Source: Methanosarcina horonobensis HB-1 = JCM 15518 (GTDB lineage: Archaea; Halobacteriota; Methanosarcinia; Methanosarcinales; Methanosarcinaceae). Taken from it: a DNA stretch of 64,000 bases. The notes below the pieces were generated by a model, which did not search any database, was not told the DNA's origin, and saw nothing but the letters and a program-made list of their open reading frames with translations. The number at the start of each line of letters is the position of its first letter. Position 1 is the first letter of the stretch. The position numbers and the translations under genes were made by a program. Positions 1 to 64,000 of this stretch are shown here, piece by piece. The stretch lies in contig NZ_CP009516.1 in the NCBI RefSeq assembly GCF_000970285.1, positions 3,451,036 to 3,515,035 of the forward strand, given 5' to 3'.

Positions 1-294
1 GTACACGTCGTTTATTTAAAATTTTTGACTGAAAAACAGAAAAAGGATAGAAAATCTTTAGGAAGGATTATAAGATCCCACCTGAAACTACGTTTTTAAG
101 TATCTTTTTTCTTTTCGTCGCGCTCGACACAGGAGGGCGGGCTTGCAAAAAAAAGAAGAGAAAAAAGAGAATATGTGGATAGCAGCTTAAGTCTGCTTTA
201 TTACTTTTTACGGTTTTTCCAAGCTTCTTCCTTCCATCTCTTTTTAATTGAAGAGCCAGCAGAAAAGCTGCTGAGATACCTTTTCCTACAGGAC

Positions 295-921
295 TCAAAG
301 TGGGACCAGTCCGACCCTTCCTCTGCTAACTTCAAGCTTGAATTTACTATTAATGTAGTCCTTTGCAGGTCCCTTCCCATGTATGAGAAGTTCTACCAGG
401 TCTTCAGGCTCATCTATATCCGTACCTGCTAGGAAGGAGTCATAGACTTCGAAATCCTGTCCGGAGTCTGCTGCAATCGAGCAGTGAGTTAAAAAACTCG
501 AACCGTAATACCTCACCCGGTAGTTCGAAGGATTCTTTATAAAAAGGAGATTCGTTCCTCCGCCTTTTCCGGGAACGATGCAGATATCCTTTTTAGTTGA
601 AGTTATTTCCTTTACATGTTCCGGAGAAAGGAGAGGAAGGTCAGCCATAACAATCAAAACAGGTTCTTCTGCCTCTGCAAGATACCTGTTAAGGGCTTCA
701 TTCAGGTCTTTTTCGTCCAGAAGAACTCTCGCTTTCGTCATGACCTCAAGCCCGTAGACCGAAGGGCTGAGGATATCGACTTTTTTTATTCCGGCTCCTT
801 TGAGCGAGTCTATCACCTGGTTCAGCATGAGTTCTACAAACTCTTCCCTTTCCTGTAAACTCAGGACAGGCGATAGCCTGGATTTTGCGCCGGCTTTTTT
901 ATAGGGGATTACGGCTCTCAT
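295..921 (-). CDS. cofC: 2-phospho-L-lactate guanylyltransferase CofC
   Basis: CofC joins a three-carbon phospho-acid (phospholactate or phosphoenolpyruvate) to a nucleotide, giving the activated precursor that CofD transfers to FO in coenzyme F420 synthesis. The protein begins MRAVIPYKKAGAKSRLSPVL, the N-terminal nucleotide-binding signature of this cytosolic family, and carries VLIVMADLPLLSP and VPGKGGGTNLLF further in. I chose the ATG at 921 because AGGAG lies just upstream; the longer reading to 1035 adds 38 lysine-rich residues that do not look like the family and would overlap the next gene. The result, 208 residues, is a normal family length. It is last in a minus-strand run with cofG and two cofH genes, 97 bases behind the nearer cofH, so co-transcription is likely. 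Confidence 0.93.
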   Translation of the reverse strand: MRAVIPYKKAGAKSRLSPVLSLQEREEFVELMLNQVIDSLKGAGIKKVDILSPSVYGLEVMTKARVLLDEKDLNEALNRYLAEAEEPVLIVMADLPLLSPEHVKEITSTKKDICIVPGKGGGTNLLFIKNPSNYRVRYYGSSFLTHCSIAADSGQDFEVYDSFLAGTDIDEPEDLVELLIHGKGPAKDYINSKFKLEVSRGRVGLVPL

Positions 922-1018
922 CTGGACTCCTGCATATTTTCGTTTTTCGTTTTCGTTTTTTCTTTTTTTATTCAGGGGAATTTTTTTAGATATCAGGAAA
1001 ACTCTTTTTTCAGGCGTT

Positions 1019-2200
1019 TTACTCTTTGCTGCCAATTCTTGATTTTGTACAATTCGGAAGTGAACCGTCCTGTCCCGAGAACCCGGGTTCGACCTTTCGA
1101 TAAAGGGTGTCCCTCTGCATGGGAATCCTCCCTGCTCCTTTTATCATCCATTCAAACTCTGCAGGCGACACATATTCCCCGTGGCTGCCCCCTGATGCTG
1201 TGGAGATCTGGTCTTCCATAAGTGTGCCTCCAAGGTCGTTTGCTCCGCACTGCAGGGCTACCTGAGCGAGCTTTTTTCCTAATTTTACCCAGGTAGCCTG
1301 AATGTTTTTAACGTGGGTATGTAGAATTACGCGGGAAATAGCTATGAGCTGCAAGTCCTCAAGTCCTGTGCTTGTGAATTTTCCGGATGCAAGCATCTTT
1401 TCCCCTACAGGGTTATTGTAGGGCAAAAAGGACATAGGGATAAGTTCCGTAAATCCGCCTGTCTCTTTCTGGATCTCGCGGATGGTAAAAACATGGTCAA
1501 GGCGTTCTTCAAGGGTTTCGACATGCCCGTACATAATAGTGGCATTAGTGGAAATCCCTGTTTTATGTGCCGCAGTTATGGTATCAATCCACTGATGAGT
1601 ATTGATTTTTGAGGGACAGATAATCTTTCTTACCCTGTCGGAGAGGATCTCGGCTGAAGTTCCTGTGAGAGAATCAAGCCCGCTTTTTTTAAGCCTTTGC
1701 AGGGCTTCTTCAACCGACATGCCTGAAATTCCTGCTGCATAATTTACTTCCATAGAGGACAGGGCATGAATGCACAGGTCAGGGAATTCAGCCTTTATTG
1801 ATTCTATAATCTCGAGATAGAACTCCATGTCAGCTTCCGGGGTATACCCTCCCTGGACGCAGACTTCAACAGCTCCGGCTTTTTCTGCTTCTTCAGCTTT
1901 TTTCAGGATCTCTTCAACGCTCAGGATATATCCTTTATCTGTCCTGTAGGCGCAGAACCCGCAGTTTCCGACGCATTTGTTTGTGATATAGATATTCCTG
2001 TTCACAACATAGCTGACAGTATCGCCTACCGTACTGGCACGCAGGTCATTTGCGAGCTCAAACAGCTCAAATGGGTTTCCTTCAAGCAGGAGAAGGGCAT
2101 CTTCTTTAGTACATTTTCCCCGGTATGCCCTTTCAATTACGTCTTCTGGAGTTGTCGGTTTTTTCACGTACATCCGATCATCCTTTTTAAATTCCATCAT
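1019..2200 (-). CDS. cofH: FO synthase subunit 2, CofH (downstream copy)
   Basis: CofH is a radical S-adenosylmethionine enzyme that couples 5-amino-6-ribitylaminouracil with tyrosine; CofG then closes the ring to the deazaflavin FO. The 393-residue protein has the [4Fe-4S]-SAM motif CVGNCGFC (Cys 76, 80, 83), the following EVCVQGG glycine-rich strand, and the C-terminal GGTLMEDQIS segment typical of CofH. It is a clear paralogue of the gene just upstream (2228-3358), with 27 bases between them. Two cofH genes are known in Methanosarcina genomes (cofH1/cofH2); whether both have the same substrate cannot be read from sequence. The start at 2200 has AGGGAA upstream. An extra Cys at position 30 and a longer C-terminus separate it from its neighbour. 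Confidence 0.92.
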   Translation of the reverse strand: MMEFKKDDRMYVKKPTTPEDVIERAYRGKCTKEDALLLLEGNPFELFELANDLRASTVGDTVSYVVNRNIYITNKCVGNCGFCAYRTDKGYILSVEEILKKAEEAEKAGAVEVCVQGGYTPEADMEFYLEIIESIKAEFPDLCIHALSSMEVNYAAGISGMSVEEALQRLKKSGLDSLTGTSAEILSDRVRKIICPSKINTHQWIDTITAAHKTGISTNATIMYGHVETLEERLDHVFTIREIQKETGGFTELIPMSFLPYNNPVGEKMLASGKFTSTGLEDLQLIAISRVILHTHVKNIQATWVKLGKKLAQVALQCGANDLGGTLMEDQISTASGGSHGEYVSPAEFEWMIKGAGRIPMQRDTLYRKVEPGFSGQDGSLPNCTKSRIGSKE

Positions 2201-2227
2201 TTCCCTGACTGTTACCTGGCTGTCGGC

Positions 2228-3358
2228 TTATTCAAAAGCTCCGCACCCGGCAGTCCTTCCATGACTTCGGGAAGCCAGCTCGTGCGCCCCTTTATACAGG
2301 GTTGTCCTCTCTTTAGGTATTCTGCCGGCTCCGTGGATCATCCATTCCAGTTCATCCACAGTTATCATTTCCCCGTGGCAGGCCCCTGCAGATCTGGAGA
2401 TGCTTTCTTCCATGAGTGTGCCACCCAGGTCATTGGCTCCACAGTGAAGAGAAAATTGGGCAAGTTTCTTTCCCAGTTTCACCCAGCTTGCCTGGATATT
2501 GTCCACATGTCCGTGTAAGAGGATACGGGATACTGCATAGATTTTCAGGTCCTCAAGGCCCGGAGTAGCATATCGGCCTTCCCTAATCATCTTTTCTCCC
2601 ACGGGATTGTTGTAGGGCATAAAAGGTAGAGGCACAAATTCCGTAATTCCTCCTGTTTCTTTCTGAATCTCTCTGATGATCAGCATATGGTCAATTCTTT
2701 CTTCAGGAGTTTCAACATGCCCGTACATCATGGTTGCAGTGGTAGGGATTCCTGCAGCATGAGCCTGCCTGACCACTTCGACCCATTCTGCGGTCCTGAT
2801 TTTAGAAGGACAGATTATTTTCCGCACGCGGTCCGAGAGAATTTCTGCTGCTGTCCCGGGCATGGTATCAAGACCGCTTCTTTTGAGTCTCCTGAGGGCT
2901 TCTTTTACAGTAATTCCACTGATGCGTGAGGCGTGGTAAACTTCCATCGGCGAAAAAGAGTGGATATGCATTTCCGGGAATTCGGCTTTTATGGCTTCTG
3001 CAATCCCCTGATAAAAGTCCAGGCCAACATCCGGAAGCAAACCTCCCTGGATGCAGACTTCGGTGGCGTTTGCCTTCTCGGCTTCTCTAACCTTTCCCAT
3101 AATTTCTTCGATGCTGAGGACCTTTCCGTTATTTGTCCTGAATGCACAGAACCCACAGGTACCTACACAGCGACTTGTGAAATTTATGTTCCTGTTTACA
3201 ACATAAGTCACTGTATCTCCTACTGCCAGGTCGCGGAGTTCATCTGCAAACCTGAAAAGTTCGAAAGGAGGTACATCCAGGAGCAAAAGAGCATCTTCTT
3301 TTGTGCTCTTCCCCTGGTATGCGCGTTCTATGAGGTCTTCGGGAATTTTGCTGTTCAT
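2228..3358 (-). CDS. cofH: FO synthase subunit 2, CofH (upstream copy)
   Basis: This is the second FO synthase subunit 2 in the operon. The 376-residue radical SAM enzyme carries CVGTCGFC (Cys 64, 68, 71), EVCIQGG, and the GGTLMEESIS C-terminal motif. Its ATG at 3358 overlaps the cofG stop by four bases, so translation of cofG and this copy is probably coupled. That makes it the better candidate for the CofG partner in FO formation, with the next cofH as the duplicate. All cluster ligands and conserved Gly/Arg positions that can be recognised are present in both copies, so neither looks like a pseudogene. Confidence 0.93.
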   Translation of the reverse strand: MNSKIPEDLIERAYQGKSTKEDALLLLDVPPFELFRFADELRDLAVGDTVTYVVNRNINFTSRCVGTCGFCAFRTNNGKVLSIEEIMGKVREAEKANATEVCIQGGLLPDVGLDFYQGIAEAIKAEFPEMHIHSFSPMEVYHASRISGITVKEALRRLKRSGLDTMPGTAAEILSDRVRKIICPSKIRTAEWVEVVRQAHAAGIPTTATMMYGHVETPEERIDHMLIIREIQKETGGITEFVPLPFMPYNNPVGEKMIREGRYATPGLEDLKIYAVSRILLHGHVDNIQASWVKLGKKLAQFSLHCGANDLGGTLMEESISRSAGACHGEMITVDELEWMIHGAGRIPKERTTLYKGAHELASRSHGRTAGCGAFE

Positions 3359-4395
3359 TTTTCTAAATCCTCCGCGTTCTCTATTTCGGGCTGCTTTCTG
3401 TAGCCTTCCCTATCTGAGAGCCGCTCAATGAGGCTGCCTATTCGTTCCGAATACCACCCTTTTTTCACATATTGAGGGTAAACTGGCAGACGTTCTTTAA
3501 GCGGAATATCCCCGAGCCTTTTCTGAAGGTCCTTTACGTCGGGCCATTCTGCTTCGGGGTTGATCCAGTCAATTGTAAGAGGGGATATGCCTCCAAGGTC
3601 CGTTACTCCCTTTGCAATAAGGGATCTGGGATCTATGAGATTCGGGGCAACCTGGACTGCTACATCATGAGGCAGGATCCGGGCTGCAAGAGCTACAGCA
3701 TCCATCATCTCTTCCACACCAGGTTCAGGGAAATTTTCCATAGCAGTTCCCTGCTTAGGGGCAAAATTCTGAATAATTACTTCCTGAATATGCCCGTACT
3801 CTGTATGAAGAGCTGCAATTGCTTCAAGTGATTCTATTCTGTCATCCCTGCTCTCCCCTATCCCTATAAGGAGGCCTGTAGTATAAGGAATCTCCAGTCT
3901 TCCGGCATCCCGGATGGTCTCAAGCCTGCGTTCCGGAACTTTTCCCAGGCAGTCTTTGTGGGCGTCCAGAACTGCCGTACTCTCAAGCATAAGCCCCATA
4001 CTCGCATTCAGGGGTTTTAAAGCTTTAAGTTCCGAGAGGGTCATTATTCCTGCATTCGTATGGGGAAGAATTCCGATATCAATTGCTGTTTCACAGAGAA
4101 AAAGGACATATTCAAGAGTAGAGGAGTATCCAAGCTCTTCAAGCATTGTGCCGTATCCCGGTACTTCTTCTGCACGCTCCCCGAATGTGAAGAGAGCTTC
4201 GGTACATCCTGCCTTTACCCCGTTTTCAAGAATAGAAATAACCTCTTTCGGCTTCATGAGCCGGGCTCCGGGCTGCCCGGGTTCCCGCCGAAAGCCGCAG
4301 TAACCACACTGGTTTCTACAGATATTGGTTACAGGGATGAAAACGTTTTTTGAATAAGTTACGAAAGGAATTTTTTCCGATGGAATGAAAAACAC
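3355..4395 (-). CDS. cofG: FO synthase subunit 1, CofG
   Basis: CofG is the radical SAM enzyme that cyclises the CofH product to 7,8-didemethyl-8-hydroxy-5-deazariboflavin (FO), the chromophore of F420. The 346-residue protein opens with VTYSKNVFIPVTNICRNQCGYC, whose CX3CX2C cysteines are 26, 30 and 33, and continues with EALFTFGE and DLGGISP, all CofG family landmarks. The reading frame has no ATG near its beginning; GTG at 4395 is the only sensible start, 29 bases after the flavoprotein stop. It overlaps the following cofH by four bases. Methanogens use separate CofG and CofH, unlike the fused FbiC of actinobacteria. Confidence 0.95.
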   Translation of the reverse strand: MFFIPSEKIPFVTYSKNVFIPVTNICRNQCGYCGFRREPGQPGARLMKPKEVISILENGVKAGCTEALFTFGERAEEVPGYGTMLEELGYSSTLEYVLFLCETAIDIGILPHTNAGIMTLSELKALKPLNASMGLMLESTAVLDAHKDCLGKVPERRLETIRDAGRLEIPYTTGLLIGIGESRDDRIESLEAIAALHTEYGHIQEVIIQNFAPKQGTAMENFPEPGVEEMMDAVALAARILPHDVAVQVAPNLIDPRSLIAKGVTDLGGISPLTIDWINPEAEWPDVKDLQKRLGDIPLKERLPVYPQYVKKGWYSERIGSLIERLSDREGYRKQPEIENAEDLEK

Positions 4396-4424
4396 CTGCT
4401 GAACTCTGGTTTCTTGCTCTGGCT

Positions 4425-5696
4425 TTAGCCCAGGACTTTTCCCATAACTGACACCACGCCAAGAGCCACTCCTTCGACTTCTATGCCTCCTTTTCCTTTA
4501 GCTCCGTCTCCGACAATATAGAGTCCGGAAAAAGGAGTTTCATTTCCCGGGTCCGTACCCGAAGCTGCCCTGTTTACTGGCCATTCATCGTGATATGACT
4601 GGATAAGAAGGACTTCGTACCTTTTATCCGAAAAAATCTCTTTGACGTCAGCAAGCCCCATCTCGATTTCCGCTTCGAGGTTCTTTACATTCTCAGGGGC
4701 AACATACTGGTGGCACATGGTAAGGTGCTTTCCAGGAGGAGCCAGTTTCGGGTCAGCCTGAGTTACTTCATTGATCCCGTTTATGCGCCTTGTATAGGGA
4801 GTCAACAGAACTCCGGAATGACCGACAAGAGCCTCGTCTGCGGCAAGGCAGATCTTTATGCCTGCAGAGGGTTGAAGGGTCTCAAGCATTTTAAGGTAAC
4901 CTGCCTCTCCGGAAAGTGCTTCACCGCAGAGCAGAGCGGTTGCAGCATGACCAAGATTGCTGATGACAAGGTCAGCTTCGTGATTTTTGCTTCCAACAAC
5001 CACTCCTGCAGCTTTTCCATTTTCAATCAGGATTTTTGAGACTTCCTGCCCGGTATGAATTTTTCCTCCGTTTGCAAGAATAACGGCTTCAAGGGCATCA
5101 ATGACTCCTTTACACCCTCCTTTAGGGATACCTGGGCCTCCAAAACGGTACATATTTTCAATAATCTCAAAAACTTCTTCTACCGGGACTTCGTCGCTTT
5201 TAAGGCTGAGAGCCCAGCCGCAGAAAGAATCGGCAAATCTTATCAGCCACTCGTCACTGACCTGAGTCTTTATCCAGGCCTGAAGTGTACTTCCTGCGGG
5301 GCGGTTCTTTCTAGTACTCACGATCAAAAGGGCAATTTTCATGCGGTCCTTATAAGAAAGAAGCGAAGGAAAATCATTAAAAGAGATATCTTTGAAGCCT
5401 TTCACGTAATCGGCATTCCCTTTTTTGAGAGGTACGCGTATGGTGGTCATTTCTGACCGCACTATATCTACATCAGCTCCTATTTCCCTGAGTAGCCTGG
5501 CAAGAGGACCTCCGGGTCCGTTAGGAAGCATATGGAAAGCTCCGCTAGAAAGCTGGAATCCTTTGTAACTGAGGTTTGTAAATCTGCCTCCTGTAATAGG
5601 AAGCCTTTCAAAAACTTCAACCTCATGCCCTGCTTTTGATAAACGGGCAGCGCTTAAAAGCCCTCCAAGCCCTGCACCTATAACGATTGTTTTCAT
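4425..5696 (-). CDS. Phytoene-desaturase-like FAD-dependent oxidoreductase
   Basis: This is a Rossmann-fold flavoprotein of the phytoene desaturase / NAD(P)-binding amine oxidase superfamily. The N-terminus KTIVIGAGLGGLLSAARL is the dinucleotide-binding GXGXXG loop, ending in the ribose-binding acid of VEVFE; a C-terminal GLYIVGDGAKGKGGIE closes the FAD site. I used the ATG at 5696 (424 residues) because the longer reading only adds residues before this fold. It overlaps the ferredoxin gene by four bases (ATGA), so the two are very likely co-translated and the ferredoxin may be its electron partner. The substrate is unknown. Its place beside FO genes and opposite fpo makes an isoprenoid chain, such as the methanophenazine side chain, a reasonable but unproven guess. 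Confidence 0.85.
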   Translation of the reverse strand: MKTIVIGAGLGGLLSAARLSKAGHEVEVFERLPITGGRFTNLSYKGFQLSSGAFHMLPNGPGGPLARLLREIGADVDIVRSEMTTIRVPLKKGNADYVKGFKDISFNDFPSLLSYKDRMKIALLIVSTRKNRPAGSTLQAWIKTQVSDEWLIRFADSFCGWALSLKSDEVPVEEVFEIIENMYRFGGPGIPKGGCKGVIDALEAVILANGGKIHTGQEVSKILIENGKAAGVVVGSKNHEADLVISNLGHAATALLCGEALSGEAGYLKMLETLQPSAGIKICLAADEALVGHSGVLLTPYTRRINGINEVTQADPKLAPPGKHLTMCHQYVAPENVKNLEAEIEMGLADVKEIFSDKRYEVLLIQSYHDEWPVNRAASGTDPGNETPFSGLYIVGDGAKGKGGIEVEGVALGVVSVMGKVLG

Positions 5697-5854
5697 GCCG
5701 GTACCTCTATGGCTTTTACAGGACAGTAGGGAACGCACAACCCGCACTCTACGCAGGCATCAGTAGCCCGTGCTCTTCCCCTTACTTCTATTGCTCCTTT
5801 TTTGCAAAAAGAAGCGCACTGGCCGCACCCTACACAGTTATCGTTTATCTTCAT
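5693..5854 (-). CDS. Small 2[4Fe-4S] ferredoxin
   Basis: This 53-residue clostridial-type ferredoxin has two CX2CX2CX3C clusters: cysteines 7, 10, 13, 17 and 34, 37, 40, 44, the second followed by the usual Pro. A longer reading to 5920 exists, but the ATG at 5854 sits directly before the first cluster, has GGTGG upstream and gives the usual ferredoxin size. It is the first gene of the minus-strand operon and overlaps the flavoprotein by four bases, which suggests that it delivers or accepts electrons for that enzyme. It could also supply the radical SAM enzymes CofG and CofH, which need a low-potential reductant; this is inference from position only. Confidence 0.85.
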   Translation of the reverse strand: MKINDNCVGCGQCASFCKKGAIEVRGRARATDACVECGLCVPYCPVKAIEVPA

Positions 5855-5887
5855 GCGATCCACCAGCTTTTCTATCGTGAAAAGACT

Positions 5888-5896
5888 TATTATAAT
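5888..5896 (-). promoter_or_regulatory. Candidate TATA box of the ferredoxin-cof operon
   Basis: On the minus strand the sequence reads TTATAATA about 35 bases before the ferredoxin ATG. Archaeal transcription starts about 25 bases after the TATA box, which would leave a leader of roughly 10 bases that includes the GGTGG ribosome site. The match is only by eye. Confidence 0.4.
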
Positions 5897-6791
5897 GTGT
5901 TGGTATAGCGTGTCGCTCATGTATTCTCAGCATCAGGGCGATCAGGGCTTCCCTGATGATAATGCGCCGGATGTAATATGTAATAAGTAATATACTATGA
6001 AATTATCCCCTTCGGAATATAATACAGCTTCAGAGAAAGCATCACGTAGAAAATTTTCAGCACTCTAAGTTCCTTATTATTTTCATTCCAGAAGTTGCCT
6101 CCAGAAGCCTGAGATCTCTATATTTATCATTATTTTTTGTGTTGTATTCAAAGGATTTTTTACGGGGATTAAGATTATAATTGAGATATATAATTCCTCG
6201 CTATTCCCGGAGAAAATTTGTAGTTTCAGGAAATTAACTTTCAGGAATTCTAAGGCTGTTCAAAAATAATAACATATTTATGGTGTATATATAATTTCGT
6301 CAGCAGATCAGGGCTTTTCCTCTAATTTTTTTTAACATACATATATTTTAAAAATAGAGTTTTAATTATTTAGACTTAATATTTATATAATATTAATTAT
6401 CTAGCAAATAGCTATAAATAACCCCTGATTCATTTGCAGAACTAGCATAGCTACCTGTAATCTTAATTATTAATTATACTACTTTCGCGCTAATTGAATC
6501 CAAGTCGCCGGAAGGATGGATGTCTCCTGACTTTCGGCAATTTATCATATATCTCGGGCAATGAAAAGTAAATATTTCAAAGCTCGGGAGTCAGGATATC
6601 AATATCCGGGATCCCTACCCTCAGAAAATAGGAGCCTGGATGCAGATATCCCACAGGACCTGTATTCGGATCAAATGGTTTTTTAACAACCGGAGTCCGA
6701 TACAGTTTTTTTGTCCGTACATCTTAAAAACTGAGAATCAGGATCATGCGACGCTGCAATTTCAGATTGCTGCACTTTGATAGGTGATACG
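5897..6791. other. Long divergent spacer between the cof and fpo operons
   Basis: No convincing gene lies in these ~900 AT-rich bases. There is a perfect 7-bp inverted repeat, ATCAGGG-ctt-CCCTGAT at 5941-5957, and a half-copy GATCAGGGCTT near 6306. Candidate fpo TATA elements are TTTATATAA (about 6392) and CTATAAATA (6412-6420). If the latter is used, the fpo leader would be about 350 bases. A reading frame of 41 codons from the ATG at 6561 to the TAA at 6686 lacks a clear ribosome site and resembles nothing I know. The position, between F420 synthesis and F420H2 oxidation genes, makes shared regulation plausible. Confidence 0.5.
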
Positions 6792-7166
6792 ATGTCTGGA
6801 ATAATTGATAGCTATATACCGGTTGCTATATTCCTTGCCGTGGGACTGATTATGCCTCCCATGACAATGTTCATGGTAAAGCAACTGAGTCCGAGGAGCA
6901 AAGCAGCCAGCAAATACACAACATACGAATCGGGTTCCATTCCTACCGGGACTGCAAGGATCCAGTTCAATGTTGAGTATTATCTCTATGCAATTGCTTT
7001 TGTCCTTTTTGATATTGAGGTCCTTTTCCTTTACCCCTGGGCTACAGTCTATAAGGGGCATGGGATTACCTCAATTGCAGTGGTTGAGATGTTTGTATTT
7101 ATCTTCATACTGCTCTTCGGATACGTATATCTCTGGAAGAAGGAGGCCCTTACATGGGTGAAATGA
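6792..7166 (+). CDS. fpoA: F420H2 dehydrogenase subunit FpoA
   Basis: FpoA is the NuoA/ND3-type membrane subunit of the F420H2:methanophenazine oxidoreductase. The 124-residue protein has three hydrophobic segments, including IPVAIFLAVGLIMPPMTMFM near the N-terminus, the family signature YESGSIPTGTARIQFNVEYY in the loop that joins membrane and peripheral arms, then FDIEVLFLYPW. I chose the ATG at 6792, which has GGTGAT just before it, over a TTG fifteen bases upstream. It is the first gene of a thirteen-gene plus-strand operon with overlapping or tightly spaced genes through fpoO. Confidence 0.95.
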   Translation: MSGIIDSYIPVAIFLAVGLIMPPMTMFMVKQLSPRSKAASKYTTYESGSIPTGTARIQFNVEYYLYAIAFVLFDIEVLFLYPWATVYKGHGITSIAVVEMFVFIFILLFGYVYLWKKEALTWVK

Positions 7167-7708
7167 AGGAGACAAAAACGAATAACTCAAAAGAAACCCC
7201 GGAAGAAGAAATCCCTGGCGTTATCACAACAACTACCAGTGCAATCCACAATTTCCTTAAGAAAACCAAGGCTCAGGACCTTATCAACTGGGGGAGGAAA
7301 AACTCTCTCTGGTTCATGACCCAGCCAATGGGCTGCTGCGGTGTGGAAATGATTGCTACGGGCTGTGCCCATTATGATACAGACCGTTTCGGTATTATCC
7401 CAAGGAACTCTCCAAGGCATGCGGATGTCATGATCATCAGCGGCTATGTGACAAAAAAATACCTGCCAGCCTTAAAGAGGCTCTGGGACCAGATGCCTGC
7501 GCCCAAATGGGTTATCGCCATGGGAGACTGTTCAATCAGCGGCGGTCCTTTTTATGAGTCTTATAGCACTGTGCAGAACATCGATGAAATTTTCCCTATC
7601 GATGTCTACATTCCGGGATGTCCTCCCAGACCCGAAGCCCTTATCCAGGGATTTGTGGAGCTGCAGGAGAAAATAAAAGCCAAAAAAGACCGGGGAACGG
7701 AATACTGA
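7154..7708 (+). CDS. fpoB: F420H2 dehydrogenase subunit FpoB
   Basis: FpoB is the NuoB-type peripheral subunit that holds the terminal [4Fe-4S] cluster (N2 equivalent) which passes electrons to methanophenazine. The cluster ligands are visible: tandem Cys 61-62 in MGCCGVEM, Cys 126 in MGDCSISGG and Cys 156 in IPGCPPRPEA. The 184-residue protein has a charged N-terminal extension of about 35 residues before the conserved fold. The ATG at 7154 lies inside the end of fpoA and has AGGAGG seven bases upstream, which decides the start; a second ATG at 7163 overlaps the fpoA stop. Confidence 0.95.
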   Translation: MGEMKETKTNNSKETPEEEIPGVITTTTSAIHNFLKKTKAQDLINWGRKNSLWFMTQPMGCCGVEMIATGCAHYDTDRFGIIPRNSPRHADVMIISGYVTKKYLPALKRLWDQMPAPKWVIAMGDCSISGGPFYESYSTVQNIDEIFPIDVYIPGCPPRPEALIQGFVELQEKIKAKKDRGTEY

Positions 7709-7738
7709 GAAGATTTCAGGCTTATTTGAGGGAATATA

Positions 7739-8215
7739 ATGGATGCCAGAACAATCATAGAATCATTAACCGGGAAATTTCCGGAGGCAATTTCCGAAGC
7801 CGGGATCGAATCTCCAATCCGTATCCGGGCATATGTTGACAGTGAAAAAGCAAAAGAGGTCTGCCAGTACCTTAAAGACTCCCTTCAGTTCGACCACCTC
7901 TGCTCGGTGTGCGGAGTTGACTATCCTCAGAGGAACGAGCTCGAAGCAGTGTATCATATAGCATCATATGACCATCCTGTAGTCCTTATGCTTAAAGCAA
8001 GGCTACCAAGGGATTCTCCGGAAATAGAATCCATCGTCCCGGTATACTGGAACGCAAACTGGTACGAAAGAGAAACTTACGAACTCTTCGGGATATTCTT
8101 TAAAGACCACCCGAATCTGAAGCCTCTTGTGCTTCCCGAAGATATGCTGGGCGAGTGGCCTCTCCGGAAAGACTACGAGGGTTTCCCGAACAAGACAGCA
8201 AGAAACCTGGTGTGA
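7739..8215 (+). CDS. fpoC: F420H2 dehydrogenase subunit FpoC
   Basis: FpoC is the NuoC (30-kDa) type hydrophilic connecting subunit of the complex I-like enzyme; it packs against FpoD and FpoB and carries no cofactor. The 158-residue protein shows the family signature ERETYELFGIFFKDHPNL, with LPEDMLGEWPLRKDYEGF towards the C-terminus. It follows fpoB by 30 bases and is followed by fpoD after 10 bases. Unlike some bacteria, C and D are separate genes here, as in other Methanosarcina. Confidence 0.94.
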   Translation: MDARTIIESLTGKFPEAISEAGIESPIRIRAYVDSEKAKEVCQYLKDSLQFDHLCSVCGVDYPQRNELEAVYHIASYDHPVVLMLKARLPRDSPEIESIVPVYWNANWYERETYELFGIFFKDHPNLKPLVLPEDMLGEWPLRKDYEGFPNKTARNLV

Positions 8216-8225
8216 GGGGTGAAAA

Positions 8226-9368
8226 ATGGACGAAATGCTTGGACCAAAAGAAATTATCGGACCAAACGAAATGATCGTACACCTGGGCCCTCAGCATCCC
8301 ATGCAACCCGGACCCTTCAGGTTAAACCTGAGGTTGAAAGGAGAAACTGTAATGGATGCCGAAGTGGAACTGGGTTATATTCACAAAGGCATTGAGAAAA
8401 TTCTGGAGAGTAAAACCTACCTTCAGGGTATCACTATAGTTGACAGAATCTGCTACCTAGTAGCTCTGACAAATGAAGAATGTTTTGTGGGCTGCGCTGA
8501 AAAGCTTCTTGGTATCGAACCTCCAGAGAGAGCTCAGTATATAAGAGTCATTTTAGAAGAACTTTCCAGACTCCAGAGCCACCTGCTCGGCATGGGAGAA
8601 TTCGGGGAATTCATTGGCTTCGTTTCCATGTTCATGTACACCATCAAAGAAAGGGAAGACATACTTACCCTGATCGACATGGTCACAGGAGCAAGGATTA
8701 CTCACAGCTACCTGAGGTTCGGAGGAGTGCGTGACGACCTCCCTGCAGGATTTAAAGAAAAAGCCCTTCCTGTCCTGAACAACCTCAAGAAAGTCATCAG
8801 TGACTACGAGGAAATGTTCAACTCCGATAGAATTTACAGGGAGAGGACAGTAGGAGTCGGCATCCTGACTGCTGACGTTGCAAAGAGCCTTGGAGTTTCC
8901 GGGCCAGCCCTGCGGGCGACAGGCGTTCCTTTCGATATCCGGAAGAATGAACCCTACCTTGTGTATGAGGACCTGGACTTTAAGGTCTGTACTGAAACTG
9001 CAGGAGACTGTTTTGCAAGGGTGCAGGTCAGGCTTAACGAGATGCGCGAAAGCATTTACATCATCGAACAGTGCCTTGACAGAATCCCAGGCGGACCTAT
9101 CTTTCCGGAAGGCACTCCTTACGGCAGAAGGACTCCTGTAATGAGAGTTCCTGCAGGTGAGGTATTCCACAGGGTCGAAGACCCGAGAGGCGAGATGGGA
9201 ATGTACATGGTTTCCGACGGCTCGGACAAACCTTACAGGGTAAAAGTCAGAGGACCTTACTTCCCTACCCTTCAGGCTCTGCCTCCTCTCATCAAAGGCA
9301 CGACAGTTGCGGACGTAGCAGCTATTTCAGGCAGTATGGACGGCTGCACCAGTGAAGCGGACAGGTGA
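8226..9368 (+). CDS. fpoD: F420H2 dehydrogenase subunit FpoD
   Basis: FpoD is the NuoD (49-kDa) type subunit, related to the large subunit of NiFe hydrogenases; with FpoB it forms the quinone-analogue (methanophenazine) reduction site. The 380-residue protein begins with IVHLGPQHPMQPGPFRLNL, including the His-rich loop that reaches into the quinone cavity, and has LGYIHKGIEKILESKTY and a C-terminal DPRGEMGMYMVSDG segment. The cysteine pairs that bind nickel in hydrogenases are absent, as expected. GAGGGGTGA precedes the start. The TGA stop lies just before the fpoH start. Confidence 0.95.
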   Translation: MDEMLGPKEIIGPNEMIVHLGPQHPMQPGPFRLNLRLKGETVMDAEVELGYIHKGIEKILESKTYLQGITIVDRICYLVALTNEECFVGCAEKLLGIEPPERAQYIRVILEELSRLQSHLLGMGEFGEFIGFVSMFMYTIKEREDILTLIDMVTGARITHSYLRFGGVRDDLPAGFKEKALPVLNNLKKVISDYEEMFNSDRIYRERTVGVGILTADVAKSLGVSGPALRATGVPFDIRKNEPYLVYEDLDFKVCTETAGDCFARVQVRLNEMRESIYIIEQCLDRIPGGPIFPEGTPYGRRTPVMRVPAGEVFHRVEDPRGEMGMYMVSDGSDKPYRVKVRGPYFPTLQALPPLIKGTTVADVAAISGSMDGCTSEADR

Positions 9369-9373
9369 TTATA

Positions 9374-10414
9374 ATGGTTATAGAAATTCCAGAATTCATA
9401 GTTCCTTTTATACCCTGGATCCGCGGGCTTGTAGGCCTCTCTCTCGTGGGAGCAATTTTCCTCGGAGCAATGGGTGCTGTCTGGATTGAGAGAAAGCTCT
9501 CAGCAGACATCCAGTTCAGGCACGGACCGTCAAGGGTAGGCAAGTTCGGGCTCCTGCAGCTGGTAGCCGATGCCATAAAACTCTTCACGAAAGAAGACAT
9601 GAGACCGAGTAATGCTGACCGTCTTCTCTTTGACAACGCTCCTATTTTCATGATGAGTTCGGTTTTCCTTATGCTTGTTGCAATCCCGGTGGGCGCAGTT
9701 TTCATAAACGGGGTCGAGTACCCTCTGGCTGTAACCGAGATGGACATCAGCGTACTTTACATAGAAGCAATGTCCGCGATTACAATTTTTGGTATTTTCA
9801 TGATTGCCTACGGTTCAAACAATAAGTATTCCCTGCTTGGTGCTTTCAGGAACTTTGCCCGCATGGTAGGGTATGAAGTGCCTCTCGGAATCACTGTTGT
9901 CAGTGTTGCTATAATGACAGGCTCCCTGAATATCGTGGAAATTGCCCAGTCTCAGGGGCTGCTCTGGAACATCTTCCTGCAGCCGATCGGGTTCATTGTT
10001 TTCTTCATCGCTCTTATGGCTGATATGGGAAGGCTTCCTTTTGACCAGAACGAATCTGAAGAAGAACTCGTTGCAGGCTGGATTACCGAATATACCGGGA
10101 TGCGTTTCGGGCTCGGTTTCTTTGCCGAATATATTCACATGATCCTTGGCTCTTTCCTCGTAGCACTCCTTTTCCTTGGCGGCTGGAATGTCCCCGCATT
10201 TATTGCAAACAACGCGGTGCTTGGCCTTATTGCCCCTACAGGGTTCTTGCTCCTTAAGACCGTGCTTGTGCTTATGACTATTATAGGAATGAGGTGGGCT
10301 GTCCCGAGGTTCAGAATCGACCAGGTAGTAGATATGAGCTGGAAAAAACTCCTGCCCCTGTCCCTCCTGAACCTTGTCTGGGCAGTGGGCCTTGGACTCT
10401 ATCTGGGGGCTTAA
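9374..10414 (+). CDS. fpoH: F420H2 dehydrogenase subunit FpoH
   Basis: FpoH is the NuoH/ND1-type integral membrane subunit that links the redox arm to the ion-pumping arm and lines the methanophenazine channel. The 346-residue protein has about eight transmembrane stretches. ERKLSADIQFRHGPSRVG is the NuoH signature loop, and DMGRLPFDQNESEEELVAG is the acidic matrix-side loop linked to proton channelling. A GTG at 9365 overlaps the fpoD stop, but the ATG at 9374 has AGGTGA at the right distance and is preferred. Confidence 0.95.
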   Translation: MVIEIPEFIVPFIPWIRGLVGLSLVGAIFLGAMGAVWIERKLSADIQFRHGPSRVGKFGLLQLVADAIKLFTKEDMRPSNADRLLFDNAPIFMMSSVFLMLVAIPVGAVFINGVEYPLAVTEMDISVLYIEAMSAITIFGIFMIAYGSNNKYSLLGAFRNFARMVGYEVPLGITVVSVAIMTGSLNIVEIAQSQGLLWNIFLQPIGFIVFFIALMADMGRLPFDQNESEEELVAGWITEYTGMRFGLGFFAEYIHMILGSFLVALLFLGGWNVPAFIANNAVLGLIAPTGFLLLKTVLVLMTIIGMRWAVPRFRIDQVVDMSWKKLLPLSLLNLVWAVGLGLYLGA

Positions 10415-10418
10415 GAAT

Positions 10419-10829
10419 ATGGTTCTCAAAAACATCAGATACGCAATAAAAAACATCCCTAAAGAACGCGTTACCAGGCTGTGTCCGGAAGTGGAAAGCC
10501 CGCTCTCCGAAAGGTTCAGAGGCCTTCAGGTCCTTGACAAAAGCAAATGCATAGGCTGTGGGATCTGTGCCAACACCTGCCCTAACGCCGCAATCAAGAT
10601 CGTAAAAGCCCCGATTGCTCCTGGCAGTGAAAAGCAGAGGTGGTTCCCTCAAATAGACATAGGACACTGCCTTTTCTGCGGGCTCTGCATTGACCAGTGC
10701 CCCAAAGGCGCCCTTTCCAGCGGGAAAGAGTACTGCAAAGGTGTGGTAAAATGGACGCACAAAGACCTGCTTATGACTCCTGAAAAGCTTGCAAGGGAAG
10801 TAGATATCAAAGAAGGTGATAAGAGATGA
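10419..10829 (+). CDS. fpoI: F420H2 dehydrogenase subunit FpoI
   Basis: FpoI is the NuoI-type iron-sulfur subunit that relays electrons from the F420H2-oxidising side towards FpoB. The 136-residue protein carries two [4Fe-4S] motifs, Cys 44, 47, 50, 54 and Cys 84, 87, 90, 94, each followed by the usual Pro. A longer reading from 10374 overlaps the end of fpoH by 41 bases; the ATG at 10419, four bases after the fpoH stop, fits the operon and the family. FpoF, the F420H2-oxidising subunit, is not in this window, as expected because it is encoded elsewhere in Methanosarcina. Confidence 0.94.
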   Translation: MVLKNIRYAIKNIPKERVTRLCPEVESPLSERFRGLQVLDKSKCIGCGICANTCPNAAIKIVKAPIAPGSEKQRWFPQIDIGHCLFCGLCIDQCPKGALSSGKEYCKGVVKWTHKDLLMTPEKLAREVDIKEGDKR

Positions 10830-11113
10830 TCCTTGAAACCGTTGGAACGGCTCTGGAACTCGCCGTTTTCGGACTCCTTGCGCTTGTTACGGTCTTCTTT
10901 GCAATCTTTGTGGTCATTGCAAAAGACGTTGTAAGAGCCGGACTTGCCCTGATTATGTGCATGTTCGGAGTTGCAGGGCTTTATATCCTCTTAAATGCCC
11001 AGTTCCTTGGAATTATCCAGGTGCTGGTCTACATAGGAGCAATCGGAGTACTGATTCTCTTTGCAGTCATGCTGACAAAGCGAGAACTTGGAGGTGGGTC
11101 CCGTGCGTATTAA
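10826..11113 (+). CDS. fpoJ: F420H2 dehydrogenase subunit FpoJ, N-terminal part
   Basis: This 95-residue membrane protein matches the first half of NuoJ/ND6. It has three hydrophobic segments with FAIFVVIAKDVVRAGLALI and AQFLGIIQVLVYIGAIGVL, the latter containing the pi-bulge helix region conserved in ND6. The ATG overlaps the fpoI stop by four bases. The rest of NuoJ is encoded by the next gene. The split is known in the fpo operons of Methanosarcina and is not a fresh frameshift here, because the second part has its own ribosome site. Confidence 0.92.
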   Translation: MILETVGTALELAVFGLLALVTVFFAIFVVIAKDVVRAGLALIMCMFGVAGLYILLNAQFLGIIQVLVYIGAIGVLILFAVMLTKRELGGGSRAY

Positions 11114-11354
11114 CAGGGCTCTGGCTTTTTTAGTATCCCTGCTCTTTGTAGCGGTTATAGTGACAGGAGCTTTCGGGACTTCCTGGCATACGGTTCCGGA
11201 CCTTCCTGAGAACCCGGCTGACCCGAGTAACATAGAGGGCATAGGTATGCTTATCTTTACTCAGTTTGTCGCACCTTTCGAGGTCCTGTCAATTGTCCTG
11301 CTCGCATCCCTTATCGGTGCAATTTATATAGCAAAAGGAGAGGGCAACAAATGA
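11103..11354 (+). CDS. fpoJ: F420H2 dehydrogenase subunit FpoJ, C-terminal part
   Basis: This part supplies the last two transmembrane segments of Nuo[21 protein letters not shown] and a second ending in [16 protein letters not shown], joined by a polar loop that includes [17 protein letters not shown] chose GTG at 11103 because GGAGGTGGG ends five bases before it; TTG at 11088 and GTG at 11094 are possible. The start overlaps the end of the first fpoJ part by eleven bases, so the two halves are translated in different frames and probably coupled. Length is 83 residues. Confidence 0.9.
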
Positions 11355-11659
11355 CTGCTATTCCATTAACATTTTATCTGGGTCTTGCAGCTCTGCTCTT
11401 TTCAATAGGGCTTTACGGCGTAATGACACATAAAAGCGGTATCAGGATGATCATGTGTATCGAGCTCATGCTGAACTCCGCAAACATTAACCTTGTAGCT
11501 TTTTCAAGCTATACTGACACCCTTCATGGTCAGGTCTTTGCCATATTCTCGATTGCCCTTGCGGCTGCCGAAGCTGCAGTAGGGTTTGCAATCTTCATGG
11601 CAATCTACAGAATGCATGATAAGATCAACCTTGACGAGCTTAACATTCTGAGGTGGTAA
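11351..11659 (+). CDS. fpoK: F420H2 dehydrogenase subunit FpoK
   Basis: FpoK is the NuoK/ND4L-type subunit, a 102-residue protein with three transmembrane helices in the antiporter-like membrane arm. The family features are visible: a first helix with [16 protein letters not shown], then [20 protein letters not shown] with the buried Glu used in proton transfer, and a third helix [18 protein letters not shown] with a second conserved Glu. The ATG overlaps the preceding stop by four bases, and the end overlaps fpoL by seven. Confidence 0.95.
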
Positions 11660-13671
11660 AAACGGCTCTGGAAGAATTTGCATTTTTAATCCCCCTGCTT
11701 CCGGCACTGGCTTTTGCGATCACCTTCTTCTTTGGCAAGAAAATGCCTTCAGGAGGGGCAATCGTTCCCATCCTTGCCATCGCTGCCTCCTTTGTAATCT
11801 CTTTTGCGATTACCCTCGGGCTGCTGGCAAACCCCGAAGAGGTCATAAGCCAGTCCTATTCCTGGTTTGCAGTGCTTAACATAGGAGTATTAATCGACCC
11901 CCTGGCTGCAGTCATGCTGTCAATGGTCTCCTTTGTGAGCCTGTTAATCCATATCTACGCAGTCAGCTACATGTCCCATGATCCCGGAAAAGCCAGGTAT
12001 TTTGCAGAAACCGCACTTTTTACGGCGGCAATGCTTTCCCTGATCCTCTCCGATAACATTCTTCAGCTCTTTGTTTCCTGGGAACTTGTAGGTCTGTGTT
12101 CCTACCTGCTGATAGGATTCTGGTTTGAAAAGCCTTCAGCAGCAGCCGCAGCCAAAAAAGCTTTCCTGACAACCAGGATCGGAGACGTAATGTTCCTTAC
12201 AGGAATAATAGTACTTACTTCCGATCTTCTCAGGGTTGCAGGCGGGTTCCAGGACGGAACATACCTGCTGCGTTTCGATGAAATCTTCAGTTATATCCCC
12301 GAGCTTGCAGTTCTTCAGATAAACATCCTGGGCTTCGAAATAAGCCACCTTACTATTATCACCCTGCTCTTCTTCGGAGGAGCCGTAGGAAAGTCAGGGC
12401 AGTTCCCCCTCCATGTGTGGCTGCCCGACGCAATGGAAGGTCCGACAACGGTCTCAGCCCTCATCCATGCAGCAACAATGGTTACTGCTGGTGTTTACCT
12501 GGTCGCAAGGACTTTCCCGATGTTTATTGCAGCCCCTGATTCCCTCATGGTAGTTGCTTACTTCGGAGGCTTTACAGCTCTCTTTGCAGGCACTATGGGC
12601 ATTGTGATGAACGACCTCAAGCGTGTGCTTGCTTTCTCAACCATCAGCCAGCTCGGGTACATGATGCTGGGCCTTGGTCTGGGGACCGCAATAGGGCTTG
12701 AAGCGGTCGGAATCTCCCTTTTCCACCTGATTAACCACGCTTTCTTCAAAGCACTTCTCTTCCTCTGTGCAGGCAGTGTAATTCATGCAGTTGGCACCCA
12801 GGACATGAGGGAGCTCGGAGGCGTAGGAAAGGTAATGCCAATTACCGCTGCCACAATGACCATTGCAGCCCTCGCCCTTGCAGGTTTCGGTATCCCAGGA
12901 ACCTCAATAGGGACAAGCGGTTTCATGTCTAAAGACCCCATCATTGAAGCTGCATACCTTTTCGGAGAACACAGCAGCAACTGGATCCCCTATGTATTCT
13001 CAATTCTTGCAGCTCTCCTTACATCCATTTACATCTTCAGGCTGATCTTCATGACCTTCACAGGGAAGCCGAGAAGCAACTATCACGGGCACGAGTCCCC
13101 TGCCATTATGACCATCCCCCTGTCCATTCTGGCCCTTTTTGCCCTTGTGTTCGGCTCGCTGACAAGAACCGGTTTTATGGAATTCCTTGAAGAAACCTTT
13201 GCCAACAGCTTTGTGAACCTGAACATAGGAAACCTTGCAGGCATAGGTGGAAACGAACTCGTAGAGGCAGCAGGTCATGAACCTCTAATTGTACTGTGGC
13301 TTCCGTTAATAGTTGCACTTGCAGGTCTTGCAATTGCTTTCGTGATCTATTATCTGAGAGCAGTAAAACTCGGAGCCCTCGCTTCCATGAAGAACCCGAT
13401 TTACAAACTGCTCTACAACCGCTACTACCAGCACCAGATCTACACCGAGTTCTTCTCAATCGGTGTTGTCTACGGAGTTATTGCTTTCCTGACACAGGTA
13501 GTTGACGTGATCGTTGACAGCATTGTGGAAGCAATCGGAATTCTCACGGTTGGAGTGGGAGAAGAACTCCGGAAGATTCAGACCGGGGTTGTCCAGACCT
13601 ATGCAACCGCAGTAATTGCGGGTGTGAGCCTGCTGATAATACTTATTAAATTGATAATGGAGGTACTCTGA
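11653..13671 (+). CDS. fpoL: F420H2 dehydrogenase subunit FpoL
   Basis: FpoL is the NuoL/ND5-type antiporter-like subunit, the most distal pumping module, with the long lateral helix at its C-terminus. The 672-residue protein has about sixteen transmembrane segments. [18 protein letters not shown] and [20 protein letters not shown] are the strongest signatures, carrying the conserved Glu and Lys of the proton path. Translation probably starts at GTG 11653, which lies inside the end of fpoK. The stop shares one base with the ATG of fpoM. Confidence 0.95.
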
Positions 13672-15158
13672 TGCTGCCGGTCGCATCGTTGTTGATTCTG
13701 GTGCCGCTGATTTTCGCAGTCGTGACCTTTTTCACAAAAACAAAAGAACTGGCTGCAGGGCTGGGCTTTCTCGGGTCTCTTGCGACTCTCGGGCTTACCC
13801 TTTATGCCTATCTGAACTTTGACAGCAGTACTGCTGCAATGCAGTTCTATGAATCTGTAAGCTGGATTCCTTTCCTCGGAGTCAATTATTCGGTAGGAAT
13901 TGACGGCATTTCCATGCCCCTTATCCTTCTGAATGCGATTGTGATTCCGTTTCTGATTCTTTTCACCTGGAAAGAAGACATGGAAGCCCCGAACAGGTTC
14001 TATGGGCTGATCCTTACCATGCAGGCTGCAGTTATAGGAGTCTTCGTTGCCCTTGACTTTGTAGTCTTCTATATCTTCTGGGAGCTTACCCTTGTCCCTC
14101 TCTTCTTCATAGTAAATATATGGGGTGGAGAAAAGCGAGCCCATGCCTCCTACAAGTTCTTTATCTACACACACGTTGCTTCACTCGTTATGCTGCTCGG
14201 GATTTTCGGGCTCTTCTACACCGCCCTGCAGCAGACAGGCGTTGCTACGTTTGACATAAGAGAGCTGGTCGCACAGTTCCAGTTCTTCGAATCCGGCCTG
14301 GTAAGAGACGGAATATTCCTTGCAATCCTCTTCGGGTTCCTGGCAAAGCTGCCGACCTTCCCCTTCCATTCCTGGCTTCCGGATGCATATACCGAGGCTC
14401 CCACAGCAGGCAGTGTACTCTTTATCCTGCTCAAAATCGGAGGTTACGGGCTTTTCAGGATCTCGCTCCCAATGCTCCCGAACACCGGCAATCCTGACAT
14501 GATGATCATGATGCTTGGCCTACTAGGTTCTTTCAGTATCCTCTACGGGGCTCTTGTGGCTCTGCGGCAGAGAGATCTCAAACGCATGATTGCTTACTCC
14601 AGTTTGAGCCATATGGGCTACGTAACCCTCGGTTCAGCCGGCCTTGTCGCCCTTTCGGTTTCGGGCGCTATGTTCCAGCAGTTTTCCCACGGGCTCATCA
14701 TGAGCATCATGTTCATGTCCGCAGGAGCAATCCAGACCAGTACGGGCACAAGGATAATTAACGAGCTTGGAGGGCTTGCAAAGAAAATGCCTATGCTTAC
14801 CGTGGCTATGATGGTCGGCTTTATGGCATCCCTCGGCCTTCCTGGACTTACAGGCTTCATTGCCGAGTTCCTGGTGCTGACCTTCAGCTTCGTGAACCTG
14901 CCTGGATTTGTCTTACTTGCCCTGCTGGCAATAGTGATTACTGCAGGTTACCACCTCTGGGCAATGCAGAGAGCAATGTTCGGAGTGTACAATGAGAAAC
15001 TCGGGGATGTAAGAGACATCAATTCCCTCCAGGTCTTTTCAATGGCTGTAATTGCACTTCTTGTGCTTTATTTCGGCCTGAACCCGAGTCCGGTGCTTAA
15101 TATGATGATTGAAAACTCAGAAGCAATAGTCAGCCTGGTGGCTGCTGTGGGGGTGTAA
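13671..15158 (+). CDS. fpoM: F420H2 dehydrogenase subunit FpoM
   Basis: FpoM is the NuoM/ND4-type antiporter-like pumping subunit of the membrane arm. The 495-residue protein has about fourteen transmembrane helices with YSVGIDGISMPLILLN, FYIFWELTLVPLFFIVNIWG (conserved Glu) and FLAKLPTFPFHSWLPDAYTE (conserved Lys and Pro-Asp-Ala). GGAGG lies in the last codons of fpoL, one base of overlap apart. It is followed by fpoN three bases later. Confidence 0.95.
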   Translation: MLPVASLLILVPLIFAVVTFFTKTKELAAGLGFLGSLATLGLTLYAYLNFDSSTAAMQFYESVSWIPFLGVNYSVGIDGISMPLILLNAIVIPFLILFTWKEDMEAPNRFYGLILTMQAAVIGVFVALDFVVFYIFWELTLVPLFFIVNIWGGEKRAHASYKFFIYTHVASLVMLLGIFGLFYTALQQTGVATFDIRELVAQFQFFESGLVRDGIFLAILFGFLAKLPTFPFHSWLPDAYTEAPTAGSVLFILLKIGGYGLFRISLPMLPNTGNPDMMIMMLGLLGSFSILYGALVALRQRDLKRMIAYSSLSHMGYVTLGSAGLVALSVSGAMFQQFSHGLIMSIMFMSAGAIQTSTGTRIINELGGLAKKMPMLTVAMMVGFMASLGLPGLTGFIAEFLVLTFSFVNLPGFVLLALLAIVITAGYHLWAMQRAMFGVYNEKLGDVRDINSLQVFSMAVIALLVLYFGLNPSPVLNMMIENSEAIVSLVAAVGV

Positions 15159-15161
15159 GAA

Positions 15162-16631
15162 ATGGATGAAATAATGTATCTTGCACCTGAAATTGTTCTG
15201 GTTGCAACCGGCCTGGTAGTGCTTCTGGCCGGAGTTTTCCTGTCCCCCCAGTCCAAGAATGTGCTGGGCTACCTGGCAACCCTGGGAATCCTTGCATCCG
15301 GTATTCTGACGGTTAACAGCTTCGAGCTTCTGACAATGGGAAGTTTCCAGGTAGGATATGCGATTTTCTCAGAGACCCTGAGTATCGATGCCCTCTCACA
15401 GTTCTTCAAACTGGTCTTCCTTGCAGTTGCCCTGATTGTTTCGATTGCCTCGATAAAGTATACCGAAAACAGCGACCACACAGAAGAGTTCTACACCCTG
15501 GTGCTCTTTGCAACCTTCGGGATGATGATTGTAGCCTCTGCAAATGACCTGATCCTTCTCTTCTGTGCCTTTGAGCTGGCAAGTCTTGCAACCTTTGCCC
15601 TTGCAGGTTTTGAAAAACAGAATGCAAGGTCCCTCGAAGGAGCCATGAAATACTTCATAATAGGCTCGGTTTCCGCAGCGCTCATGCTCTTTGGGCTTTC
15701 CTTTGTCTACGGAGCAACCGGCACTACCAGCATTTCCCTGATTGCTAAAAACCCGGGTCTTCTGATAGGAAACCCTATAGGGCTTGTAGCAATCGTGCTT
15801 CTGACTGCGGGTTTCGGCTTCAAGATGGCTCTTGTACCCTTCCACATGTGGGCTCCAGATACATATCAGGGATCTCCCTCAGTTGTTTCCGCCCTGCTTG
15901 CAGCCGGGTCCAAGAAGATGGGATTTGTAGCAGCCTTCAGGGTTTTCATAATAGCCCTTGCAGCCCTTCAGCCTGACTGGCAGTTTATGTTTGCCCTTCT
16001 GGCAGTGGTAACCATGACCTTCGGAAACGTGGTCGCAGTTGCCCAGACAAGTGTAAAACGCATGCTTGCCTACTCCTCCCTTGCACAGGCAGGATACATT
16101 GCAATGGCTTTTGCTGTAATGACTCCTGTAGCTCTTGGAGGCGGCATCATGTACACTCTTGCCCATGCCTTTATGAAAGCAGGAGCATTTATCGCAGCTG
16201 CTGCCGTTGTCTGGATGGTAGCTTCGGAAAAGAAAGGAAACCTCGATATCCCTGACCACCTGGACAGCTTCAGGGGCCTTGGTAAGAGAATGCCACTGGC
16301 AGCCCTGTGTATGACGGTTTTCGTCTTTGCCCTTGCAGGCATCCCCCCGACTGCAGGCTTCATGGCCAAGTTCGTGCTCTTCTCTTCAACCATTCAGGCA
16401 GGCATGACCTGGCTTGCAGTAATCGCCATCCTGAACAGTGCCCTTTCACTGTTCTACTACGCAAGGCTTGTGAAATACATGTACTTCCTGCCCCCTGAGG
16501 GTGAAAAGGTCAGCGTTCCTTTCCCATATGCAGCAGCCCTTCTGGTTGCAGTTGCAGGTGTGCTGGCAATGGGTCTCTGGCCCGAGCCTTTCGTGGAGCT
16601 GGCTATGAAAGCAGCAATGGTACTGGTCTAA
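15162..16631 (+). CDS. fpoN: F420H2 dehydrogenase subunit FpoN
   Basis: FpoN is the NuoN/ND2-type antiporter-like subunit next to FpoK in the membrane arm. The 489-residue protein has about fourteen transmembrane helices, with LLFCAFELASLATFALAGF (conserved Glu), GFGFKMALVPFHMWAPDTYQ (conserved Lys) and KRMLAYSSLAQAGYIAMAF. A GGGGGTG ribosome site falls in the final fpoM codons. Together L, M and N give three antiporter-like modules, the same count as bacterial complex I. Confidence 0.95.
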   Translation: MDEIMYLAPEIVLVATGLVVLLAGVFLSPQSKNVLGYLATLGILASGILTVNSFELLTMGSFQVGYAIFSETLSIDALSQFFKLVFLAVALIVSIASIKYTENSDHTEEFYTLVLFATFGMMIVASANDLILLFCAFELASLATFALAGFEKQNARSLEGAMKYFIIGSVSAALMLFGLSFVYGATGTTSISLIAKNPGLLIGNPIGLVAIVLLTAGFGFKMALVPFHMWAPDTYQGSPSVVSALLAAGSKKMGFVAAFRVFIIALAALQPDWQFMFALLAVVTMTFGNVVAVAQTSVKRMLAYSSLAQAGYIAMAFAVMTPVALGGGIMYTLAHAFMKAGAFIAAAAVVWMVASEKKGNLDIPDHLDSFRGLGKRMPLAALCMTVFVFALAGIPPTAGFMAKFVLFSSTIQAGMTWLAVIAILNSALSLFYYARLVKYMYFLPPEGEKVSVPFPYAAALLVAVAGVLAMGLWPEPFVELAMKAAMVLV

Positions 16632-16644
16632 GGAGGTATGAGAA

Positions 16645-17034
16645 ATGACAGATTGTGATCTTTGCGGACGCGGAATCCCTACCGTTATCCCGGTCAGGGT
16701 CTTCCGCCCTCTCCTCAAATTCGCCTACCCTGAAGGAGTCTGGAAAGGGCTCTGTGAACCCTGCCTGGATTCCGCCCAGAAAACTTACTTAACAGTAAAC
16801 AAAAACAATACCTCATGCAGAAAAGGCAAATGCGCCCTCTGCGGAGACAAGACCGGAGTTTTCCCGGTGAAAATTGAGATCCCCGACTTCTCAAAAGAAG
16901 TCGTAAGAAAAGACGTGGACCTCTGCTACAGGTGCCTGAAATCAGTCGATGAGGCTTATATAAGGTATAAAAAGACAAAAATCGACGAAGAGGGACGTAT
17001 ACACGGGCACGAACACGTACACCCGCATCATTGA
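16645..17034 (+). CDS. fpoO: F420H2 dehydrogenase subunit FpoO
   Basis: FpoO is the last gene of the operon and a subunit without a counterpart in bacterial complex I. The 129-residue soluble protein is cysteine-rich, with CDLCGRG, CEPCLDS, a CX4CX2C group in the middle and CYRCLKS, and has a His-rich tail. The published suggestion for this subunit is an iron-sulfur (2Fe-2S) protein. The four separated CX2C knuckles would equally allow zinc or iron-sulfur binding. AGGAGG lies just before the start. A hairpin follows the stop directly. Confidence 0.92.
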   Translation: MTDCDLCGRGIPTVIPVRVFRPLLKFAYPEGVWKGLCEPCLDSAQKTYLTVNKNNTSCRKGKCALCGDKTGVFPVKIEIPDFSKEVVRKDVDLCYRCLKSVDEAYIRYKKTKIDEEGRIHGHEHVHPHH

Positions 17035-17036
17035 GT

Positions 17037-17072
17037 AAAGCTGCACTTGCGGCTTTATTTTTTATTATTTTT
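17037..17072 (+). terminator. Transcription terminator after fpoO
   Basis: Three bases after the fpoO stop, AAAGCTGC pairs with GCGGCTTT (one G-T pair) around an ACTT loop. A long T-rich run follows at once. It is the natural 3' end of the fpo transcript. Confidence 0.6.
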
Positions 17073-17422
17073 TAGCTCTTTTTGAATGTCCTCATTTTTG
17101 CTCATCTATTTTCAGACTTATGTAACGATTTCAGTATTTTATATAAAACTGTTTATTGATTTATTATTATTTTTGATTGTTTGAATAATTACCACTATTA
17201 TTTATTTTTCAGCATAGTTCTTCCTTAAAAAGTCATATTCTTCTAGTAGTTTGATGATATGGCCATAAATAATTTATAATAAAAAATCATACAGTTGTGT
17301 GAAAAAAATTTACTTTTTTTCATACTATATGAGAGCCCGAGAAATTGAAGACTTCTTGCAGAACTCCCATACAGGCGCCCGAAGGTGAAGCATGTTTATT
17401 TTCTTGAATCTGGGGCAGGTAA
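17073..17422. other. AT-rich spacer carrying a diverged intergenic repeat
   Basis: No gene is seen. Bases 17141-17275 resemble 20711-20850 closely enough to align by eye: a CTGTTT-nt-TGATTTATT start, TTGAATA, TTTACCA-nTATT-ATTTATTTTT, an AAAAGTC block and a GATAT/AATAT-TTGGCCA end. The rest is featureless A+T-rich DNA. Confidence 0.5.
17141..17275. repeat. Diverged intergenic repeat, copy 1
   Basis: Copy 1 of an approximately 135-bp non-coding element; copy 2 is at 20711-20850 in the same orientation. Both lie in the spacer following a gene on the plus strand. Shared blocks include ATTTATTTTT, AAAAGTC and TTTGGCCA-like sequence. Confidence 0.45.
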
Positions 17423-18088
17423 ATGTTTTACAAAAGAATGAATAAAAAGATAGTATTTCTAATATTTTTTATAGTTATCTTTATTGGAATATGGCTTGTG
17501 CTTGATTCCATCCGGATAGGTCCAGGACTGCCACCTTCAGAAGGCATGCCAGAATGGTATATCCCGGAGACTTGGAAAGGAAATATACAGAGCTGTACTT
17601 CATCTTTTCCGGAGATTTCTCCTTACTGTAATGCAGGAAACTACTCTGGAAGAAAATATATAAACGTCTGGTACTTTGACGATGAGTCTGAATTTTTAAA
17701 AGGGGAAGATACCCTTTATCGGTATCTGGAAGAAAACGGTAATGTGTTTCAGGAGGAACTGAATATTAGTGCAGAACTTCAAGAAGAAATTGAAAGGCGT
17801 GAAGTTGAAAATTTCTGTAATATCACCTCTTTTAACGTAACAGGATATGAAAGCCCTGAAACGTCAGGATATTTTCTAGTGTATGAGAGACCTTTCCTTG
17901 AAACTCGAGAAGATTATTTCATAGTTTATTACGGAATCATGGGCCTAACTAATCTCACTGAGGAAACACCAGAGCTGAAAAAACTGATTGCAGAATCCAT
18001 TTATATGTCTAATGAAGAAGGAAAAATTGACGGTTTAAAGATAGGGAATAAAAAAGAAAAGGACAATTCGTTATTTCCATGGTTTTGA
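17423..18088 (+). CDS. Membrane-anchored hypothetical protein
   Basis: I do not recognise this family. The 221-residue protein has one N-terminal hydrophobic segment, KIVFLIFFIVIFIGIWLVL, which acts as a signal anchor. It then has an extracellular acidic domain with two early cysteines (SCTSSFPEISPYC), several Asn-X-Thr/Ser sites and Tyr/Trp-rich strands. No catalytic motif is visible. AGGT lies only two bases before the ATG at 17423, and a second ATG at 17438 is possible. It stands alone, in the same direction as the surface beta-helix gene that follows. Confidence 0.6.
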   Translation: MFYKRMNKKIVFLIFFIVIFIGIWLVLDSIRIGPGLPPSEGMPEWYIPETWKGNIQSCTSSFPEISPYCNAGNYSGRKYINVWYFDDESEFLKGEDTLYRYLEENGNVFQEELNISAELQEEIERREVENFCNITSFNVTGYESPETSGYFLVYERPFLETREDYFIVYYGIMGLTNLTEETPELKKLIAESIYMSNEEGKIDGLKIGNKKEKDNSLFPWF

Positions 18089-18255
18089 CACTAAGGTTAG
18101 TTCTTGTTTACATTTTTCCATATAAGGGTATGAATACAAAAAGTAAAGAGTAAAAAAAGTTTAGAATAAAAATGTAGGTGTTATGAAAAAAATGTAAAGA
18201 TGTAAGAAATGAATCACCCTAGAAGGTGACATAACTGAAAACTAAAACCTATTTT

Positions 18256-20550
18256 ATGATCGCGTTTTCTTTTCTATTAATGAATACAAATATTGTTGCA
18301 GCGGATACGATTACTGTTGATAGCAGCGGAGAAGGAGATTATACCTCTGTACAGCAAGCTGTAAACAACTCTGTCGATGGAGATACAATACTCGTAAATA
18401 AAGGAGTTTACGTAGAAAACGTAGACGTAGATAAGAAGTTAACAATAATCTCAAAGTCGGGAAATCCGGAAGATACAATCGTTCAAGCTCTTAGTCCAGG
18501 TGATCACATCTTTCATGTAACTGCGAACAATGTGACCATCAAAGGTTTTAGTTTGATAAATTCCAGTTCAGGAAGTGGAATTTATCTGGACAGTGTGCAG
18601 TATAACACTATTGCAAACAACCATTTACAAGCTAATGAGATAGGAATACATCTCTGGCATGCTAACAACAATATACTGATCAATAACACAGTATCAGACA
18701 ATAACTGGGCAGGAATCCGATTATCCCCAAACGACAGTGAGCTTGCCAGCAACAATACGCTTATTAATAACACGATGGTTAATAACACATATAATTTTGC
18801 GATTGATACTGTGTATATAAATGCGAGTATGCAAAACAATATCGATACTACCAATACTGTAAATGGGAAACCTATCTATTATCTTGTAAACGTTTCGAAT
18901 ATTACTTTAAATTCGGCCTCAAATGCTGGGGCTATTTATTGTATCAACTGCCAGAATATGTCAATAAAAAATCAGATTCTCCAAAATAACATCCAGAGTG
19001 TTTTTTTACATAATACAAGCGATTCAAGGTATGACAGCAATATCCTATCAAATAACTATGTCGGAATCATTCTGGTTAACTCGGATAATAACACTGGGTT
19101 GAATAATATTGCAGTTAATAATATTGTTGGCATTGCGATAGTTGCATCCACTGATAATTATTTAAGCAACAATATGGCAAATTTTAATGGTGTTGGATTT
19201 GAGATTATAGATTCGGATAACACTGAACTGAACAACAACACTGCAAATAATAATAAAGCTAATGGTATAGCTTTAAGTTCTTCTACCAAAAATCAGCTAA
19301 ACGAAAATATTGCAAATCACAATAATGACGGAATCAAGTTATTCAATTGCAGTAACAGCTTGCTAAACAATAATATTGCAAATTCAAACAGGTATGCAGG
19401 TATTGATCTAGGGAGCTCAAGAGACAACATTCTAACTGATAATATTGCAAATTCAAACAGGGAACATGGCTTTGAACTTGCTGGCTCAGATAACAACACT
19501 TTGAGAGGTAATATTGGGAATTCAGATATGGATCATTTACCAGATGATTCACCTAATCGTACTTCTAAGAATGAGACTAAAAATCAGGATATAAAAAATA
19601 AATCTTTCATTGATTCTACAATTTCTGTAATTATATCCTGGATACATCCCAATAATTTTTCGGATAATGTTGACAATAATCCAATAAATAGCCTTTCTGA
19701 CAATTTCAGCAATAATTCGATAAGTAATTTTCTCGATAATATTAGCGAGGATTCAATCGATGTCTACGTACACCCAGGAGACTCGATCCAGCAGGCAATA
19801 GACAATTCAAGCTCCGGCGATATTATTGCCGTTTATCCGGGATTATATAAGGAAAATTTGATTGTGAACAAATCTCTCATCATAATTTCAAAGCCTGGAG
19901 AATCAACTGAGACTATAATTCAGGCTGCAGATCCGAAAGATGATATATTCTATGTAGCTGCTGACAATGTAACAATTTGCGGGTTTAATGTGATAGGAAC
20001 AGACCAGGCAGGCATATGTTATACCGGATCTTGTGGCATTATCGCTGGCAATAAACTGGTTTCTGACAAATACGGAATTTACCTGAAAAAAGCCGAGAAC
20101 ATCACAGTTGAAAACAATAATGCATCTCAAAATGGGCGTGGAATTTACTTGAGAGACTCCAGTCGAAATATCGTGAAAAATAATGAGGTGAGTCATAATT
20201 GGCTCCATGAGGAGGAGTATAGAAACGGTATCCTTCTTAGAAATTCAAATAACAACAAGCTAACAGGTAATAATGTATCGAGAAATTGGGATGGTATACG
20301 CCTCGAAAATTCTTCAAACAATGAACTGAGCAAAAATGCAGTTATAGATGACTATTTCTGCATTAGTCTTGAAGATTCAAATAATAACAAACTTCTTGAC
20401 AATACTATCAAATCAATCGGGTATTCATTTGAAATCACGCTGGGGAAATCTCATAATAATACTTTACAAGGTAACAGTGCAGGCTTTATGACTGAAGTTA
20501 AAGTATCGTCTGGCCCTGAGAGCACAAATAATACACTTGAAGGTAAGTGA
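18256..20550 (+). CDS. Secreted beta-helix repeat surface protein
   Basis: This 764-residue Asn-rich extracellular protein has two right-handed parallel beta-helix (NosD/CASH-type) domains. Each starts with the same cap: GDYTSVQQAVNNSVDGDTIL early on and GDSIQQAIDNSSSGDIIAVY near residue 510. Between and after them run coils of about 22 residues of the kind NxxSxNxxGIxLxxSxNNxL. Proteins like this are common on Methanosarcina surfaces. The start is uncertain: from the ATG at 18256 the signal peptide lacks basic residues, while a CTG at 18235 (frame open, preceded by GGTGA five bases away) would add KTKTYF before the hydrophobic run and give a standard signal peptide. No C-terminal membrane anchor is visible. 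Confidence 0.8.
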   Translation: MIAFSFLLMNTNIVAADTITVDSSGEGDYTSVQQAVNNSVDGDTILVNKGVYVENVDVDKKLTIISKSGNPEDTIVQALSPGDHIFHVTANNVTIKGFSLINSSSGSGIYLDSVQYNTIANNHLQANEIGIHLWHANNNILINNTVSDNNWAGIRLSPNDSELASNNTLINNTMVNNTYNFAIDTVYINASMQNNIDTTNTVNGKPIYYLVNVSNITLNSASNAGAIYCINCQNMSIKNQILQNNIQSVFLHNTSDSRYDSNILSNNYVGIILVNSDNNTGLNNIAVNNIVGIAIVASTDNYLSNNMANFNGVGFEIIDSDNTELNNNTANNNKANGIALSSSTKNQLNENIANHNNDGIKLFNCSNSLLNNNIANSNRYAGIDLGSSRDNILTDNIANSNREHGFELAGSDNNTLRGNIGNSDMDHLPDDSPNRTSKNETKNQDIKNKSFIDSTISVIISWIHPNNFSDNVDNNPINSLSDNFSNNSISNFLDNISEDSIDVYVHPGDSIQQAIDNSSSGDIIAVYPGLYKENLIVNKSLIIISKPGESTETIIQAADPKDDIFYVAADNVTICGFNVIGTDQAGICYTGSCGIIAGNKLVSDKYGIYLKKAENITVENNNASQNGRGIYLRDSSRNIVKNNEVSHNWLHEEEYRNGILLRNSNNNKLTGNNVSRNWDGIRLENSSNNELSKNAVIDDYFCISLEDSNNNKLLDNTIKSIGYSFEITLGKSHNNTLQGNSAGFMTEVKVSSGPESTNNTLEGK

Positions 20551-21015
20551 CATATTAGAAGATAAAGTAGCCAATTTTTATTAGATGTTACAATTGAACC
20601 GAGTTTCTGCAGGTATTTTTAAAACAGTATTTTCACAAAATCCTCCTATCAATCGTGTTATTTTTCATATATTTTTATCCAAATTGATTATTTGAACTTC
20701 CATTATATCTTCTATAAAGCTGTTTGCTGATTTATTCCATTTTGAATAGGTTGAATATTTACCATTGTTATTTATTTTTTAGTATAATTTTGGATTTAAA
20801 AGTCTGATTTCACCAAATGTTTGAATATTTGGCCAAGGCGGTAATTTCTTTGATTATTGTACATATGCTCTTGTGAAATAGCTTCCAGTTAGAAGAATAT
20901 ACTCAAATTCAGATTCTTTGAGAAATTTTTGCGTTCTTTTCAGTGTATTATTTATCTTCACCGGATCGAGAAAACCCGAAAAATCTTAAATACACATACA
21001 TACACAGATAATATT
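20551..21015. other. Spacer with the second copy of the intergenic repeat
   Basis: No gene is seen. Bases 20711-20850 are copy 2 of the repeat also present at 17141-17275. Just upstream of the antitoxin gene, CTTAAATA about 30 bases before its ATG is a plausible TATA box. Confidence 0.45.
20711..20850. repeat. Diverged intergenic repeat, copy 2
   Basis: Aligns by eye with 17141-17275, same orientation, with scattered substitutions and small indels. Because both copies follow surface or respiratory genes and contain no reading frame, they may be remnants of a duplicated spacer or a non-coding element. Confidence 0.45.
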
Positions 21016-21234
21016 ATGCCAACAAGAACGATCAGCATAAGCGATGAAGCCTACGAAAAGCTCAAAAGCCTCAAAACCTCAGAAAAAGACAGCTTCTCGG
21101 ATGTGATCCTTAAGTACTATCCTAAAAAAAGAAAGCTCTCGGAAGTGCTCTCAGAAATAGGCCCTAACCCTGAACTTGCTGATGCAATCGAAAAAACTTC
21201 CAGAGACATGAGAGCGTATTCAATTAATCCATAG
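21016..21234 (+). CDS. VapB-type antitoxin, toxin partner missing
   Basis: This 72-residue protein starts [19 protein letters not shown], the ribbon-helix-helix N-terminus of the archaeal VapB antitoxins of the UPF0330/DUF217 kind, followed by the typical [19 protein letters not shown] linker. Such antitoxins normally sit just before a PIN-domain VapC RNase gene. Nothing PIN-like follows here: the next 300 bases have no gene. It is therefore an orphan antitoxin, or one that acts on a toxin elsewhere. The ATG at 21016 starts right at the conserved fold; the longer reading from 20929 adds unrelated residues. Confidence 0.8.
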
Positions 21235-21533
21235 ATTCAACAACATTTTATTACGACGAGATAGCTATTAGAGGTAATCATTAAAAGAAGTGCTGGGACT
21301 TGAGATTAAAATTTATTAACAAGCAATTAAGAAAACCGTTTATAGTATCCATATGAATTCTAAGCAGGCTCTAAATGTCTTAGATAAATTGGCTGTTCAG
21401 TAAAAGCGGTTCTTGCAATTGGTTTTCTGTTCTGCTTTTTTTGAATTTATGACACTTCCTTCTCGCAGACAGTCTAATATCCCACCCTAAACCTAAATAC
21501 CTGACAGCCTCATATTCCAATCAAGTGCAATCT

Positions 21534-21759
21534 ATGAGTTGTAGAAAGCATATCATTATTGACCTGACATTCTTGCAGGCAAGCCTTGTAATCAAAGACA
21601 CGCACCTGGCTAGTAGAGTTTAGCAACGAGTTACTGGCTAAGGACTGGCCTGAATCTGGAATCCTGCGGAATTATCCAGGCCTCACACATGAAGATATTC
21701 AGGCTTGCCTGAGTTACGCAAGTGATTTGCTCAAATCAGAAAATACTTCTTCAAGTTAG
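21534..21759 (+). pseudogene. Decayed DUF433 antitoxin-like gene, copy 1
   Basis: In three different frames this stretch gives the DUF433 (PF04255) pattern: an N-terminal strand ending IIID, then DILAGKPVIK, LAKDWPE, NYPGLTHEDIQACLSYASDLL. One base is lost before the ILAGKP block, one gained after it, and another change brings a TAG stop before the middle. It is clearly a relic of a small antitoxin gene whose usual partner is a DUF5615 PIN-like toxin, not seen here. A second relic of the same family is at 22594. Confidence 0.75.
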
Positions 21760-21931
21760 TTATTTAAGTTTGAGACTTGTTAACATATGGTCAAAGTCAT
21801 ATGATATATAAACAGAAACCTTTTTTCAATTATGTTGTACAATCTTGAGAAAATAAGTGCTAGAGAAAAACAGCATACTGAATCAAGTATATATATTTTT
21901 AAAATATACCTGTTATATCCTGGTGACAAGT

Positions 21932-22192
21932 ATGACTGAAGCCGTATTAAATCTAGACGAACACACTAGCCGGATTCTGAATATCATCAAGGAGCAGTAT
22001 AACCTGAAAGACCAGAGTGAAGCTATTAACTTAATGGCTCTCCAATATGAAGAAAAGATACTTGAACGTCCTTATAGTCCTGAATTTATAAAGGAAATGC
22101 AGGAAATAATGGCGGAAGATCATATACACATTCCTGATGGTATGAGTTTAATAGAATACATTGATAGTTTGCCGGATGAAGACGACAAATGA
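21932..22192 (+). CDS. Antitoxin of a RelBE-type module
   Basis: This 86-residue acidic protein, starting TEAVLNLDEHTSRILNIIKE, overlaps the next gene by four bases, the classic antitoxin-toxin arrangement. The N-terminal part looks like a ribbon-helix-helix DNA-binding unit and the acidic C-terminus (EYIDSLPDEDD) would cover the toxin. The family resembles the DUF2683-type antitoxins found in Methanosarcina. GGTGAC stands just before the ATG at 21932, which is why the longer reading from 21857 is rejected. It probably represses its own promoter. Confidence 0.8.
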   Translation: MTEAVLNLDEHTSRILNIIKEQYNLKDQSEAINLMALQYEEKILERPYSPEFIKEMQEIMAEDHIHIPDGMSLIEYIDSLPDEDDK

Positions 22193-22461
22193 GTGAAGAT
22201 AGATACCATCTGGATATCTCACCAAATTTAATAAAAGAACTTGAAAAGTTAAAGAAAAAGAATCGTGTACTACTGATTGCAATTAATAAGAAATCTGAAG
22301 AAATTCGTGTTGATCCACATCGGTATAAGAATCTCAACTATCCACTAAACAACCTGAAACGTGTACACATTGGTACGCATTTTGTACTGCTTTTCTCTGT
22401 TAATGAAGAAACAAAGACAGTAACATTAGAAAAGATTGCTCATCACGATGATGCATATTAA
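22189..22461 (+). CDS. RelE/YafQ-type mRNA interferase toxin
   Basis: This 90-residue basic protein has the RelE superfamily layout: an N-terminal helix pair rich in Lys (IKELEKLKKKNR), a central basic strand with DPHRYKNLNYPL, then HIGTHFVLLFSV and a C-terminal TVTLEKIAHHDDAY. The final His-Asp-Tyr pattern is typical of the ribosome-dependent RNases of this group. It overlaps the antitoxin gene by four bases. The exact subfamily is inferred. Confidence 0.82.
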   Translation: MSEDRYHLDISPNLIKELEKLKKKNRVLLIAINKKSEEIRVDPHRYKNLNYPLNNLKRVHIGTHFVLLFSVNEETKTVTLEKIAHHDDAY

Positions 22462-22593
22462 CATCAGACTTGTACTTTGAGCTTTCGCTGAAAAACACTG
22501 ATGATCTTAGCTTTTTTAGAGTCTCCTTGATCAGTCGATTTTCATTGGTTTATATATTTACCTTGGAGGCTCAGATTCTAATCAGGTACGATC

Positions 22594-22799
22594 ATGACCT
22601 GGAAAGAGCGCATTATTATCGATCCTGAAAAATCCTTGCCGGAAAGCCCGTAATCAAAGGCACACGCCTTGCAGTCGAGTTCATCATCGACCTGCTGGCT
22701 AAGGACTGGCCTGAATCGGAAATTTTACAGGACTATCCGGGCCTTACTCATTAAGATATTTAGACATGTTTGAGCTGTGCAAGTGATTTATGTGATCCT
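22594..22799 (+). pseudogene. Decayed DUF433 antitoxin-like gene, copy 2
   Basis: From the ATG at 22594 it reads TWKERIIIDPE and then shifts frame by two extra A bases; the other frame continues ILAGKPVIKGTRLAVEFIID and LLAKDWPE. A GAA-to-TAA change creates a stop after GLTH and another stop follows. The sequence matches copy 1 (21534-21759) in most codons, so the two relics come from one family that was present at least twice around the RelBE module. Confidence 0.75.
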
Positions 22800-22804
22800 T
22801 CAAC

Positions 22805-23191
22805 TTATTTTTGAACCTTTTCTACATACTCAGCTATATAAGATGCAAAAATATCAAAATCTTCAAGGTTTTCAACAAGATACTTTTCAATTATGTCCAA
22901 GTCAATCTTTTCATAGATGTGAACTAGAAAATTTCTGAAACCTGCTGCAGCTGAGAGTTTTTCTGCAAAATCTTTAGGGATTATATCATGCTTTCCGAGA
23001 ATCAAGAAAACACTTCTATAGTCCTCAGGTCTTTCAAATCCTTCTTTTGAAATGATTATTTCCCCGATATCTATGGCACATTCTATAGCAAGCTGAAAGT
23101 TCCTCTCAATTGCGGATCGCACTTCATAATTTTCTTCAATGTTGACGCTTTCTGGATCAATTGATTTCAAGTAGTTTACCGGAACCTGCAT
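22805..23191 (-). CDS. hepT: HepT-type HEPN ribonuclease toxin
   Basis: This 128-residue all-helical protein is of the HEPN (DUF86, HepT) family. The catalytic RX4HXY motif is present as RNFLVHIY near residue 97. In the known HEPN/MNT systems this protein is an RNase that the partner nucleotidyltransferase inactivates by AMPylating the Tyr of that motif. Its partner gene lies just upstream on the same strand, 39 bases away. The gene ends at a TAA that abuts the DUF433 relic. Confidence 0.88.
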   Translation of the reverse strand: MQVPVNYLKSIDPESVNIEENYEVRSAIERNFQLAIECAIDIGEIIISKEGFERPEDYRSVFLILGKHDIIPKDFAEKLSAAAGFRNFLVHIYEKIDLDIIEKYLVENLEDFDIFASYIAEYVEKVQK

Positions 23192-23230
23192 GAAATTTAA
23201 CTTTCTGATAATTCTATCAACTGCGGATAT

Positions 23231-23677
23231 TCAAAATCCCCCCTTATCTTGAATTCTTTCTAAAAAAACTTTGTTAAGGAGGTTTTCGTGATACTTTCTA
23301 TCCAGATATCGTGACATTATCTCCTGCTCTACACCAATCTTGAAATCCTCGTCTCTAACAAATACCGGGATATTGGGCTTTATAATTTCAAAATTAATAA
23401 CAGTGAATGCATCGTTCATTACAACAAGATCAATTCTATCTGTTTTAAGAAGACTTGCAAGCTCTGCTGTTAGTTCCAGGCGCTTTTCTATCCTTTCTCT
23501 TTTTGTAAGCCTGATCGAAAGATAAATACCAACATCAATATCACTCAAAGGCCCCATGTGATCTTCGGCTGTTGAGCCAAAGAGGTATGCAAGCTCCACG
23601 TGCTCTTGAGATCTAAAAAACTCTGCAAGTCTGGATATCAGAGTTTCTTTTTCCAGCTTATAAATCTCAGGGATCAT
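23231..23677 (-). CDS. mntA: MntA-type nucleotidyltransferase antitoxin
   Basis: This 148-residue minimal nucleotidyltransferase has the GSX10DXD motif intact: Gly-Ser-Thr-Ala at about 34, then Asp-Ile-Asp at about 46, followed by a third acidic strand DRIDLVVMND. MNT proteins of this group neutralise the HepT RNase by AMPylating it. The pair is transcribed on the minus strand with the antitoxin first, opposite to the other toxin-antitoxin genes of the cluster. Confidence 0.88.
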   Translation of the reverse strand: MIPEIYKLEKETLISRLAEFFRSQEHVELAYLFGSTAEDHMGPLSDIDVGIYLSIRLTKRERIEKRLELTAELASLLKTDRIDLVVMNDAFTVINFEIIKPNIPVFVRDEDFKIGVEQEIMSRYLDRKYHENLLNKVFLERIQDKGGF

Positions 23678-23959
23678 TTCATTGTTCTCTATGTCTTATT
23701 CTTTCAAATATATTCTGTCATATGTTATCTCACATATGACAGACCTGTAAGGGTGAGTTCCTTCATACTTTATCTCCTTTAAAGTTAGGTTTGTACGTTA
23801 TCTTCTTCCAGATCCCAATTTTTAATATAAATTGATATATAAATAATGAATTTAATCTGTATATTAGTATAAATTATGGCAGTTACACGCAATAACCATC
23901 GGTTTAGGGGCTTCCTGTCTTGAATCGATTGGTTAGCAATTGTCTGGGGAGGGTCACCT

Positions 23960-25634
23960 GTGAAAGTCAAGCTTATCGGAGATTGTCTCAGCAAGTTAAT
24001 AAGTGCTGCACTGGTTGTTGCTTTACTTCTGGTTTCTGCAGGAGTTGCGAGTGCAGAGGTTATTTATGTTGAGCCCGGAGCTTCAATTCAGGCTGCAGTA
24101 AATAACTCTACAACCGGGGATTTTGTTATTGTGAAAGCCGGGGACTACGAGGAAAATATCGTTGCCAATGTCTCGGGGGTAACGGTCACTTCGGAACCTG
24201 AAAACCCTGCCGGCGTTTTTATCAGAGCAAGAGACGAAAATTCCAGTGTATTTCAGGTTAAGGCTGATAATGTAACTATCAGCGGTTTTAATATAACCGG
24301 GTCAGGAGACTTTTTCAGCACCTCCGGAGCTGCTAGCTTTAGAAATTCTATTAACACCGGAAACTCAGGCGAGCCGGATGTGACTGAAGGACAGGAGGCA
24401 GGAAATACTTATGGGCCCGGGTCAGGAGAGATCTTTATCTCGAGATCGAACGGGTTTGACTGCCCTCAGGCAGGAATCTGTCTTGATCAGGTTGAAAACT
24501 GCACAATTGAGAGGAACTATATTTTTGAAAACCAGTACGGAGTTTACCTTCAGAATTCAATAAACAGTACACTCTCTAACAATACTTGTTTCCGAAACGG
24601 TGTCTGGATTGATGAAGGATGCAGTAAGAACACAGTGAAAAACAATTCCATTGAAGAAGGGAATTTTATTCTTGGTGCACACTGCTGGGACAATGTAATA
24701 TTCCAGAACCGGCTTTCAAATGGCGGAGGAATAGGAATTGCCTGCTGCGGAGGAGGAAATCTCGTTTCGGACAATGATATTGTAAACTGCAGTACAGGAA
24801 TTGATATTTATGACACTCAGGGGAGGACTGTCCTCAGTGATAACCGGATTAAGGACTGCGATTATGGAATTTACCTGATTTTGGTCTTTGACTCCAGAGT
24901 ATACAATAACACAATTTCGAACAGCAACAGAGGTGTCTTTTTGAGAGAAAACAGCCAGAGTAATGAACTGTTCAACAACACGATAACTTCCAGTAACGAA
25001 TCCGGAATCTATTTACTTGACTACAGTACTGACAACCGTATCTATAATAATTACTTTAACAACACTTTAAATGTGAAGGCTGAAAACAGTGAAGGAAACA
25101 TATGGAACACTACAAAAACCTCTGGACAGAATATAGTGGAGGGCCCATATCTGGGCGGCAATTTCTGGGCTGACCTTAATGGGACAGGATTTTCTCAGAC
25201 TACTGAAGATTCGGATTCGGATGGGATTTGTGACCTCCCTTACAATATTAACGGAAGCGATTTTGACTATCTTCCGCTTGCTAAACCTCCTGTTCAGCCT
25301 GAAGATGATCAACTCCTGCTCATCGAATATCAAATCACTACAAATGAATCATACCAGGGCAACCCTGCGATCTACAATGACTGGATAGTATGGCAGGATA
25401 AACGCAATGGAAATCAGGATATCTACATGTACGATCTTTCCACTAAAAAAGAAAACTCAGATCACTACCAGTGAATCAGATAAGGAATATCCTGCAATCT
25501 ACGGAGACAGAATTGTGCTGGTAGACTATCGAAATCTTTCCTTCTTTTGGGAAGAGCTGTCAGACAAGAGCTGGCGGAGTCACTTTCTAGTGAGTCACTT
25601 TATAATGAGTCACTTTATAATAATTGAATTTTAA
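23960..25634 (+). pseudogene. Beta-helix surface protein gene, frameshifted and truncated
   Basis: From 23960 a signal peptide (LISAALVVALLLVSAGVASA) leads into a beta-helix of NosD/CASH repeats, with EPGASIQAAVNNSTTGDFVI as the cap, then a DSDSDGICDLPYNI calcium-binding-like stretch. Then begins a TolB-like propeller repeat (NPAIYNDWIVWQDKRNGNQD). At about 25452 one extra A after AAAAAAG shifts the frame and the original frame stops at 25474. The other frame continues the next propeller repeat (EYPAIYGDRIV, VDYRN) for about 25 codons, then ends in unrelated sequence. Relatives have many more propeller repeats, so the 3' part was lost. GGAGGGTCACCTGTG precedes the start. Confidence 0.75.
25576..25620. 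repeat. Three tandem copies of a 15-bp repeat
   Basis: GAGTCACTTTATAAT-like units occur three times head to tail (the first reads GAGTCACTTTCTAGT). They lie at the 3' border of the broken beta-helix gene and may mark the deletion junction that removed its end. Confidence 0.65.
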
Positions 25635-25681
25635 ACGCAGTTTCCAGGTATTTTATTTATTCTTAATACTCTTTCTTCTCT

Positions 25682-25804
25682 TTACTCTTCTTTACTCTTG
25701 AAATATTCTTTTTGAAGGGCAATTCTCAGGCAGAACCCCAGTCCCCCATAAAGAATTACGAATCCGAAAACTAACATAGCAATGCTGCCTGTTGAGAGCA
25801 TCAT
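25682..25804 (-). CDS. Small membrane subunit beside NSS transporter (MetS-like)
   Basis: Two bases after the transporter stop, a reading frame begins ATGATG, with AGGAGGT placed inside the last transporter codons. It codes for 40 residues: a single transmembrane helix (SIAMLVFGFVILYGGLGFCL) and a short charged tail ending KSKEE. This size, the Y/W-GGL motif in the helix and the position match the small subunit MetS described for the bacterial methionine/alanine importer MetPS of the same transporter family. It is easily missed because of its length. Function as a transporter subunit is inferred from position and pattern. Confidence 0.7.
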   Translation of the reverse strand: MMLSTGSIAMLVFGFVILYGGLGFCLRIALQKEYFKSKEE

Positions 25805-25805
25805 T

Positions 25806-27272
25806 TTACTCTACCTCCTTTCTTATAAAGGGCATGAGGAAAGATATCATGATTCCCAGGACGATTACTCCTGCTCCGACCATTAAGGCTGCAGGGTCAT
25901 AACCTTCGTAAGGTACAGCAAGGTTTGAAAGGGTTTCTTTGTAGATAATGTATAACAGGACAGCAGGGGTAATTATTTTTACGCAGATATCCCACCAGAT
26001 TCCTGCCCTGATATCAGAGTAAGTATTGGCCCATTCCCTTATTTTATCTGCACCATAAATCCAGCCAATTGCTACGGCTTCGAGGACACCTACCAGGATC
26101 AATCCGTAAGTATTGATAAAGTGGTCTATGATATCAAGCCAGTAAATTCCTGCCTTTGTTGCATAGATAAGGCTGAAAAGCAATTCCAGACCTATAGTGA
26201 TATCTACGGCTTTGCTTCTTCTCATTTCAAACTTGTCCATTACTGCCGAAGCAAAGGCTTCCACAAGAGAGATCAGGGAAGTCAGCGCAGCAATAGCGAT
26301 GCTCATAAAAAAAGCGACTGCTGTAAGTACTTTTAATCCGGGAAGCATATTAAGGGCTTCTGGCAGTACTACAAAGGTAAGGCCTATGCTCTGTGCAACT
26401 ACCTCTTCAATTCCGACGCCTTTAGCATAAGCCATATATCCGAGAGTCCCGAAAACCGCAAAACCCATGGTGAAACTAAAAGCTCCGTCTGCTAGGCCGA
26501 CAATGAATGCGTTGTTTATCAGGTCGCTCTTTTTCGGGAGATAACTTGCATAAGCAATCATTATTGCCATCCCAAGGCCCAGACTGTAAAAAGCCTGTCC
26601 ATAGGCTGCCTGCCAGACCTTTACGTCCGTAAGTTTGCTGAAATCCGGTTTCAGGTACCATTCTACTCCGTTAATTGAGCCTTCAAGGGTTACTGCTCTC
26701 AGCACAAGCACAATTAGAAGAATCCAGAGAAGAGGCATGAAGATTTTACTTGACTTTTCAATTCCTGCCTGCACACCTCTCTTTTCTATTATCCAGATAA
26801 TCAGCCACGTTGTCAGCAGCCCTATCAGAACCGGATAGGAGAAACCTCCCAGGTTCCAGGGAGAATCGGAGACATGTAACAGTTCATTATTGAAAAAAGA
26901 TCCGGTATCCAGGCCCCAACCAAGAGTAAACGCTTTCAAAAGATATACAAGACTCCAGCCTGCTATTACGGAGTAATATGTGGTGATAATGAAACTTGCA
27001 ATTACACCCCACCAGCCTATCCATTCAAAACCTTTTTTTGCCCGTTTGAGTGCAACTGGAGCTGAACCCATGAACTTGTTTCCAACACCCAGTTCGAGGA
27101 TAAGAAGGGGAATTCCTGCAGTCAGAAGAGCTACCAGATATGGGATCAGGAAAGCTCCGCCTCCGTTTTCATATGCTATGTAGCTGAACCTCCAGATATT
27201 TCCAAGACCGACTGCTGACCCTATTGCTGCAAGAATAAATCCAGTTCTGGTGTTCCAAACTTCTCTTTTCAT
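25806..27272 (-). CDS. Sodium-dependent amino-acid transporter, NSS/SNF family
   Basis: This is a neurotransmitter:sodium symporter family protein (LeuT fold) that imports an amino acid or related solute with Na+. The N-terminus WNTRTGFILAAIGSAVGLGN followed by IWRFSYIAYENGGGAF is the NSS signature, including helix-1 residues that bind Na+ and substrate. The 488-residue protein has about twelve transmembrane segments. The ATG at 27272 is preferred; an in-frame GTG lies three codons earlier. The small MetS-like gene follows it directly, and the pair probably forms one transport system. Confidence 0.92.
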   Translation of the reverse strand: MKREVWNTRTGFILAAIGSAVGLGNIWRFSYIAYENGGGAFLIPYLVALLTAGIPLLILELGVGNKFMGSAPVALKRAKKGFEWIGWWGVIASFIITTYYSVIAGWSLVYLLKAFTLGWGLDTGSFFNNELLHVSDSPWNLGGFSYPVLIGLLTTWLIIWIIEKRGVQAGIEKSSKIFMPLLWILLIVLVLRAVTLEGSINGVEWYLKPDFSKLTDVKVWQAAYGQAFYSLGLGMAIMIAYASYLPKKSDLINNAFIVGLADGAFSFTMGFAVFGTLGYMAYAKGVGIEEVVAQSIGLTFVVLPEALNMLPGLKVLTAVAFFMSIAIAALTSLISLVEAFASAVMDKFEMRRSKAVDITIGLELLFSLIYATKAGIYWLDIIDHFINTYGLILVGVLEAVAIGWIYGADKIREWANTYSDIRAGIWWDICVKIITPAVLLYIIYKETLSNLAVPYEGYDPAALMVGAGVIVLGIMISFLMPFIRKEVE

Positions 27273-27513
27273 GAAAATCACATTCTACAAGCCTTTTTTG
27301 CTTATTACATCCGAAAAGACTCAGGTTAAAACAGGCTAATTCAGGAAGATAACTGCAAACGAATAATTTTGTACAAATAATGCTGATCAAACATTTATAA
27401 TTTTATTATAATTGCTGATCCCAGCCTAGTAAGGACTAGATTAATTTCCTGGACTCTCCTGCCAATAAACTGTAACAAAAAATTCATTTGCAATAAAGTA
27501 CTTTTATAATTAT

Positions 27514-29013
27514 ATGAGTCATTCATTGGGAATAAGACTATTTTTGGCGCTTGGTCTGTTTTTCTGTTTCATTTCAGGAGCGGAAGCTTCAGATTCTCTT
27601 GCTCAGGATAGCGGAGATATGAACCTTTCGGAACTCAAGGCTTTTGACCTGTTATGCAGATGTGAAACCGGATGCATAATAAATACCGTATCACTTTCTT
27701 CAACCGGGGACTATCTTGCAGCCGGAGGGTTTGATCACAATGTTTATTTGTTTGATTCCAGAGGGACGCAACTTTGGAATTATACAACAGGAGATATTGT
27801 TTATACAGTGTCTATTTCTTCAGATGGATCTCGAATCGCGGCAGGAAGCAACGATAAAAAAGTGTATCTCTTTACTCGAGAAGGAGATCTGTTATGGAGT
27901 CGCAAAACAGGAGGATACATTAATAGTGTAGCACTTTCTTCAGACGGCCTGTACCTTGCGGTAGGCAGTGAAGATGGGAAAGTTTATTTATTAAATAGAG
28001 AAGGTAGACTTTTATGGAGCTTTGATTCCGGAGATGCTGTCCGCAGTGTGGCAATTTCAAGAAACGGTTCCTATGTGGCAACCGGAAGTGCCAACAATTA
28101 TGTTTATCTCCTTGACAGCGAAGGAAAAACAGTATGGGGAAAAAAGACCGGAAGCCTGATCAACAGCGTGAGCATGAATCCGAATGCTTATTATGTCGCT
28201 GCCGGTGGGTCAAATTACAATGTTTATCTTTTTGACCGTAAAGGGGAGTTTTCGTGGATGCATAATCCCGGGTACTGGATCAGCAGTGTTTCATTAACAA
28301 ACAACGGCTCACATCTTGCGGCAGGAAGTTTTGACGACAAGATATACCTGTTCAATCTTAGCGGAGCAAAACTATGGGACTACCAGGTAAAGGATGATGT
28401 TTATGCTGTAGAGATAGCCTCAGACTACTCATTCATTGCAGCCGGAAGTTGGGACGATAACGTTTATGCCCTTAATATGGATGGAGAAGAGCTCTGGAAC
28501 TACAGCTGCGGAGGAAACGTTAACAGTCTTGATGTTTCACGCGACAGTTCGACCATTGCTGTGGGAAGTGATGCCGGAGCAATATACCTTTTTGAACGAA
28601 ATTTAACCGCCTTTGCACTGCTGCTAGGGGATGAAAGTTTCCTGCCAAAAGAAACTGTAAAGAAGACAGATGCAGTTACTGCAGCAGAAACTATCCAGCC
28701 CATAAAAGAAGATACTGCAGTTACGGGGGGCATTGAAAATAAGGTAGAAGACGTTTCAGTTGCCTCGAGCAGCGTAGCTGGGAATGCAAAAACCGGAGAA
28801 GATTCGGATTCGGAAGATTTGCCTCCCGAAGAGAGTTCTTTAAAAATCCTGGAAAAGTTTGATTCGGTAAAGTTTCCTGCTGCCCTTCTCCTCGGATCTC
28901 TGGCAGGTACGGTATTCTTCCTGAAACGTAGACTCGTTAAGTACTACGAAATGAATGAAAACCTTGAGGATTTTGAAAATCTTGAAGAAAGCGACACCTC
29001 CAAGAACAACTGA
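27514..29013 (+). CDS. Membrane-anchored beta-propeller surface protein
   Basis: The 499-residue protein has a signal peptide (FLALGLFFCFISGAEA), then eight or so WD40/PQQ-like repeats of about 41 residues with the pattern V-SVSLSSDGSYLAAGS-DNKVYLFDREGKLLWSY, a low-complexity Ser/Glu-rich linker (about 380-440) and a C-terminal transmembrane helix (PAALLLGSLAGTVFFL) followed by a basic stop-transfer and acidic tail. It is thus an outside-facing propeller tethered to the membrane. Such proteins probably bind partners or ligands; no enzyme motif is present. It is transcribed away from the sodium symporter, with a 241-base gap. Confidence 0.82.
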   Translation: MSHSLGIRLFLALGLFFCFISGAEASDSLAQDSGDMNLSELKAFDLLCRCETGCIINTVSLSSTGDYLAAGGFDHNVYLFDSRGTQLWNYTTGDIVYTVSISSDGSRIAAGSNDKKVYLFTREGDLLWSRKTGGYINSVALSSDGLYLAVGSEDGKVYLLNREGRLLWSFDSGDAVRSVAISRNGSYVATGSANNYVYLLDSEGKTVWGKKTGSLINSVSMNPNAYYVAAGGSNYNVYLFDRKGEFSWMHNPGYWISSVSLTNNGSHLAAGSFDDKIYLFNLSGAKLWDYQVKDDVYAVEIASDYSFIAAGSWDDNVYALNMDGEELWNYSCGGNVNSLDVSRDSSTIAVGSDAGAIYLFERNLTAFALLLGDESFLPKETVKKTDAVTAAETIQPIKEDTAVTGGIENKVEDVSVASSSVAGNAKTGEDSDSEDLPPEESSLKILEKFDSVKFPAALLLGSLAGTVFFLKRRLVKYYEMNENLEDFENLEESDTSKNN

Positions 29014-29028
29014 GAAAAACCATAAAAT

Positions 29029-29058
29029 GGGGAAACTCCTAATTTCTGGAGTTCTCCC
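29029..29058 (+). terminator. Hairpin after the propeller gene
   Basis: GGGGAAACTCC pairs with GGAGTTCTCCC across eight bases, with one mismatch and one G-T pair. It lies 16 bases after the stop. There is no strong T-run directly after, so it may protect the 3' end rather than terminate. Confidence 0.4.
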
Positions 29059-29178
29059 AGAAAGAGGGTTTGGTTCGAGATAACAAAACAGGATCAGCCA
29101 GGGAATAAATATGATTATGAGTAGACTGAGTAAATGCCGTTCTTATGAGAAGGAACCCGGGTTTTTTTCAGTACTTGG

Positions 29179-29802
29179 CTAATTATTCCCTATTTCTTTA
29201 CTTGCAGCCTCGGAAAGTGTTCGTATATGGAAATCCGAGTCCAGTTCTTCGGAAACCTTTCTACATTTTTCTATATCTATGTCGGGTATCTTAACCACCG
29301 TAACTCTGGTAGAGATCCCTGCTTCTTTTGCTCTCCTTACAAAATCAAGCACAGCTCTGTAAGCGTTTTTGTTGACAGGTCTGCAGAGTTTGTTATATTT
29401 TTCTTCGGACTCTGCGTTAAGGCTCACTGAAATCGAATCCATGCCTGCTTTTTTCAATTCCGCAACTACATCCAGTTTCGGATTAATCAAAGCAGCGTGC
29501 CCGTTAGTATCAAGCCTCACTCTTAAACCCCGGTTTTTAAGCCAGCGGGTGACTGTCAGTACAACATCTAACCTGAGGGTAGGTTCTCCAAGCCCTGTGA
29601 ACACGATTTCTCTGTAGTTTGAAAGGTCAAGCTCTTCAAGAGCTACGATGATCTCTTCGGTTGATGGTTCTTTTGAAAGCCTCAGGTCATACCCATAAAC
29701 GCCATCTGCGAAATTACGAATGCAGAAGACGCAGTCCGCACTGCAGCGGTTTGTAAGGTTAAGATAAAGATTGTTATGGGCTTCATAATAGATTGTGTTC
29801 AT
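29179..29802 (-). CDS. Radical SAM protein (TatD-linked type)
   Basis: The protein of 207 residues has the radical SAM cluster motif CSADCVFC within NLYLNLTNRCSADCVFCIRN, then VFTGLGEPTLR, RLDTNGHA and SISVSLNA. This matches the TatD-family-associated radical SAM group, whose reaction is not established. It is shorter than most radical SAM enzymes and lacks an auxiliary cluster domain. I chose the ATG at 29802: the residues before it are not conserved-looking. The TATA box lies so close that the mRNA probably has almost no leader. Confidence 0.85.
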   Translation of the reverse strand: MNTIYYEAHNNLYLNLTNRCSADCVFCIRNFADGVYGYDLRLSKEPSTEEIIVALEELDLSNYREIVFTGLGEPTLRLDVVLTVTRWLKNRGLRVRLDTNGHAALINPKLDVVAELKKAGMDSISVSLNAESEEKYNKLCRPVNKNAYRAVLDFVRRAKEAGISTRVTVVKIPDIDIEKCRKVSEELDSDFHIRTLSEAASKEIGNN

Positions 29803-29820
29803 AAGAATCAAAGTTCTTAC

Positions 29821-29828
29821 ATTCTTTA
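29821..29828 (-). promoter_or_regulatory. TATA box of the radical SAM gene
   Basis: On the minus strand GGTTATAAAG starts about 28 bases before the ATG at 29802. With the usual archaeal spacing the transcript begins at or within a few bases of the start codon, so this mRNA is probably leaderless, which fits the lack of a ribosome site. Confidence 0.5.
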
Positions 29829-30094
29829 TAACCATGACGCATTAGTCAGTTTTCGACCTATGGTTGAAGCTTTTCTTATATATTCCTATTTTGCCTCTTC
29901 GTCCCTGGTATCTGTCTGTTGCCCTTTTTTTCAAGCAGAAGGTTTATAGGCTAGTATGTACTTTTAAGGTTCAATCTGCAGCATTTAGCTAGCAGTATCT
30001 ATGTTTCAACTCATTTACTCTCCGCATTGAAGCACTTCAGGTTCTTTTCTGGAATTTGAATTTCTCAATGTTGACAGATATGTGTTAAAAACCT

Positions 30095-30136
30095 ATGATT
30101 GATGAAAAATTGCGAGATCCGCAATTTCGAAGGAGA
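30095..30136 (+). promoter_or_regulatory. Hairpin leader in front of the L7Ae gene
   Basis: AAATTGCG (30107-30114) pairs perfectly with CGCAATTT (30120-30127) around AGATC. The 5' side follows TTGATGA, a box-C-like sequence, and the 3' side is followed by CGA and then by the AAGGAG ribosome site. The arrangement could form a kink-turn-like site for L7Ae and hide the ribosome site. The outer stem of a classical kink-turn is weak here. The rest of the 308-base spacer 29836-30143 shows no gene. Confidence 0.4.
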
Positions 30137-30143
30137 AACTTAA

Positions 30144-30506
<363 letters not shown>

Positions 30507-30515
30507 TCCTGATAA

Positions 30516-30752
<237 letters not shown>

Positions 30753-30768
30753 AAAGACCGTACGGTGA

Positions 30769-30963
<195 letters not shown>

Positions 30964-30995
30964 CTGCCTGTTAGTTCAAATCAGTAGGTGTGAAT

Positions 30996-31445
30996 ATGGA
31001 ACAGACATACGTAATGGTAAAGCCTGACGGAGTCCAGCGCGGGCTGGTCGGAGAGGTAATTTCCAGAATCGAGAAGAGAGGCCTGAAGATTGTTGCCCTC
31101 AGAATGAACGTTATTGCCGAAGCTACTGCAAAAGAACACTATGGTGAGCACGCAGCAAGGCCATTTTTCCCCTCCCTTATCGAGTTCATTACCTCAGGTC
31201 CTTCAGTCTCAATGGTAGTTGCAGGAAAGGATGCGATTAAAGTCATGAGAGCAATAAACGGGGCTACAAACCCTGTGGATGCCGCTCCGGGAACTATCCG
31301 CGGAGACTTTGCTCTTGATGTAGGAAGGAACGTAGTTCACGCTTCCGATTGTCCCGAAGCTGCAGCAAGGGAAATTGCAATTCACTTTAAGGACTCCGAA
31401 ATCGGAAAGTACTCCAGAGTCGATGAGGTCTGTCTGTACGAGTAA
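30996..31445 (+). CDS. ndk: Nucleoside diphosphate kinase
   Basis: Ndk transfers the gamma phosphate between nucleoside triphosphates and diphosphates through a phospho-His. The 149-residue protein opens [20 protein letters not shown], and the active-site His sits in [29 protein letters not shown] is also present. The ATG at 30996 has AGGTG at the right distance; a GTG two codons earlier is the alternative. The gene is embedded in the translation cluster, where GTP supply for aIF5B and other factors makes sense. Confidence 0.97.
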
Positions 31446-31525
31446 TGCAGGTGCGAGAAAGCCTTTTTGCGTTTCCGAAATTTTTCGGACACTACCGGGG
31501 GTTTTCGTTCATCCGTACCTGCAAT

Positions 31526-31551
31526 GGGTCCTTCCGGGGAAACCCGGACCC
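31526..31551 (+). promoter_or_regulatory. Strong hairpin between ndk and infB
   Basis: GGGTCC pairs with GGACCC, with an inner GGG/CCC stem around AAA, in the 154-base spacer before infB. A second hairpin, TCCGAAA/TTTCGGA, lies at 31474-31489. They could terminate part of the transcription after ndk or stabilise the processed 3' end; the sequence does not decide this. Confidence 0.4.
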
Positions 31552-31599
31552 TTCTGGACCTGCAGTAAATAAGACGCGGGAATGAGAGAGGTTCTGTAT

Positions 31600-33375
31600 A
31601 TGGCCGACAAGAAAAATCTCAGGACTCCTATAGTCTGCGTGATGGGGCACGTTGACCACGGGAAAACTACTCTGCTTGACAAGATCAGAGGTACTGCTAT
31701 TGTCAGCGGAGAAGCCGGGGCTATCACCCAGCACATAGGGGCAACCGAAGTTCCTATAGATGTGATTGTAAATAAGCTAGGAGACCCGAGGCTAAGGGAC
31801 CGTTTCATGGTTCCGGGGCTGCTTTTTATTGATACTCCGGGACATCACGCTTTTACAACCCTCAGGAGCAGAGGAGGCGCACTTGCCGACCTTGCAATTG
31901 TGGTTGTTGACATAAATGAAGGTTTCAAACCCCAGACCTATGAGAGTTTACAGATCTTAAAAAGGTTTAAAACTCCTTTTGTTGTTGTTGCCAATAAGAT
32001 CGACAGGATCGGCGGCTGGGTTTCACAAAAAGATCTTCCTTTTGCTGCTACTTTCAAAAAGCAGTCCACTGAAGTCCAGGCACGGCTGGAAACAAAGCTC
32101 TACGAGGTAATAGGTGAACTCTACAATCAGGGCTTTGCAGCCGAACGTTACGACCGGGTCACAAACTTCCAGAAAACACTGGGTGTAGTCCCTGTGAGTG
32201 CTGTTACGGGAGAAGGCATCCCTGATGTCCTTATGGTGCTTTTAGGTCTTGCTCAGAAGTTCCTTGAGGCAAACCTGCAGTACAGTGCCAAAGGTCCGGG
32301 AGTCGGAACTGTTCTTGAGGTAAAGGAAGAAAAAGGTCTCGGAGCAACCCTTGACATTATCCTTTACGACGGCACATTGAAGAAAGGAGATACGGTTGTT
32401 ATCGGAAGCCTTGGCGAGCCTATCCAGACAAAGGTAAGAGCTCTTTTAAAGCCAAGGGAACTTTCCGAAATCCGTTATGAGAGCAAGTTCCAGCAGGTGA
32501 ATAAAGTAACTGCTGCGGCTGGTGTCAAGATCTCGGCTCCGGGACTTGAAGGGGCACTTGCAGGCTCTCCTATAAGGGTTGCAACAGAGGAAACCCTTGA
32601 AGAAATTGCAGCCCAGGTAAAGTCCGAAATAGATGAGGTCAGGATTGATACGGGTTCAGTGGGAGTCATGATTAAAGCAGATACCCTCGGTTCCCTTGAA
32701 GCCCTTGTCCATGAGTTCCAGAAAGATAATGTTCCTATAAGGAAAGCTGAAGTAGGAGACATCTCTCACAGGGACGCGGTTGAGGCTTCGACGGTTGAAG
32801 ACCCTCTTTATTCCGTACTTATAGGTTTCAGTGTTAAGGTCCATCCTGATGCCAGAGACTTCCTGCAGGAAAGCAATGTCAAGGTTTTCACGAGTGACGT
32901 TATCTACCGGCTGGTTGAAGATTACCAGAAGTACGTAAAGGAACAGCAGGAACAGGCTGAAAAGAAGATCTTTGAAACTATAATCCGCCCCGGAAAGTTC
33001 AAGATCCTTCCAGGATGTGTTTTTCGGCAGAGCAAACCCGCAGTAGTCGGGGTAAGGGTGCTTGGCGGAGTTGTTCGGACAAATGCGGATGTCATGCTTG
33101 AAAACGGAAACGTTGTGGGCAAGATCAAAGGTCTGCAATCAGAAGGGGAAAATATTCCTTCTGCAAAGGTAGGCAAAGAAGTTGCAATGGCAATCGAAGG
33201 TGCAACCGTAGGCAGGCAGATCAAAGAAGAAGACGTGCTCTATATTAACGTGCCTGAGAGGCATGCCAAAGTCCTTGAGCACGAAATCTACGACTCCCTT
33301 TCAACCGATGAAAAGGAAACTCTTGATATTTTCCTGACACTCAAAAGGAAAGATAATCCTTTCTGGGCAAAATAA
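31600..33375 (+). CDS. infB: Translation initiation factor aIF5B (IF2-like)
   Basis: aIF5B is the archaeal/eukaryal IF2 orthologue, a GTPase that promotes ribosomal subunit joining. The 591-residue protein has G1 GHVDHGKTTLL (from residue 16), G3 DTPGHHAF, and G4 NKID, then two beta-barrels around the IF2 domain 3 and a C-terminal helix pair ending LKRKDNPFWAK. No intein interrupts the G domain. The ATG at 31600 follows GAGAGGTT; six codons of an upstream extension are rejected. Confidence 0.96.
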   Translation: MADKKNLRTPIVCVMGHVDHGKTTLLDKIRGTAIVSGEAGAITQHIGATEVPIDVIVNKLGDPRLRDRFMVPGLLFIDTPGHHAFTTLRSRGGALADLAIVVVDINEGFKPQTYESLQILKRFKTPFVVVANKIDRIGGWVSQKDLPFAATFKKQSTEVQARLETKLYEVIGELYNQGFAAERYDRVTNFQKTLGVVPVSAVTGEGIPDVLMVLLGLAQKFLEANLQYSAKGPGVGTVLEVKEEKGLGATLDIILYDGTLKKGDTVVIGSLGEPIQTKVRALLKPRELSEIRYESKFQQVNKVTAAAGVKISAPGLEGALAGSPIRVATEETLEEIAAQVKSEIDEVRIDTGSVGVMIKADTLGSLEALVHEFQKDNVPIRKAEVGDISHRDAVEASTVEDPLYSVLIGFSVKVHPDARDFLQESNVKVFTSDVIYRLVEDYQKYVKEQQEQAEKKIFETIIRPGKFKILPGCVFRQSKPAVVGVRVLGGVVRTNADVMLENGNVVGKIKGLQSEGENIPSAKVGKEVAMAIEGATVGRQIKEEDVLYINVPERHAKVLEHEIYDSLSTDEKETLDIFLTLKRKDNPFWAK

Positions 33376-33382
33376 AGGCTAA

Positions 33383-33910
<528 letters not shown>

Positions 33911-33919
33911 TTTCAAGTT

Positions 33920-33940
33920 CCGCCTTCGGGCGGGATTTAA
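33920..33940 (+). terminator. UUCG-loop hairpin after rps6e
   Basis: CCGCC-TTCG-GGCGG lies nine bases after the rps6e stop. A UUCG tetraloop on a five-pair GC stem is unusually stable. It marks the 3' end of the translation cluster; the following sequence is T-rich. Confidence 0.55.
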
Positions 33941-34103
33941 CATACTCTTTGGTTTCCGTTTGTTTCCGTTTATTCGATTCTTTTTACAGACTCTTTTTGT
34001 ATCAGTTTCTTTTGTAAGTACTTATTTTTCAGAATTTCAGAATTTTTACCTGAGAATAGGAAAAATTCCGGTTTCTCACTTTACGATAATCAAAGGCAGA
34101 ATG

Positions 34104-34123
34104 CCCGTCACTTTAGTGGCGGG
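34104..34123 (+). repeat. Left-end hairpin of the TnpB element
   Basis: An eight-pair stem (one T-G pair) around a TTTA loop, 80 bases before tnpB. Its GGCGGG arm recurs in the right-end hairpin. Confidence 0.6.
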
Positions 34124-34203
34124 ATGAATGCCGTCAACTTTCCATAAATACTTTTGTAATTTACTCTAACTTATATATGCGTGTAAAACTAATATAACTT
34201 TTA

Positions 34204-35299
34204 ATGTTAAAAGCCTATAAGTACAGACTGAAATCTACAAAAATCCAAAAAACATTAATAGAAAAGCACATTGGTGGCTGTAGGTTTGTCTACAACTGGG
34301 CTTTAGAACAGAAAATAAAAACTTCTGAACAGACTGGAAAATCCATAAATCATATGGGATTAGATAAGCTTCTTCCTGCACTGAAAACTGAGAAACCTTT
34401 TCTGAAAGAAACTAATTCTCAATCTCTTCAAGGGATGACTAAACATGTAGACGCTGCCTTTGTTAGATTTTTCAGAGAGAAGAATGGCTTTCCCAGGTTC
34501 AAACCAAAGAAAAATCCAATACAGTCTTTTCCTGTACCTCAACACTACTCTGTAGACTTTAAAAAGGGCATAGTCAAGCTCCCTAAAATGGGAGAGATTG
34601 AAGTTCTATTTCATAGAACGTTTGAAGGTACTCTGAGAACAGCAACAGTTTCAAGATCATGTACTGGAAAATACTACATCAGTATCCTTGTTGAAGATGG
34701 AAAAGAACTTCCTACAAAACAGAAGTATTCAGAATCTACTACAGTGGGTATAGATGTCGGGATTAAGGATTTTGCTGTACTCTCTACAGGCGAAAAGATT
34801 GAGAATCCAAAATACCTGAAAAATTCTCTTAAAAGGCTTAAATGTCTTCAAAAAAGAGTAAGTAGAAAGGTTAAAGATTCAAAACGCAGAGAGAAAACGA
34901 GACAGCTACTTTCTAAAATCCATGAAAAAATTAGTAATCAGAGAAACAATTTCCAGCACAAACTCTCTTCTAAACTTATCCGCGAGAACCAAGCTATTAC
35001 ACTGGAAACTCTGAATGTTAAAGGTATGGTCAAGAATAACCATTTAGCACAGGTTATAAGTGATTCTGCATGGCATAGCTTTGTAACGAAGCTAGAATAA
35101 TAAGGCTAAATGGTTCGGGAAAACGGTACTAAGGATTGGACAATTTGAGCCTTCTTCTAAACTTTGTAATGTTTGCGGTTATCATAATTCAGAATTGTCA
35201 TTAAAGGATAGAGAATGGATTTGCCCTGATTGCAAGACTCCGCATGATAGGGATATTAACGCCGCTATCAATATCAAAAAGTTCTCTCTCCTTGAGTAA
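34204..35299 (+). pseudogene. tnpB: TnpB RNA-guided nuclease gene, frameshifted
   Basis: TnpB proteins are RuvC-like RNA-guided nucleases of IS200/IS605 elements, ancestors of Cas12. The first frame (34204-35100, 298 residues) holds the N-terminal helix-turn-helix part, the RuvC-I motif VGIDVGIKDFAVLS and RuvC-II ITLETLNVKGM. One extra A at about 35099 breaks the frame. The other frame continues immediately with WFGKTVLRIGQFEPSSK, the zinc ribbon CNVCGYHN...CPDCKTPHD and RuvC-III DRDINAAINI, and stops at 35299. All catalytic residues are present across the two frames. So this is a single recent frameshift in a full-length gene of about 364 codons. Reads as a recent pseudogene unless ribosomes shift frame. 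Confidence 0.85.
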
Positions 35300-35415
35300 A
35301 ATCTCATAACTGTTTGACACCTGCGGAACGCAGGGAAGAGCCTGGGGACTTGCTCTCAAAAGAGAGAGGGATGAACCAGAAAGCCTGCCATTTCAATGGC
35401 GGGTGGTTCACTCAT
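35240..35415 (+). ncRNA. Candidate TnpB guide RNA (omega/reRNA) region
   Basis: In TnpB systems the guide RNA covers the 3' end of tnpB and the right end of the element. Here the region from the zinc-ribbon codons to the right-end hairpin shows several pairings (CTCTC/GAGAG near 35355, GCCATT/AATGGC at 35387-35400, GAACCA/TGGTTC outside). The guide would be the flanking DNA after the element. Position and structure only; no direct proof. Confidence 0.35.
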
Positions 35416-35451
35416 ACGGGTGTTTAAACATTTACAAGAAAAGAGCTTTCA

Positions 35452-35808
35452 TTAAAACTGCCATTTTTTCCCAAAGAGTGTTTTATATAACAATTTGCAA
35501 ATCTCAGCTATTACAACAATAAGCGGCACTATTATAATACTGGATCCCAGTACTCTGATAAACAGAGCCACTAATCTACCGAGATCTGTTTGCAGAACAG
35601 TATCTCCATATCCTGCACTGAGAAGTGTTGTGATAGCCCAGTAGAGACTCAGTGATATGCTGGCAAAATTACCAGTTTCTCCTTCTATAAAATACATCAG
35701 AATCCCCAGAATTATTGTCAAACTCAGGACCGCAAATAGAAATACAATTATTTTTTTGCAAATCTCACGCAGGATTTTCTTAAAAGATCTGCTGAAAATT
35801 TTGATCAC
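35452..35808 (-). CDS. Two-helix potassium channel
   Basis: This 118-residue protein has a transmembrane helix (IIVFLFAVLSLTIILGILMYF), a pore helix and selectivity filter in YWAITTLLSAGYGDT, and a second helix (LVALFIRVLGSSIIIVPLIVVIAEI), the KcsA-like 2TM ion channel (PF07885) architecture. A tetramer in the plasma membrane would conduct K+. The filter reads SAGYGD where TVGYGD is the consensus, so the first two positions differ. No cytoplasmic RCK regulatory domain follows. The only start in frame is GTG at 35808. Confidence 0.82.
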   Translation of the reverse strand: MIKIFSRSFKKILREICKKIIVFLFAVLSLTIILGILMYFIEGETGNFASISLSLYWAITTLLSAGYGDTVLQTDLGRLVALFIRVLGSSIIIVPLIVVIAEICKLLYKTLFGKKWQF

Positions 35809-35853
35809 CTGTAGTTAGTATAAATACTTTAAATCGAATCCAGACACTTTTGG

Positions 35854-36474
35854 TTATATTTTGCTATTATATCGAAGATCATATATTTTAATATGGTTTG
35901 CAGAAAAATAATTCGGCCATATAAATCTTATTGCACCCATTCGTTTTTCACCGGGTTGTATTTTTTGTGGATCTGGCCAATCCATTGGTTCGTTCTTCAG
36001 GCGCTCTACAATATCTTCAGGAAGCGCTTCCAATGATCCCGGATATACCTTTTCCATAAATTCTGCAGTTGTTATATTTGTTCCCCAGACCTGAGCTAAA
36101 ACTGCACTGTCATTTGAGGAAAAACTGTATGATTTTGAAAGCATATATGGTTTGATCTCTGCCGAGATACATGCGGGTATTTTCTCGCCCTTATCATTTA
36201 CATGCACATCAGATGATTGTTTGAAATCAACATCCATTCCGAGTTTATGAATCCGATCTACGATTGAATCTATCTGATCCGTACATCTTGTAACATCATC
36301 CCATGATGAGCTTTTGTTTACCACTACCTGGTTGTAATTTTCAACAGCTTGTTGCAACTCATTGTTTAAATTCTCTGTTGCCGATATATTGATATTTTCT
36401 TTTGCCAATGCTTGCGGAATAAACAGCAAGCACAAAAAAATAACCGATATGGCAAATATATTTTTTATTTTCAT
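35854..36474 (-). CDS. Secreted hypothetical protein
   Basis: I do not recognise the family. The 206-residue protein has a clean signal peptide (IFAISVIFLCLLFIPQALA), a helical region (NELQQAVENYNQVVV) and a C-terminal mixed domain with MDWPDPQKIQPGEKRMGAIRFIWPNYFSANHIKIYDL. Two cysteines could form one disulfide. There is no membrane anchor after the signal peptide. It is transcribed in the same direction as the K+ channel gene, 45 bases upstream of that gene's start, so they may be one operon. Confidence 0.6.
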   Translation of the reverse strand: MKIKNIFAISVIFLCLLFIPQALAKENINISATENLNNELQQAVENYNQVVVNKSSSWDDVTRCTDQIDSIVDRIHKLGMDVDFKQSSDVHVNDKGEKIPACISAEIKPYMLSKSYSFSSNDSAVLAQVWGTNITTAEFMEKVYPGSLEALPEDIVERLKNEPMDWPDPQKIQPGEKRMGAIRFIWPNYFSANHIKIYDLRYNSKI

Positions 36475-36849
36475 AGTTTATACAACAACCCCAAATTTCA
36501 ACATCTTAATAAGTGTGTTATTCCCATTGATTTTTGAATTAAACCCCAATTCTCAAGTTTAAACATATTACCTCAGAGGCAGAATCAGGCAAGCCCTAAA
36601 TACTCTCAGAGCTAACATTGTCATGCCTCCGAGTGTAAACTGGGTTCAAATTTACTCGGGAGGGGATATTTGAACTCCATACTTATTTTAAACACATTCA
36701 ATATAAATTATAAGGTTTTTAGCCACATCATCGAACAATCAGAACAGATGCTGAATTTATGATTTTATTTTTAGCAGTAATACTTTATGTAACAAATCTT
36801 CTGACATTTTGGATAGGATTTCCTGGGGACACGAAAAACAACTCGATAA
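36475..36849. other. Spacer without a recognisable gene
   Basis: AT-rich sequence; I see no gene, terminator or repeat that I can support. Confidence 0.4.
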
Positions 36850-37617
36850 TTAAAAGAATTCCATGTACGCTTTTTCAATTTCTTCTCGATAAATAGGGTT
36901 TATACTATACGTTGTACTGTTTCCCATCTTATTTTCCGTGATAAGATCTAATTCCTTTAATTGTTTCATATGCCAGGTAACCGTACTTTTAGAAATTCCT
37001 GTTGATAGAGCAAGATCCCTGTTGGTGTTGCACTCCTCGTCTAAAATGTTACATATAATTTTGCGGGCTATCTCGTTTTGAAGAGCTGAAATAACAAGTT
37101 TTTCTTTTTCATCGAATGTGGAACTATTCTGAAAATATCTGACTCTTCCGTGATCATTATGAGATTCAACCAGATTTTCAGCCTCAAGGACAGCGAGATG
37201 ATAACGAAGAGTCCCCCTGTTCAGTCCCATATTGTTTGCAATCTCACTGACACAGGTTCCGGGATTTTCTTTAATAAAAACATATATGTTCTTCCTCTTC
37301 AGAACCCCGACAGTATTTGAATAGTCGACCATCCGGAATCCGAGTATTGCAAAAATAAGTTTTGCAGGGTACAGTAATATATACAGTAATATATCTATTA
37401 CCGATAAGATTTGCATCGCTGCCAGCCAGAGCAGAAAATGCCAGTATGGTTCTACTGTGTCCTCAAGTATTATCACCTCTTCTCCGTTAATTGAAGCTCC
37501 AAATTCGTCACCAGGGGCTGGACTTATTATATACTCCGTAGCTCTAGCTGTGGATATTAAGAGAAAAAAAAGTAAACAGGCGGTAAGCTTTTTTTCAAGC
37601 TTAGTGCTGGTAAACAT
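36850..37617 (-). CDS. Membrane-anchored double winged-helix regulator (locus A)
   Basis: The 255-residue protein has an N-terminal signal/anchor (TACLLFFLLISTARA), a short outside segment starting TEYIISPAPGDEFGASINGE, a transmembrane region (HFLLWLAAMQILSVIDILLY plus LIFAILGF), and two cytoplasmic winged-helix domains: FIKENPGTCVSEIANNMGLN...TLRYHLAVLE and NRDLALSTGISKSTVTWHMKQLKEL. It is a one-component regulator that could carry a signal from outside straight to DNA. The ATG at 37617 lies inside the last codons of a relic gene, the same overlap as in the intact locus B (48624-49860). Several in-frame residues before 37617 belong to that overlap. Target genes are unknown. Confidence 0.75.
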   Translation of the reverse strand: MFTSTKLEKKLTACLLFFLLISTARATEYIISPAPGDEFGASINGEEVIILEDTVEPYWHFLLWLAAMQILSVIDILLYILLYPAKLIFAILGFRMVDYSNTVGVLKRKNIYVFIKENPGTCVSEIANNMGLNRGTLRYHLAVLEAENLVESHNDHGRVRYFQNSSTFDEKEKLVISALQNEIARKIICNILDEECNTNRDLALSTGISKSTVTWHMKQLKELDLITENKMGNSTTYSINPIYREEIEKAYMEFF

Positions 37618-37815
37618 TAAATGTATATTCTTCGGTCCCACTAACCGACTCTCCATAGGCTTTGAACTTCCAGCTTCCCTGTTCGACATATCCCTGAGAA
37701 GGGTTTATATTGAGACAGATCCTGTCCATTGATACTTTCCATCTATTCGTACTGTCACCCATGAGGGGTAAGAAATCCGAGCATATAAAGTTTCTCTCCA
37801 AGGTATCGAACAACC
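37601..37815 (-). pseudogene. Relic of the secreted partner gene (locus A)
   Basis: The last 35 codons read LNINPSQGYVEQGSWKFKAY followed by GESVSGTEEYTFNV, nearly the same as the C-terminus of the intact secreted protein at 49348-49860. Upstream, homology continues for about 100 bases with indels, and the signal peptide and the N-terminal two-thirds are missing. Only the overlap with the regulator gene is kept. Confidence 0.75.
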
Positions 37816-37994
37816 AATCTCAAGAATTCTTATAGAACTTTTTAATAAAATAAACTGTTTTGTCAGAAAAAAGATGTTGGCTGCCTTTCCCAGGATAATT
37901 TTTTTAAAAATGGAAAGATTATAAGGATATTTTACCATTCTCACCATTAGAATAAAATCGTAAATTTTATAAATTAGTTCTGAGAGAACTCAGG

Positions 37995-38100
37995 AGAAGC
38001 TACTTTCCGACTTATTTCATAGTTTGTGCTTACGATCTTCCGTGATCTTTATGATTGCAAGGGCTTTTACAGAAAAACTGTCTACACGCCCCTGCCCATT
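37995..38100 (-). pseudogene. Relic of a PNPOx-like flavin-binding gene (locus A)
   Basis: About 100 bases align with the 3' end of the intact gene at 50089-50496: shared blocks are GAAGCTnCTTTCCG, CTTCCGTnATnTTnAT and GCAAGGGCTTTTnCAG (plus-strand sense). The rest of the gene is gone. It shows that three neighbouring genes, not one, were duplicated together. Confidence 0.65.
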
Positions 38101-38211
38101 TTAGCTATTTTTCTTTCGAGATTCTTAAGCTAAAGACAAAACATTGATCTCAGCAGATTTGGAGTACACGCCCTACCAGATGCGATAGTGTTCCTTTTGT
38201 TTTTTACAGGA

Positions 38212-38871
38212 TCAAATGCTCCCTGAAGTAAACAGGAATAAGTATACCTGATAAACAATAGACAGACCGACAGGAATACTAACCGCAAGAGTTGCATTTT
38301 TAATCGATATATTTCGTGCATGTAAAAGTGCGAACACCCAGATGTATGCAGACAGTAAGAGACATAGAATTCCAATTGTTTGCGAGGTATAGTACAGGGG
38401 GTTATTTGAAAATGTCTCCATCATATTTTCGGTAATAAGTTGCGGGTCCTGCAACGAAAAATCTGCAGAGGTTGTTAACCAGTACGTTATAACGACACCT
38501 ATTAGACTGCTAAATATTTGCGGCACAAATCCATAACCTACAAACTCTAACGTTCTCTTGAAAGAACCTTTTGAATCAAATACATAAGATATTGCATATA
38601 AGATTCCACTCAGCAGGAACCAATAAAAAAATGTTCCAAATAACCCTCCGACAATAATGAAGAAAATTGTTGCAATTGAGAAATATGAACTCATATCAGA
38701 AGGAAACAATCCTCTGAATTGATTCATAGCCAGAAAACTTGAAACCATTGCAATTACAGCAATTACAAGTGTTATCAATACAGGATACTTAAAATTGACA
38801 TCGTTTCTCGACTTTTCCCTGAAAAATGAATTAGGATCAAATAACAGATTATTTAGGTTTAGATTATTCAT
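38212..38871 (-). CDS. Yip1-type membrane protein
   Basis: A 219-residue polytopic protein with five hydrophobic segments. The arrangement NLLFDPNSFFREKSRND followed by VLITLVIAVIAMVSSFLAMN, and GSFKRTLEFVGYGFVPQIFSS, is characteristic of prokaryotic Yip1-domain (PF04893) proteins, whose role is unknown; eukaryotic relatives act in membrane trafficking. The ATG at 38871 has GGTGTG upstream; a GTG three codons earlier is possible. It runs with the CcdA-like and following gene on the minus strand, 113 bases downstream of them. Confidence 0.75.
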   Translation of the reverse strand: MNNLNLNNLLFDPNSFFREKSRNDVNFKYPVLITLVIAVIAMVSSFLAMNQFRGLFPSDMSSYFSIATIFFIIVGGLFGTFFYWFLLSGILYAISYVFDSKGSFKRTLEFVGYGFVPQIFSSLIGVVITYWLTTSADFSLQDPQLITENMMETFSNNPLYYTSQTIGILCLLLSAYIWVFALLHARNISIKNATLAVSIPVGLSIVYQVYLFLFTSGSI

Positions 38872-38984
38872 ATTTTTCACACCATTGTAAGTCTTATGTA
38901 ATAATTGCCATATTATTTATAAAGATTTCATATGTTAATCAGTTATTTAGATTTAACTTCATATTTTTGTTTATATCTTACAGC

Positions 38985-39305
38985 TTAAATCATAATCCAT
39001 AATCCAAAAAATATAAACACAAATCCACTGATTTTTTTCAGATACATTTTATATGAACGAATCTGTTTGGACAGAGTATAGCCCCCTATCATGCCAACTC
39101 CAATAAAAGGTGTCAATACCCCTCCGCTGAAAGCAAGCAATAGAGCCAGATCATTAACAGTCCCGTTTGTAATAGTCTTGTTGAGCAGTACAAGAAGCAT
39201 GGGAGCAGTGCAGGGAACTTTTACAAAAGAAAACAATATCCCAGAAATCCATAAGGGTATCTTTTCATTTAATAAACATGTATATACAGATAATAGAAAA
39301 CTCAA
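38985..39305 (-). CDS. Half-length CcdA/DsbD-like membrane protein
   Basis: This 106-residue protein has three transmembrane stretches. FSFVKVPCTAPMLLVLL resembles the second conserved Cys-Pro motif of the CcdA/DsbD electron-transfer family (for example GKTPCVGP), and GGVLTPFIGVGMIGGY and a C-terminal ISGFVFIFFGLW match the later helices. The first half, with the other redox cysteine, is missing from this frame. It overlaps the next gene upstream by four bases, so both are translated as a pair; the upstream protein may supply the missing part. It may also be a truncated remnant. Confidence 0.5.
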   Translation of the reverse strand: MSFLLSVYTCLLNEKIPLWISGILFSFVKVPCTAPMLLVLLNKTITNGTVNDLALLLAFSGGVLTPFIGVGMIGGYTLSKQIRSYKMYLKKISGFVFIFFGLWIMI

Positions 39306-39952
39306 TTATCCGAATTCTGTTTGCGATGTGACCATTTTATTCCTAATACCAGAAATATCAGCAGTATTCCAAGAATTACGCTTCCTTTTAAAATGGGAAG
39401 AATAGGGCAGCCAAGTACAAGGTAACGTATAAAAATAAAAACACATGCAATTACGTAGAAAATCAGCAATCTCACAGGATCTTTTTGATTTGCTTTCCTT
39501 TCGCCATATATGATCTTTGAGAGTGAGACTCCGATAAATAATAAAAGCAAAATCCAGTATATCTGATCCATATTATAAACTAAAGAAGCATAAAGATAGG
39601 CGATATACAGAAGTATTGTAATAATTAGAAGACCCATATGTTCTCGAATTGACGAAGAAATATTAGTTTTTTCATCTTTATAGAGCTCTGTGACTTTTTT
39701 GTCGTGAGACTTTGAGCTCAAAATATGGGTAATTATAAAGGAAATATTATTGTTCTCAATTTGTTCCTTTTTTCTATACCATACCATAAACGAGAAATGG
39801 ATAGCTGTAAAAAAGAGGGCCAGAATAAATACCCCTGACATCCCTAGCGGGATATATCCTTCCCTATTTAGTAGTCCGATTATTAAAAAACTAAAAAAGC
39901 ATACTGAAAGTGAACGCAATAACTCCTCTTTTACAATATAGTCAATTTTCAT
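39302..39952 (-). CDS. Polytopic membrane protein of unknown function
   Basis: The 216-residue protein has six or seven predicted transmembrane helices, for example LSVCFFSFLIIGLLN, LLIITILLYIAYLYASL and VLGCPILPILKGSVILGILL. Between helices 2 and 3 is a charged loop of about 40 residues. I cannot assign a family. A single Cys-Pro (GCPILP) near the C-terminus is of interest because it lies next to a CcdA-like gene. The ATG at 39952 has AGGGTG six bases upstream. The stop overlaps the CcdA-like gene start. Confidence 0.55.
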   Translation of the reverse strand: MKIDYIVKEELLRSLSVCFFSFLIIGLLNREGYIPLGMSGVFILALFFTAIHFSFMVWYRKKEQIENNNISFIITHILSSKSHDKKVTELYKDEKTNISSSIREHMGLLIITILLYIAYLYASLVYNMDQIYWILLLLFIGVSLSKIIYGERKANQKDPVRLLIFYVIACVFIFIRYLVLGCPILPILKGSVILGILLIFLVLGIKWSHRKQNSDN

Positions 39953-40052
39953 GGCTCGCACCCTGCACTTTGGAAATTTTGAGCTTAAATCTATTTGCTT
40001 CTAAACCTGTATTTATTGAATAATACTGTGTTCTAACTGATCTCTTCCAGGC

Positions 40053-41048
40053 TTATGCTCCTTCAATAATTTTAAGGAATAGTTTCTTCAGATTCATTTC
40101 TTCTTCTTCGAACATGGATACAGTGCCGCCTGCTTTCCTAACAGCTTTTGCAATCTCTGTACGGAGCTTCGTCTTCGCATGCACATGCAGAGTTTCGTCC
40201 TGAATTTCAAGAGCAGTCACGCCCTCTACGGTTTTCACGGCTTCTGCGGCCTCGGAGAGTGGAATATCCTGAACCTCAAGCAAATAATTCACACCCTCCT
40301 TTGCTCTGATTATATCTCGCAGATCCTCCACAGACCCGACTGCCAGCAGCTTCCCTCTTGCAATTATTGCTATGCGGTCGCAGATCTCCTCAACTTCTTC
40401 CATGGAATGCGAACTCAGAAAAACGGTAACTCCTTTACTCCGGTTCAGGTCCTTTATAAGATCACGCATCATCTGAGCTCCCACGGGATCGATGCCGCTT
40501 GTTGGCTCGTCAAGGAAAAGAACTGAAGGTTCATTAATAAGAGCCTGTGCAAGCCCGAAACGCTTGCGCATGCCTGTAGAAAAACCGCCTGTTTTCTGAT
40601 CGATTGCACGGGTAAGGCCCACGGTCTCAAGCAAATTTACAATCCTCTGTTCCCGTACTTCGGGTTCGATATCATAGAGTTTTGCATAAAAGCGCAGGTT
40701 CTGCCTTGCAGTGAGATTATCATAAAAACCGGCAGGCTCTGGAAGGACGCCTGTTGTTTCCCTTATATTTATTACTTCGCGGACAATATCATAACCTGCA
40801 ACTTTCCCGCTTCCTTCACTTGGTTCAAGCAAACCGATAAGCATTTTCATGGTTGTGGTCTTGCCGGCCCCGTTAGGACCTACAAAGCCGAATACTTCTC
40901 CCTTTCTTACCTGCAGGTTCAGATTGTCTACCGCGTGTATTTTATTCTCCTTCCCGAAAACCTTACTCAAACGAATGGTTTCTATTGCGAATTCATCTAC
41001 TTTCGGTACGACTTCATTTTGTTCTAATTCCATACTCATTGATTCCAT
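40053..41048 (-). CDS. ABC transporter ATP-binding protein
   Basis: The 331-residue ATPase of a DrrA/CcmA-type exporter has Walker A GPNGAGKT, signature FSTGMRKR (usual core LSGGQ), Walker B VLFLDEPTSGIDP and switch His in LSSHSMEEVEEI. A C-terminal domain of about 90 residues follows (VQDIPLSEAAEAVKTVEGVT). The start at the ATG 41048 overlaps the upstream NEW3 gene's stop region, with GGTGA just before. No membrane permease lies next to it on this strand. The twin ABC-2 permeases at 45240-46991 on the other strand may be the partner. Confidence 0.88.
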   Translation of the reverse strand: MESMSMELEQNEVVPKVDEFAIETIRLSKVFGKENKIHAVDNLNLQVRKGEVFGFVGPNGAGKTTTMKMLIGLLEPSEGSGKVAGYDIVREVINIRETTGVLPEPAGFYDNLTARQNLRFYAKLYDIEPEVREQRIVNLLETVGLTRAIDQKTGGFSTGMRKRFGLAQALINEPSVLFLDEPTSGIDPVGAQMMRDLIKDLNRSKGVTVFLSSHSMEEVEEICDRIAIIARGKLLAVGSVEDLRDIIRAKEGVNYLLEVQDIPLSEAAEAVKTVEGVTALEIQDETLHVHAKTKLRTEIAKAVRKAGGTVSMFEEEEMNLKKLFLKIIEGA

Positions 41049-41050
41049 GT

Positions 41051-42619
41051 TCACCGCCTTCCGAACTTACGTACTACAAAAACAAGCACAAGGACCGCAA
41101 AGCCCAGCATTGCTATGCCAAGAAGCCCGCTGCTTGATGATTTTTCCACATTCACCTTGATACTTTTCTCAGAGCTCACCAGATCATCACTCTTTGCCCG
41201 TATGAAAATCTCTTTGACACCGGAACCGGCATTGGCGTTTGCAGTGATCTCTACTGGGATGCTTCTGGATTTTCCTGATCCCAGCTCATCTATCGTTCCG
41301 AAACCCTGGATCTGTACGTTGATGCCACTTACCTCGTTAATTTCAAGGGTGACATCTTCAAGGTCCTCGTCTCCTCTGTTTTCAATACTGACCCGGATTT
41401 CAGAAGAACCTCCCGGATTCAGTGTCAATTCGCTGGGGTTTGGATCGACTTTAAGCAGTTCCTCATTTTCGATATCATGGTTAATGCCTACCTCAAGCTG
41501 CCTGGTAACTTTTTTATCCCCGCTAACAGCTGCAATTACGACCGGATAAAGCCCACCTGTAGCATTTTGAGAGGGCTTGACCTTTACTGTAAACTCCTGT
41601 TCCTCTCCCGCAGGAAGCATCAGGGAAGCAAGCCTTCCTTCCTTGTCTTCCTCAGTAAGAAATTCAGCTTTCCAGCCTTCAGGCAAGCTTAAGGCTTCAA
41701 GTTTCAGCTTAAGCGGCTGATCATACCGGTTTTTTAAAGAAACTGCAAATTCTGCAGTTTTTTCAGGTCTAATTTCAACTCCCACTATGTTAGAATTCAG
41801 CTCTACGTACGCACTTAAATCTTCATCCCTGGAAAGTTCAGGGTTTATGCTAACGCTGATCGGCAAAAACACACTCTGGTTTCCTTTTTCCGGGCATGCT
41901 GCTATCAAAATTTCATAATCTCCCTTTGTTGCATTGAGCGGAGGATTCACGAGAATTTTAAACTCCTGGCTTCCATCTCCAGGAACTCCTAACCTCGTAA
42001 TTCTGGCTCCGTCGGTGGAAAGCAGGTCAACTCCCCACTCCTCGGGTTTCGAAACCAGAAAAATCCGAAAGTTTGCTCTACTTTCATATTTATTTTCTAC
42101 AAAAGCCCCGAAACTGACAGGAATTCCGGGATGGGTCTTTTTTCCGGGAATATCCGAATAAATTTCCAGGTTAGGCATTGCAGCCCTGTCAACTGTTACT
42201 GTAAATTCCCTGTATATCAGATCATGATTTCGGATATTTTCTCCATAAGGCTTCAGGCCTATTTTTATAGGGTATTCCTCATCCTTTGCGTTTTCAGGAA
42301 TTCTTACCTTAAGAGTCAATTCCTTTTCACTGGCTTCTTCAGGCAAAGTTATGTGACTGACCTGGTTGCCATCCGCATATACGCCTGCAGTCCAGTTTTC
42401 AGGCATTTTACTTATGAAAAGCATAACCGATATGCTCTCAGAAGTATTGTATCCCTTTTCCACGGTAAAACTGAACTCAACAAGGTCCCCTGGTCTTGCA
42501 ACCTTGCCACTGACATCGTTCCCGACCGTAACCTTAGCGAAGTCTGCTCCAGCCTGGAAAGGCATTAGAATAAATAGCGTGAGCAGCACAAGAAGGAGTT
42601 TTACTTCGTTTTCAGGCAC
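41051..42619 (-). CDS. NEW3-domain surface protein with membrane anchor
   Basis: The 522-residue protein has a signal peptide (LLLVLLTLFILMPFQAGA), four Ig-like beta domains of the NEW3/CARDB kind, and a C-terminal helix (LGIAMLGFAVLVLVFVVRKF) with a basic stop. The repeated motif is V-x-PG-x5-F-x-V-x2-N-x-Y (for example RPGDLVEFSFTVEKGYN, HPGIPVSFGAFVENKYE, RPEKTAEFAVSLKNRYD). This type of protein (COG1470) is often found with ABC-2 exporters in archaea. It starts with GTG at 42619, with AAGGA upstream. It overlaps the ATPase gene, so the two probably form one unit. Confidence 0.82.
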   Translation of the reverse strand: MPENEVKLLLVLLTLFILMPFQAGADFAKVTVGNDVSGKVARPGDLVEFSFTVEKGYNTSESISVMLFISKMPENWTAGVYADGNQVSHITLPEEASEKELTLKVRIPENAKDEEYPIKIGLKPYGENIRNHDLIYREFTVTVDRAAMPNLEIYSDIPGKKTHPGIPVSFGAFVENKYESRANFRIFLVSKPEEWGVDLLSTDGARITRLGVPGDGSQEFKILVNPPLNATKGDYEILIAACPEKGNQSVFLPISVSINPELSRDEDLSAYVELNSNIVGVEIRPEKTAEFAVSLKNRYDQPLKLKLEALSLPEGWKAEFLTEEDKEGRLASLMLPAGEEQEFTVKVKPSQNATGGLYPVVIAAVSGDKKVTRQLEVGINHDIENEELLKVDPNPSELTLNPGGSSEIRVSIENRGDEDLEDVTLEINEVSGINVQIQGFGTIDELGSGKSRSIPVEITANANAGSGVKEIFIRAKSDDLVSSEKSIKVNVEKSSSSGLLGIAMLGFAVLVLVFVVRKFGRR

Positions 42620-43093
42620 CTATATCCTTCCTAAAAGCATCATATAATGATCAGGAAAATTAGTGGAGCTATAAGTGGGACTGCAAGGCTTAGCTACTCT
42701 AAGCCATAGATACTTTAAGTCGTTGACTTTTTTCTCGACTAATAAAAATAACTATTGTTCCCAAAACTCTACTTCATCCTGAAAAATACCTATTCTTTTC
42801 TAAGAATATATTCTTCTTTAAATATTTTGTGTCCAAAGTCTTTAACAATCATGAAAAAAAGCTCAAATATTGATCATATATTTTTTTATAATAATAACAA
42901 GTGCGAATTGTTAGAGACTTTGGACATAAAAGTTATATTTATGAAAAAGAGTAGCAAGTTATGGAGTTCAACCGAGCGCGAAAAAAATGATCGAACTCCA
43001 ACCCCTAAAAGAGGTAAATCTGCATAGTTTTAAGATTACTTAATACTTGCGGATTTTATCTCTCAATAGAAAAGTTTTGAGAGGTTAGATGAA
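42620..43093. other. AT-rich divergent spacer with a hairpin
   Basis: No supported gene. A 7-bp inverted repeat, GGAGTTC at 42963-42969 and GAACTCC at 42993-42999, is separated by 23 bases. It lies about 95 bases upstream of the secreted protein gene that starts at 43094, so it could be an operator or part of the transcript leader. A 58-codon frame from 42851 spans this hairpin but looks unconvincing. Confidence 0.4.
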
Positions 43094-43513
43094 ATGAACA
43101 TAAAAGCTAGTTTAATATTAGCACTCGCAGCATGTATTATGCTTGTGGGTGTTGCAGCAGCAAATCAAGAAAATCCTGAAGCAGGATCAACATGGTTAAC
43201 AGCAGCTCTTTTCCATTTAGGCCCTGGGTACAACTCTGTTAGTGGATCTTTAAGCGTAGGTGACACTGCAGATTATTGGCGTCAAAGTAATGCTGCTAGT
43301 AGTGTATCGGTTATGTTGTACCTAGACCCAACTTCAAAATCAAATGGTGGAATAGCTCAGATGTACGAAGGCAACAGTGCACATTCCTTTATGCAGCGTG
43401 TACAGAAAGGTAATGACGTCTGTTCTGATACTTATCTGAATTATGCCCCAGTATACGTTACTATGACTCCAGCTGGCCTTGGAGACTATACCTTTACTGT
43501 ACGGAGGTATTGA
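43094..43513 (+). CDS. Small secreted protein, PPC-like fold
   Basis: The 139-residue protein has a classic signal peptide (SLILALAACIMLVGVAAA) and a compact beta domain. SGSLSVGDTADYWRQ and the ending GDYTFTVRRY resemble bacterial pre-peptidase C-terminal (PPC) domains and the C-terminus of the secreted protein at 49348-49860 (EDYTFNVAFH). There is no membrane anchor, so it is released or bound to the surface. GAGGTTAG lies before the ATG. It precedes the propeller gene and permeases on the same strand. Confidence 0.65.
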   Translation: MNIKASLILALAACIMLVGVAAANQENPEAGSTWLTAALFHLGPGYNSVSGSLSVGDTADYWRQSNAASSVSVMLYLDPTSKSNGGIAQMYEGNSAHSFMQRVQKGNDVCSDTYLNYAPVYVTMTPAGLGDYTFTVRRY

Positions 43514-43565
43514 GAGTATAGGAAAAATTATAAGATAACTTTCTAAACTTGGACGGGTATTTTAT

Positions 43566-45235
43566 ATGTTAAGAAATATTATGGTAATTATATTTTTTTA
43601 TTATTTGCTACAAACATAGCATCTGCTAATCCGGTATCCGAAGATTCAAATCTCAGCGTTACACCACTTGATGAAATTCTCCAGATAGAAGAAGGATTCA
43701 TAGCAACCTCAACAGAATGGAGTCCTGATGGACAATATTTGCTTGTAACCTGTTACAAATGGGTTCCTCCTTCAAATAGTGTTGTTAAACATTACTTGTT
43801 AGACACGAATTCCCATACTTTCGGGGAAATAAATTATGGAATTAATGGATCGGATACCAATGGAATATTACAAGCAAAATGGATCCCGTCAGGTGACAAG
43901 GTATATTTCGAAGTTTCAAGGATCGACGAAACAAATTCCGGTTATTGTTATATCATTTGCAATCCAGATGGTACAAATTTGAGGTGTATAGGGACTAACT
44001 ATACAGATCTTTCATACATACTAAAGAATCTTGGGGATATTGGTTATCAGAAGAATCTTAACTGGAATCCAGACTCCGGTAAAATCGTATTTGAATGGGA
44101 AAAACCCGGAAATCAATCTACCGGAGTATATGTAGTAGATGGAAGTGGTATAAATGCCCATGAACTTCCTTCAGCTACATATCCACAACCTACCTTCTAC
44201 GACTCTAATAGAATTTTGATTGTCACCGATGAAGGAACTATATCGCTTATTAACAATAGCGGTAATTTGCTTCAGGATTTCCGGCCTGAGAACAAAAATG
44301 AACGATATTGCGCTTTTTCGCTTAGTCCTGACAGAAAAAAAATCATGTTTGCAGCAGGGTCATTAGATAGCTACAATTTACATACATATATCTCTAACAT
44401 TGATGGTTCAAATTTAAAAGGAAATATCTCTTACAATGAAAATCTCTGGGTGAATGAGTCTTGGCAGCCAAACGGTTCTCTTTTGCTGGTAAATCAGAAC
44501 AGGAATCTGTATGTTGTAGAAGGAGACGAAAATAATAAGCGTCTTTTGTATGAAGGCAATGCTAGCGAGCCCCAATGGTTCCCTGATGGAAGGAAAATAC
44601 TGTTTGTTGAAAATGGAAACAAGCTTTATTCGATAGATGTTGACGGAACCAATCTGTCCTTTATCACGAGTTTCGGACCTACTTACTCCTACCTATGGAA
44701 ATATTTTGGCGAAAGGCAGCATTTTTCAATAAATCCGTCTGGGAACACTATAGCTTTTATGTCTGCCTTTGATTCAGCTGCTGGAAGAATGATTGAAAAC
44801 AATGACATTTATAAATTTGATATTGCTGCTCCTTTGTTCATCATTAATTCCAACGGTTCTAATCTTACTCAAGTGACACCTGCAGTAAAGGGAAGATATG
44901 ATACCTGCATAAACTGGAGTCCTGATGGAAAGCAACTCACTATCGGATCCACTATATACACGGATCCCGGGTGGGACCATGGGAATAGCTCTCTGGTAGA
45001 ATTGGATTCTGAAAACTCTTCGCCAATCTGGAAGAGTTTGCCTGTAAAGGAAATTATCAGGAGCGAAGAATCTGGCACCGTTGATAAAGTCCAGATCAAT
45101 GAACCGGATTCCAAAAATACATCACAGGTTACTGAGAGTCAAGAAATAATCAAACAATCTCCTTCCTTTATGCTTTTACAAATGTTTACCTGCATAATGG
45201 GAATCTGGCTGCTGCATAAAAGCAAGGAGTTATGA
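43566..45235 (+). pseudogene. TolB-like propeller protein, signal peptide frameshifted
   Basis: The main frame (no start codon before TTG 43739) encodes a TolB/PD40 six-to-seven-blade propeller with repeats such as WNPDSGKIVFEW, LSPDRKKIMFAAG, FPDGRKILFVENG, INPSGNTIAFMS and WSPDGKQLTIGS, then a C-terminal helix LLQMFTCIMGIWLLHK with a basic end. A signal peptide is encoded in a different frame from the ATG at 43566 (LRNIMVIIFFYY); the paralogous relic at 47127 reads through this region in one frame. The difference lies in a run of seven T at 43593-43599: eight or five T would restore the frame. Otherwise the gene appears intact, so the defect could be recent, a phase-variable tract or a sequencing error. 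Confidence 0.7.
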
Positions 45236-45239
45236 TATC

Positions 45240-46094
45240 GTGAATAAAAACTGCGTTTTAACGCTGGCACAAAAAGAATTTTCGGACAAACTGCATGAAC
45301 CAGGTTTTTTCGTACTCCTTGCGATATTTATGGGTACCCTATTAATATATCTGCAAAGCCGCACAAGTGATTTTTGGGATGTTGTCCAGGTGATTGGCGT
45401 CTTCTTCCCATTGACAGGTATAGCTCTTGGATATGACGGGATAATTAAAGAAAAGAATAGCAAAAGCCTGAATGTTTTATTGACACATCCGGTTTTCAGA
45501 GATAATATCATAACAGGCAAATTTCTAGGAATTTCAATAACTCTTGCACTTATGGTATTTTCATCCCTGACAATAATTGAAGCATCGGATTTCCTGATTT
45601 CTGGGAAAGTTGCTGAACTTGATTCCCTCGTACGTCTGCTAATTTTCGGGATATTTACTTTCCTTTATTTACTAACTTTTGCAGCTTTTGGGCTTTTTGC
45701 TTCAGTCTGGTGTAAAACAGAAATTGAGTCCCTCACGTTCGGAGCTCTGGTCTGGATCAACATGTGCTTTGCCCTCGGCCCAACTATTATTATGCTTGCA
45801 TCTTTCGCATCGGGTCAAACACTGTTTGATATGACGAAAGAGTTTGCTTCGACAGTTTCCTCATTTTACAATATCTCGCCTTTGCATCACTTTGCTGAGG
45901 TGACAGTTGGAGATCTGGATTTGAGTTATTATGGAGGGTTTCATATCCAGACAGATTTATACGGGTTTCTGGACACTCGCTATTCACTATCTTACCTGAT
46001 TGGGTATTACTGGCAAAACGTAGTAATTTTGTTAATTCTCCCGTTTCTGTTTCTGGCAGCTTCATATATTTCATTTTTGAGAGATGATGTCTAA
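45240..46094 (+). CDS. ABC-2 type permease, first of a pair
   Basis: This 284-residue integral membrane protein has six transmembrane segments in the ABC-2 (PF01061/PF12679-like) permease layout: TLAQKEFSDKLHEPGFFVLL with the first helix, a cytosolic loop with GYDGIIKEKNSKSLNVLL and THPVFRDNIITGK, then LLTFAAFGLFASVWCKTEIE and a last helix near the C-terminus. It starts with GTG at 45240, four bases after the propeller gene stop. The loop motif is nearly the same in the next gene. The ATPase partner is not adjacent on this strand. Confidence 0.85.
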   Translation: MNKNCVLTLAQKEFSDKLHEPGFFVLLAIFMGTLLIYLQSRTSDFWDVVQVIGVFFPLTGIALGYDGIIKEKNSKSLNVLLTHPVFRDNIITGKFLGISITLALMVFSSLTIIEASDFLISGKVAELDSLVRLLIFGIFTFLYLLTFAAFGLFASVWCKTEIESLTFGALVWINMCFALGPTIIMLASFASGQTLFDMTKEFASTVSSFYNISPLHHFAEVTVGDLDLSYYGGFHIQTDLYGFLDTRYSLSYLIGYYWQNVVILLILPFLFLAASYISFLRDDV

Positions 46095-46106
46095 GGAGGG
46101 AACAAT

Positions 46107-46991
46107 GTGGAAAATATCTCTAACATAAAAGTCATAGCCCAAAAGGAGTTTACTGACCATCTGAAAAGTCCTGTATTTCTTTCTTTTACAGCTACTTTTA
46201 CGCTTGTTGTCCTTGCCTATTCATATGTGCTGGGGACAGAAGTCGAATATACATTAAATGTTCTTGGCAGCCCTGATTTGATGAGAGGGTTTGAAGGAGT
46301 AGCAGAGGTTGTCGGCCGTTTTGCACCAATTATAGGTATAGTGTTGGGTTTTGATGCAATTGTCAAAGAAATAAAATCCAGTTCCATGAATGTTTTATTG
46401 ACACATCCTGTGTTCAGGGACAATATAATCCTTGGCAAGATTCTGGGATCGAGTTCATGTATTTTGCTCGTACTCTTCTTTTCCATCAATCTTGCAACCG
46501 GAGTCATGCTTATCGCTTCAGGAATTCCGGTCACAATGCAGCAAATCACAAGAATTGAGATATTTATATTTCTAACTTTTTTCTATGCTCTAATTTTCCT
46601 TGCAATCTCCATAATGATCTCAACAATATCAAAAAGATCAAATAATTCTCTTCTGTTCAACTTAATTTTCTGGCTTGTCATAACAGTACTATTTACCAAT
46701 CTAATCTTTACCGTAAGTTATGCATTTTCAGAAGATCTCCATACGGCAAATGACCAGACTCAGCTTCTTAAGAACTTCTTACCTGACTATCATTTTACTA
46801 CTACTGCGGTGGGAATCAAGAATACTGATACAGGACTTACTTCCGAGATAGGAGGGATATTTGATACCCACTATACACTGGGAGCCTGGGCAGGTGAATT
46901 CTGGCCCGATATGGCCTATCTTTTTGTGCTGCCATTCATCTTGCTTATAGGCTCGGTACTAGCGTTTTTGAAAAAAGACATAACATACTGA
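46107..46991 (+). CDS. ABC-2 type permease, second of a pair
   Basis: The 294-residue protein is a paralogue of the previous gene: six transmembrane segments, starting VIAQKEFTDHLKSPVFLSFT, with the cytosolic loop GFDAIVKEIKSSSMNVLL and THPVFRDNIILGK. Eleven or more consecutive residues of this loop (NVLLTHPVFRDNII) are identical in both, so the pair arose by duplication. A heterodimer with one ATPase pair would form a full exporter. GTG at 46107 is the start, with AAGGAGGG upstream; the ATG two bases earlier is out of frame and stops soon. Confidence 0.85.
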   Translation: MENISNIKVIAQKEFTDHLKSPVFLSFTATFTLVVLAYSYVLGTEVEYTLNVLGSPDLMRGFEGVAEVVGRFAPIIGIVLGFDAIVKEIKSSSMNVLLTHPVFRDNIILGKILGSSSCILLVLFFSINLATGVMLIASGIPVTMQQITRIEIFIFLTFFYALIFLAISIMISTISKRSNNSLLFNLIFWLVITVLFTNLIFTVSYAFSEDLHTANDQTQLLKNFLPDYHFTTTAVGIKNTDTGLTSEIGGIFDTHYTLGAWAGEFWPDMAYLFVLPFILLIGSVLAFLKKDITY

Positions 46992-47126
46992 AGGGAAAAA
47001 TTTTCATGAAGACAGTTTTAGGTTAAACAGCATAGCAAAAATATCCTTTCATTCTGGTGCCAAAACCAGAATAACTAATTTTTTAAGGTTGTAGTAGCAT
47101 TTCCAAAGTTTTGGATGGGGAATTTA

Positions 47127-47404
47127 GTGTTAAGAAATATTATCACAATAGTTATATTTTCGTTATTGTTTGCTACGAATATAGTATCTTCCAACACTAT
47201 ATCCGAAGATTTAAATTTTAACATTACATCATTTGACAAAATTCTCCAGTTAGAAGAAGGATTCGTAGTAACATCAACAAAATGGAGTCCTGATGGGAAA
47301 TAGTTTACTACTGACCCAATACAATTATTTGATGATCCTCAGCAGGATGATGAGGGTAGTGGTTTAATTGAATTTGATGCCCGGAATTCCTCTTCCATCT
47401 GAAT
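47127..47404 (+). pseudogene. Relic of a second TolB-like gene, 5' part
   Basis: From GTG 47127 the sequence encodes a signal peptide and the first segment of the propeller protein (LQLEEGFVVTSTKWSPDGK), closely matching 43566-43730 of the neighbouring gene. After the first WSPDGK block the sequence jumps to material that matches the end of the neighbour (around 44930-45000, including the ELDSENSSPIW region). About 1.2 kb of propeller is therefore missing, as if recombination had joined two WSPDGK repeats. Stops are present (TAG at once after WSPDGK). Confidence 0.75.
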
Positions 47405-48281
47405 GAGCCTGTTTCAAAATTATATATAATTTAACCTTATATTAATAGGGGAATATTATACACTTTGAAGAACTTAGTGATGCTCAATGGAAGTATATTC
47501 GCTTTCACCTTCCTCCCCAACCGAAGGTTGGGAGGAAGAGAGTAAATGATCGTCAGATCATTAACGGTATTCTTTATGTTCTTGTTACAGGTTGTCAATG
47601 GCGAGATATGCCCAAACAATACGGATCTTACGTAACTGCTTGGAGACGACTAAAAAGATGGTCTGAAGAAGGTGTTTGGGATATGATCTTTGATTCTCTT
47701 AAAGATGATCCTTATCGGAATGGACAACTCTCCCTTGGAATTGTTGCAATAGATAGCAGTTTTGTAGAAGCAAAAAAAGGGGAGAAAGTGTCGAGTATAA
47801 TGGATTCAAAAAGAGAAAAGGAATAAAAATTCATGCAGCTGTAACCTCAGAAGGTTTTCCATTAAGCATTGTTATTGGTTCAGGAGCAGAATACGACCCT
47901 TATAAGTTTGAAGAGACTATTGGAGCAATAAAGGTAAGGACCGGGCATAGACCAATAACAAGACCAGAAGAAATAGTAGCGGATTCAATTTATGATGATG
48001 CGCAGGTACGAGAGTACCTGCGCAGAAGAAGAATCAAAACTTCTATTCCTGAAAACAAAAGAAACAGAAAGAAAAGAAAAAGAGGAAGACCTAGAAGATT
48101 TAGTAAACAATCGTATGCGAAAAGATCAGCAGTAGAAAGATTTTTCTCAAGGATAAAAACGGGATTCAGAAGAATTATCATAAGATATGAAAGATTGGAT
48201 AAAATATTCAGGGCATTAGTGATAATAGCAACATTCTTCATTTACTGGGAAAAGCTACAGGAGAAATTATGAAACGAGCTC
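47405..48281 (+). mobile_element. IS5-family insertion sequence, about 877 bp
   Basis: Imperfect terminal inverted repeats are visible: left GAGCCTGTTTCAAAATTAT, right (reverse complement) GAGCTCGTTTCATAATTTC. AAT occurs directly on both outer sides and looks like a 3-bp target duplication. The element is inserted into the C-terminal region of a dead copy of the propeller gene, whose reading continues on the right. One transposase, in two overlapping frames, fills it. Confidence 0.82.
47458..48272 (+). CDS. IS5-family transposase, two frames (possible -1 frameshift)
   Basis: Frame one encodes HFEELSDAQWKYIRFHLPPQ through CQWRDMPKQYG to AIDSSFVEAKKGEK and stops at 47826. Frame two, one base back, encodes EYNGFKKRKGIKIHAAVT, ADSIYDDAQVREYL, and SAVERFFSRIKTGFRR, and stops at 48272. 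The DDE residues are Asp in AIDSS, Asp in ADSIYDD and Glu in AVERFF. The overlap contains A-AAA-AAA at 47772-47778, a classical -1 slippery site used by many IS, so the enzyme may be made by programmed frameshifting. No ATG stands at the start; ATA at 47458 or ATT at 47455 precede the first recognisable residues, so initiation may be damaged. Confidence 0.78.
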
Positions 48282-48520
48282 AATGATATGCCAGTAAAGG
48301 AAATTATCGGGAATGAAGAATCCAATACTGTTGATCAAGTCCAAAGCAATGAATTCAACTTTACAAAAATGTCAAATACCGCTGAGAATAAGGAAAAAAG
48401 CAGGAAATCTCCTTCTTTTGTGTTTTTACAACTTTTTGTTTGTCTAATAGGAATCTGGTTTCTTCATAAAAGCCGGGAGCAAGGATATTGTGAATAAAGA
48501 TAGTATTTTAAAAAGCTTGG
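48282..48520 (+). pseudogene. Relic of the second TolB-like gene, 3' part, and permease start
   Basis: This continues the relic after the insertion sequence: VKEIIGNEESNTVDQVQ, then the C-terminal helix (FVFLQLFVCLIGIWFLHKS), matching 45030-45235 of the neighbour. The stop has been lost, and the frame ends nine bases later. GTGAATAAAGATAGTATTTT at about 48490 resembles the start of the permease gene at 45240, so the duplicated block once included a permease as well. Confidence 0.7.
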
Positions 48521-48623
48521 ATTGGAGAAAAAAGCCTGAATTAAAAAGAGATTGTAGTGAGATTGGAGTAAGCTTTTTAAGAAATCTTTGATAATAAGTA
48601 TCTTGAAGTTGGATCTAAGTTAT

Positions 48624-49364
48624 TTACTCATGTTTTTCTATCAAATTATTATAAGAAGGATTTATCTCATAAATAATGTTTTTTCCTTTTTTTGTTTCCT
48701 TTACGAGCCCTATCTCTTTAAGTCTTCTCATGTGCCAGCTAATCGTAGCTCTTGAAACTCCAATTTCACATGCAAGAGCTACATTTGTATTACACGTGTC
48801 ATTTCGTATTTCTGAGATTATTCTTTGATTCATTATGTTTTGAAGGGCAGAAATGATTCTTTTTTCTTCGTTATCACAAGCCAGATCACTTCCGAAATAT
48901 CTTGTTTTTCCGCCCTCTTTATAAGCTTCGATTTTGTTTTGAGCTTTGAGAGTTTTTATATGATATTTGACTGCTCCTCTATTTAAAGTTACATTATTTA
49001 CAATCTCACTAATATACGCCCCAGGTCTGGCTTTAATATAGGCATAGACTTTAGATTGACTGGAGTTATCAGGTACATCTGCTCGACCTGTAATCCGGAA
49101 CCCGAGTATTGCGAAAATAAGCTTTGCAGGGTTCAGCAGTATATCTATTATCGATAAGACGTGCATCAGGGCCAGCCACAGGAGGAACTGCCAGTAGACT
49201 GTAAAGTCCCTGGCTACTGTTACTTCTTCTCCCGCCCTGGATACTCCAAATTCATCACCAGGCGCTGGGCTTACAATATATTCCGTAGCCTCAGCTGTCA
49301 ACACAAAAAATAAAGAGAAAAAGAAAAGGAGCCAGAGTTTCCTGTGATTAATGGAATGCGACAT
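48624..49364 (-). CDS. Membrane-anchored double winged-helix regulator (locus B)
   Basis: This 246-residue protein is a paralogue of the regulator at 36850-37617. It has a signal/anchor (LWLLFFFSLFFVLTAEA), an outside segment that starts TEYIVSPAPGDEFGVSRAGE, a transmembrane part (YWQFLLWLALMHVLSIIDIL and LIFAILGF), and two cytoplasmic winged-helix domains: YIKARPGAYISEIVNNVTLN...AVKYHIKTLK and NVALACEIGVSRATISWHMRRLKE. The ATG at 49364 lies within the last codons of the secreted partner gene (17-base overlap), so they are translated together. EYIVSP is also found in the secreted partner. Signals sensed outside could be read directly by the DNA-binding end. Confidence 0.78.
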   Translation of the reverse strand: MSHSINHRKLWLLFFFSLFFVLTAEATEYIVSPAPGDEFGVSRAGEEVTVARDFTVYWQFLLWLALMHVLSIIDILLNPAKLIFAILGFRITGRADVPDNSSQSKVYAYIKARPGAYISEIVNNVTLNRGAVKYHIKTLKAQNKIEAYKEGGKTRYFGSDLACDNEEKRIISALQNIMNQRIISEIRNDTCNTNVALACEIGVSRATISWHMRRLKEIGLVKETKKGKNIIYEINPSYNNLIEKHE

Positions 49365-49860
49365 TAAAGGTGTAATCTTCGGTTCCACTGACCGATTCCC
49401 CGTAGACCTTAAACTGCCAGGTTCCCTGTTCCACATATCCCTGAGAGGGATCTATATTAAGGCGTATCCTGCCATTTACGCTTCCATCATAATTATCACG
49501 GTAGGGTCCCAACTTACTTCCCGAGGGTGTAGAGATGCTAAGAGTCAGGGAATCGCTGCTATCTCCCCAGTTCAAGTCCACTTCAAGATAATTTATTCCT
49601 GAACCTACGCCCACATAGTGTGTTATAGTCTGCCCCTGAGTTATGTACTGGGTTGACCGTAGAGGAGAAATAGAATCCTCTGTATCAGAAGAATTTTCTA
49701 CCCAGGGACTAACAATGTACTCTATTCCAGCAGAAGCCGGAGAATCTTCCGTGCCAGAATTTTCCGCGTGTTCCTCTTCGGCTGAAACCGCAGGCACAGC
49801 CATCAATCCTATTATTACACATAATACAAATATCATCAAGGATTTCAAATAATCACCCAA
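49348..49860 (-). CDS. Secreted PPC-like partner of the winged-helix regulator
   Basis: The 170-residue protein has a signal peptide (LMIFVLCVIIGLMAVPAVSA), an acidic linker with IEYIVSPWVENSSDTED, and a beta domain similar to PPC domains: TQGQTITHYVGVGSGINYLE, SDSLTLSISTPSGSKLG and the C-terminal EQGTWQFKVYGESVSGTEDY. It has no anchor. It shares the hexapeptide EYIVSP with the regulator encoded by the overlapping downstream gene. The simplest view is that it is the external partner or ligand-binding protein of that regulator. A broken copy sits at 37601-37815. Confidence 0.7.
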   Translation of the reverse strand: MGDYLKSLMIFVLCVIIGLMAVPAVSAEEEHAENSGTEDSPASAGIEYIVSPWVENSSDTEDSISPLRSTQYITQGQTITHYVGVGSGINYLEVDLNWGDSSDSLTLSISTPSGSKLGPYRDNYDGSVNGRIRLNIDPSQGYVEQGTWQFKVYGESVSGTEDYTFNVAFH

Positions 49861-50088
49861 AAAAGAACTTAGAAGTCTGAATATATATAACTTCTGTGTA
49901 AATTATCAAATAATCATCATATCTGCCTTTATAAAAGAATGTTACTAAATTAAAAAAATAGTCTAAAAAAAGACATCATAAGATCTTTTATCTGGCATAT
50001 TTCGTCAAAAAAAGAAATAGAACGAGGATGAAAAAGCACCCTCTACATCAGAATGAAACCATAAATTTTATAAACCATTTGATAAATT

Positions 50089-50496
50089 TCAAAGAAGCTG
50101 CTTTCCGGCACCCTCTCCGGATCTGCACTCGTAAACTTCCGTAATTTTCATAACGGCAAGGGCTTTTGCAGGAAATCTGTCTCCCATGCTCTTCACAGCC
50201 TTATACATCTTTTCGTAGTCTTCCCCTTCGGTTTTGATTTCAAAATCCCCTTTTATCTGGTAGCAGCCTTTGATCTCTGGACCCCAGACATAGATTGCTC
50301 CTCTCGGATTTTCTTCAAGGTTCTGGCGGGTCTTGTGGAAGTAGTTGTCTGCAATCCAGATAGTTTCCCGGTCTTCCTGGAGTTTACAAAAGCCTATTGG
50401 TATTACATTTGGTTCTCCACTTTTGGAGGCAGTTGAAAAAGGAAAAATTCTCATTTTTGCAAAATCTTCTACCATTTCGTTGCTTAATTTGACCAT
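50089..50496 (-). CDS. PNPOx-like FMN-binding split-barrel protein
   Basis: This 135-residue protein has the pyridoxamine 5'-phosphate oxidase-like split barrel: FPFSTASKSGEPNVIPIGF, TIWIADNYFHKTRQNLEENP and GCYQIKGDFEIKTEGEDYEK. Members bind FMN, F420 or heme; the KTRQNLEENPRGAI segment fits FMN phosphate binding. It is too short to be the true PNPOx and lacks its substrate motif. It stands between the regulator locus and pdxT. A 100-base relic of it exists in locus A (37995-38100). Confidence 0.82.
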   Translation of the reverse strand: MVKLSNEMVEDFAKMRIFPFSTASKSGEPNVIPIGFCKLQEDRETIWIADNYFHKTRQNLEENPRGAIYVWGPEIKGCYQIKGDFEIKTEGEDYEKMYKAVKSMGDRFPAKALAVMKITEVYECRSGEGAGKQLL

Positions 50497-50738
50497 TTAC
50501 TTCACCCCTTCATTGAATCTTTTTTTATTAATATGGCTCCAATGAATATATAACTTTGAAGGCACCAGAAAAAGAAAACTCAAAGGTTTTAGCCTGAATT
50601 TTGTTTCTCAGGAAAAGAACAGAAATTTTATAGAAAAACTATAGGAAGTCTGGAAAGATAGTGAAGTGCAACAATTGTAAAGAAAAAAGACAGGGGTCAG
50701 TTGCCGGAAAAACCAATGAACCTGACCCGTGTAGACTC

Positions 50739-51338
50739 TTAGCAGTTGAAAATCTTACTCAGGAAGTACTGGTGGATGCGCAAATCATCGGTTAATTCCG
50801 GGTGAAATGCAAGGGCCAGCACATTTCCCTGCTCTGCAGCAATAATCATATCTTCAAGCCTGGAAAGCACCTTCACGCCAGGTCCGCAGCTCACAATTCC
50901 CGGAGCCCGAATAAACACGCCTGTAAAAGGAGAATCAAGAATGGACACATCAAGCTCCGCCTCGAAAGAATCTCTCTGCCTCCCAAAGGCGTTTCTGTTA
51001 ACCCTGGTATCCATAATTCCGAGCAGCTCCTGCCCTGTCTTTTCTACCTGCTGGTCTCCTTCCTTTGCAAGAACAATCAGCCCTGCACAGGTCCCTAGAA
51101 TCGGAATTCCCCTTGCAGCTGCCTCCTTAATCTCATCTGCAATCCCTTCACGGGCAAGCAGCCTGCAAAGCGTTGTACTCTCTCCGCCAGGGATCACAAT
51201 TCCGCTGCACGCCGGAACAATTCCTTTATGCTTTATTTCAACTACCTCTGCATCTATCCCTCTCTCTGCAAGGGCTCTCCTTAAAGCATCAACATGCTCA
51301 GAAACCGCTCCCTGAATAGCGATTACACCTATTTTCAT
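50739..51338 (-). CDS. pdxT: Pyridoxal 5'-phosphate synthase glutaminase PdxT
   Basis: PdxT hydrolyses glutamine and passes ammonia to PdxS for PLP synthesis. The 199-residue class I glutaminase has the N-terminal KIGVIAIQGAVSEHVDAL, IPGGESTTL, the nucleophile elbow GTCAGLIVLA and the catalytic AFHPELTDD at the C-terminus. The ATG at 51338 gives the family's usual start; four codons of extension are dropped. It follows pdxS on the minus strand with 275 bases between them, which is more than usual for this pair. Confidence 0.96.
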   Translation of the reverse strand: MKIGVIAIQGAVSEHVDALRRALAERGIDAEVVEIKHKGIVPACSGIVIPGGESTTLCRLLAREGIADEIKEAAARGIPILGTCAGLIVLAKEGDQQVEKTGQELLGIMDTRVNRNAFGRQRDSFEAELDVSILDSPFTGVFIRAPGIVSCGPGVKVLSRLEDMIIAAEQGNVLALAFHPELTDDLRIHQYFLSKIFNC

Positions 51339-51483
51339 TAAAAACACCATTTTCCAGAATCGATCCTGTTTATTAAAGCAAAAATATAAAAAAATAAATT
51401 AGTTTTATTCTTATAAACCTGCAAGAATAAATCTGTTTTTAAAAAATTGAATTTTAGTCTCTTGAAAGAGACTCGTTTCTTAT

Positions 51484-51600
51484 ATATAAATTAGTCCTCT
51501 TGAGCGAAGCGAAAAGGACCTCGTGCTCCCGAAGCGAAACTCGGGGCGAAAAGGACACCGTCCTCCCGAGACGGGACTCGGGAACGAAACTCGGGTGGCG
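51484..51600 (-). repeat. GC-rich structured element between pdxS and pdxT
   Basis: In an AT-rich spacer this 117-base block is GC-rich and full of small inverted repeats: GTCCT/AGGAC (51494-51498, 51515-51519), CCCGA/TCGGG (51528-51545), GGACACCGTCC (51553-51563) and TCCCGAG/CTCGGGA (51564-51583). CGAAACTCGGG occurs twice, exactly 50 bases apart (51535 and 51585). It begins 14 bases after the pdxS stop, so it would be in the pdxS transcript's 3' part or the pdxT leader. Either a processing/stability element or a repeat insertion would fit. Confidence 0.6.
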
Positions 51601-51613
51601 CAACTCTGCCGGG

Positions 51614-52510
51614 TTACCATCCGCGTTCCTGAAGGGCTTCCTGTACAGGGATCGTGTCTGCACAAATACCTTTCATACCTGCACCCACGCCTTTTGAAAC
51701 TTCTGCGAGTTTTGCAGGGTTATCGTAGTTATTGACGGCTTCAACAATTGCTTTTGCCATCTTCTCAGGGTTTTCCGCTTTGAAAATTCCTGAGCCCACA
51801 AAGACCCCATCTGCACCAAGGCGCATCATGAGAGCTGCATCGGCAGGGGTTGCAACTCCACCGGCTGCAAAGTTTACCACAGGCAGTCTCTGCATTTTAG
51901 AGGTTTCAACCACAAGTTCGATAGGAGCTTCGATGTCCCTTGCAACCATTATAAGTTCTTCTTTGGTCTTGCCTGCAAGAGCACGGATTTCACCCTGAAT
52001 CTGCTTCATATGCTTTACTGCCTGGCTGACGTCACCTGTTCCCGCTTCTCCTTTAGTCCGGATCATGGCTGCGCCTTCATTGATCCTGCGAAGAGCTTCT
52101 CCAAGGTTCCTTGCTCCGCAGACAAAAGGCACGGTAAACTGCGTTTTGTCTATGTGATAGAAAGGATCAGCAGGAGTAAGGACTTCTGATTCATCTACCA
52201 TGTCAACGCCGAGTGCCTCAAGGATTTCAGCCTCGACAAAGTGTCCGATCCTTGCTTTTGCCATAACAGGGATGGTGACCGTATCAATGATCTGCTGCAC
52301 GATCTCCGGGTCTGCCATACGGGCAACTCCGCCTGCTTTTCTAATATCTGCAGGGACAGCCTGAAGGGCCATAACAGCAACTGCTCCGGCTTCTTCTGCG
52401 ATCCTGGCCTGTTCAGGGGTTGTAACGTCCATGATCACACCCCCTTTCTGCATCCGTGCAAAGCCCCGCTTGATAAGTTCGGTCCCGTGTCTCAATTTTT
52501 CAAAGTCCAT
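51614..52510 (-). CDS. pdxS: Pyridoxal 5'-phosphate synthase subunit PdxS
   Basis: PdxS condenses ribose 5-phosphate, glyceraldehyde 3-phosphate and ammonia to PLP. The 298-residue (beta/alpha)8 barrel opens with [20 protein letters not shown], has [14 protein letters not shown], the Schiff-base Lys region [14 protein letters not shown] and [20 protein letters not shown] with GVFVGSGIF. Two ATGs are near the start; the one at 52510 fits the family and has GAGG nine bases upstream. It forms a dodecamer with PdxT. pdxS is first in the pair. Confidence 0.97.
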
Positions 52511-53281
52511 GAATGTCATCCTCGTTGTTTTGATCAGATATATAAGATTTATAAGATTTAGAAGTTATACTGCCGTAGGAAATCTATTCCACAGGTGAAA
52601 CGGCCGTCAAGTTCTTTCCACCATTTACAACCAGCAGGTTGCGGTTTTCAGTTTGCTGTTTCTCCGGTGATTTGTGAATACGCTCAATAGTAAAAAGCAT
52701 TATTTAAGTTATTCCTTAATGACAGATGACAGATTAAATAAACTTGCAATGATTTAAAATTTTTTATTTTCTATACTGGGAGTTAACATTCAACTGTCAT
52801 TTTTCTCCGATTGTTTCGCACAGGATATACTCTAAGACTCAGCGCAAATTTTTACAGCAGTTTTTAAAGTACACTCATAAGCAATTTTTCAACAAGAGCT
52901 GATTATATAATAAATATTATGATTTTAACCTTTCAATGTACTCAATGCACTATATGATATTAAATATGATTCCCTGAGTCAGGTATCGATAATAACTCAA
53001 AACCCGAATCATCAACGTTCAGTTCTCATAGATAAAGTTTTGTATAAAAACAGCTTTGAGTGGGAGTGAGTCGCTGGAGCTAAAAAGAGAACAGCTGAAA
53101 ATGAAGAAGCGGTTCCTGAAACCGGAAAAGCTGGAGCTCAGAAAAAGGAGGATGAAGCCGAATCATCTCCAGCTTTTGAATTTGGATTCGCAGTCACAGA
53201 GTTGACATCCTCAATTCAGTAAGCAATGGACCCTTCCTTCAAAAAATAGGTTTTATCTCATCCTTCACTTGTTTTTTTCCT
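52511..53281. other. Long spacer with a surface-protein relic
   Basis: AT-rich sequence without a complete gene. Only 53091-53222 gives a recognisable relic (listed separately). TTTATATAATAAA-like sequences near 52905 could be promoters, without clear target. Confidence 0.5.
53091..53222 (+). pseudogene. C-terminal relic of a surface protein gene
   Basis: Forty-three codons up to the TAA at 53220 read TAENEEAVPETGKAGAQKKE followed by SSPAFEFGFAVTEL. Acidic linkers ending in S-PAFEFGFAVTGLL-type sequence are the usual start of the C-terminal anchor in Methanosarcina surface proteins. No upstream frame joins it, so the gene body is gone, and the anchor helix is broken off. Confidence 0.45.
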
Positions 53282-54337
53282 TTACTTCATCTCCTCTGTA
53301 CAGGTCATTCCGTAAAGATCAAGTTTCGTACAGATACTTATAGAAATCCATATTGTAGATGCGGGAATAAAAACTTTTAAAAATTCTACATATGTAGTTT
53401 CAGGGTAACCAACCTTGCCTATAATATCAAATCCTGCATCAAGGACAAACGTGGATAATCCGAACAATATGAGCGTGATAAATACCCTGAGAGCCCTCTT
53501 TTCAGTACTTCCGGTATCTTTCGGAAGCCCTTTTCTTATAATAATTAGATAAGCTGTATTCGTGCCAAAAAAGAAACCTGCTACTTCACCACTTATAAGG
53601 GATAGGGAAGCAAGAAGGATAGGAACAGCAAACATAGCGAAGTAAAAAAAGAAATTTTTCTGCCTGAAAGCAAGTTCAAAATTCTCTTTTTTGAAAAAAT
53701 CTTCCTTAAAAGGGCTTTTAAGGAGGCGACTAAAGGTAAAAAGGAGAATTAGACCCAGAATAGCTCCTCCAATTACATCCCCTAAAAAATGCCTCCCCAG
53801 GTACATCCTTGAAAAAGCCATGAGCAGCACTGCTGCAGGAGTGAGCCTGCTGACAGTCCTGCTGTTGAAGACACGGGAGATTCCTCCCCAAAGAGCAGTG
53901 GTAAGTGCGACATGCCCTGAAGGAAAACCGAAGGGAGAATCGGGAAATACCTTTTGAAGGCGAAAAGCCTCAAGAATTTCCCTGTCCGGAAGTTTAAAAA
54001 AGCCTGCTTCCCCGTTTCCATTAAAAGGAGATGTGTTTTTTGTTCCTGCTTCCAGGTTAAGTACTCTGCTGTCTACAAAATCCGGCCTTGGAAAGGCGAT
54101 CAGTGCCTTAAAGACCTCGGTAAAAAGAGCAGTCCAGAGCAGCAGCTGGAACAGAAGAAAACCCTTCTTAAAATCAATCCCGAAGGCAGTGGCAATTACT
54201 ATGCCTGCAAAAAAGGCGGCAGACCCCATTGAAGTTGTCATAACCATGAGGAAAGTAAACCATCCGGTTCCAATGGACTGGAGATAAAGTATGGGTTCGG
54301 TCTGGAACAAGGGATTGAACTCCTGAGAAATACGCAT
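53282..54337 (-). CDS. PAP2-family membrane phosphatase
   Basis: The 351-residue protein contains the three PAP2 motifs: KALIAFPRP (KX6RP), FPSGH and SRMYLGRHFLGD (SRX5HX3D), on a bundle of transmembrane helices at residues 30-200. A further domain with about four transmembrane segments follows at 230-340, longer than the basic enzyme. Substrates in this family are lipid phosphates, such as undecaprenyl- or archaeal polyprenyl-diphosphate; the one here is not known. The ATG at 54337 starts the frame. Confidence 0.85.
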   Translation of the reverse strand: MRISQEFNPLFQTEPILYLQSIGTGWFTFLMVMTTSMGSAAFFAGIVIATAFGIDFKKGFLLFQLLLWTALFTEVFKALIAFPRPDFVDSRVLNLEAGTKNTSPFNGNGEAGFFKLPDREILEAFRLQKVFPDSPFGFPSGHVALTTALWGGISRVFNSRTVSRLTPAAVLLMAFSRMYLGRHFLGDVIGGAILGLILLFTFSRLLKSPFKEDFFKKENFELAFRQKNFFFYFAMFAVPILLASLSLISGEVAGFFFGTNTAYLIIIRKGLPKDTGSTEKRALRVFITLILFGLSTFVLDAGFDIIGKVGYPETTYVEFLKVFIPASTIWISISICTKLDLYGMTCTEEMK

Positions 54338-54491
54338 GTTATAAACAATCGTACTCTGTTGTTAAGCACAGAAACTTGAAAAGGTATTTATTATTGTGGT
54401 GGCAAATTATCAATTACGTTTATTTATTATCTGAATCCGATAAAAACTCCTTTTCCGACCTGCAAACTTAAGAAATGAGGCTAATTATTTT

Positions 54492-54941
54492 ATGCTGAAC
54501 CAGATAGATGACACCCGTAAAAAAAGAGCAGTTATTATTTTCTTTGCAGCACTTCTTTTCATCTCCATGAAAGGGTTTTTGTCTCCTGTAATAGGCGTTG
54601 GTTTTGTTCTCCAGAAAGAAATTATTGGGATAGATGGGGATGAAAGAGTTATTATATTTCAGAGTGATATCGACGGAGTCCTGACCGAAAACGATTCTCT
54701 AAGGCTTCTTATTCCTGAAGGCTCCGAAAATCTTCAGATAAGTGAGTATATAGAAACCGAATTTAAAAAAACATACCCCGAAATCGAGTATATCGTTCAC
54801 ATGAGGCTATGTACTGAGGATTCGGTCAGAGAGTACAGAGTTAACAGGGAAGACTTCAATATTCTGAATATAGGCACTGTTGCCAGGTTTGAGGTTTACC
54901 GCTCTGAAAGGACAGCAATCAAAAGGATTATTGAAGTTTAA
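54492..54941 (+). CDS. Membrane-anchored hypothetical protein
   Basis: I do not recognise this 149-residue protein. It has one N-terminal transmembrane helix (AVIIFFAALLFISMKGFLSPVIG) and an outside domain rich in acidic residues and beta strands (IDGDERVIIFQSDIDGVLTE, IEYIVHMRLCTEDSVREYRV). One cysteine, no catalytic motif. It is transcribed away from the PAP2 gene across 154 bases. Confidence 0.6.
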   Translation: MLNQIDDTRKKRAVIIFFAALLFISMKGFLSPVIGVGFVLQKEIIGIDGDERVIIFQSDIDGVLTENDSLRLLIPEGSENLQISEYIETEFKKTYPEIEYIVHMRLCTEDSVREYRVNREDFNILNIGTVARFEVYRSERTAIKRIIEV

Positions 54942-54990
54942 GTTTTTAGTTTAAGTTTTTTAATTTAAGTTTTTTAATTTAAGCTTTTAA
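54941..54990. repeat. Tandem repeats of TTTAAGTTTTTTAA
   Basis: Three to four near-identical units of about 16 bases follow the stop codon directly. Simple-sequence expansion; the T-runs could also help termination. Confidence 0.6.
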
Positions 54991-55300
54991 TAATTCCATA
55001 TAACAGTGATCTGCTATCCTATTCCTTTTTTGCGATGCTCAAGGAAGGAAAGCTATATTCTTGAGAAAAAGAAGAAAAAACCAGAAAATAAAAGCCGTAG
55101 AAATTTTGTTTTTCTCATTTTTGAAAATAATTCTTTCAAATGTCATATTTCTTCAAAGTTTAATTGGCATGTACTTATATTATAATCAACAAATTGAATG
55201 TAACTGTTATTAACGGAAAATATCGTGTCCTGGAATAGAATTATACTATATAAGAATGAGGGGACGAAATTCTCCGGAAAAAGTTGTAGAGGGGGATTAT

Positions 55301-56230
55301 ATGAATCTAACTAAACTACTAATTGTATTTTTGGTTCTGGCAGGCTTGCTTGGCGCTTCAGGCTGTACGGAGTCTTCGGACATAGACGAGGTGCCGGAAG
55401 AACCCGATTCGCCGGAGCCTATCCCGGAAGGACCGGAGGCTGATGGAGGTGTCGAAAACGACATCGGAAGCAATTCCCTTGCTTTGGGGTCTCAGATTAT
55501 GAACTCTGAACCTGCAGAGGGTACAGGTCAGATCCAGAGTCTGACAGTTAACATTACAAGTGAAGGTAAGGAATATCCGGCATACACTGCTTCTCCGGCT
55601 GCGGAAGGGAACTATTCGGCTATCGTGCTTATCCATTCATTTAACGGCCTTGAGCCAGGCTACAGGGATATGGTGGACAGAATGGCAGCAGACGGGCTTG
55701 TTGTGGTTGCTCCGCAGTGGCAGACCTATTCCCGCTCTCCTCCCGATTCAGAGGTAGAATCGCTTATTAGAAATAGCGTTAATTATTTGGAAAGCAGGGA
55801 CGATGTTGATACTGAAAAACTTGGTCTTACCGGCTTTTGCGCAGGCGGCAGGTATACCATGCTTTTCCTGCCCCAGATAGAGGAGTTTGAGTCCGGTGTT
55901 GCCTGGTACGGTTTCCCTTACTCGGGCGGGACTGAGACCCAGCCTGACGAGCCGGCAAGTCTGATAGACCAGCTTGAAGACCCGATCCTTATAATACACG
56001 GAACCGCAGATGAAGCAAGTAATGTCTCAGATATCTACAGATACGCCGGTGAACTGGATTCAGCTGACAAATACTTTGAGCTGAAAGTTTACCAGGGTGA
56101 ACCTCATGGCTTCATGATCGAAGAGGGAGAACTTTCTGAAAGCTTTGTTGCGCAGGATGCATATGATGAGATGATTAGCTTCTTTGACAGGACGCTGAAT
56201 AACTCTACACTGGATAATTCGTCTCGGTGA
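55301..56230 (+). CDS. Dienelactone-hydrolase-like lipoprotein
   Basis: This 309-residue lipoprotein has a signal with lipobox LGASGC (Cys 22), an acidic Pro/Glu-rich linker, and an alpha/beta hydrolase domain of the dienelactone hydrolase family. The catalytic Cys sits in GFCAGGRYTM, the Asp in IIHGTADEASN and the His in GEPHGFMI. AIVLIHSFNGLEPGYRDMVD gives the oxyanion strand. It is therefore tethered at the outer face of the membrane; the natural substrate is unknown. The ATG at 55301 has GAGGGGG just upstream; the longer frame from 55256 is rejected. Confidence 0.85.
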   Translation: MNLTKLLIVFLVLAGLLGASGCTESSDIDEVPEEPDSPEPIPEGPEADGGVENDIGSNSLALGSQIMNSEPAEGTGQIQSLTVNITSEGKEYPAYTASPAAEGNYSAIVLIHSFNGLEPGYRDMVDRMAADGLVVVAPQWQTYSRSPPDSEVESLIRNSVNYLESRDDVDTEKLGLTGFCAGGRYTMLFLPQIEEFESGVAWYGFPYSGGTETQPDEPASLIDQLEDPILIIHGTADEASNVSDIYRYAGELDSADKYFELKVYQGEPHGFMIEEGELSESFVAQDAYDEMISFFDRTLNNSTLDNSSR

Positions 56231-56573
56231 TCTTTATTTCAGAGGCCTTCTCAGCTATATTTCTCAATGACCTTCTCAGTAACAACCTTTATCTCAGGAC
56301 CTGAGAAGACAGTATCCATCTCATCCATTCCTTCCATTTTTTATAAAAAATAGCAATTCTCTCGATTTCTGCGAAAAATTTACTTTTTTCCGGGAAAACG
56401 GAGAATTATATTTTACTTATATCCGGAACTTTTCTCCAATACGGCTTTTTTATTAAGGAATTATACAGGGAGTTAGAAATAACTTTGCAACTCCCGAACA
56501 CGATTTTTCAAAAAACAAATATATCTTTAATTATTATAATTAAATAAAAATTCTTTTTCCCGGAACACGGATC
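56231..56573. other. Spacer without a recognisable gene
   Basis: AT-rich sequence with CTTCTCAGTAACAACCTTTAT-like imperfect repeats (CTTCTCAG at 56249 and 56271). I see no gene. Confidence 0.4.
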
Positions 56574-57635
56574 ATGGTAAACACACTTTCTCACCTGGGA
56601 ATAGGTTTTCTCATTGCCCTGGCTTTAGGCCTGAGAGGAAAGAAATTAAAAATCGTGGCTTTTCTTTCCGTAATCCCTGATCTGGACATTATTCCATACT
56701 CCATATTTATCTCTGTTAGCAACAGCCTGACCCATGAGTCCAGAATCCAGCTTTTCTACCTTTTCGGGCACAGGGAGTTTACGCATTCAATTTTATTCGT
56801 TTCTCTGGTTACGCTTTTAATCTGGACTAAAAGCAAAGACTGGATTCTTACCTTTGCCGGGTTACAATCAATTTTATCCCATATTTACCTGGATTATATC
56901 ACAACCTGGAAAATGCGGCCTTTCTATCCGTTCAGTACAGATACATCCATAATGGGGGCAGTCTACTTCTATGACCCTCTGCTAAATTTGCTTCCACTCC
57001 TGCCCCTGTTAATTGTAATAATTGGAAGTTTGAAGAAGAGAGGAATAATAAATGGCAAATTCAATAACTTTTGTAATTTTGTGAGAAATAGTGATGATAA
57101 ATTCTATTCTTTCCTGATCCTTGTGCTCCTTGTCTGGCTTGTTTTTATGCCGGTTTCAAAAGCCTTTCTGATCAACCATATATCAGGGGCAGAGAAAGCC
57201 CAGATAAGTTACCAGAATACTTACCCCGAATCCATGAACAGTTTTCTGACTGCATACTCGTTTAACTCCACACATTATAAAGTTCTTAGAGTCAGCTACC
57301 TTTCAGGAATCGAAATGAGTGGTTACGTTGAAAAAATCTCAATAAACGGAAATGTTCCTGATGCTTCTGCTTATATAGATAGAACGAAGAAGCTTTATAG
57401 TTCCGGTGTTCCCCAGGAAATCGATTACCCGGTGTATGCAGTTTCGGAAGATAACGGCTCTGTAATAGTTACCTTGAGTGATGCAAGGAACCCTTATGCT
57501 GAAAGCTGGGCTTATTTTAAATCGATTTACAGATTTACTTTTGATAAAAGGAGTGGGGATTACCATGTTTATGCAAGTGTCCAGGGAGAGAGCGAAAAAA
57601 AGCTTGATGAAAACTGGTTTAATAAAAAGGTCTAA
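56574..57635 (+). CDS. YdjM/DUF457-type membrane metal-dependent hydrolase, paralogue 1
   Basis: The 353-residue protein starts VNTLSHLGIGFLIALALGLR and has the DUF457 (LexA-binding, YdjM) pattern: His in LSHLGIG, IPDLDIIPY, FGHREFTHSILF and LSHIYLDYITTWKMRPFYPF, which form a His/Asp metal site at the membrane face. About four transmembrane segments lie in residues 1-170 and another at about 185-205. The last 150 residues form an outside domain (SDARNPYAESWAYFKSIYRF). Two paralogues follow at 57950 and 62014. The reaction of this family is unknown. Confidence 0.82.
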   Translation: MVNTLSHLGIGFLIALALGLRGKKLKIVAFLSVIPDLDIIPYSIFISVSNSLTHESRIQLFYLFGHREFTHSILFVSLVTLLIWTKSKDWILTFAGLQSILSHIYLDYITTWKMRPFYPFSTDTSIMGAVYFYDPLLNLLPLLPLLIVIIGSLKKRGIINGKFNNFCNFVRNSDDKFYSFLILVLLVWLVFMPVSKAFLINHISGAEKAQISYQNTYPESMNSFLTAYSFNSTHYKVLRVSYLSGIEMSGYVEKISINGNVPDASAYIDRTKKLYSSGVPQEIDYPVYAVSEDNGSVIVTLSDARNPYAESWAYFKSIYRFTFDKRSGDYHVYASVQGESEKKLDENWFNKKV

Positions 57636-57949
57636 ATAATTCTTTTTCAAATAACGCTTTCCCGGATAATACTTTTTCGAATAATGGACAATAATTTTTA
57701 GAGAATTTTAACTGTCAGGATAGATAGTATAGATAAAATTTGAGATAAGTTTGAGGTTTTTACTAATCTTCTAAATAGAAGCAACAATTATCCATTTGTT
57801 TATATAATATAAAATAAATACAAGATGCCAGGCACTTAAAATACTTTATCTGGAATTATTTCCGGATTATGGCTTTTTGATACTCACTCAAAATGAACAG
57901 CCAGTAAACATGCCTAGAGTGTCACACAATATGAATTCATGGTAGATTT
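57636..57949. other. Spacer without a recognisable gene
   Basis: AT-rich; no gene seen. TTTATATAATATAAA at 57799-57813 is a possible promoter for the next gene. Confidence 0.35.
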
Positions 57950-59125
57950 ATGGTAAACACGCTTTCTCACATAGGAATCGGTCTGCTTCTTGCTCACACT
58001 CTGGGACTGAAAGGAAGGAAAAGACTTGGCATTGTTCTCCTTTCTATAGTCCCTGACCTTGACTATTTCACCTATTCGCTATTTACGCTTATCAGTGGTG
58101 GTGTAAGCCATGAAGCGAGAAACCAGCTTTTTTACCTGCTGGGCCACAGAGAGTTTACGCATTCTGTCTTTTTTGCTGTTATTATTGCATTTCTTATCTG
58201 GCTTAAAACTAAAGACAGGACTTTTACATTTGGAGGGTTTCTGGCAGTCTTCCTGCACAGCTTTCTCGACTATACTACAAGCGCAAAAATGCGTCCCTTC
58301 TATCCATTTAGTGCAAACGAGTCAGCACTTAGAGCCATCTATCCTTTCGATCCCGTGGTAAATGTCATTCCCCTTCTACCCCTCTTCATTGTAGCTGCGG
58401 AATACATGAAAAAACGAAACATAAGGACTACTAAAATTGAAGACAGATGGAACACTGAGGACATATGGAACGATAAAAACGTGGATCTACGGGCTCTGGA
58501 AAGAAAAGACAGATGGAGCATTAGAAATAAAGATATCCTGAACCGAAAACTAAAAGGGTTCAATGGGTTCCATAACTTTGTAATCAGGAACGAAGGCAAA
58601 TTCTACGCCTCATTTATCGTTGTCCTTCTCATCTGGACCACAATGTTTCCTGTTGCAAAGATCTTCCTGATTGACCGTATCTCCAGAGCTGAAGGGACCG
58701 AGATAAGTTACAACGATACTTACCCGATATCGTTTGGCAAATTCCTTGCAGTTTATCCAATAAGTGATGCCCGTTACAAACTCCTTGAAGTCAGTTACTG
58801 GTCCGGAGTCCAGAAGAGCTTTTATGTCGATAAGATAACCGTCACCGGAGATGTTCCGGATACCTCTGCCTATGCCGAAAGAACCGGAGAGCTATACACT
58901 AATTCAGTGCCTCAAGCTATCGATTACCCTGTTTATTCGGTTTCGGAAAAAGACGGGACTGTAACCGTAATCCTGAGCGATGCCAGAAACCCGTATGTTA
59001 AAAACTGGCCTTATTTCGATACGGTTTACAGGTTTGTGTTTGACAGGGGAAGTGGAGAATATGAGGTATATGAAAGTCACTACGGGAGAGAGGAAAAAAA
59101 GCTTGATAAGAACTATTTTGAATAA
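57950..59125 (+). CDS. YdjM/DUF457-type membrane hydrolase, paralogue 2
   Basis: The 391-residue paralogue has the same motifs: VNTLSHIGIGLLLAHTLGLK, VPDLDYF, LGHREFTHSVFF and LHSFLDYTTSAKMRPFYPF. It differs by an insertion of some 40 charged residues after the fourth helix (RTTKIEDRWNTEDIWNDKNV onward), which lies on the cytoplasmic side if the topology is as predicted. The C-terminal outside domain ends SDARNPYVKNWPYFDTVYRF. All metal ligands are kept. Confidence 0.82.
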   Translation: MVNTLSHIGIGLLLAHTLGLKGRKRLGIVLLSIVPDLDYFTYSLFTLISGGVSHEARNQLFYLLGHREFTHSVFFAVIIAFLIWLKTKDRTFTFGGFLAVFLHSFLDYTTSAKMRPFYPFSANESALRAIYPFDPVVNVIPLLPLFIVAAEYMKKRNIRTTKIEDRWNTEDIWNDKNVDLRALERKDRWSIRNKDILNRKLKGFNGFHNFVIRNEGKFYASFIVVLLIWTTMFPVAKIFLIDRISRAEGTEISYNDTYPISFGKFLAVYPISDARYKLLEVSYWSGVQKSFYVDKITVTGDVPDTSAYAERTGELYTNSVPQAIDYPVYSVSEKDGTVTVILSDARNPYVKNWPYFDTVYRFVFDRGSGEYEVYESHYGREEKKLDKNYFE

Positions 59126-59292
59126 TCCTGAATAGCATTTATGGCTATTTCTGCTGTAAGGATTTGATAGAGAGTGGTTTTTGGAATAAAGAAAAAGGTA
59201 CCAAAATATAAACCAAAATATAAGAAAATAGGATTTTCTTTAACCTTATATTTGAAAATGTTTGGTAATGTGCTACTTTCTCGTGAACAATC

Positions 59293-60621
59293 GTGAATAA
59301 TACAATATGGATAGAAATTCATCCAATTGTTGTCACAAACTCTTTAATTAAATCATACATATCTTTCAGGATGAACTCCAAAAACAGTGTAGATCAGTCG
59401 ATGAGAAGATATATCATTGAAACGAAGCAAGTGATTCACCCCTTCGAATTACCAGCCTCCAAACTGCCAGTATTAAATAAGCCAATCTTCGAACATCAAG
59501 AAGATGTATTCAAACATTTAAAAATTAAAGAAAAACCTCTTTTCATCTCATCATTAGAAGAAATTAATCAATCTACCTATCAAGCGCTCGTTTACCGTGA
59601 CGATATTTACTTCAATAAAGAATTAGTCTTAGAATTTTTGAAAAAGGCTTCATCAATTGGAAAGCCTGCACGTTTAGCATTTTTAGATACCGATTCTTGT
59701 TTTAGCGTAAATGCCTTTTACCCATAGCATAATATGGAACATGTGGGGAATCTATACATGGGAGACATTTTCTTTTTTCCAGCTGGAGCGCAAGAAAGAG
59801 ATTTTACACCTGTAATAATAGATACAAAAAGCATACCTATTTCCTGTTTCTCCTTGCCATCGTCAGAATTCGATTCGGGACAAAGACCAACAAATAATCC
59901 GCTTGCAGCGATACCTCCATTGCAACTGCAAGTACCACTATTATCTTATATCGCGATCAAACATTGGGTGCAGCTACTTTTTGCCAATTTTACATGGGGT
60001 ATCCATTGTCAGATACGCCAATTAAAAGCTAAAGTTGAAAATCAAAATTTGTTATTTAGAAAAGTACTATCTTTTCTATCAGGAAGTCGCGGTCCAATCC
60101 GTATTGGGGTAGATTGTCAGATAGATCCTACAGCAACTATTATAGGCCCAACTACTATTGGAAATGGGGTTTTTATTGGACCAAATGTAACTATTGTAGC
60201 GTCACATATTGGTGATCATGCTGTTCTTGAGCCAGGTTGTACGGTCTGGTTTGGAGTGTTAGGAGAAAGGAGCAGTCTTCTTGCCAATAGAAATATTGTC
60301 ATGAGCTGTGTTATGAGTGATTCAATTATTAATACAGATATCCGTTATTCAATAGTGGGAAGTAATTCTTTTCTTGGTGCTGGATCACATATTACAGATT
60401 GTATTCTGAGGAATGCTGAAGAAGATGAAAACAAAATGAATTCGCTGATGGTGAAAGTTCTCGCTGGCGAGGAGATAGTTAATTCCGGATATTATGTTCT
60501 GGGCCCAGCTATCGGCAACAGAGTTAAAATAGGGTCTGGAGTAATCATCTACCCAGGTCGAATGATAAAATCCAATAGCGTAATTATTGCTAAAGAAGGA
60601 TGCTGTATTATTGACAAGTAA
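59293..60621 (+). CDS. Hexapeptide-repeat protein with one in-frame UAG
   Basis: A single frame of 443 codons runs from GTG 59293 (or the ATG at 59371) to TAA 60619, interrupted only by TAG at 59725-59727 (residue 145, context FYP-TAG-HNMEHVGN). The N-terminal part has ETKQVIHPFELPASKLPVLN and ALVYRDDIYFNKELVLEFLK, similar in layout to sugar-phosphate nucleotidyltransferases but without their GXGTR signature. The C-terminal part has a left-handed beta-helix of hexapeptides (IDPTATIIGPTTIGNGVFIG, then ERSSLLANRNIVMS). The codon use is more AT-rich than its neighbours, which suggests transfer from a bacterium. Methanosarcina reads UAG as pyrrolysine, so this could be one protein; it could equally be an amber nonsense mutation in an acquired gene. 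Confidence 0.55.
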
Positions 60622-60843
60622 TTATATGGCCTACAGTTTTCAGAGCATTAAAGAAAGATTTCCTAAAAGTAAAACAGTTTTTTGCTTCCAATAAACAGCA
60701 GTGAACGCAATCTTGATTCAGTAAGAAGTTATTTTAATAAAAAAGAAGTTGCTTCCGATTACTCCTTATCCGAATGTATCTAAAATGATATATAAGATAA
60801 AAAGTCGTAATCGGAGTGAACTAGACCCGAAATGGCTTTTCAA
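60622..60843. other. Short spacer after the hexapeptide gene
   Basis: No gene. The base composition remains AT-rich, like the gene before it, so the transferred segment may extend here. Confidence 0.35.
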
Positions 60844-61455
60844 TTACTTCTGAATCTCCTTGAAGTATTTATCAATTTCTTCCCAGTTAACTATGTTCCA
60901 GAAACCTTCTATGAATTTGCCCCTATCATTTTTGTAATCGATATAGTAAGCATGCTCCCATACATCCAGATCCATAATAATCGGATAATCAGGAACTAGA
61001 TTCACGTTATGCTTCTCTATCTGCATAATCATTAACCTCTGTGTGTCTTTACAGTAGGTTAGTGCAGCCCATCCTGATCCTTCCACGCTTGATGCGACCT
61101 GGGAAAACTCCTTTTTAAACCTGTCAAAGCCTCCGAAATCCTCTTTGATCACATCAGCAAGTTCGCCGACAGGCTCTTTGCTTGCATTGCTTTCAGGGGT
61201 CATCTCCCACCAGAAATAGTCATGAAGGACGTGCCCACCCATATTGAAGGTCAGAGCTTTTGCAGTTGCCTTATAATCAAAATCCGTGCCTTCTTTCCTG
61301 GCTTTATCCATCATTTCGATAAGCGAGTTCGCATTATTCACATAAGCCTGATGATGTTTATCATGGTGTATGCGCAGCTGTTCTTCGGAAATGTAAGGTT
61401 CGAGGTCTGCATATCCGTACTTCAAAGGTGGTAATTTGTACAACTCTTTAGCCAT
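60844..61455 (-). CDS. sod: Superoxide dismutase, iron/manganese type
   Basis: This Fe/Mn superoxide dismutase turns superoxide into oxygen and hydrogen peroxide. The 203-residue protein has the metal ligands His 30 ([10 protein letters not shown]), the His in [11 protein letters not shown], and the Asp and His in [32 protein letters not shown] gives the N-terminal helix. Which metal is used cannot be told from sequence with certainty; iron is usual in methanogens. It faces the neighbouring genes alone and is a natural part of an oxidative stress response in an anaerobe. Confidence 0.95.
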
Positions 61456-62013
61456 ATTATCCTACCCTCTTTTAAACGATCAACTGGCTTACAAAACCTG
61501 TCCAGGGATCTCTGCTGGCTGTTTGTATACTGTTGTCTGTACTTCCAGCTCAAGAAATCCCATTTTCAAATTCTGCTAACCAATTTTCCCCTTAACTGCA
61601 TTAACAGAAATTCATCTTTCAAATTAATCTGCACCGCATCTTTTCAAATACACATCAAATTGCCTGATGGCAATTTTAGACGCAAAATTAAATTGCAGAA
61701 TTTAAATGCAGATTTTAGATGCAGAGTTAGTGCAGAATATAATTATCATCAAACCTATTTAAAGGTAAAAGATAAAACTTATGTAATATTTTTGTAAAAG
61801 CAGATCAGAGAATCCGGCAAAATACTCGTGGTAAAAAGTATTGGATTACAAAAGACTCTCAATACAAAGTATCATAATACAAAAATATTTATAAATATCA
61901 GAAGTAAAAAACAAACTCACTCAGGTATATGAAAGTGGAAAAAATAAAAAGTAAAAAAATAAAACGTAAAAATAATAAAAAGTAAAAATAGAAGCAACTC
62001 AGGAATAAGACAA
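61456..62013. other. Spacer with A-rich simple repeats
   Basis: No gene seen. Between 61660 and 61740 an imperfect repeat of GCAGATTTTAGATGCAGA type occurs. Between 61930 and 61990 there are tandem AAAAAGTAAAAATAAAA units. The promoters of sod (minus) and the third hydrolase paralogue (plus) must lie here; none stands out. Confidence 0.4.
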
Positions 62014-63066
62014 ATGGTAAACACACTCTCCCACCTTGGAATCGGCCTCCTTATCGCTCTCGCCCTCGGCTATAAAGGAAAAAAACGAGGCTCTCTGGCA
62101 CTCCTGTCAATCCTCCCTGACCTCGATTTCATCCCCTACATCCTTTTTGCCCTTCTCAGCAGCAGCGTAAGTCACGATACCAGAAACCAGCTATTCTACC
62201 TCCTTGGCCACAGGGAGTTCATGCATTCCATCCTTTTTATCCTGCTTGTCACGCTTTTTATCTGGCTCAGGACAAAAGACCGCCTGTTCACAGCCGCCGG
62301 GTTTGCAGCCATTCTGTCCCACAGCTACCTTGATTATGCAACCAGCTGGAAAATGCGACCCCTCTACCCGTTCAGCACCGAATCATCCATCATGGGGGCA
62401 GTCTACTTTTTCGATCCTCTTGCAAACTTACTGCCCCTGTTGCCGGTTTTTATCGTGTTTGTAGGATATCTGAAAAGCCGGGGAAAATGGAACGGCAAAT
62501 TCAACAACTTCTGTACTTTTGTAACCAACAATCGGCGCAGCCTCTATAGAACGCTTGTAGTTGTACTTCTGGTATGGCTTACAGTCCTGCCGGTAGCAAA
62601 ATTCTTCCTTGTCAATCAGATTTCCGAAGCGGAAGGGACAAAAATAAGTTATCAGGGCACTTATCCGGTTTCACCCGTAAGATTCCTGGCTGCATACCAG
62701 TATAACGATACGCATTACAAAATTATGGAAATCAGTTACCTCTCAGGCATCAAAAGAAGCGATTTTATCGAAAAAGTTAACTCAACCGGCGGCGTCCCGG
62801 ATGCTTCTGCCTACGCTGAAGGAGCAGGTGAACTCTACAGCACAGCCCTTCCTCAGGAAATCGATTATCCTGTTTATTGGGTTTCCGAAGATAACGGTTC
62901 GGTAACTGTCCTGTTGAGCGATGCAAGAAATTCTTATGTTGAAAGATGGGCGTATTTCAGGACAGTTTACAGATTTGTGTTTGATAAGGAGAGCGGGGAG
63001 TATGAGGCTTATGCGAGTGAGCAGGAGGGGAGGGAGAAGAGGTTGGATGAGAATTATTTTGAGTGA
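62014..63066 (+). CDS. YdjM/DUF457-type membrane hydrolase, paralogue 3
   Basis: The 350-residue protein is very close to paralogue 1: VNTLSHLGIGLLIALALGYK, LPDLDFIPY, LGHREFMHSILF (Thr replaced by Met in the HREFTHS motif), LSHSYLDYATSWKMRPLYPF and a C-terminal SDARNSYVERWAYFRTVYRF. The codon use is richer in GC than in paralogues 1 and 2, so it may have a different history, although the genes are of the same family. Metal ligands appear intact. Confidence 0.82.
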   Translation: MVNTLSHLGIGLLIALALGYKGKKRGSLALLSILPDLDFIPYILFALLSSSVSHDTRNQLFYLLGHREFMHSILFILLVTLFIWLRTKDRLFTAAGFAAILSHSYLDYATSWKMRPLYPFSTESSIMGAVYFFDPLANLLPLLPVFIVFVGYLKSRGKWNGKFNNFCTFVTNNRRSLYRTLVVVLLVWLTVLPVAKFFLVNQISEAEGTKISYQGTYPVSPVRFLAAYQYNDTHYKIMEISYLSGIKRSDFIEKVNSTGGVPDASAYAEGAGELYSTALPQEIDYPVYWVSEDNGSVTVLLSDARNSYVERWAYFRTVYRFVFDKESGEYEAYASEQEGREKRLDENYFE

Positions 63067-63203
63067 AATTTTAAGCATTTAAAGCGCTATTTCGAAGAAA
63101 TAATTGTTTTTAAGTTTGTTGCGCTAAATTCTCGTTTTTGAGTTCTTTCAATCTGTCAAATAAATTAGCAAAATTTAAAGCGAGCTAGTAAATATCTCAT
63201 AAT

Positions 63204-64000
63204 ATGGATAAAGAAGCCTTCCTGAATAAATTGGAATCTTCTGCTGCAAATAAGGACAAAAGATTGTTTTCTAAAACCATTATCGATCTTCCAGCTGATG
63301 TAATAGTTGGCTTTACCAAAGAGGAATTTTTAAGAATTATTTGCTTTTCCAAGTTGTTTAGCTCACAGAAGATGGACAGATTATGCAATTTTCTTGAAAT
63401 TAAGGGATCATTCTCTTTAAAAAACACGTTAAAAGGGATTGATGAACTGCATAATGCTCTTCTCAGTAAATTCTATTATAGTTTATATGTTTCTCTTTCC
63501 GAAAATAATAGAGAAAAAGCTAAACGTGCATTAGGAAATAATGCTGTTGCCTGCATCAAGATTGCTGAGATGGATGTTGACATCAAGGAAAATCTTGAAA
63601 CTGCTATCCATTTTTGCGAGACTGCTCAGGAAATATTCCCAAAAACGAGTGCGTCTTATGTTCTCGTATTGGCAAACGAGGGTTCTGCAAGATTGAAGCT
63701 TGCAGAGATAGGTGTTGACATCAAGGAAAATCTTGAAACTGCTATCCGTCTTTATGAAACTGTCCAGAAAATCTTTCCAAAAACAAGTGAAAATTACGCT
63801 AGTGCGTTGACTGACGAGATCTCTGCAAGAGAAATACTTGCAGAAACAGGTATTGACAGCAAAGTAAATCTTGAAACTGTTGTCCGACTATATGGAGTCG
63901 TTCAAGAAATTTTCCCAAAAACGAGTGTATCCTACACTTCTGCACTGACGAACGAAGGGAATGCAAGAGTAAGACTTGCAGAGATGGGCATTGATAGTAG
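63204..64000 (+). CDS. Tandem-repeat helical protein (runs off the window)
   Basis: From ATG 63204 the frame stays open to the end of the window (265 codons). The first 120 residues are helical and unlike the rest (DKEAFLNKLESSAANKDKRL). Then a 46-residue unit repeats every 138 bases, with starts at 63561, 63699, 63837 and 63975. Its consensus is LAEIGVDIKENLETAIRLYE then TVQEIFPKTSASYASALTNE and GNAR-K. The helix-pair arrangement is of the tetratricopeptide type, but the unit is longer than the 34-residue TPR. Proteins with many such units occur in Methanosarcina. The role is unknown, probably a scaffold. Confidence 0.75.
   Translation, partial: MDKEAFLNKLESSAANKDKRLFSKTIIDLPADVIVGFTKEEFLRIICFSKLFSSQKMDRLCNFLEIKGSFSLKNTLKGIDELHNALLSKFYYSLYVSLSENNREKAKRALGNNAVACIKIAEMDVDIKENLETAIHFCETAQEIFPKTSASYVLVLANEGSARLKLAEIGVDIKENLETAIRLYETVQKIFPKTSENYASALTDEISAREILAETGIDSKVNLETVVRLYGVVQEIFPKTSVSYTSALTNEGNARVRLAEMGIDS

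Follow-up and report, generated by a model that had tools for sequence, protein, structure and literature searches.

Why should a secreted protein and a membrane-anchored regulator from the neighbouring gene carry the same short peptide? The question is raised by an overlapping gene pair in Methanosarcina horonobensis HB-1, whose genome is a single contig of 5.02 Mb. In the window (the whole stretch of 64,000 nucleotides analysed here), a gene for a secreted protein is followed by a gene for a regulator, both on the minus strand, with a 17-bp overlap at 49348-49364. Kinase-free sensing in Archaea is largely an open field, and the membrane one-component regulators found there have few known inputs. 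For this kind of regulator, the genomes indicate which protein provides the input and which residue determines the choice of partner. The taxa concerned include the model methanogens Methanosarcina, Methanococcoides and Methanolobus, as well as Methanoperedens.

Gene starts and predicted architecture of the pair

Both genes are found on the minus strand where an earlier note on this DNA had placed them. That note had the locus right, but the coordinates it gave span longer open frames and not the likely starts, 49364 and 49848. The regulator gene (48624-49364, 246 aa) most likely begins at the ATG at 49364. The frame of the secreted partner is open to 49860; judging from the sequence, its start is most likely the TTG at 49848 rather than 49860, because this codon lines up with the ATG of relatives, and the gene then covers 49348-49848 and encodes 166 aa. 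EYIVSP was reported for both proteins by the earlier note, and both copies are indeed present, at 49705-49722 in the secreted protein and at 49266-49283 in the regulator. Across the 5.02-Mb genome, a degenerate DNA pattern for this peptide matches at those two sites only; its reversed control gives no match. By eye, a transposase-like remnant adjoins the pair at 47608-48260 of the window.

The secreted protein is made up of a signal peptide, a tail holding EYIVSP (residues 47-52 of P0002) and a single PPC/GOLD-type beta-sandwich domain, the core of which lies at 49354-49671 (minus strand, residues 64-169 of P0002). PPC (PF04151) weakly matches 27 of 53 secreted relatives at E ≤0.1, with a best value of 6.9e-8, but not the window's own protein, for which Pfam returns only PKD_3 at 0.014. 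Searched against PDB by sequence, the family has a best hit of 0.18, with Tk-SP at 1.8. An AlphaFold model built on 53 sequences (mean pLDDT 84.2) aligns with the beta-jelly roll of Tk-SP at Z 12.4 and an rmsd of 1.8 Å over 100-104 residues, and with 5sv5, the PPC domain of a B. anthracis collagenase, at Z 9.4. It also aligns with the GOLD domains of TMED and ACBD3 and with collagenase domains, and in a second fold comparison the matches listed are PPC/GOLD-like throughout. The modelled core thus adopts a PPC or jelly-roll fold. Known beta-sandwiches of the PPC, GOLD and collagen-binding kinds (PF04151; Tk-SP, 3afg and 9ues; the GOLD domain of ACBD3; TMED p24) share this fold, but they are protease, collagenase or trafficking domains, whereas here we have a stand-alone secreted domain with a motif in its tail. 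Weak PPC-type matches also occur within giant open frames (predicted proteins of about 900-2000 residues), for example at G006:C1:2915742-2916065 and G008:C22:47968-48291.

In the same model, residues 48-52 of the secreted motif are assigned to a beta-strand, with a moderate pLDDT of about 71. This assignment predicts pairing of the tail with another strand of the secreted protein. The motif of the regulator (residues 28-33), unlike that of its partner, is predicted to be disordered.

The regulator model begins with a helix at residues 7-24 (49293-49346), the first membrane helix or signal anchor. This is followed by an unstructured loop at residues 25-53 that holds the motif, a second helix at residues 54-90 (49095-49205) serving as membrane segment and linker, and two winged helices at residues 100-158 (48891-49067) and 165-245 (48630-48872), all on the minus strand. 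The first winged helix corresponds to PF24266 (HTH_HVO_0163_N, the HVO_0163-type N-terminal HTH), with 2.1e-12 and 47.3 bits for a cut-off of 31, and the second is HTH_24/ArsR-like, HTH_24 being likewise over the Pfam cut-off at 3e-12; PDB profile matches and the model also support the two domains. No histidine kinase or receiver domain was matched by Pfam in either protein. The outside loop, of about 31 residues, is predicted to be negatively charged. Over 53 regulator relatives the net charge is +1.8 before the first membrane helix, -4.7 in the loop and +2.4 after the second, which fits a predicted topology with an external loop and cytoplasmic winged helices. The layout proposed in the earlier note (an outside segment, a membrane part and two winged helices) therefore agrees with the model, the Pfam matches and the charges.

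Distribution of the pair and its relatives in the source genome

Among 111 genomes of the family, the secreted gene is present in 60 and the regulator in at least 62. The regulator lies directly downstream on the same strand for at least 93 of the 113 secreted matches (122 minus nine short fragment rows), and in most cases the two genes overlap slightly or are separated by a short gap. Some of the remaining 20 matches sit at contig ends or belong to giant surface proteins as domains; for a few, a later search does find a regulator. Seen from the other side, a partner frame or a fragment of one lies upstream of 125 of 152 distinct regulator frames. These adjacency tables, like the motif tables below, depend partly on hand listing. 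Genomes in which the regulator is never beside a secreted gene had been named in the earlier note as the case that would count against a functional pair; checked across genomes, the adjacency holds in the family and beyond.

By profile scan, 85 of the order's 185 genomes have the secreted family in stand-alone form, a count that includes some weak matches inside giant open frames. It is hardly present in the class outside the order, where a class-wide scan added one weak match. A further genome scan gave 67 loci. Pairs read from the sequence occur in Methanosarcina, Methanolobus, Methanococcoides, Methanohalobium and Methanoperedens, and also in Methanocella, Methanoregula, Methanoculleus and Archaeoglobales, so that they extend over Methanosarcinales, Methanomicrobiales, Methanocella and Archaeoglobales; in the last of these the secreted partners have no tail. 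No further conserved neighbour emerged, any other gene family being common to at most 7 of 21 stretches. Some regulators have no secreted gene nearby and still retain the motif (L128, L072, L107 and L110, for example). In G078 (L079), G099 (L081) and G077 (L083), two to three such regulators are found within 10-16 kb together with several broken partner genes, a sign of frequent local duplication and decay.

The source genome has four regulators of this kind: the two in the window and, in addition, L008 and L009. The second one in the window (36850-37617, minus strand, 255 aa) carries TEYIISP, as the earlier note had read. We rejected the idea that this locus has no secreted gene: a decayed copy, overlooked in that note, lies directly upstream of the regulator at 37604-37726 (minus strand), with only the C-terminal part left and the earlier part frameshifted. 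Between the two regulators, at 38212-38880 and 39302-46991 of the window, are a Yip1-domain protein and a NEW3-domain surface protein; inspection by eye adds a secreted protein of WD40-like type and parts of an ABC transporter. The L008 regulator is shortened at its N-terminus. L009 belongs to a third, divergent pair, where the regulator is again downstream of the secreted gene and the motifs read GGYTVGP in the regulator and SNYTVTP in the secreted protein. This third secreted gene (C1:517022-517480, L004/L009) has an in-frame TAG within its tail region, which could encode pyrrolysine or simply reflect decay.

A co-varying peptide and a candidate operator

Is the resemblance between the two peptides more than coincidence? 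In 71 automatically cut pairs, the strict motif Y.[VI].P is found in 53 of the regulator outside segments, in 56 of the secreted tails and in both partners of 49 pairs (54 of 125 pairs were left out for a missing landmark, and the tails of L016 and L019 were mis-taken). With shuffled segments the counts averaged 1.3 and 1.0 and never exceeded 5, and only 2 of 174 other signal-peptide-like open frames have the motif, one within a hydrophobic stretch and the other in a peptidase with the same tail. The shuffles and the control proteins together rule out a chance origin.

If the motif is written as Y-x-V-X-P, residue X is identical in the two partners of 46 out of 78 hand-listed pairs, against a permutation mean of 11.2 (none of 20000 permutations reaches 46). 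Independent evolution on the regulator tree yields 12.8 (sd 6.2, maximum 36; 0 of 2000 reach the observed count), and after collapsing clades X is identical in 12 of 18 and in 8 of 12 cases. The 78 pairs comprise only those with readable hexamers in both partners. L100 and L097, which have the tail and a degenerate regulator motif, were left out, and counting them as misses gives 46 of 80. Also left out were L102, L105, L117, L119, L120, L126 and L127, where the motif is degenerate or absent in both partners, L220 (regulator broken) and the tail-less Archaeoglobales pairs. The combination is S/S in the window's clade, E/E in Methanoregula, some Methanoperedens and a clade nested within Methanosarcina, R/R in other Methanoperedens and relatives, and T/T, V/V or K/K elsewhere. 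X was chosen after inspection of the data, six motif positions having been tested; the other positions do not clearly exceed the tree-aware null (127, 79, 241 and 1198 of 2000).

Genomes with more than one pair allow a comparison within a single cell. For the 14 genomes that have two pairs in the list, 16 of 28 cognate combinations agree in X, versus 5 of 28 swapped ones. Shuffles reach the cognate score in 33 of 20000 cases and the X count in 263 of 20000. Each operon thus has its own match. Within the PPC core, columns 134, 135, 137 and 111 track X most, but they stand only modestly above a raised background (median z 1.8). We keep them as a weak lead only, because of this background and because the choice was exploratory.

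On the DNA side, an inverted repeat, CCAAATCATCSAACTG-N8-CAGTTSGAYGATWTGG, lies 5' of many pair operons and is a candidate operator. Allowing at most 5 mismatches in 32 positions, it is found in 35 of 147 operon upstream regions versus 3 of 929 control windows, for instance upstream of L115, L106, L109, L191, L101 and L103 and, in the source genome, at C1:517532 and 517606. Aligned Methanococcoides-type promoters have it just 5' of a TATA-like element. A half-site search of six whole genomes gave 42 sites among the matches listed and none with the reversed control. Some of these sites belong to pairs and some to partnerless regulators of this family, and others are close to clusters that look by eye like secreted-protein, lipoprotein or ABC-transporter genes. 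The repeat offers candidate target genes. In Methanococcoides-type genomes a variant, CAGTTCGATGAAATGG, accompanies lone regulators and clusters in their vicinity. The repeats upstream of many operons lend support to a regulator that binds DNA.

The EYIVSP-type operons, the window's included, showed no clear operator in the upstream alignment or the repeat scan. Their aligned upstream region, at 49880-49916 (minus strand) in the window, holds a TATA-like element, TTATATATA, and a block, TATTTGATAATTT; it is likely the promoter and possibly includes a degenerate operator half-site. The alignment of this subtype also contains a TGATTGTTTGATAATTTACACAGAAACTATATATG-like sequence, perhaps a degenerate version of the repeat.

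A proposed surface-to-DNA switch and its alternatives

How could the peptide connect the two proteins? The reading we favour, and which we regard as moderately probable, is that the operon encodes a kinase-free switch from the cell surface to DNA, with the secreted PPC-fold protein acting as sensor or co-receptor and the two peptides competing in cis and in trans. The secreted protein would be the outside sensor or co-receptor of the adjacent membrane-anchored regulator, and the two partners would carry the same peptide because both fit one site, for which an exposed edge of the secreted beta-sandwich is the most likely candidate. As long as the secreted protein is free, its tail would occupy this edge in cis; the outside loop of the regulator may then displace the tail in trans. 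An encounter of the sensor at the surface would shift this competition and hence switch the regulator. From the membrane, the regulator's pair of winged helices would bind DNA and control at least their own operon. Since differently addressed pairs coexist in one cell, whatever reads the motif should belong to the operon, and since the only other outside domain common to the operons is the PPC core, we propose the site at the edge of this core. From these patterns we infer the physical contact, the motif-reading surface, the cis/trans competition, the signal and the DNA binding. Several observations weigh against this reading: partnerless regulators retain the motif, a peptidase described below bears the tail but no PPC core, the Archaeoglobales partners are tail-less, X alone clearly exceeds the tree-aware null, and the EYIVSP-type operons show no clear operator.

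Parts of this scheme have precedents. Pilus subunits, and GOLD domains that take a partner's strand, show that a beta-sandwich can be completed by an exchangeable peptide strand, as we propose here; they have no homology to our pair, whose complex is a proposal. Membrane one-component regulators with a neighbouring partner outside or in the membrane are familiar from Bacteria, as ToxR/ToxS and TcpP/TcpH in Vibrio and CadC/LysP in E. coli. Those systems resemble our pair in this respect, but they are bacterial, their domains are unrelated to those described here and we know of no motif common to their partners. In Archaea, transmembrane transcription regulators are a published class, enriched in Methanomicrobia (PMC10269533). 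Like the regulator described here, they combine a membrane segment and a DNA-binding domain in a single protein, but our regulator has two winged helices and a short loop in place of a folded outside domain, and the passages of that survey considered here mention no secreted partner with a matching peptide. ArnR and ArnR1 of Sulfolobus acidocaldarius are likewise archaeal, membrane-bound, one-component HTH regulators, according to PMC13286277; they are phosphorylated by kinases and have an N-terminal HTH, whereas here the DNA-binding part is C-terminal and a secreted partner is encoded in the operon. The HTH and secreted families in the passages of PMC4158269 considered here include none that matches the pair. 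The earlier note knew of no described archaeal signalling system with this layout. The class of membrane one-component regulators is in fact in print, but a secreted PPC partner with a common, co-varying motif was not found in the open-access literature, a scope outside which most subscription papers fall; a tail-matched secreted partner of an archaeal membrane regulator thus appears to be previously undescribed.

Could the peptide instead address a third party? It might be a recognition or cutting site for a protease, an anchoring factor or an S-layer factor, the partners not being bound through it. We consider this rather unlikely, although the tail is clearly able to travel. A membrane-anchored M28-type peptidase that starts with the tail of the secreted partner and has no PPC core is encoded in six Methanosarcina genomes, G086, G099, G103, G078, G101 and G079 (L143 13822-15582, plus strand; also L315, L316, L317, L318 and L076). 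This tail, NYTVTP or a close variant, is the one seen in the GYTVGP-type partner, and a pair of that type is found close to the peptidase gene. In G086 and G079 the tailed gene has an operator-like site about 125 bases 5' of it, and a Methanococcoides genome has an M28 gene downstream of such sites. The M28 gene that shares the locus of the pair in Methanoperedens has no tail. The tail is therefore portable, and its role or its history is partly separate from that of the core. Portability fits an address for other surface proteins and also a third-party tag, and the motif retained by lone regulators also favours a tag. A single genome-wide factor, however, would not explain why the operon-matched X differs within a genome, and M28 is absent from the source genome and, being present in 9 of 30 genomes, from the greater part of the genus.

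It is also conceivable that the two peptides zip together directly as beta-strands, and that this brings the secreted protein to the regulator. A motif common to both partners, with co-varying X, is what such pairing would give, but X is often like-charged (R/R, E/E, K/K), which is unfavourable if X faces X, and the tail is already predicted as a strand inside the secreted monomer; we judge this quite improbable. We are still more doubtful that the regulator senses the membrane or surface state by itself, the secreted gene being a mere target kept adjacent for co-regulation: operator-like repeats 5' of the secreted gene and the existence of regulators without a partner would suit such a scheme, which leaves the common, co-varying peptide unexplained. 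Shared ancestry alone, with signal sequence and tail copied between the genes and no contact function, is very improbable, since, even though the M28 fusion shows that the secreted gene's 5' end was copied, X changes jointly at several places in the tree, the motif is degenerate in both partners of seven Methanolobus-type pairs, and codons are identical for 40.4% of identical residues in cognate pairs and 39.8% in non-cognate ones. This codon comparison also rules out recent gene conversion of the motif, and argues for selection on the protein rather than recent copying.

Returning to the cis/trans switch, we tentatively suggest, with clearly less confidence, that it exemplifies a family based on peptide mimicry, where a beta-sandwich would hold its own tail in cis and, on a change at the surface, the identical strand of the regulator in trans. 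An operon-specific 'address' would then recruit M28 and keep paralogous switches in one cell insulated from one another. The motif itself is occasionally doubled: the regulator loop of L221 (2972-3775, plus strand) reads EYIIFP then EYIVTP, and the secreted tail of L217 (2510-3007, plus strand) reads EYIVTP then EYIISP.

Follow-up and report, generated by a model that had tools for sequence, protein, structure and literature searches.

A private amber codon in a Methanosarcina horonobensis hexapeptide transferase-like gene is probably a recent nonsense mutation of a glutamine codon

RESULTS

A long reading frame at an inserted locus carries a single amber codon

The window analyzed here is a 64,000-nucleotide stretch of the Methanosarcina horonobensis HB-1 genome, covering positions 3451036-3515035 of a single-contig 5.02-Mb assembly. 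On its forward strand, the frame from 59293 to 60621 (442 residues) contains one internal stop, a TAG at 59725-59727 flanked by Pro and His codons, and is otherwise open. Reading of the frame thus confirms what a preliminary description of this DNA had claimed of the isolated TAG and of its Pro-TAG-His context. That description placed the amber at residue 145, and this position is revised here: homology and aligned starts favor ATG 59371 over GTG 59293 as the start, giving 416 codons with the TAG at codon 119. Among window ORFs of at least 120 aa, 1/50 ends in TAG. The features of the locus are as follows.

59371..60621, + strand: probable broken gene for a 416-aa protein (ungapped 79% identity to the intact ORF of Methanosarcina sp. 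Ant1; Hexapep PF00132 above cut-off)
59725..59727, + strand: in-frame TAG, codon 119, probably ancestral CAG (Gln) (CAG in Ant1 and G029; Gln in the remote homologue on L028)
59371..59724, + strand: N-terminal fragment of 118 aa, the predicted product if the TAG terminates (from the reading frame; no Pfam domain)
59734..60621, + strand: C-terminal open frame of 295 aa from the ATG at codon 122, holding the hexapeptide domain (from the ORF list)
59314..60635, + strand: DNA homology with the Ant1 copy, covering the gene together with ~57 bp before it and 14 bp after it (85.7% in blastn, 1330 columns)
59130..60784, no strand assigned: insert of ~1.65 kb by comparison with relatives whose site is empty, lying between the ORF 57950-59125 and a superoxide-dismutase-like ORF at 60844-61455 (- strand)

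In the related genome G010 the same flanks lie ~100-170 bp apart and the gene is absent, and the site is also short in G008, G009, G020, G027 and G006. That relatives have an empty site here demonstrates an insertion, in agreement with the earlier label of an acquired gene. A bacterial composition had also been claimed for the gene, but this was not borne out, as its G+C of 37% and GC3 of 0.29 are low yet inside the range of the other window genes. The flanking genes differ among the window, G029 and G004 copies, suggesting that the gene moves or was acquired at separate sites. Neither a transposase nor a convincing terminal repeat accompanies the gene. A 12-nt inverted repeat near its ends was taken as chance, with ~5 such pairs expected per 2.1 kb by our own estimate. 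Three related membrane-protein ORFs, all starting MVNTLSH (56574-57635, 57950-59125 and 62014-63066), surround the insert and the superoxide-dismutase-like gene, and similar membrane-protein ORFs lie beside the superoxide-dismutase-like gene in relatives. At 63204-63998 a protein with tandem TPR-like repeats begins and runs off the window end.

The predicted protein resembles hexapeptide acyltransferases in its C-terminal part

The C-terminal part of the protein is built of hexapeptide repeats typical of left-handed beta-helix (LbH) transferases, scoring 54.7 bits for PF00132 (cut-off 27), and the PF00132 match is present in all four homologues. It shares these repeats with the hexapeptide acyl/acetyltransferases, which include GlmU, LpxD and archaeal GlmU-like architectures. 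It differs from the GlmU/LpxD type in its N-terminal part, where the first ~240 residues have no Pfam match, and every NCBIfam match to the protein falls far below its cut-off. Of the solved structures, those matching best are carbonic anhydrases, a galactoside acetyltransferase and sugar-phosphate nucleotidylyltransferases, and each match is confined to the hexapeptide part. An AlphaFold model built from four sequences was too poor for use (pLDDT 38). The most that can be said is that the product would be an acyl/acetyltransferase-like protein.

Relatives carry glutamine at the amber site

The closest intact copy lies in Methanosarcina sp. Ant1, of the same genus as the window organism (L001:817-2067). 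It encodes 416 aa without a stop and is 79% identical to the window protein, aligning across the amber codon without a gap. Both sides of the TAG therefore read as one continuous protein, as had been proposed, and this two-sided match indicates that the open frame around the TAG is more than chance. Codon 119 is CAG (Gln) in the Ant1 copy and likewise in the G029 copy, which is 68% identical, and a remote homologue from genome G318 (L028), 34% identical to the Ant1 protein, has Gln in the same alignment column. With Gln119 thus invariant across the other three aligned homologues, the simplest history is that the TAG arose by one C-to-T change at a conserved Gln codon, a change seen in no other genome searched. 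The preliminary description had guessed Gln or Tyr as the original residue, and the homologues point to Gln.

These comparisons bear on how the amber should be classed. A coding frame that continues on both sides of the UAG is present. Ant1 supplies the intact homologue expected for a nonsense-mutated pseudogene, one that has a sense codon in place of the stop; a UAG kept at the same position in orthologs, the trait of dedicated pyrrolysine (Pyl) proteins, was not found. A sense codon in close relatives had been named beforehand as counting against a Pyl protein, and Ant1 and G029 both carry one. A one-base change that creates a stop in this gene would give TAG in ~25% of cases, so an amber needs no special cause and is weak evidence for recoding.

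The gene family is sporadic and decaying, with a history of constraint

Matches at E<=0.001 occur in 25/31 Methanosarcina genomes, mostly as generic hexapeptide matches, and the gene family itself is held by 5/31. Full-length copies are found only in the window genome (G000), Ant1 (G011) and G029. The G004 copy is a fragment with several stops, and the fragment in G028 has also decayed. The G029 copy has its own single in-frame stop, a TAA at codon 105 (L004:1822-1824), where the other two long copies have TTA (Leu). TAA is not a Pyl codon. The G029 stop, too, lies shortly upstream of the conserved ATG at codon 122. Judging from these copies, the gene family is dispensable and often broken within the genus. 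No full-length relative was found in plasmid and viral collections. Nor was a second copy of the G318 homologue's family found among the 50 genomes searched, so this homologue may represent a rare transfer or a contaminant contig. It sits on contig 99 (5.1 kb) of an archaeal genome that is 72% complete, and its neighbors appear bacterial by eye, making contamination or recent transfer possible.

Between the window and Ant1 copies dN/dS is 0.27 overall, with 0.22 before the TAG and 0.29 after it. With G029 as outgroup, 34 amino-acid changes fall on the window lineage and 13 on the Ant1 lineage, and changes at codon positions 1/2/3 number 37/18/50 and 10/16/26, respectively. The third-position share on the window lineage (50/105) exceeds the neutral third (p=0.003), and no difference in codon-position ratio separates the window and Ant1 lineages (p=0.87). 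On these rates the gene was constrained through most of its history; the dN/dS of 0.27 and the third-position excess suggest that the break is recent or not fully inactivating. A recent break would be the simplest fit, and the data also suit an amber that is leaky or tolerated.

The genome encodes pyrrolysine machinery

The presence of pyl genes, which the preliminary description had left to be checked, was confirmed. A tRNA-Pyl with a CTA anticodon lies at L025:7461-7532 in this genome, with pylS above cut-off and then three ORFs in pylB-pylC-pylD order, named from their order and sequence. The Pyl machinery thus appears complete, and some readthrough of UAG is possible. The earlier proposal of a new non-methylamine Pyl protein is accordingly possible in its chemistry, but the sense codon of relatives speaks against it. 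In the pyl cluster itself, the pylB ORF (L025:9269-10309) has TAG as its stop codon, so UAG has a termination role there too, as is known in related species (PMC2933860).

As a control we examined MtmB. Each of its full-length orthologs of the Pyl type detected in the genus (>700 bits) has exactly one internal TAG; a few more distant MtmB-like paralogs (~286-326 bits) have no internal TAG. An Rfam scan of the region around the window gene gave no PYLIS family match, with only weak matches that all fell below gathering scores; Pyl insertion needs no cis element (PMC8211752). In M. acetivorans, an amber codon introduced into a reporter mostly terminated translation and gave 20-30% full-length product, and the Thg1 gene of that species has a private amber that is translatable as Pyl and dispensable for activity (PMC2933860).

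DISCUSSION

We think it likely that an acquired hexapeptide transferase-like gene has been broken, probably recently, by a C-to-T change that turned a conserved Gln codon from CAG to TAG. We favor this reading because CAG stands in both other long copies, the family is sporadic and has decayed independently, and MtmB, by comparison, keeps its TAG. It corresponds to the second option of the preliminary description, an amber-broken acquired gene, which gains support from the ancestral CAG and the site left empty in relatives. In the proposed sequence of events, the gene would have been inserted at a site that is empty in related genomes, and a single C-to-T change would then have converted codon 119. 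Most ribosomes would terminate at codon 119, leaving a useless fragment of 118 aa, and a minority would read through with pyrrolysine, using the organism's own amber suppressor, making the mutation leaky rather than null. The 20-30% readthrough in M. acetivorans suggests that a minor Pyl-containing product may exist, and there is no sign of selection for Pyl at codon 119. Against this reading, the gene is intact apart from the TAG, and constraint is similar on both sides of the stop.

That last point speaks for an unlikely alternative, in which the amber is tolerated as in Thg1: on a sizeable fraction of transcripts UAG would be read as Pyl, and the functional full-length protein so made would have Pyl replacing Gln without being needed. 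The tRNA-Pyl, pylS and the pylB, pylC and pylD ORFs would permit this, and both the reporter and the private Thg1 amber of M. acetivorans offer precedent. Still-visible constraint can predate the mutation, however; the bulky Pyl may harm at an otherwise invariant Gln119; and the family is dispensable and often broken, also by TAA, which lies beyond Pyl rescue. Less probable still is a gene fission in which translation starting at the ATG of codon 122, six bases past the TAG, yields the C-terminal hexapeptide domain as a separate protein. The independent stops at codons 119 and 105 both lie upstream of this ATG and leave C-terminal frames of 295-298 aa intact, but that both of just two stops fall on the same side of it is weak evidence, and in the window-Ant1 comparison the N-terminal part is constrained at least as much as the C-terminal part. 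Inspection of the upstream sequence revealed no Shine-Dalgarno sequence before ATG 59734, although ATG 59371 lacks an obvious one too, so a reinitiation product is possible but unsupported.

We give still less weight to a one-base sequencing or assembly error. A single-base difference in an otherwise intact frame could arise in this way, but the contig is a complete 5.0-Mb chromosome, and the surplus of changes along the window lineage is what a real loss of constraint could produce. Least probable of all is that the protein is dedicated to pyrrolysine, with Pyl selected for a role at a functional site. The frame open on both sides and the Pyl machinery speak for it. Against it, the region gave no PYLIS match, although the element is not required, and no relative examined here has the TAG, all having Gln, whereas the full-length Pyl-type MtmB orthologs all keep theirs, and the sense codon in relatives already largely refutes it.

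Returning to the favored nonsense mutation, the closest precedent appears to be the private amber of M. acetivorans Thg1, such that a leaky amber here would be a further case and not a new kind. In both, the amber occurs in one species only, is absent from orthologs and lies in a non-methylamine gene of a Pyl-decoding Methanosarcina. Pyl has been physically observed in Thg1, whereas for the window gene it is a prediction; here the mutated residue is conserved, and the family is accessory and decaying. With MtmB, MtbB and MttB the gene shares a single in-frame TAG inside a long open frame and the same decoding machinery, but their TAG is conserved in orthologs (as tested for MtmB), whereas the window TAG is private and replaces Gln.

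The locus illustrates cleanly how an amber pseudogene and a Pyl gene can be mistaken for each other in Pyl-decoding archaea, and how an ortholog test resolves the matter: real Pyl genes keep the TAG, and the relatives of the window gene have Gln. If readthrough does take place, the gene would show amber suppression softening the effect of a nonsense mutation in nature, and if the gene has been captured by the Pyl system in the manner of Thg1, it would show how a Pyl-decoding genome tolerates CAG-to-TAG changes. Otherwise, it serves as a warning against calling Pyl proteins from an open frame and the presence of pyl genes alone.
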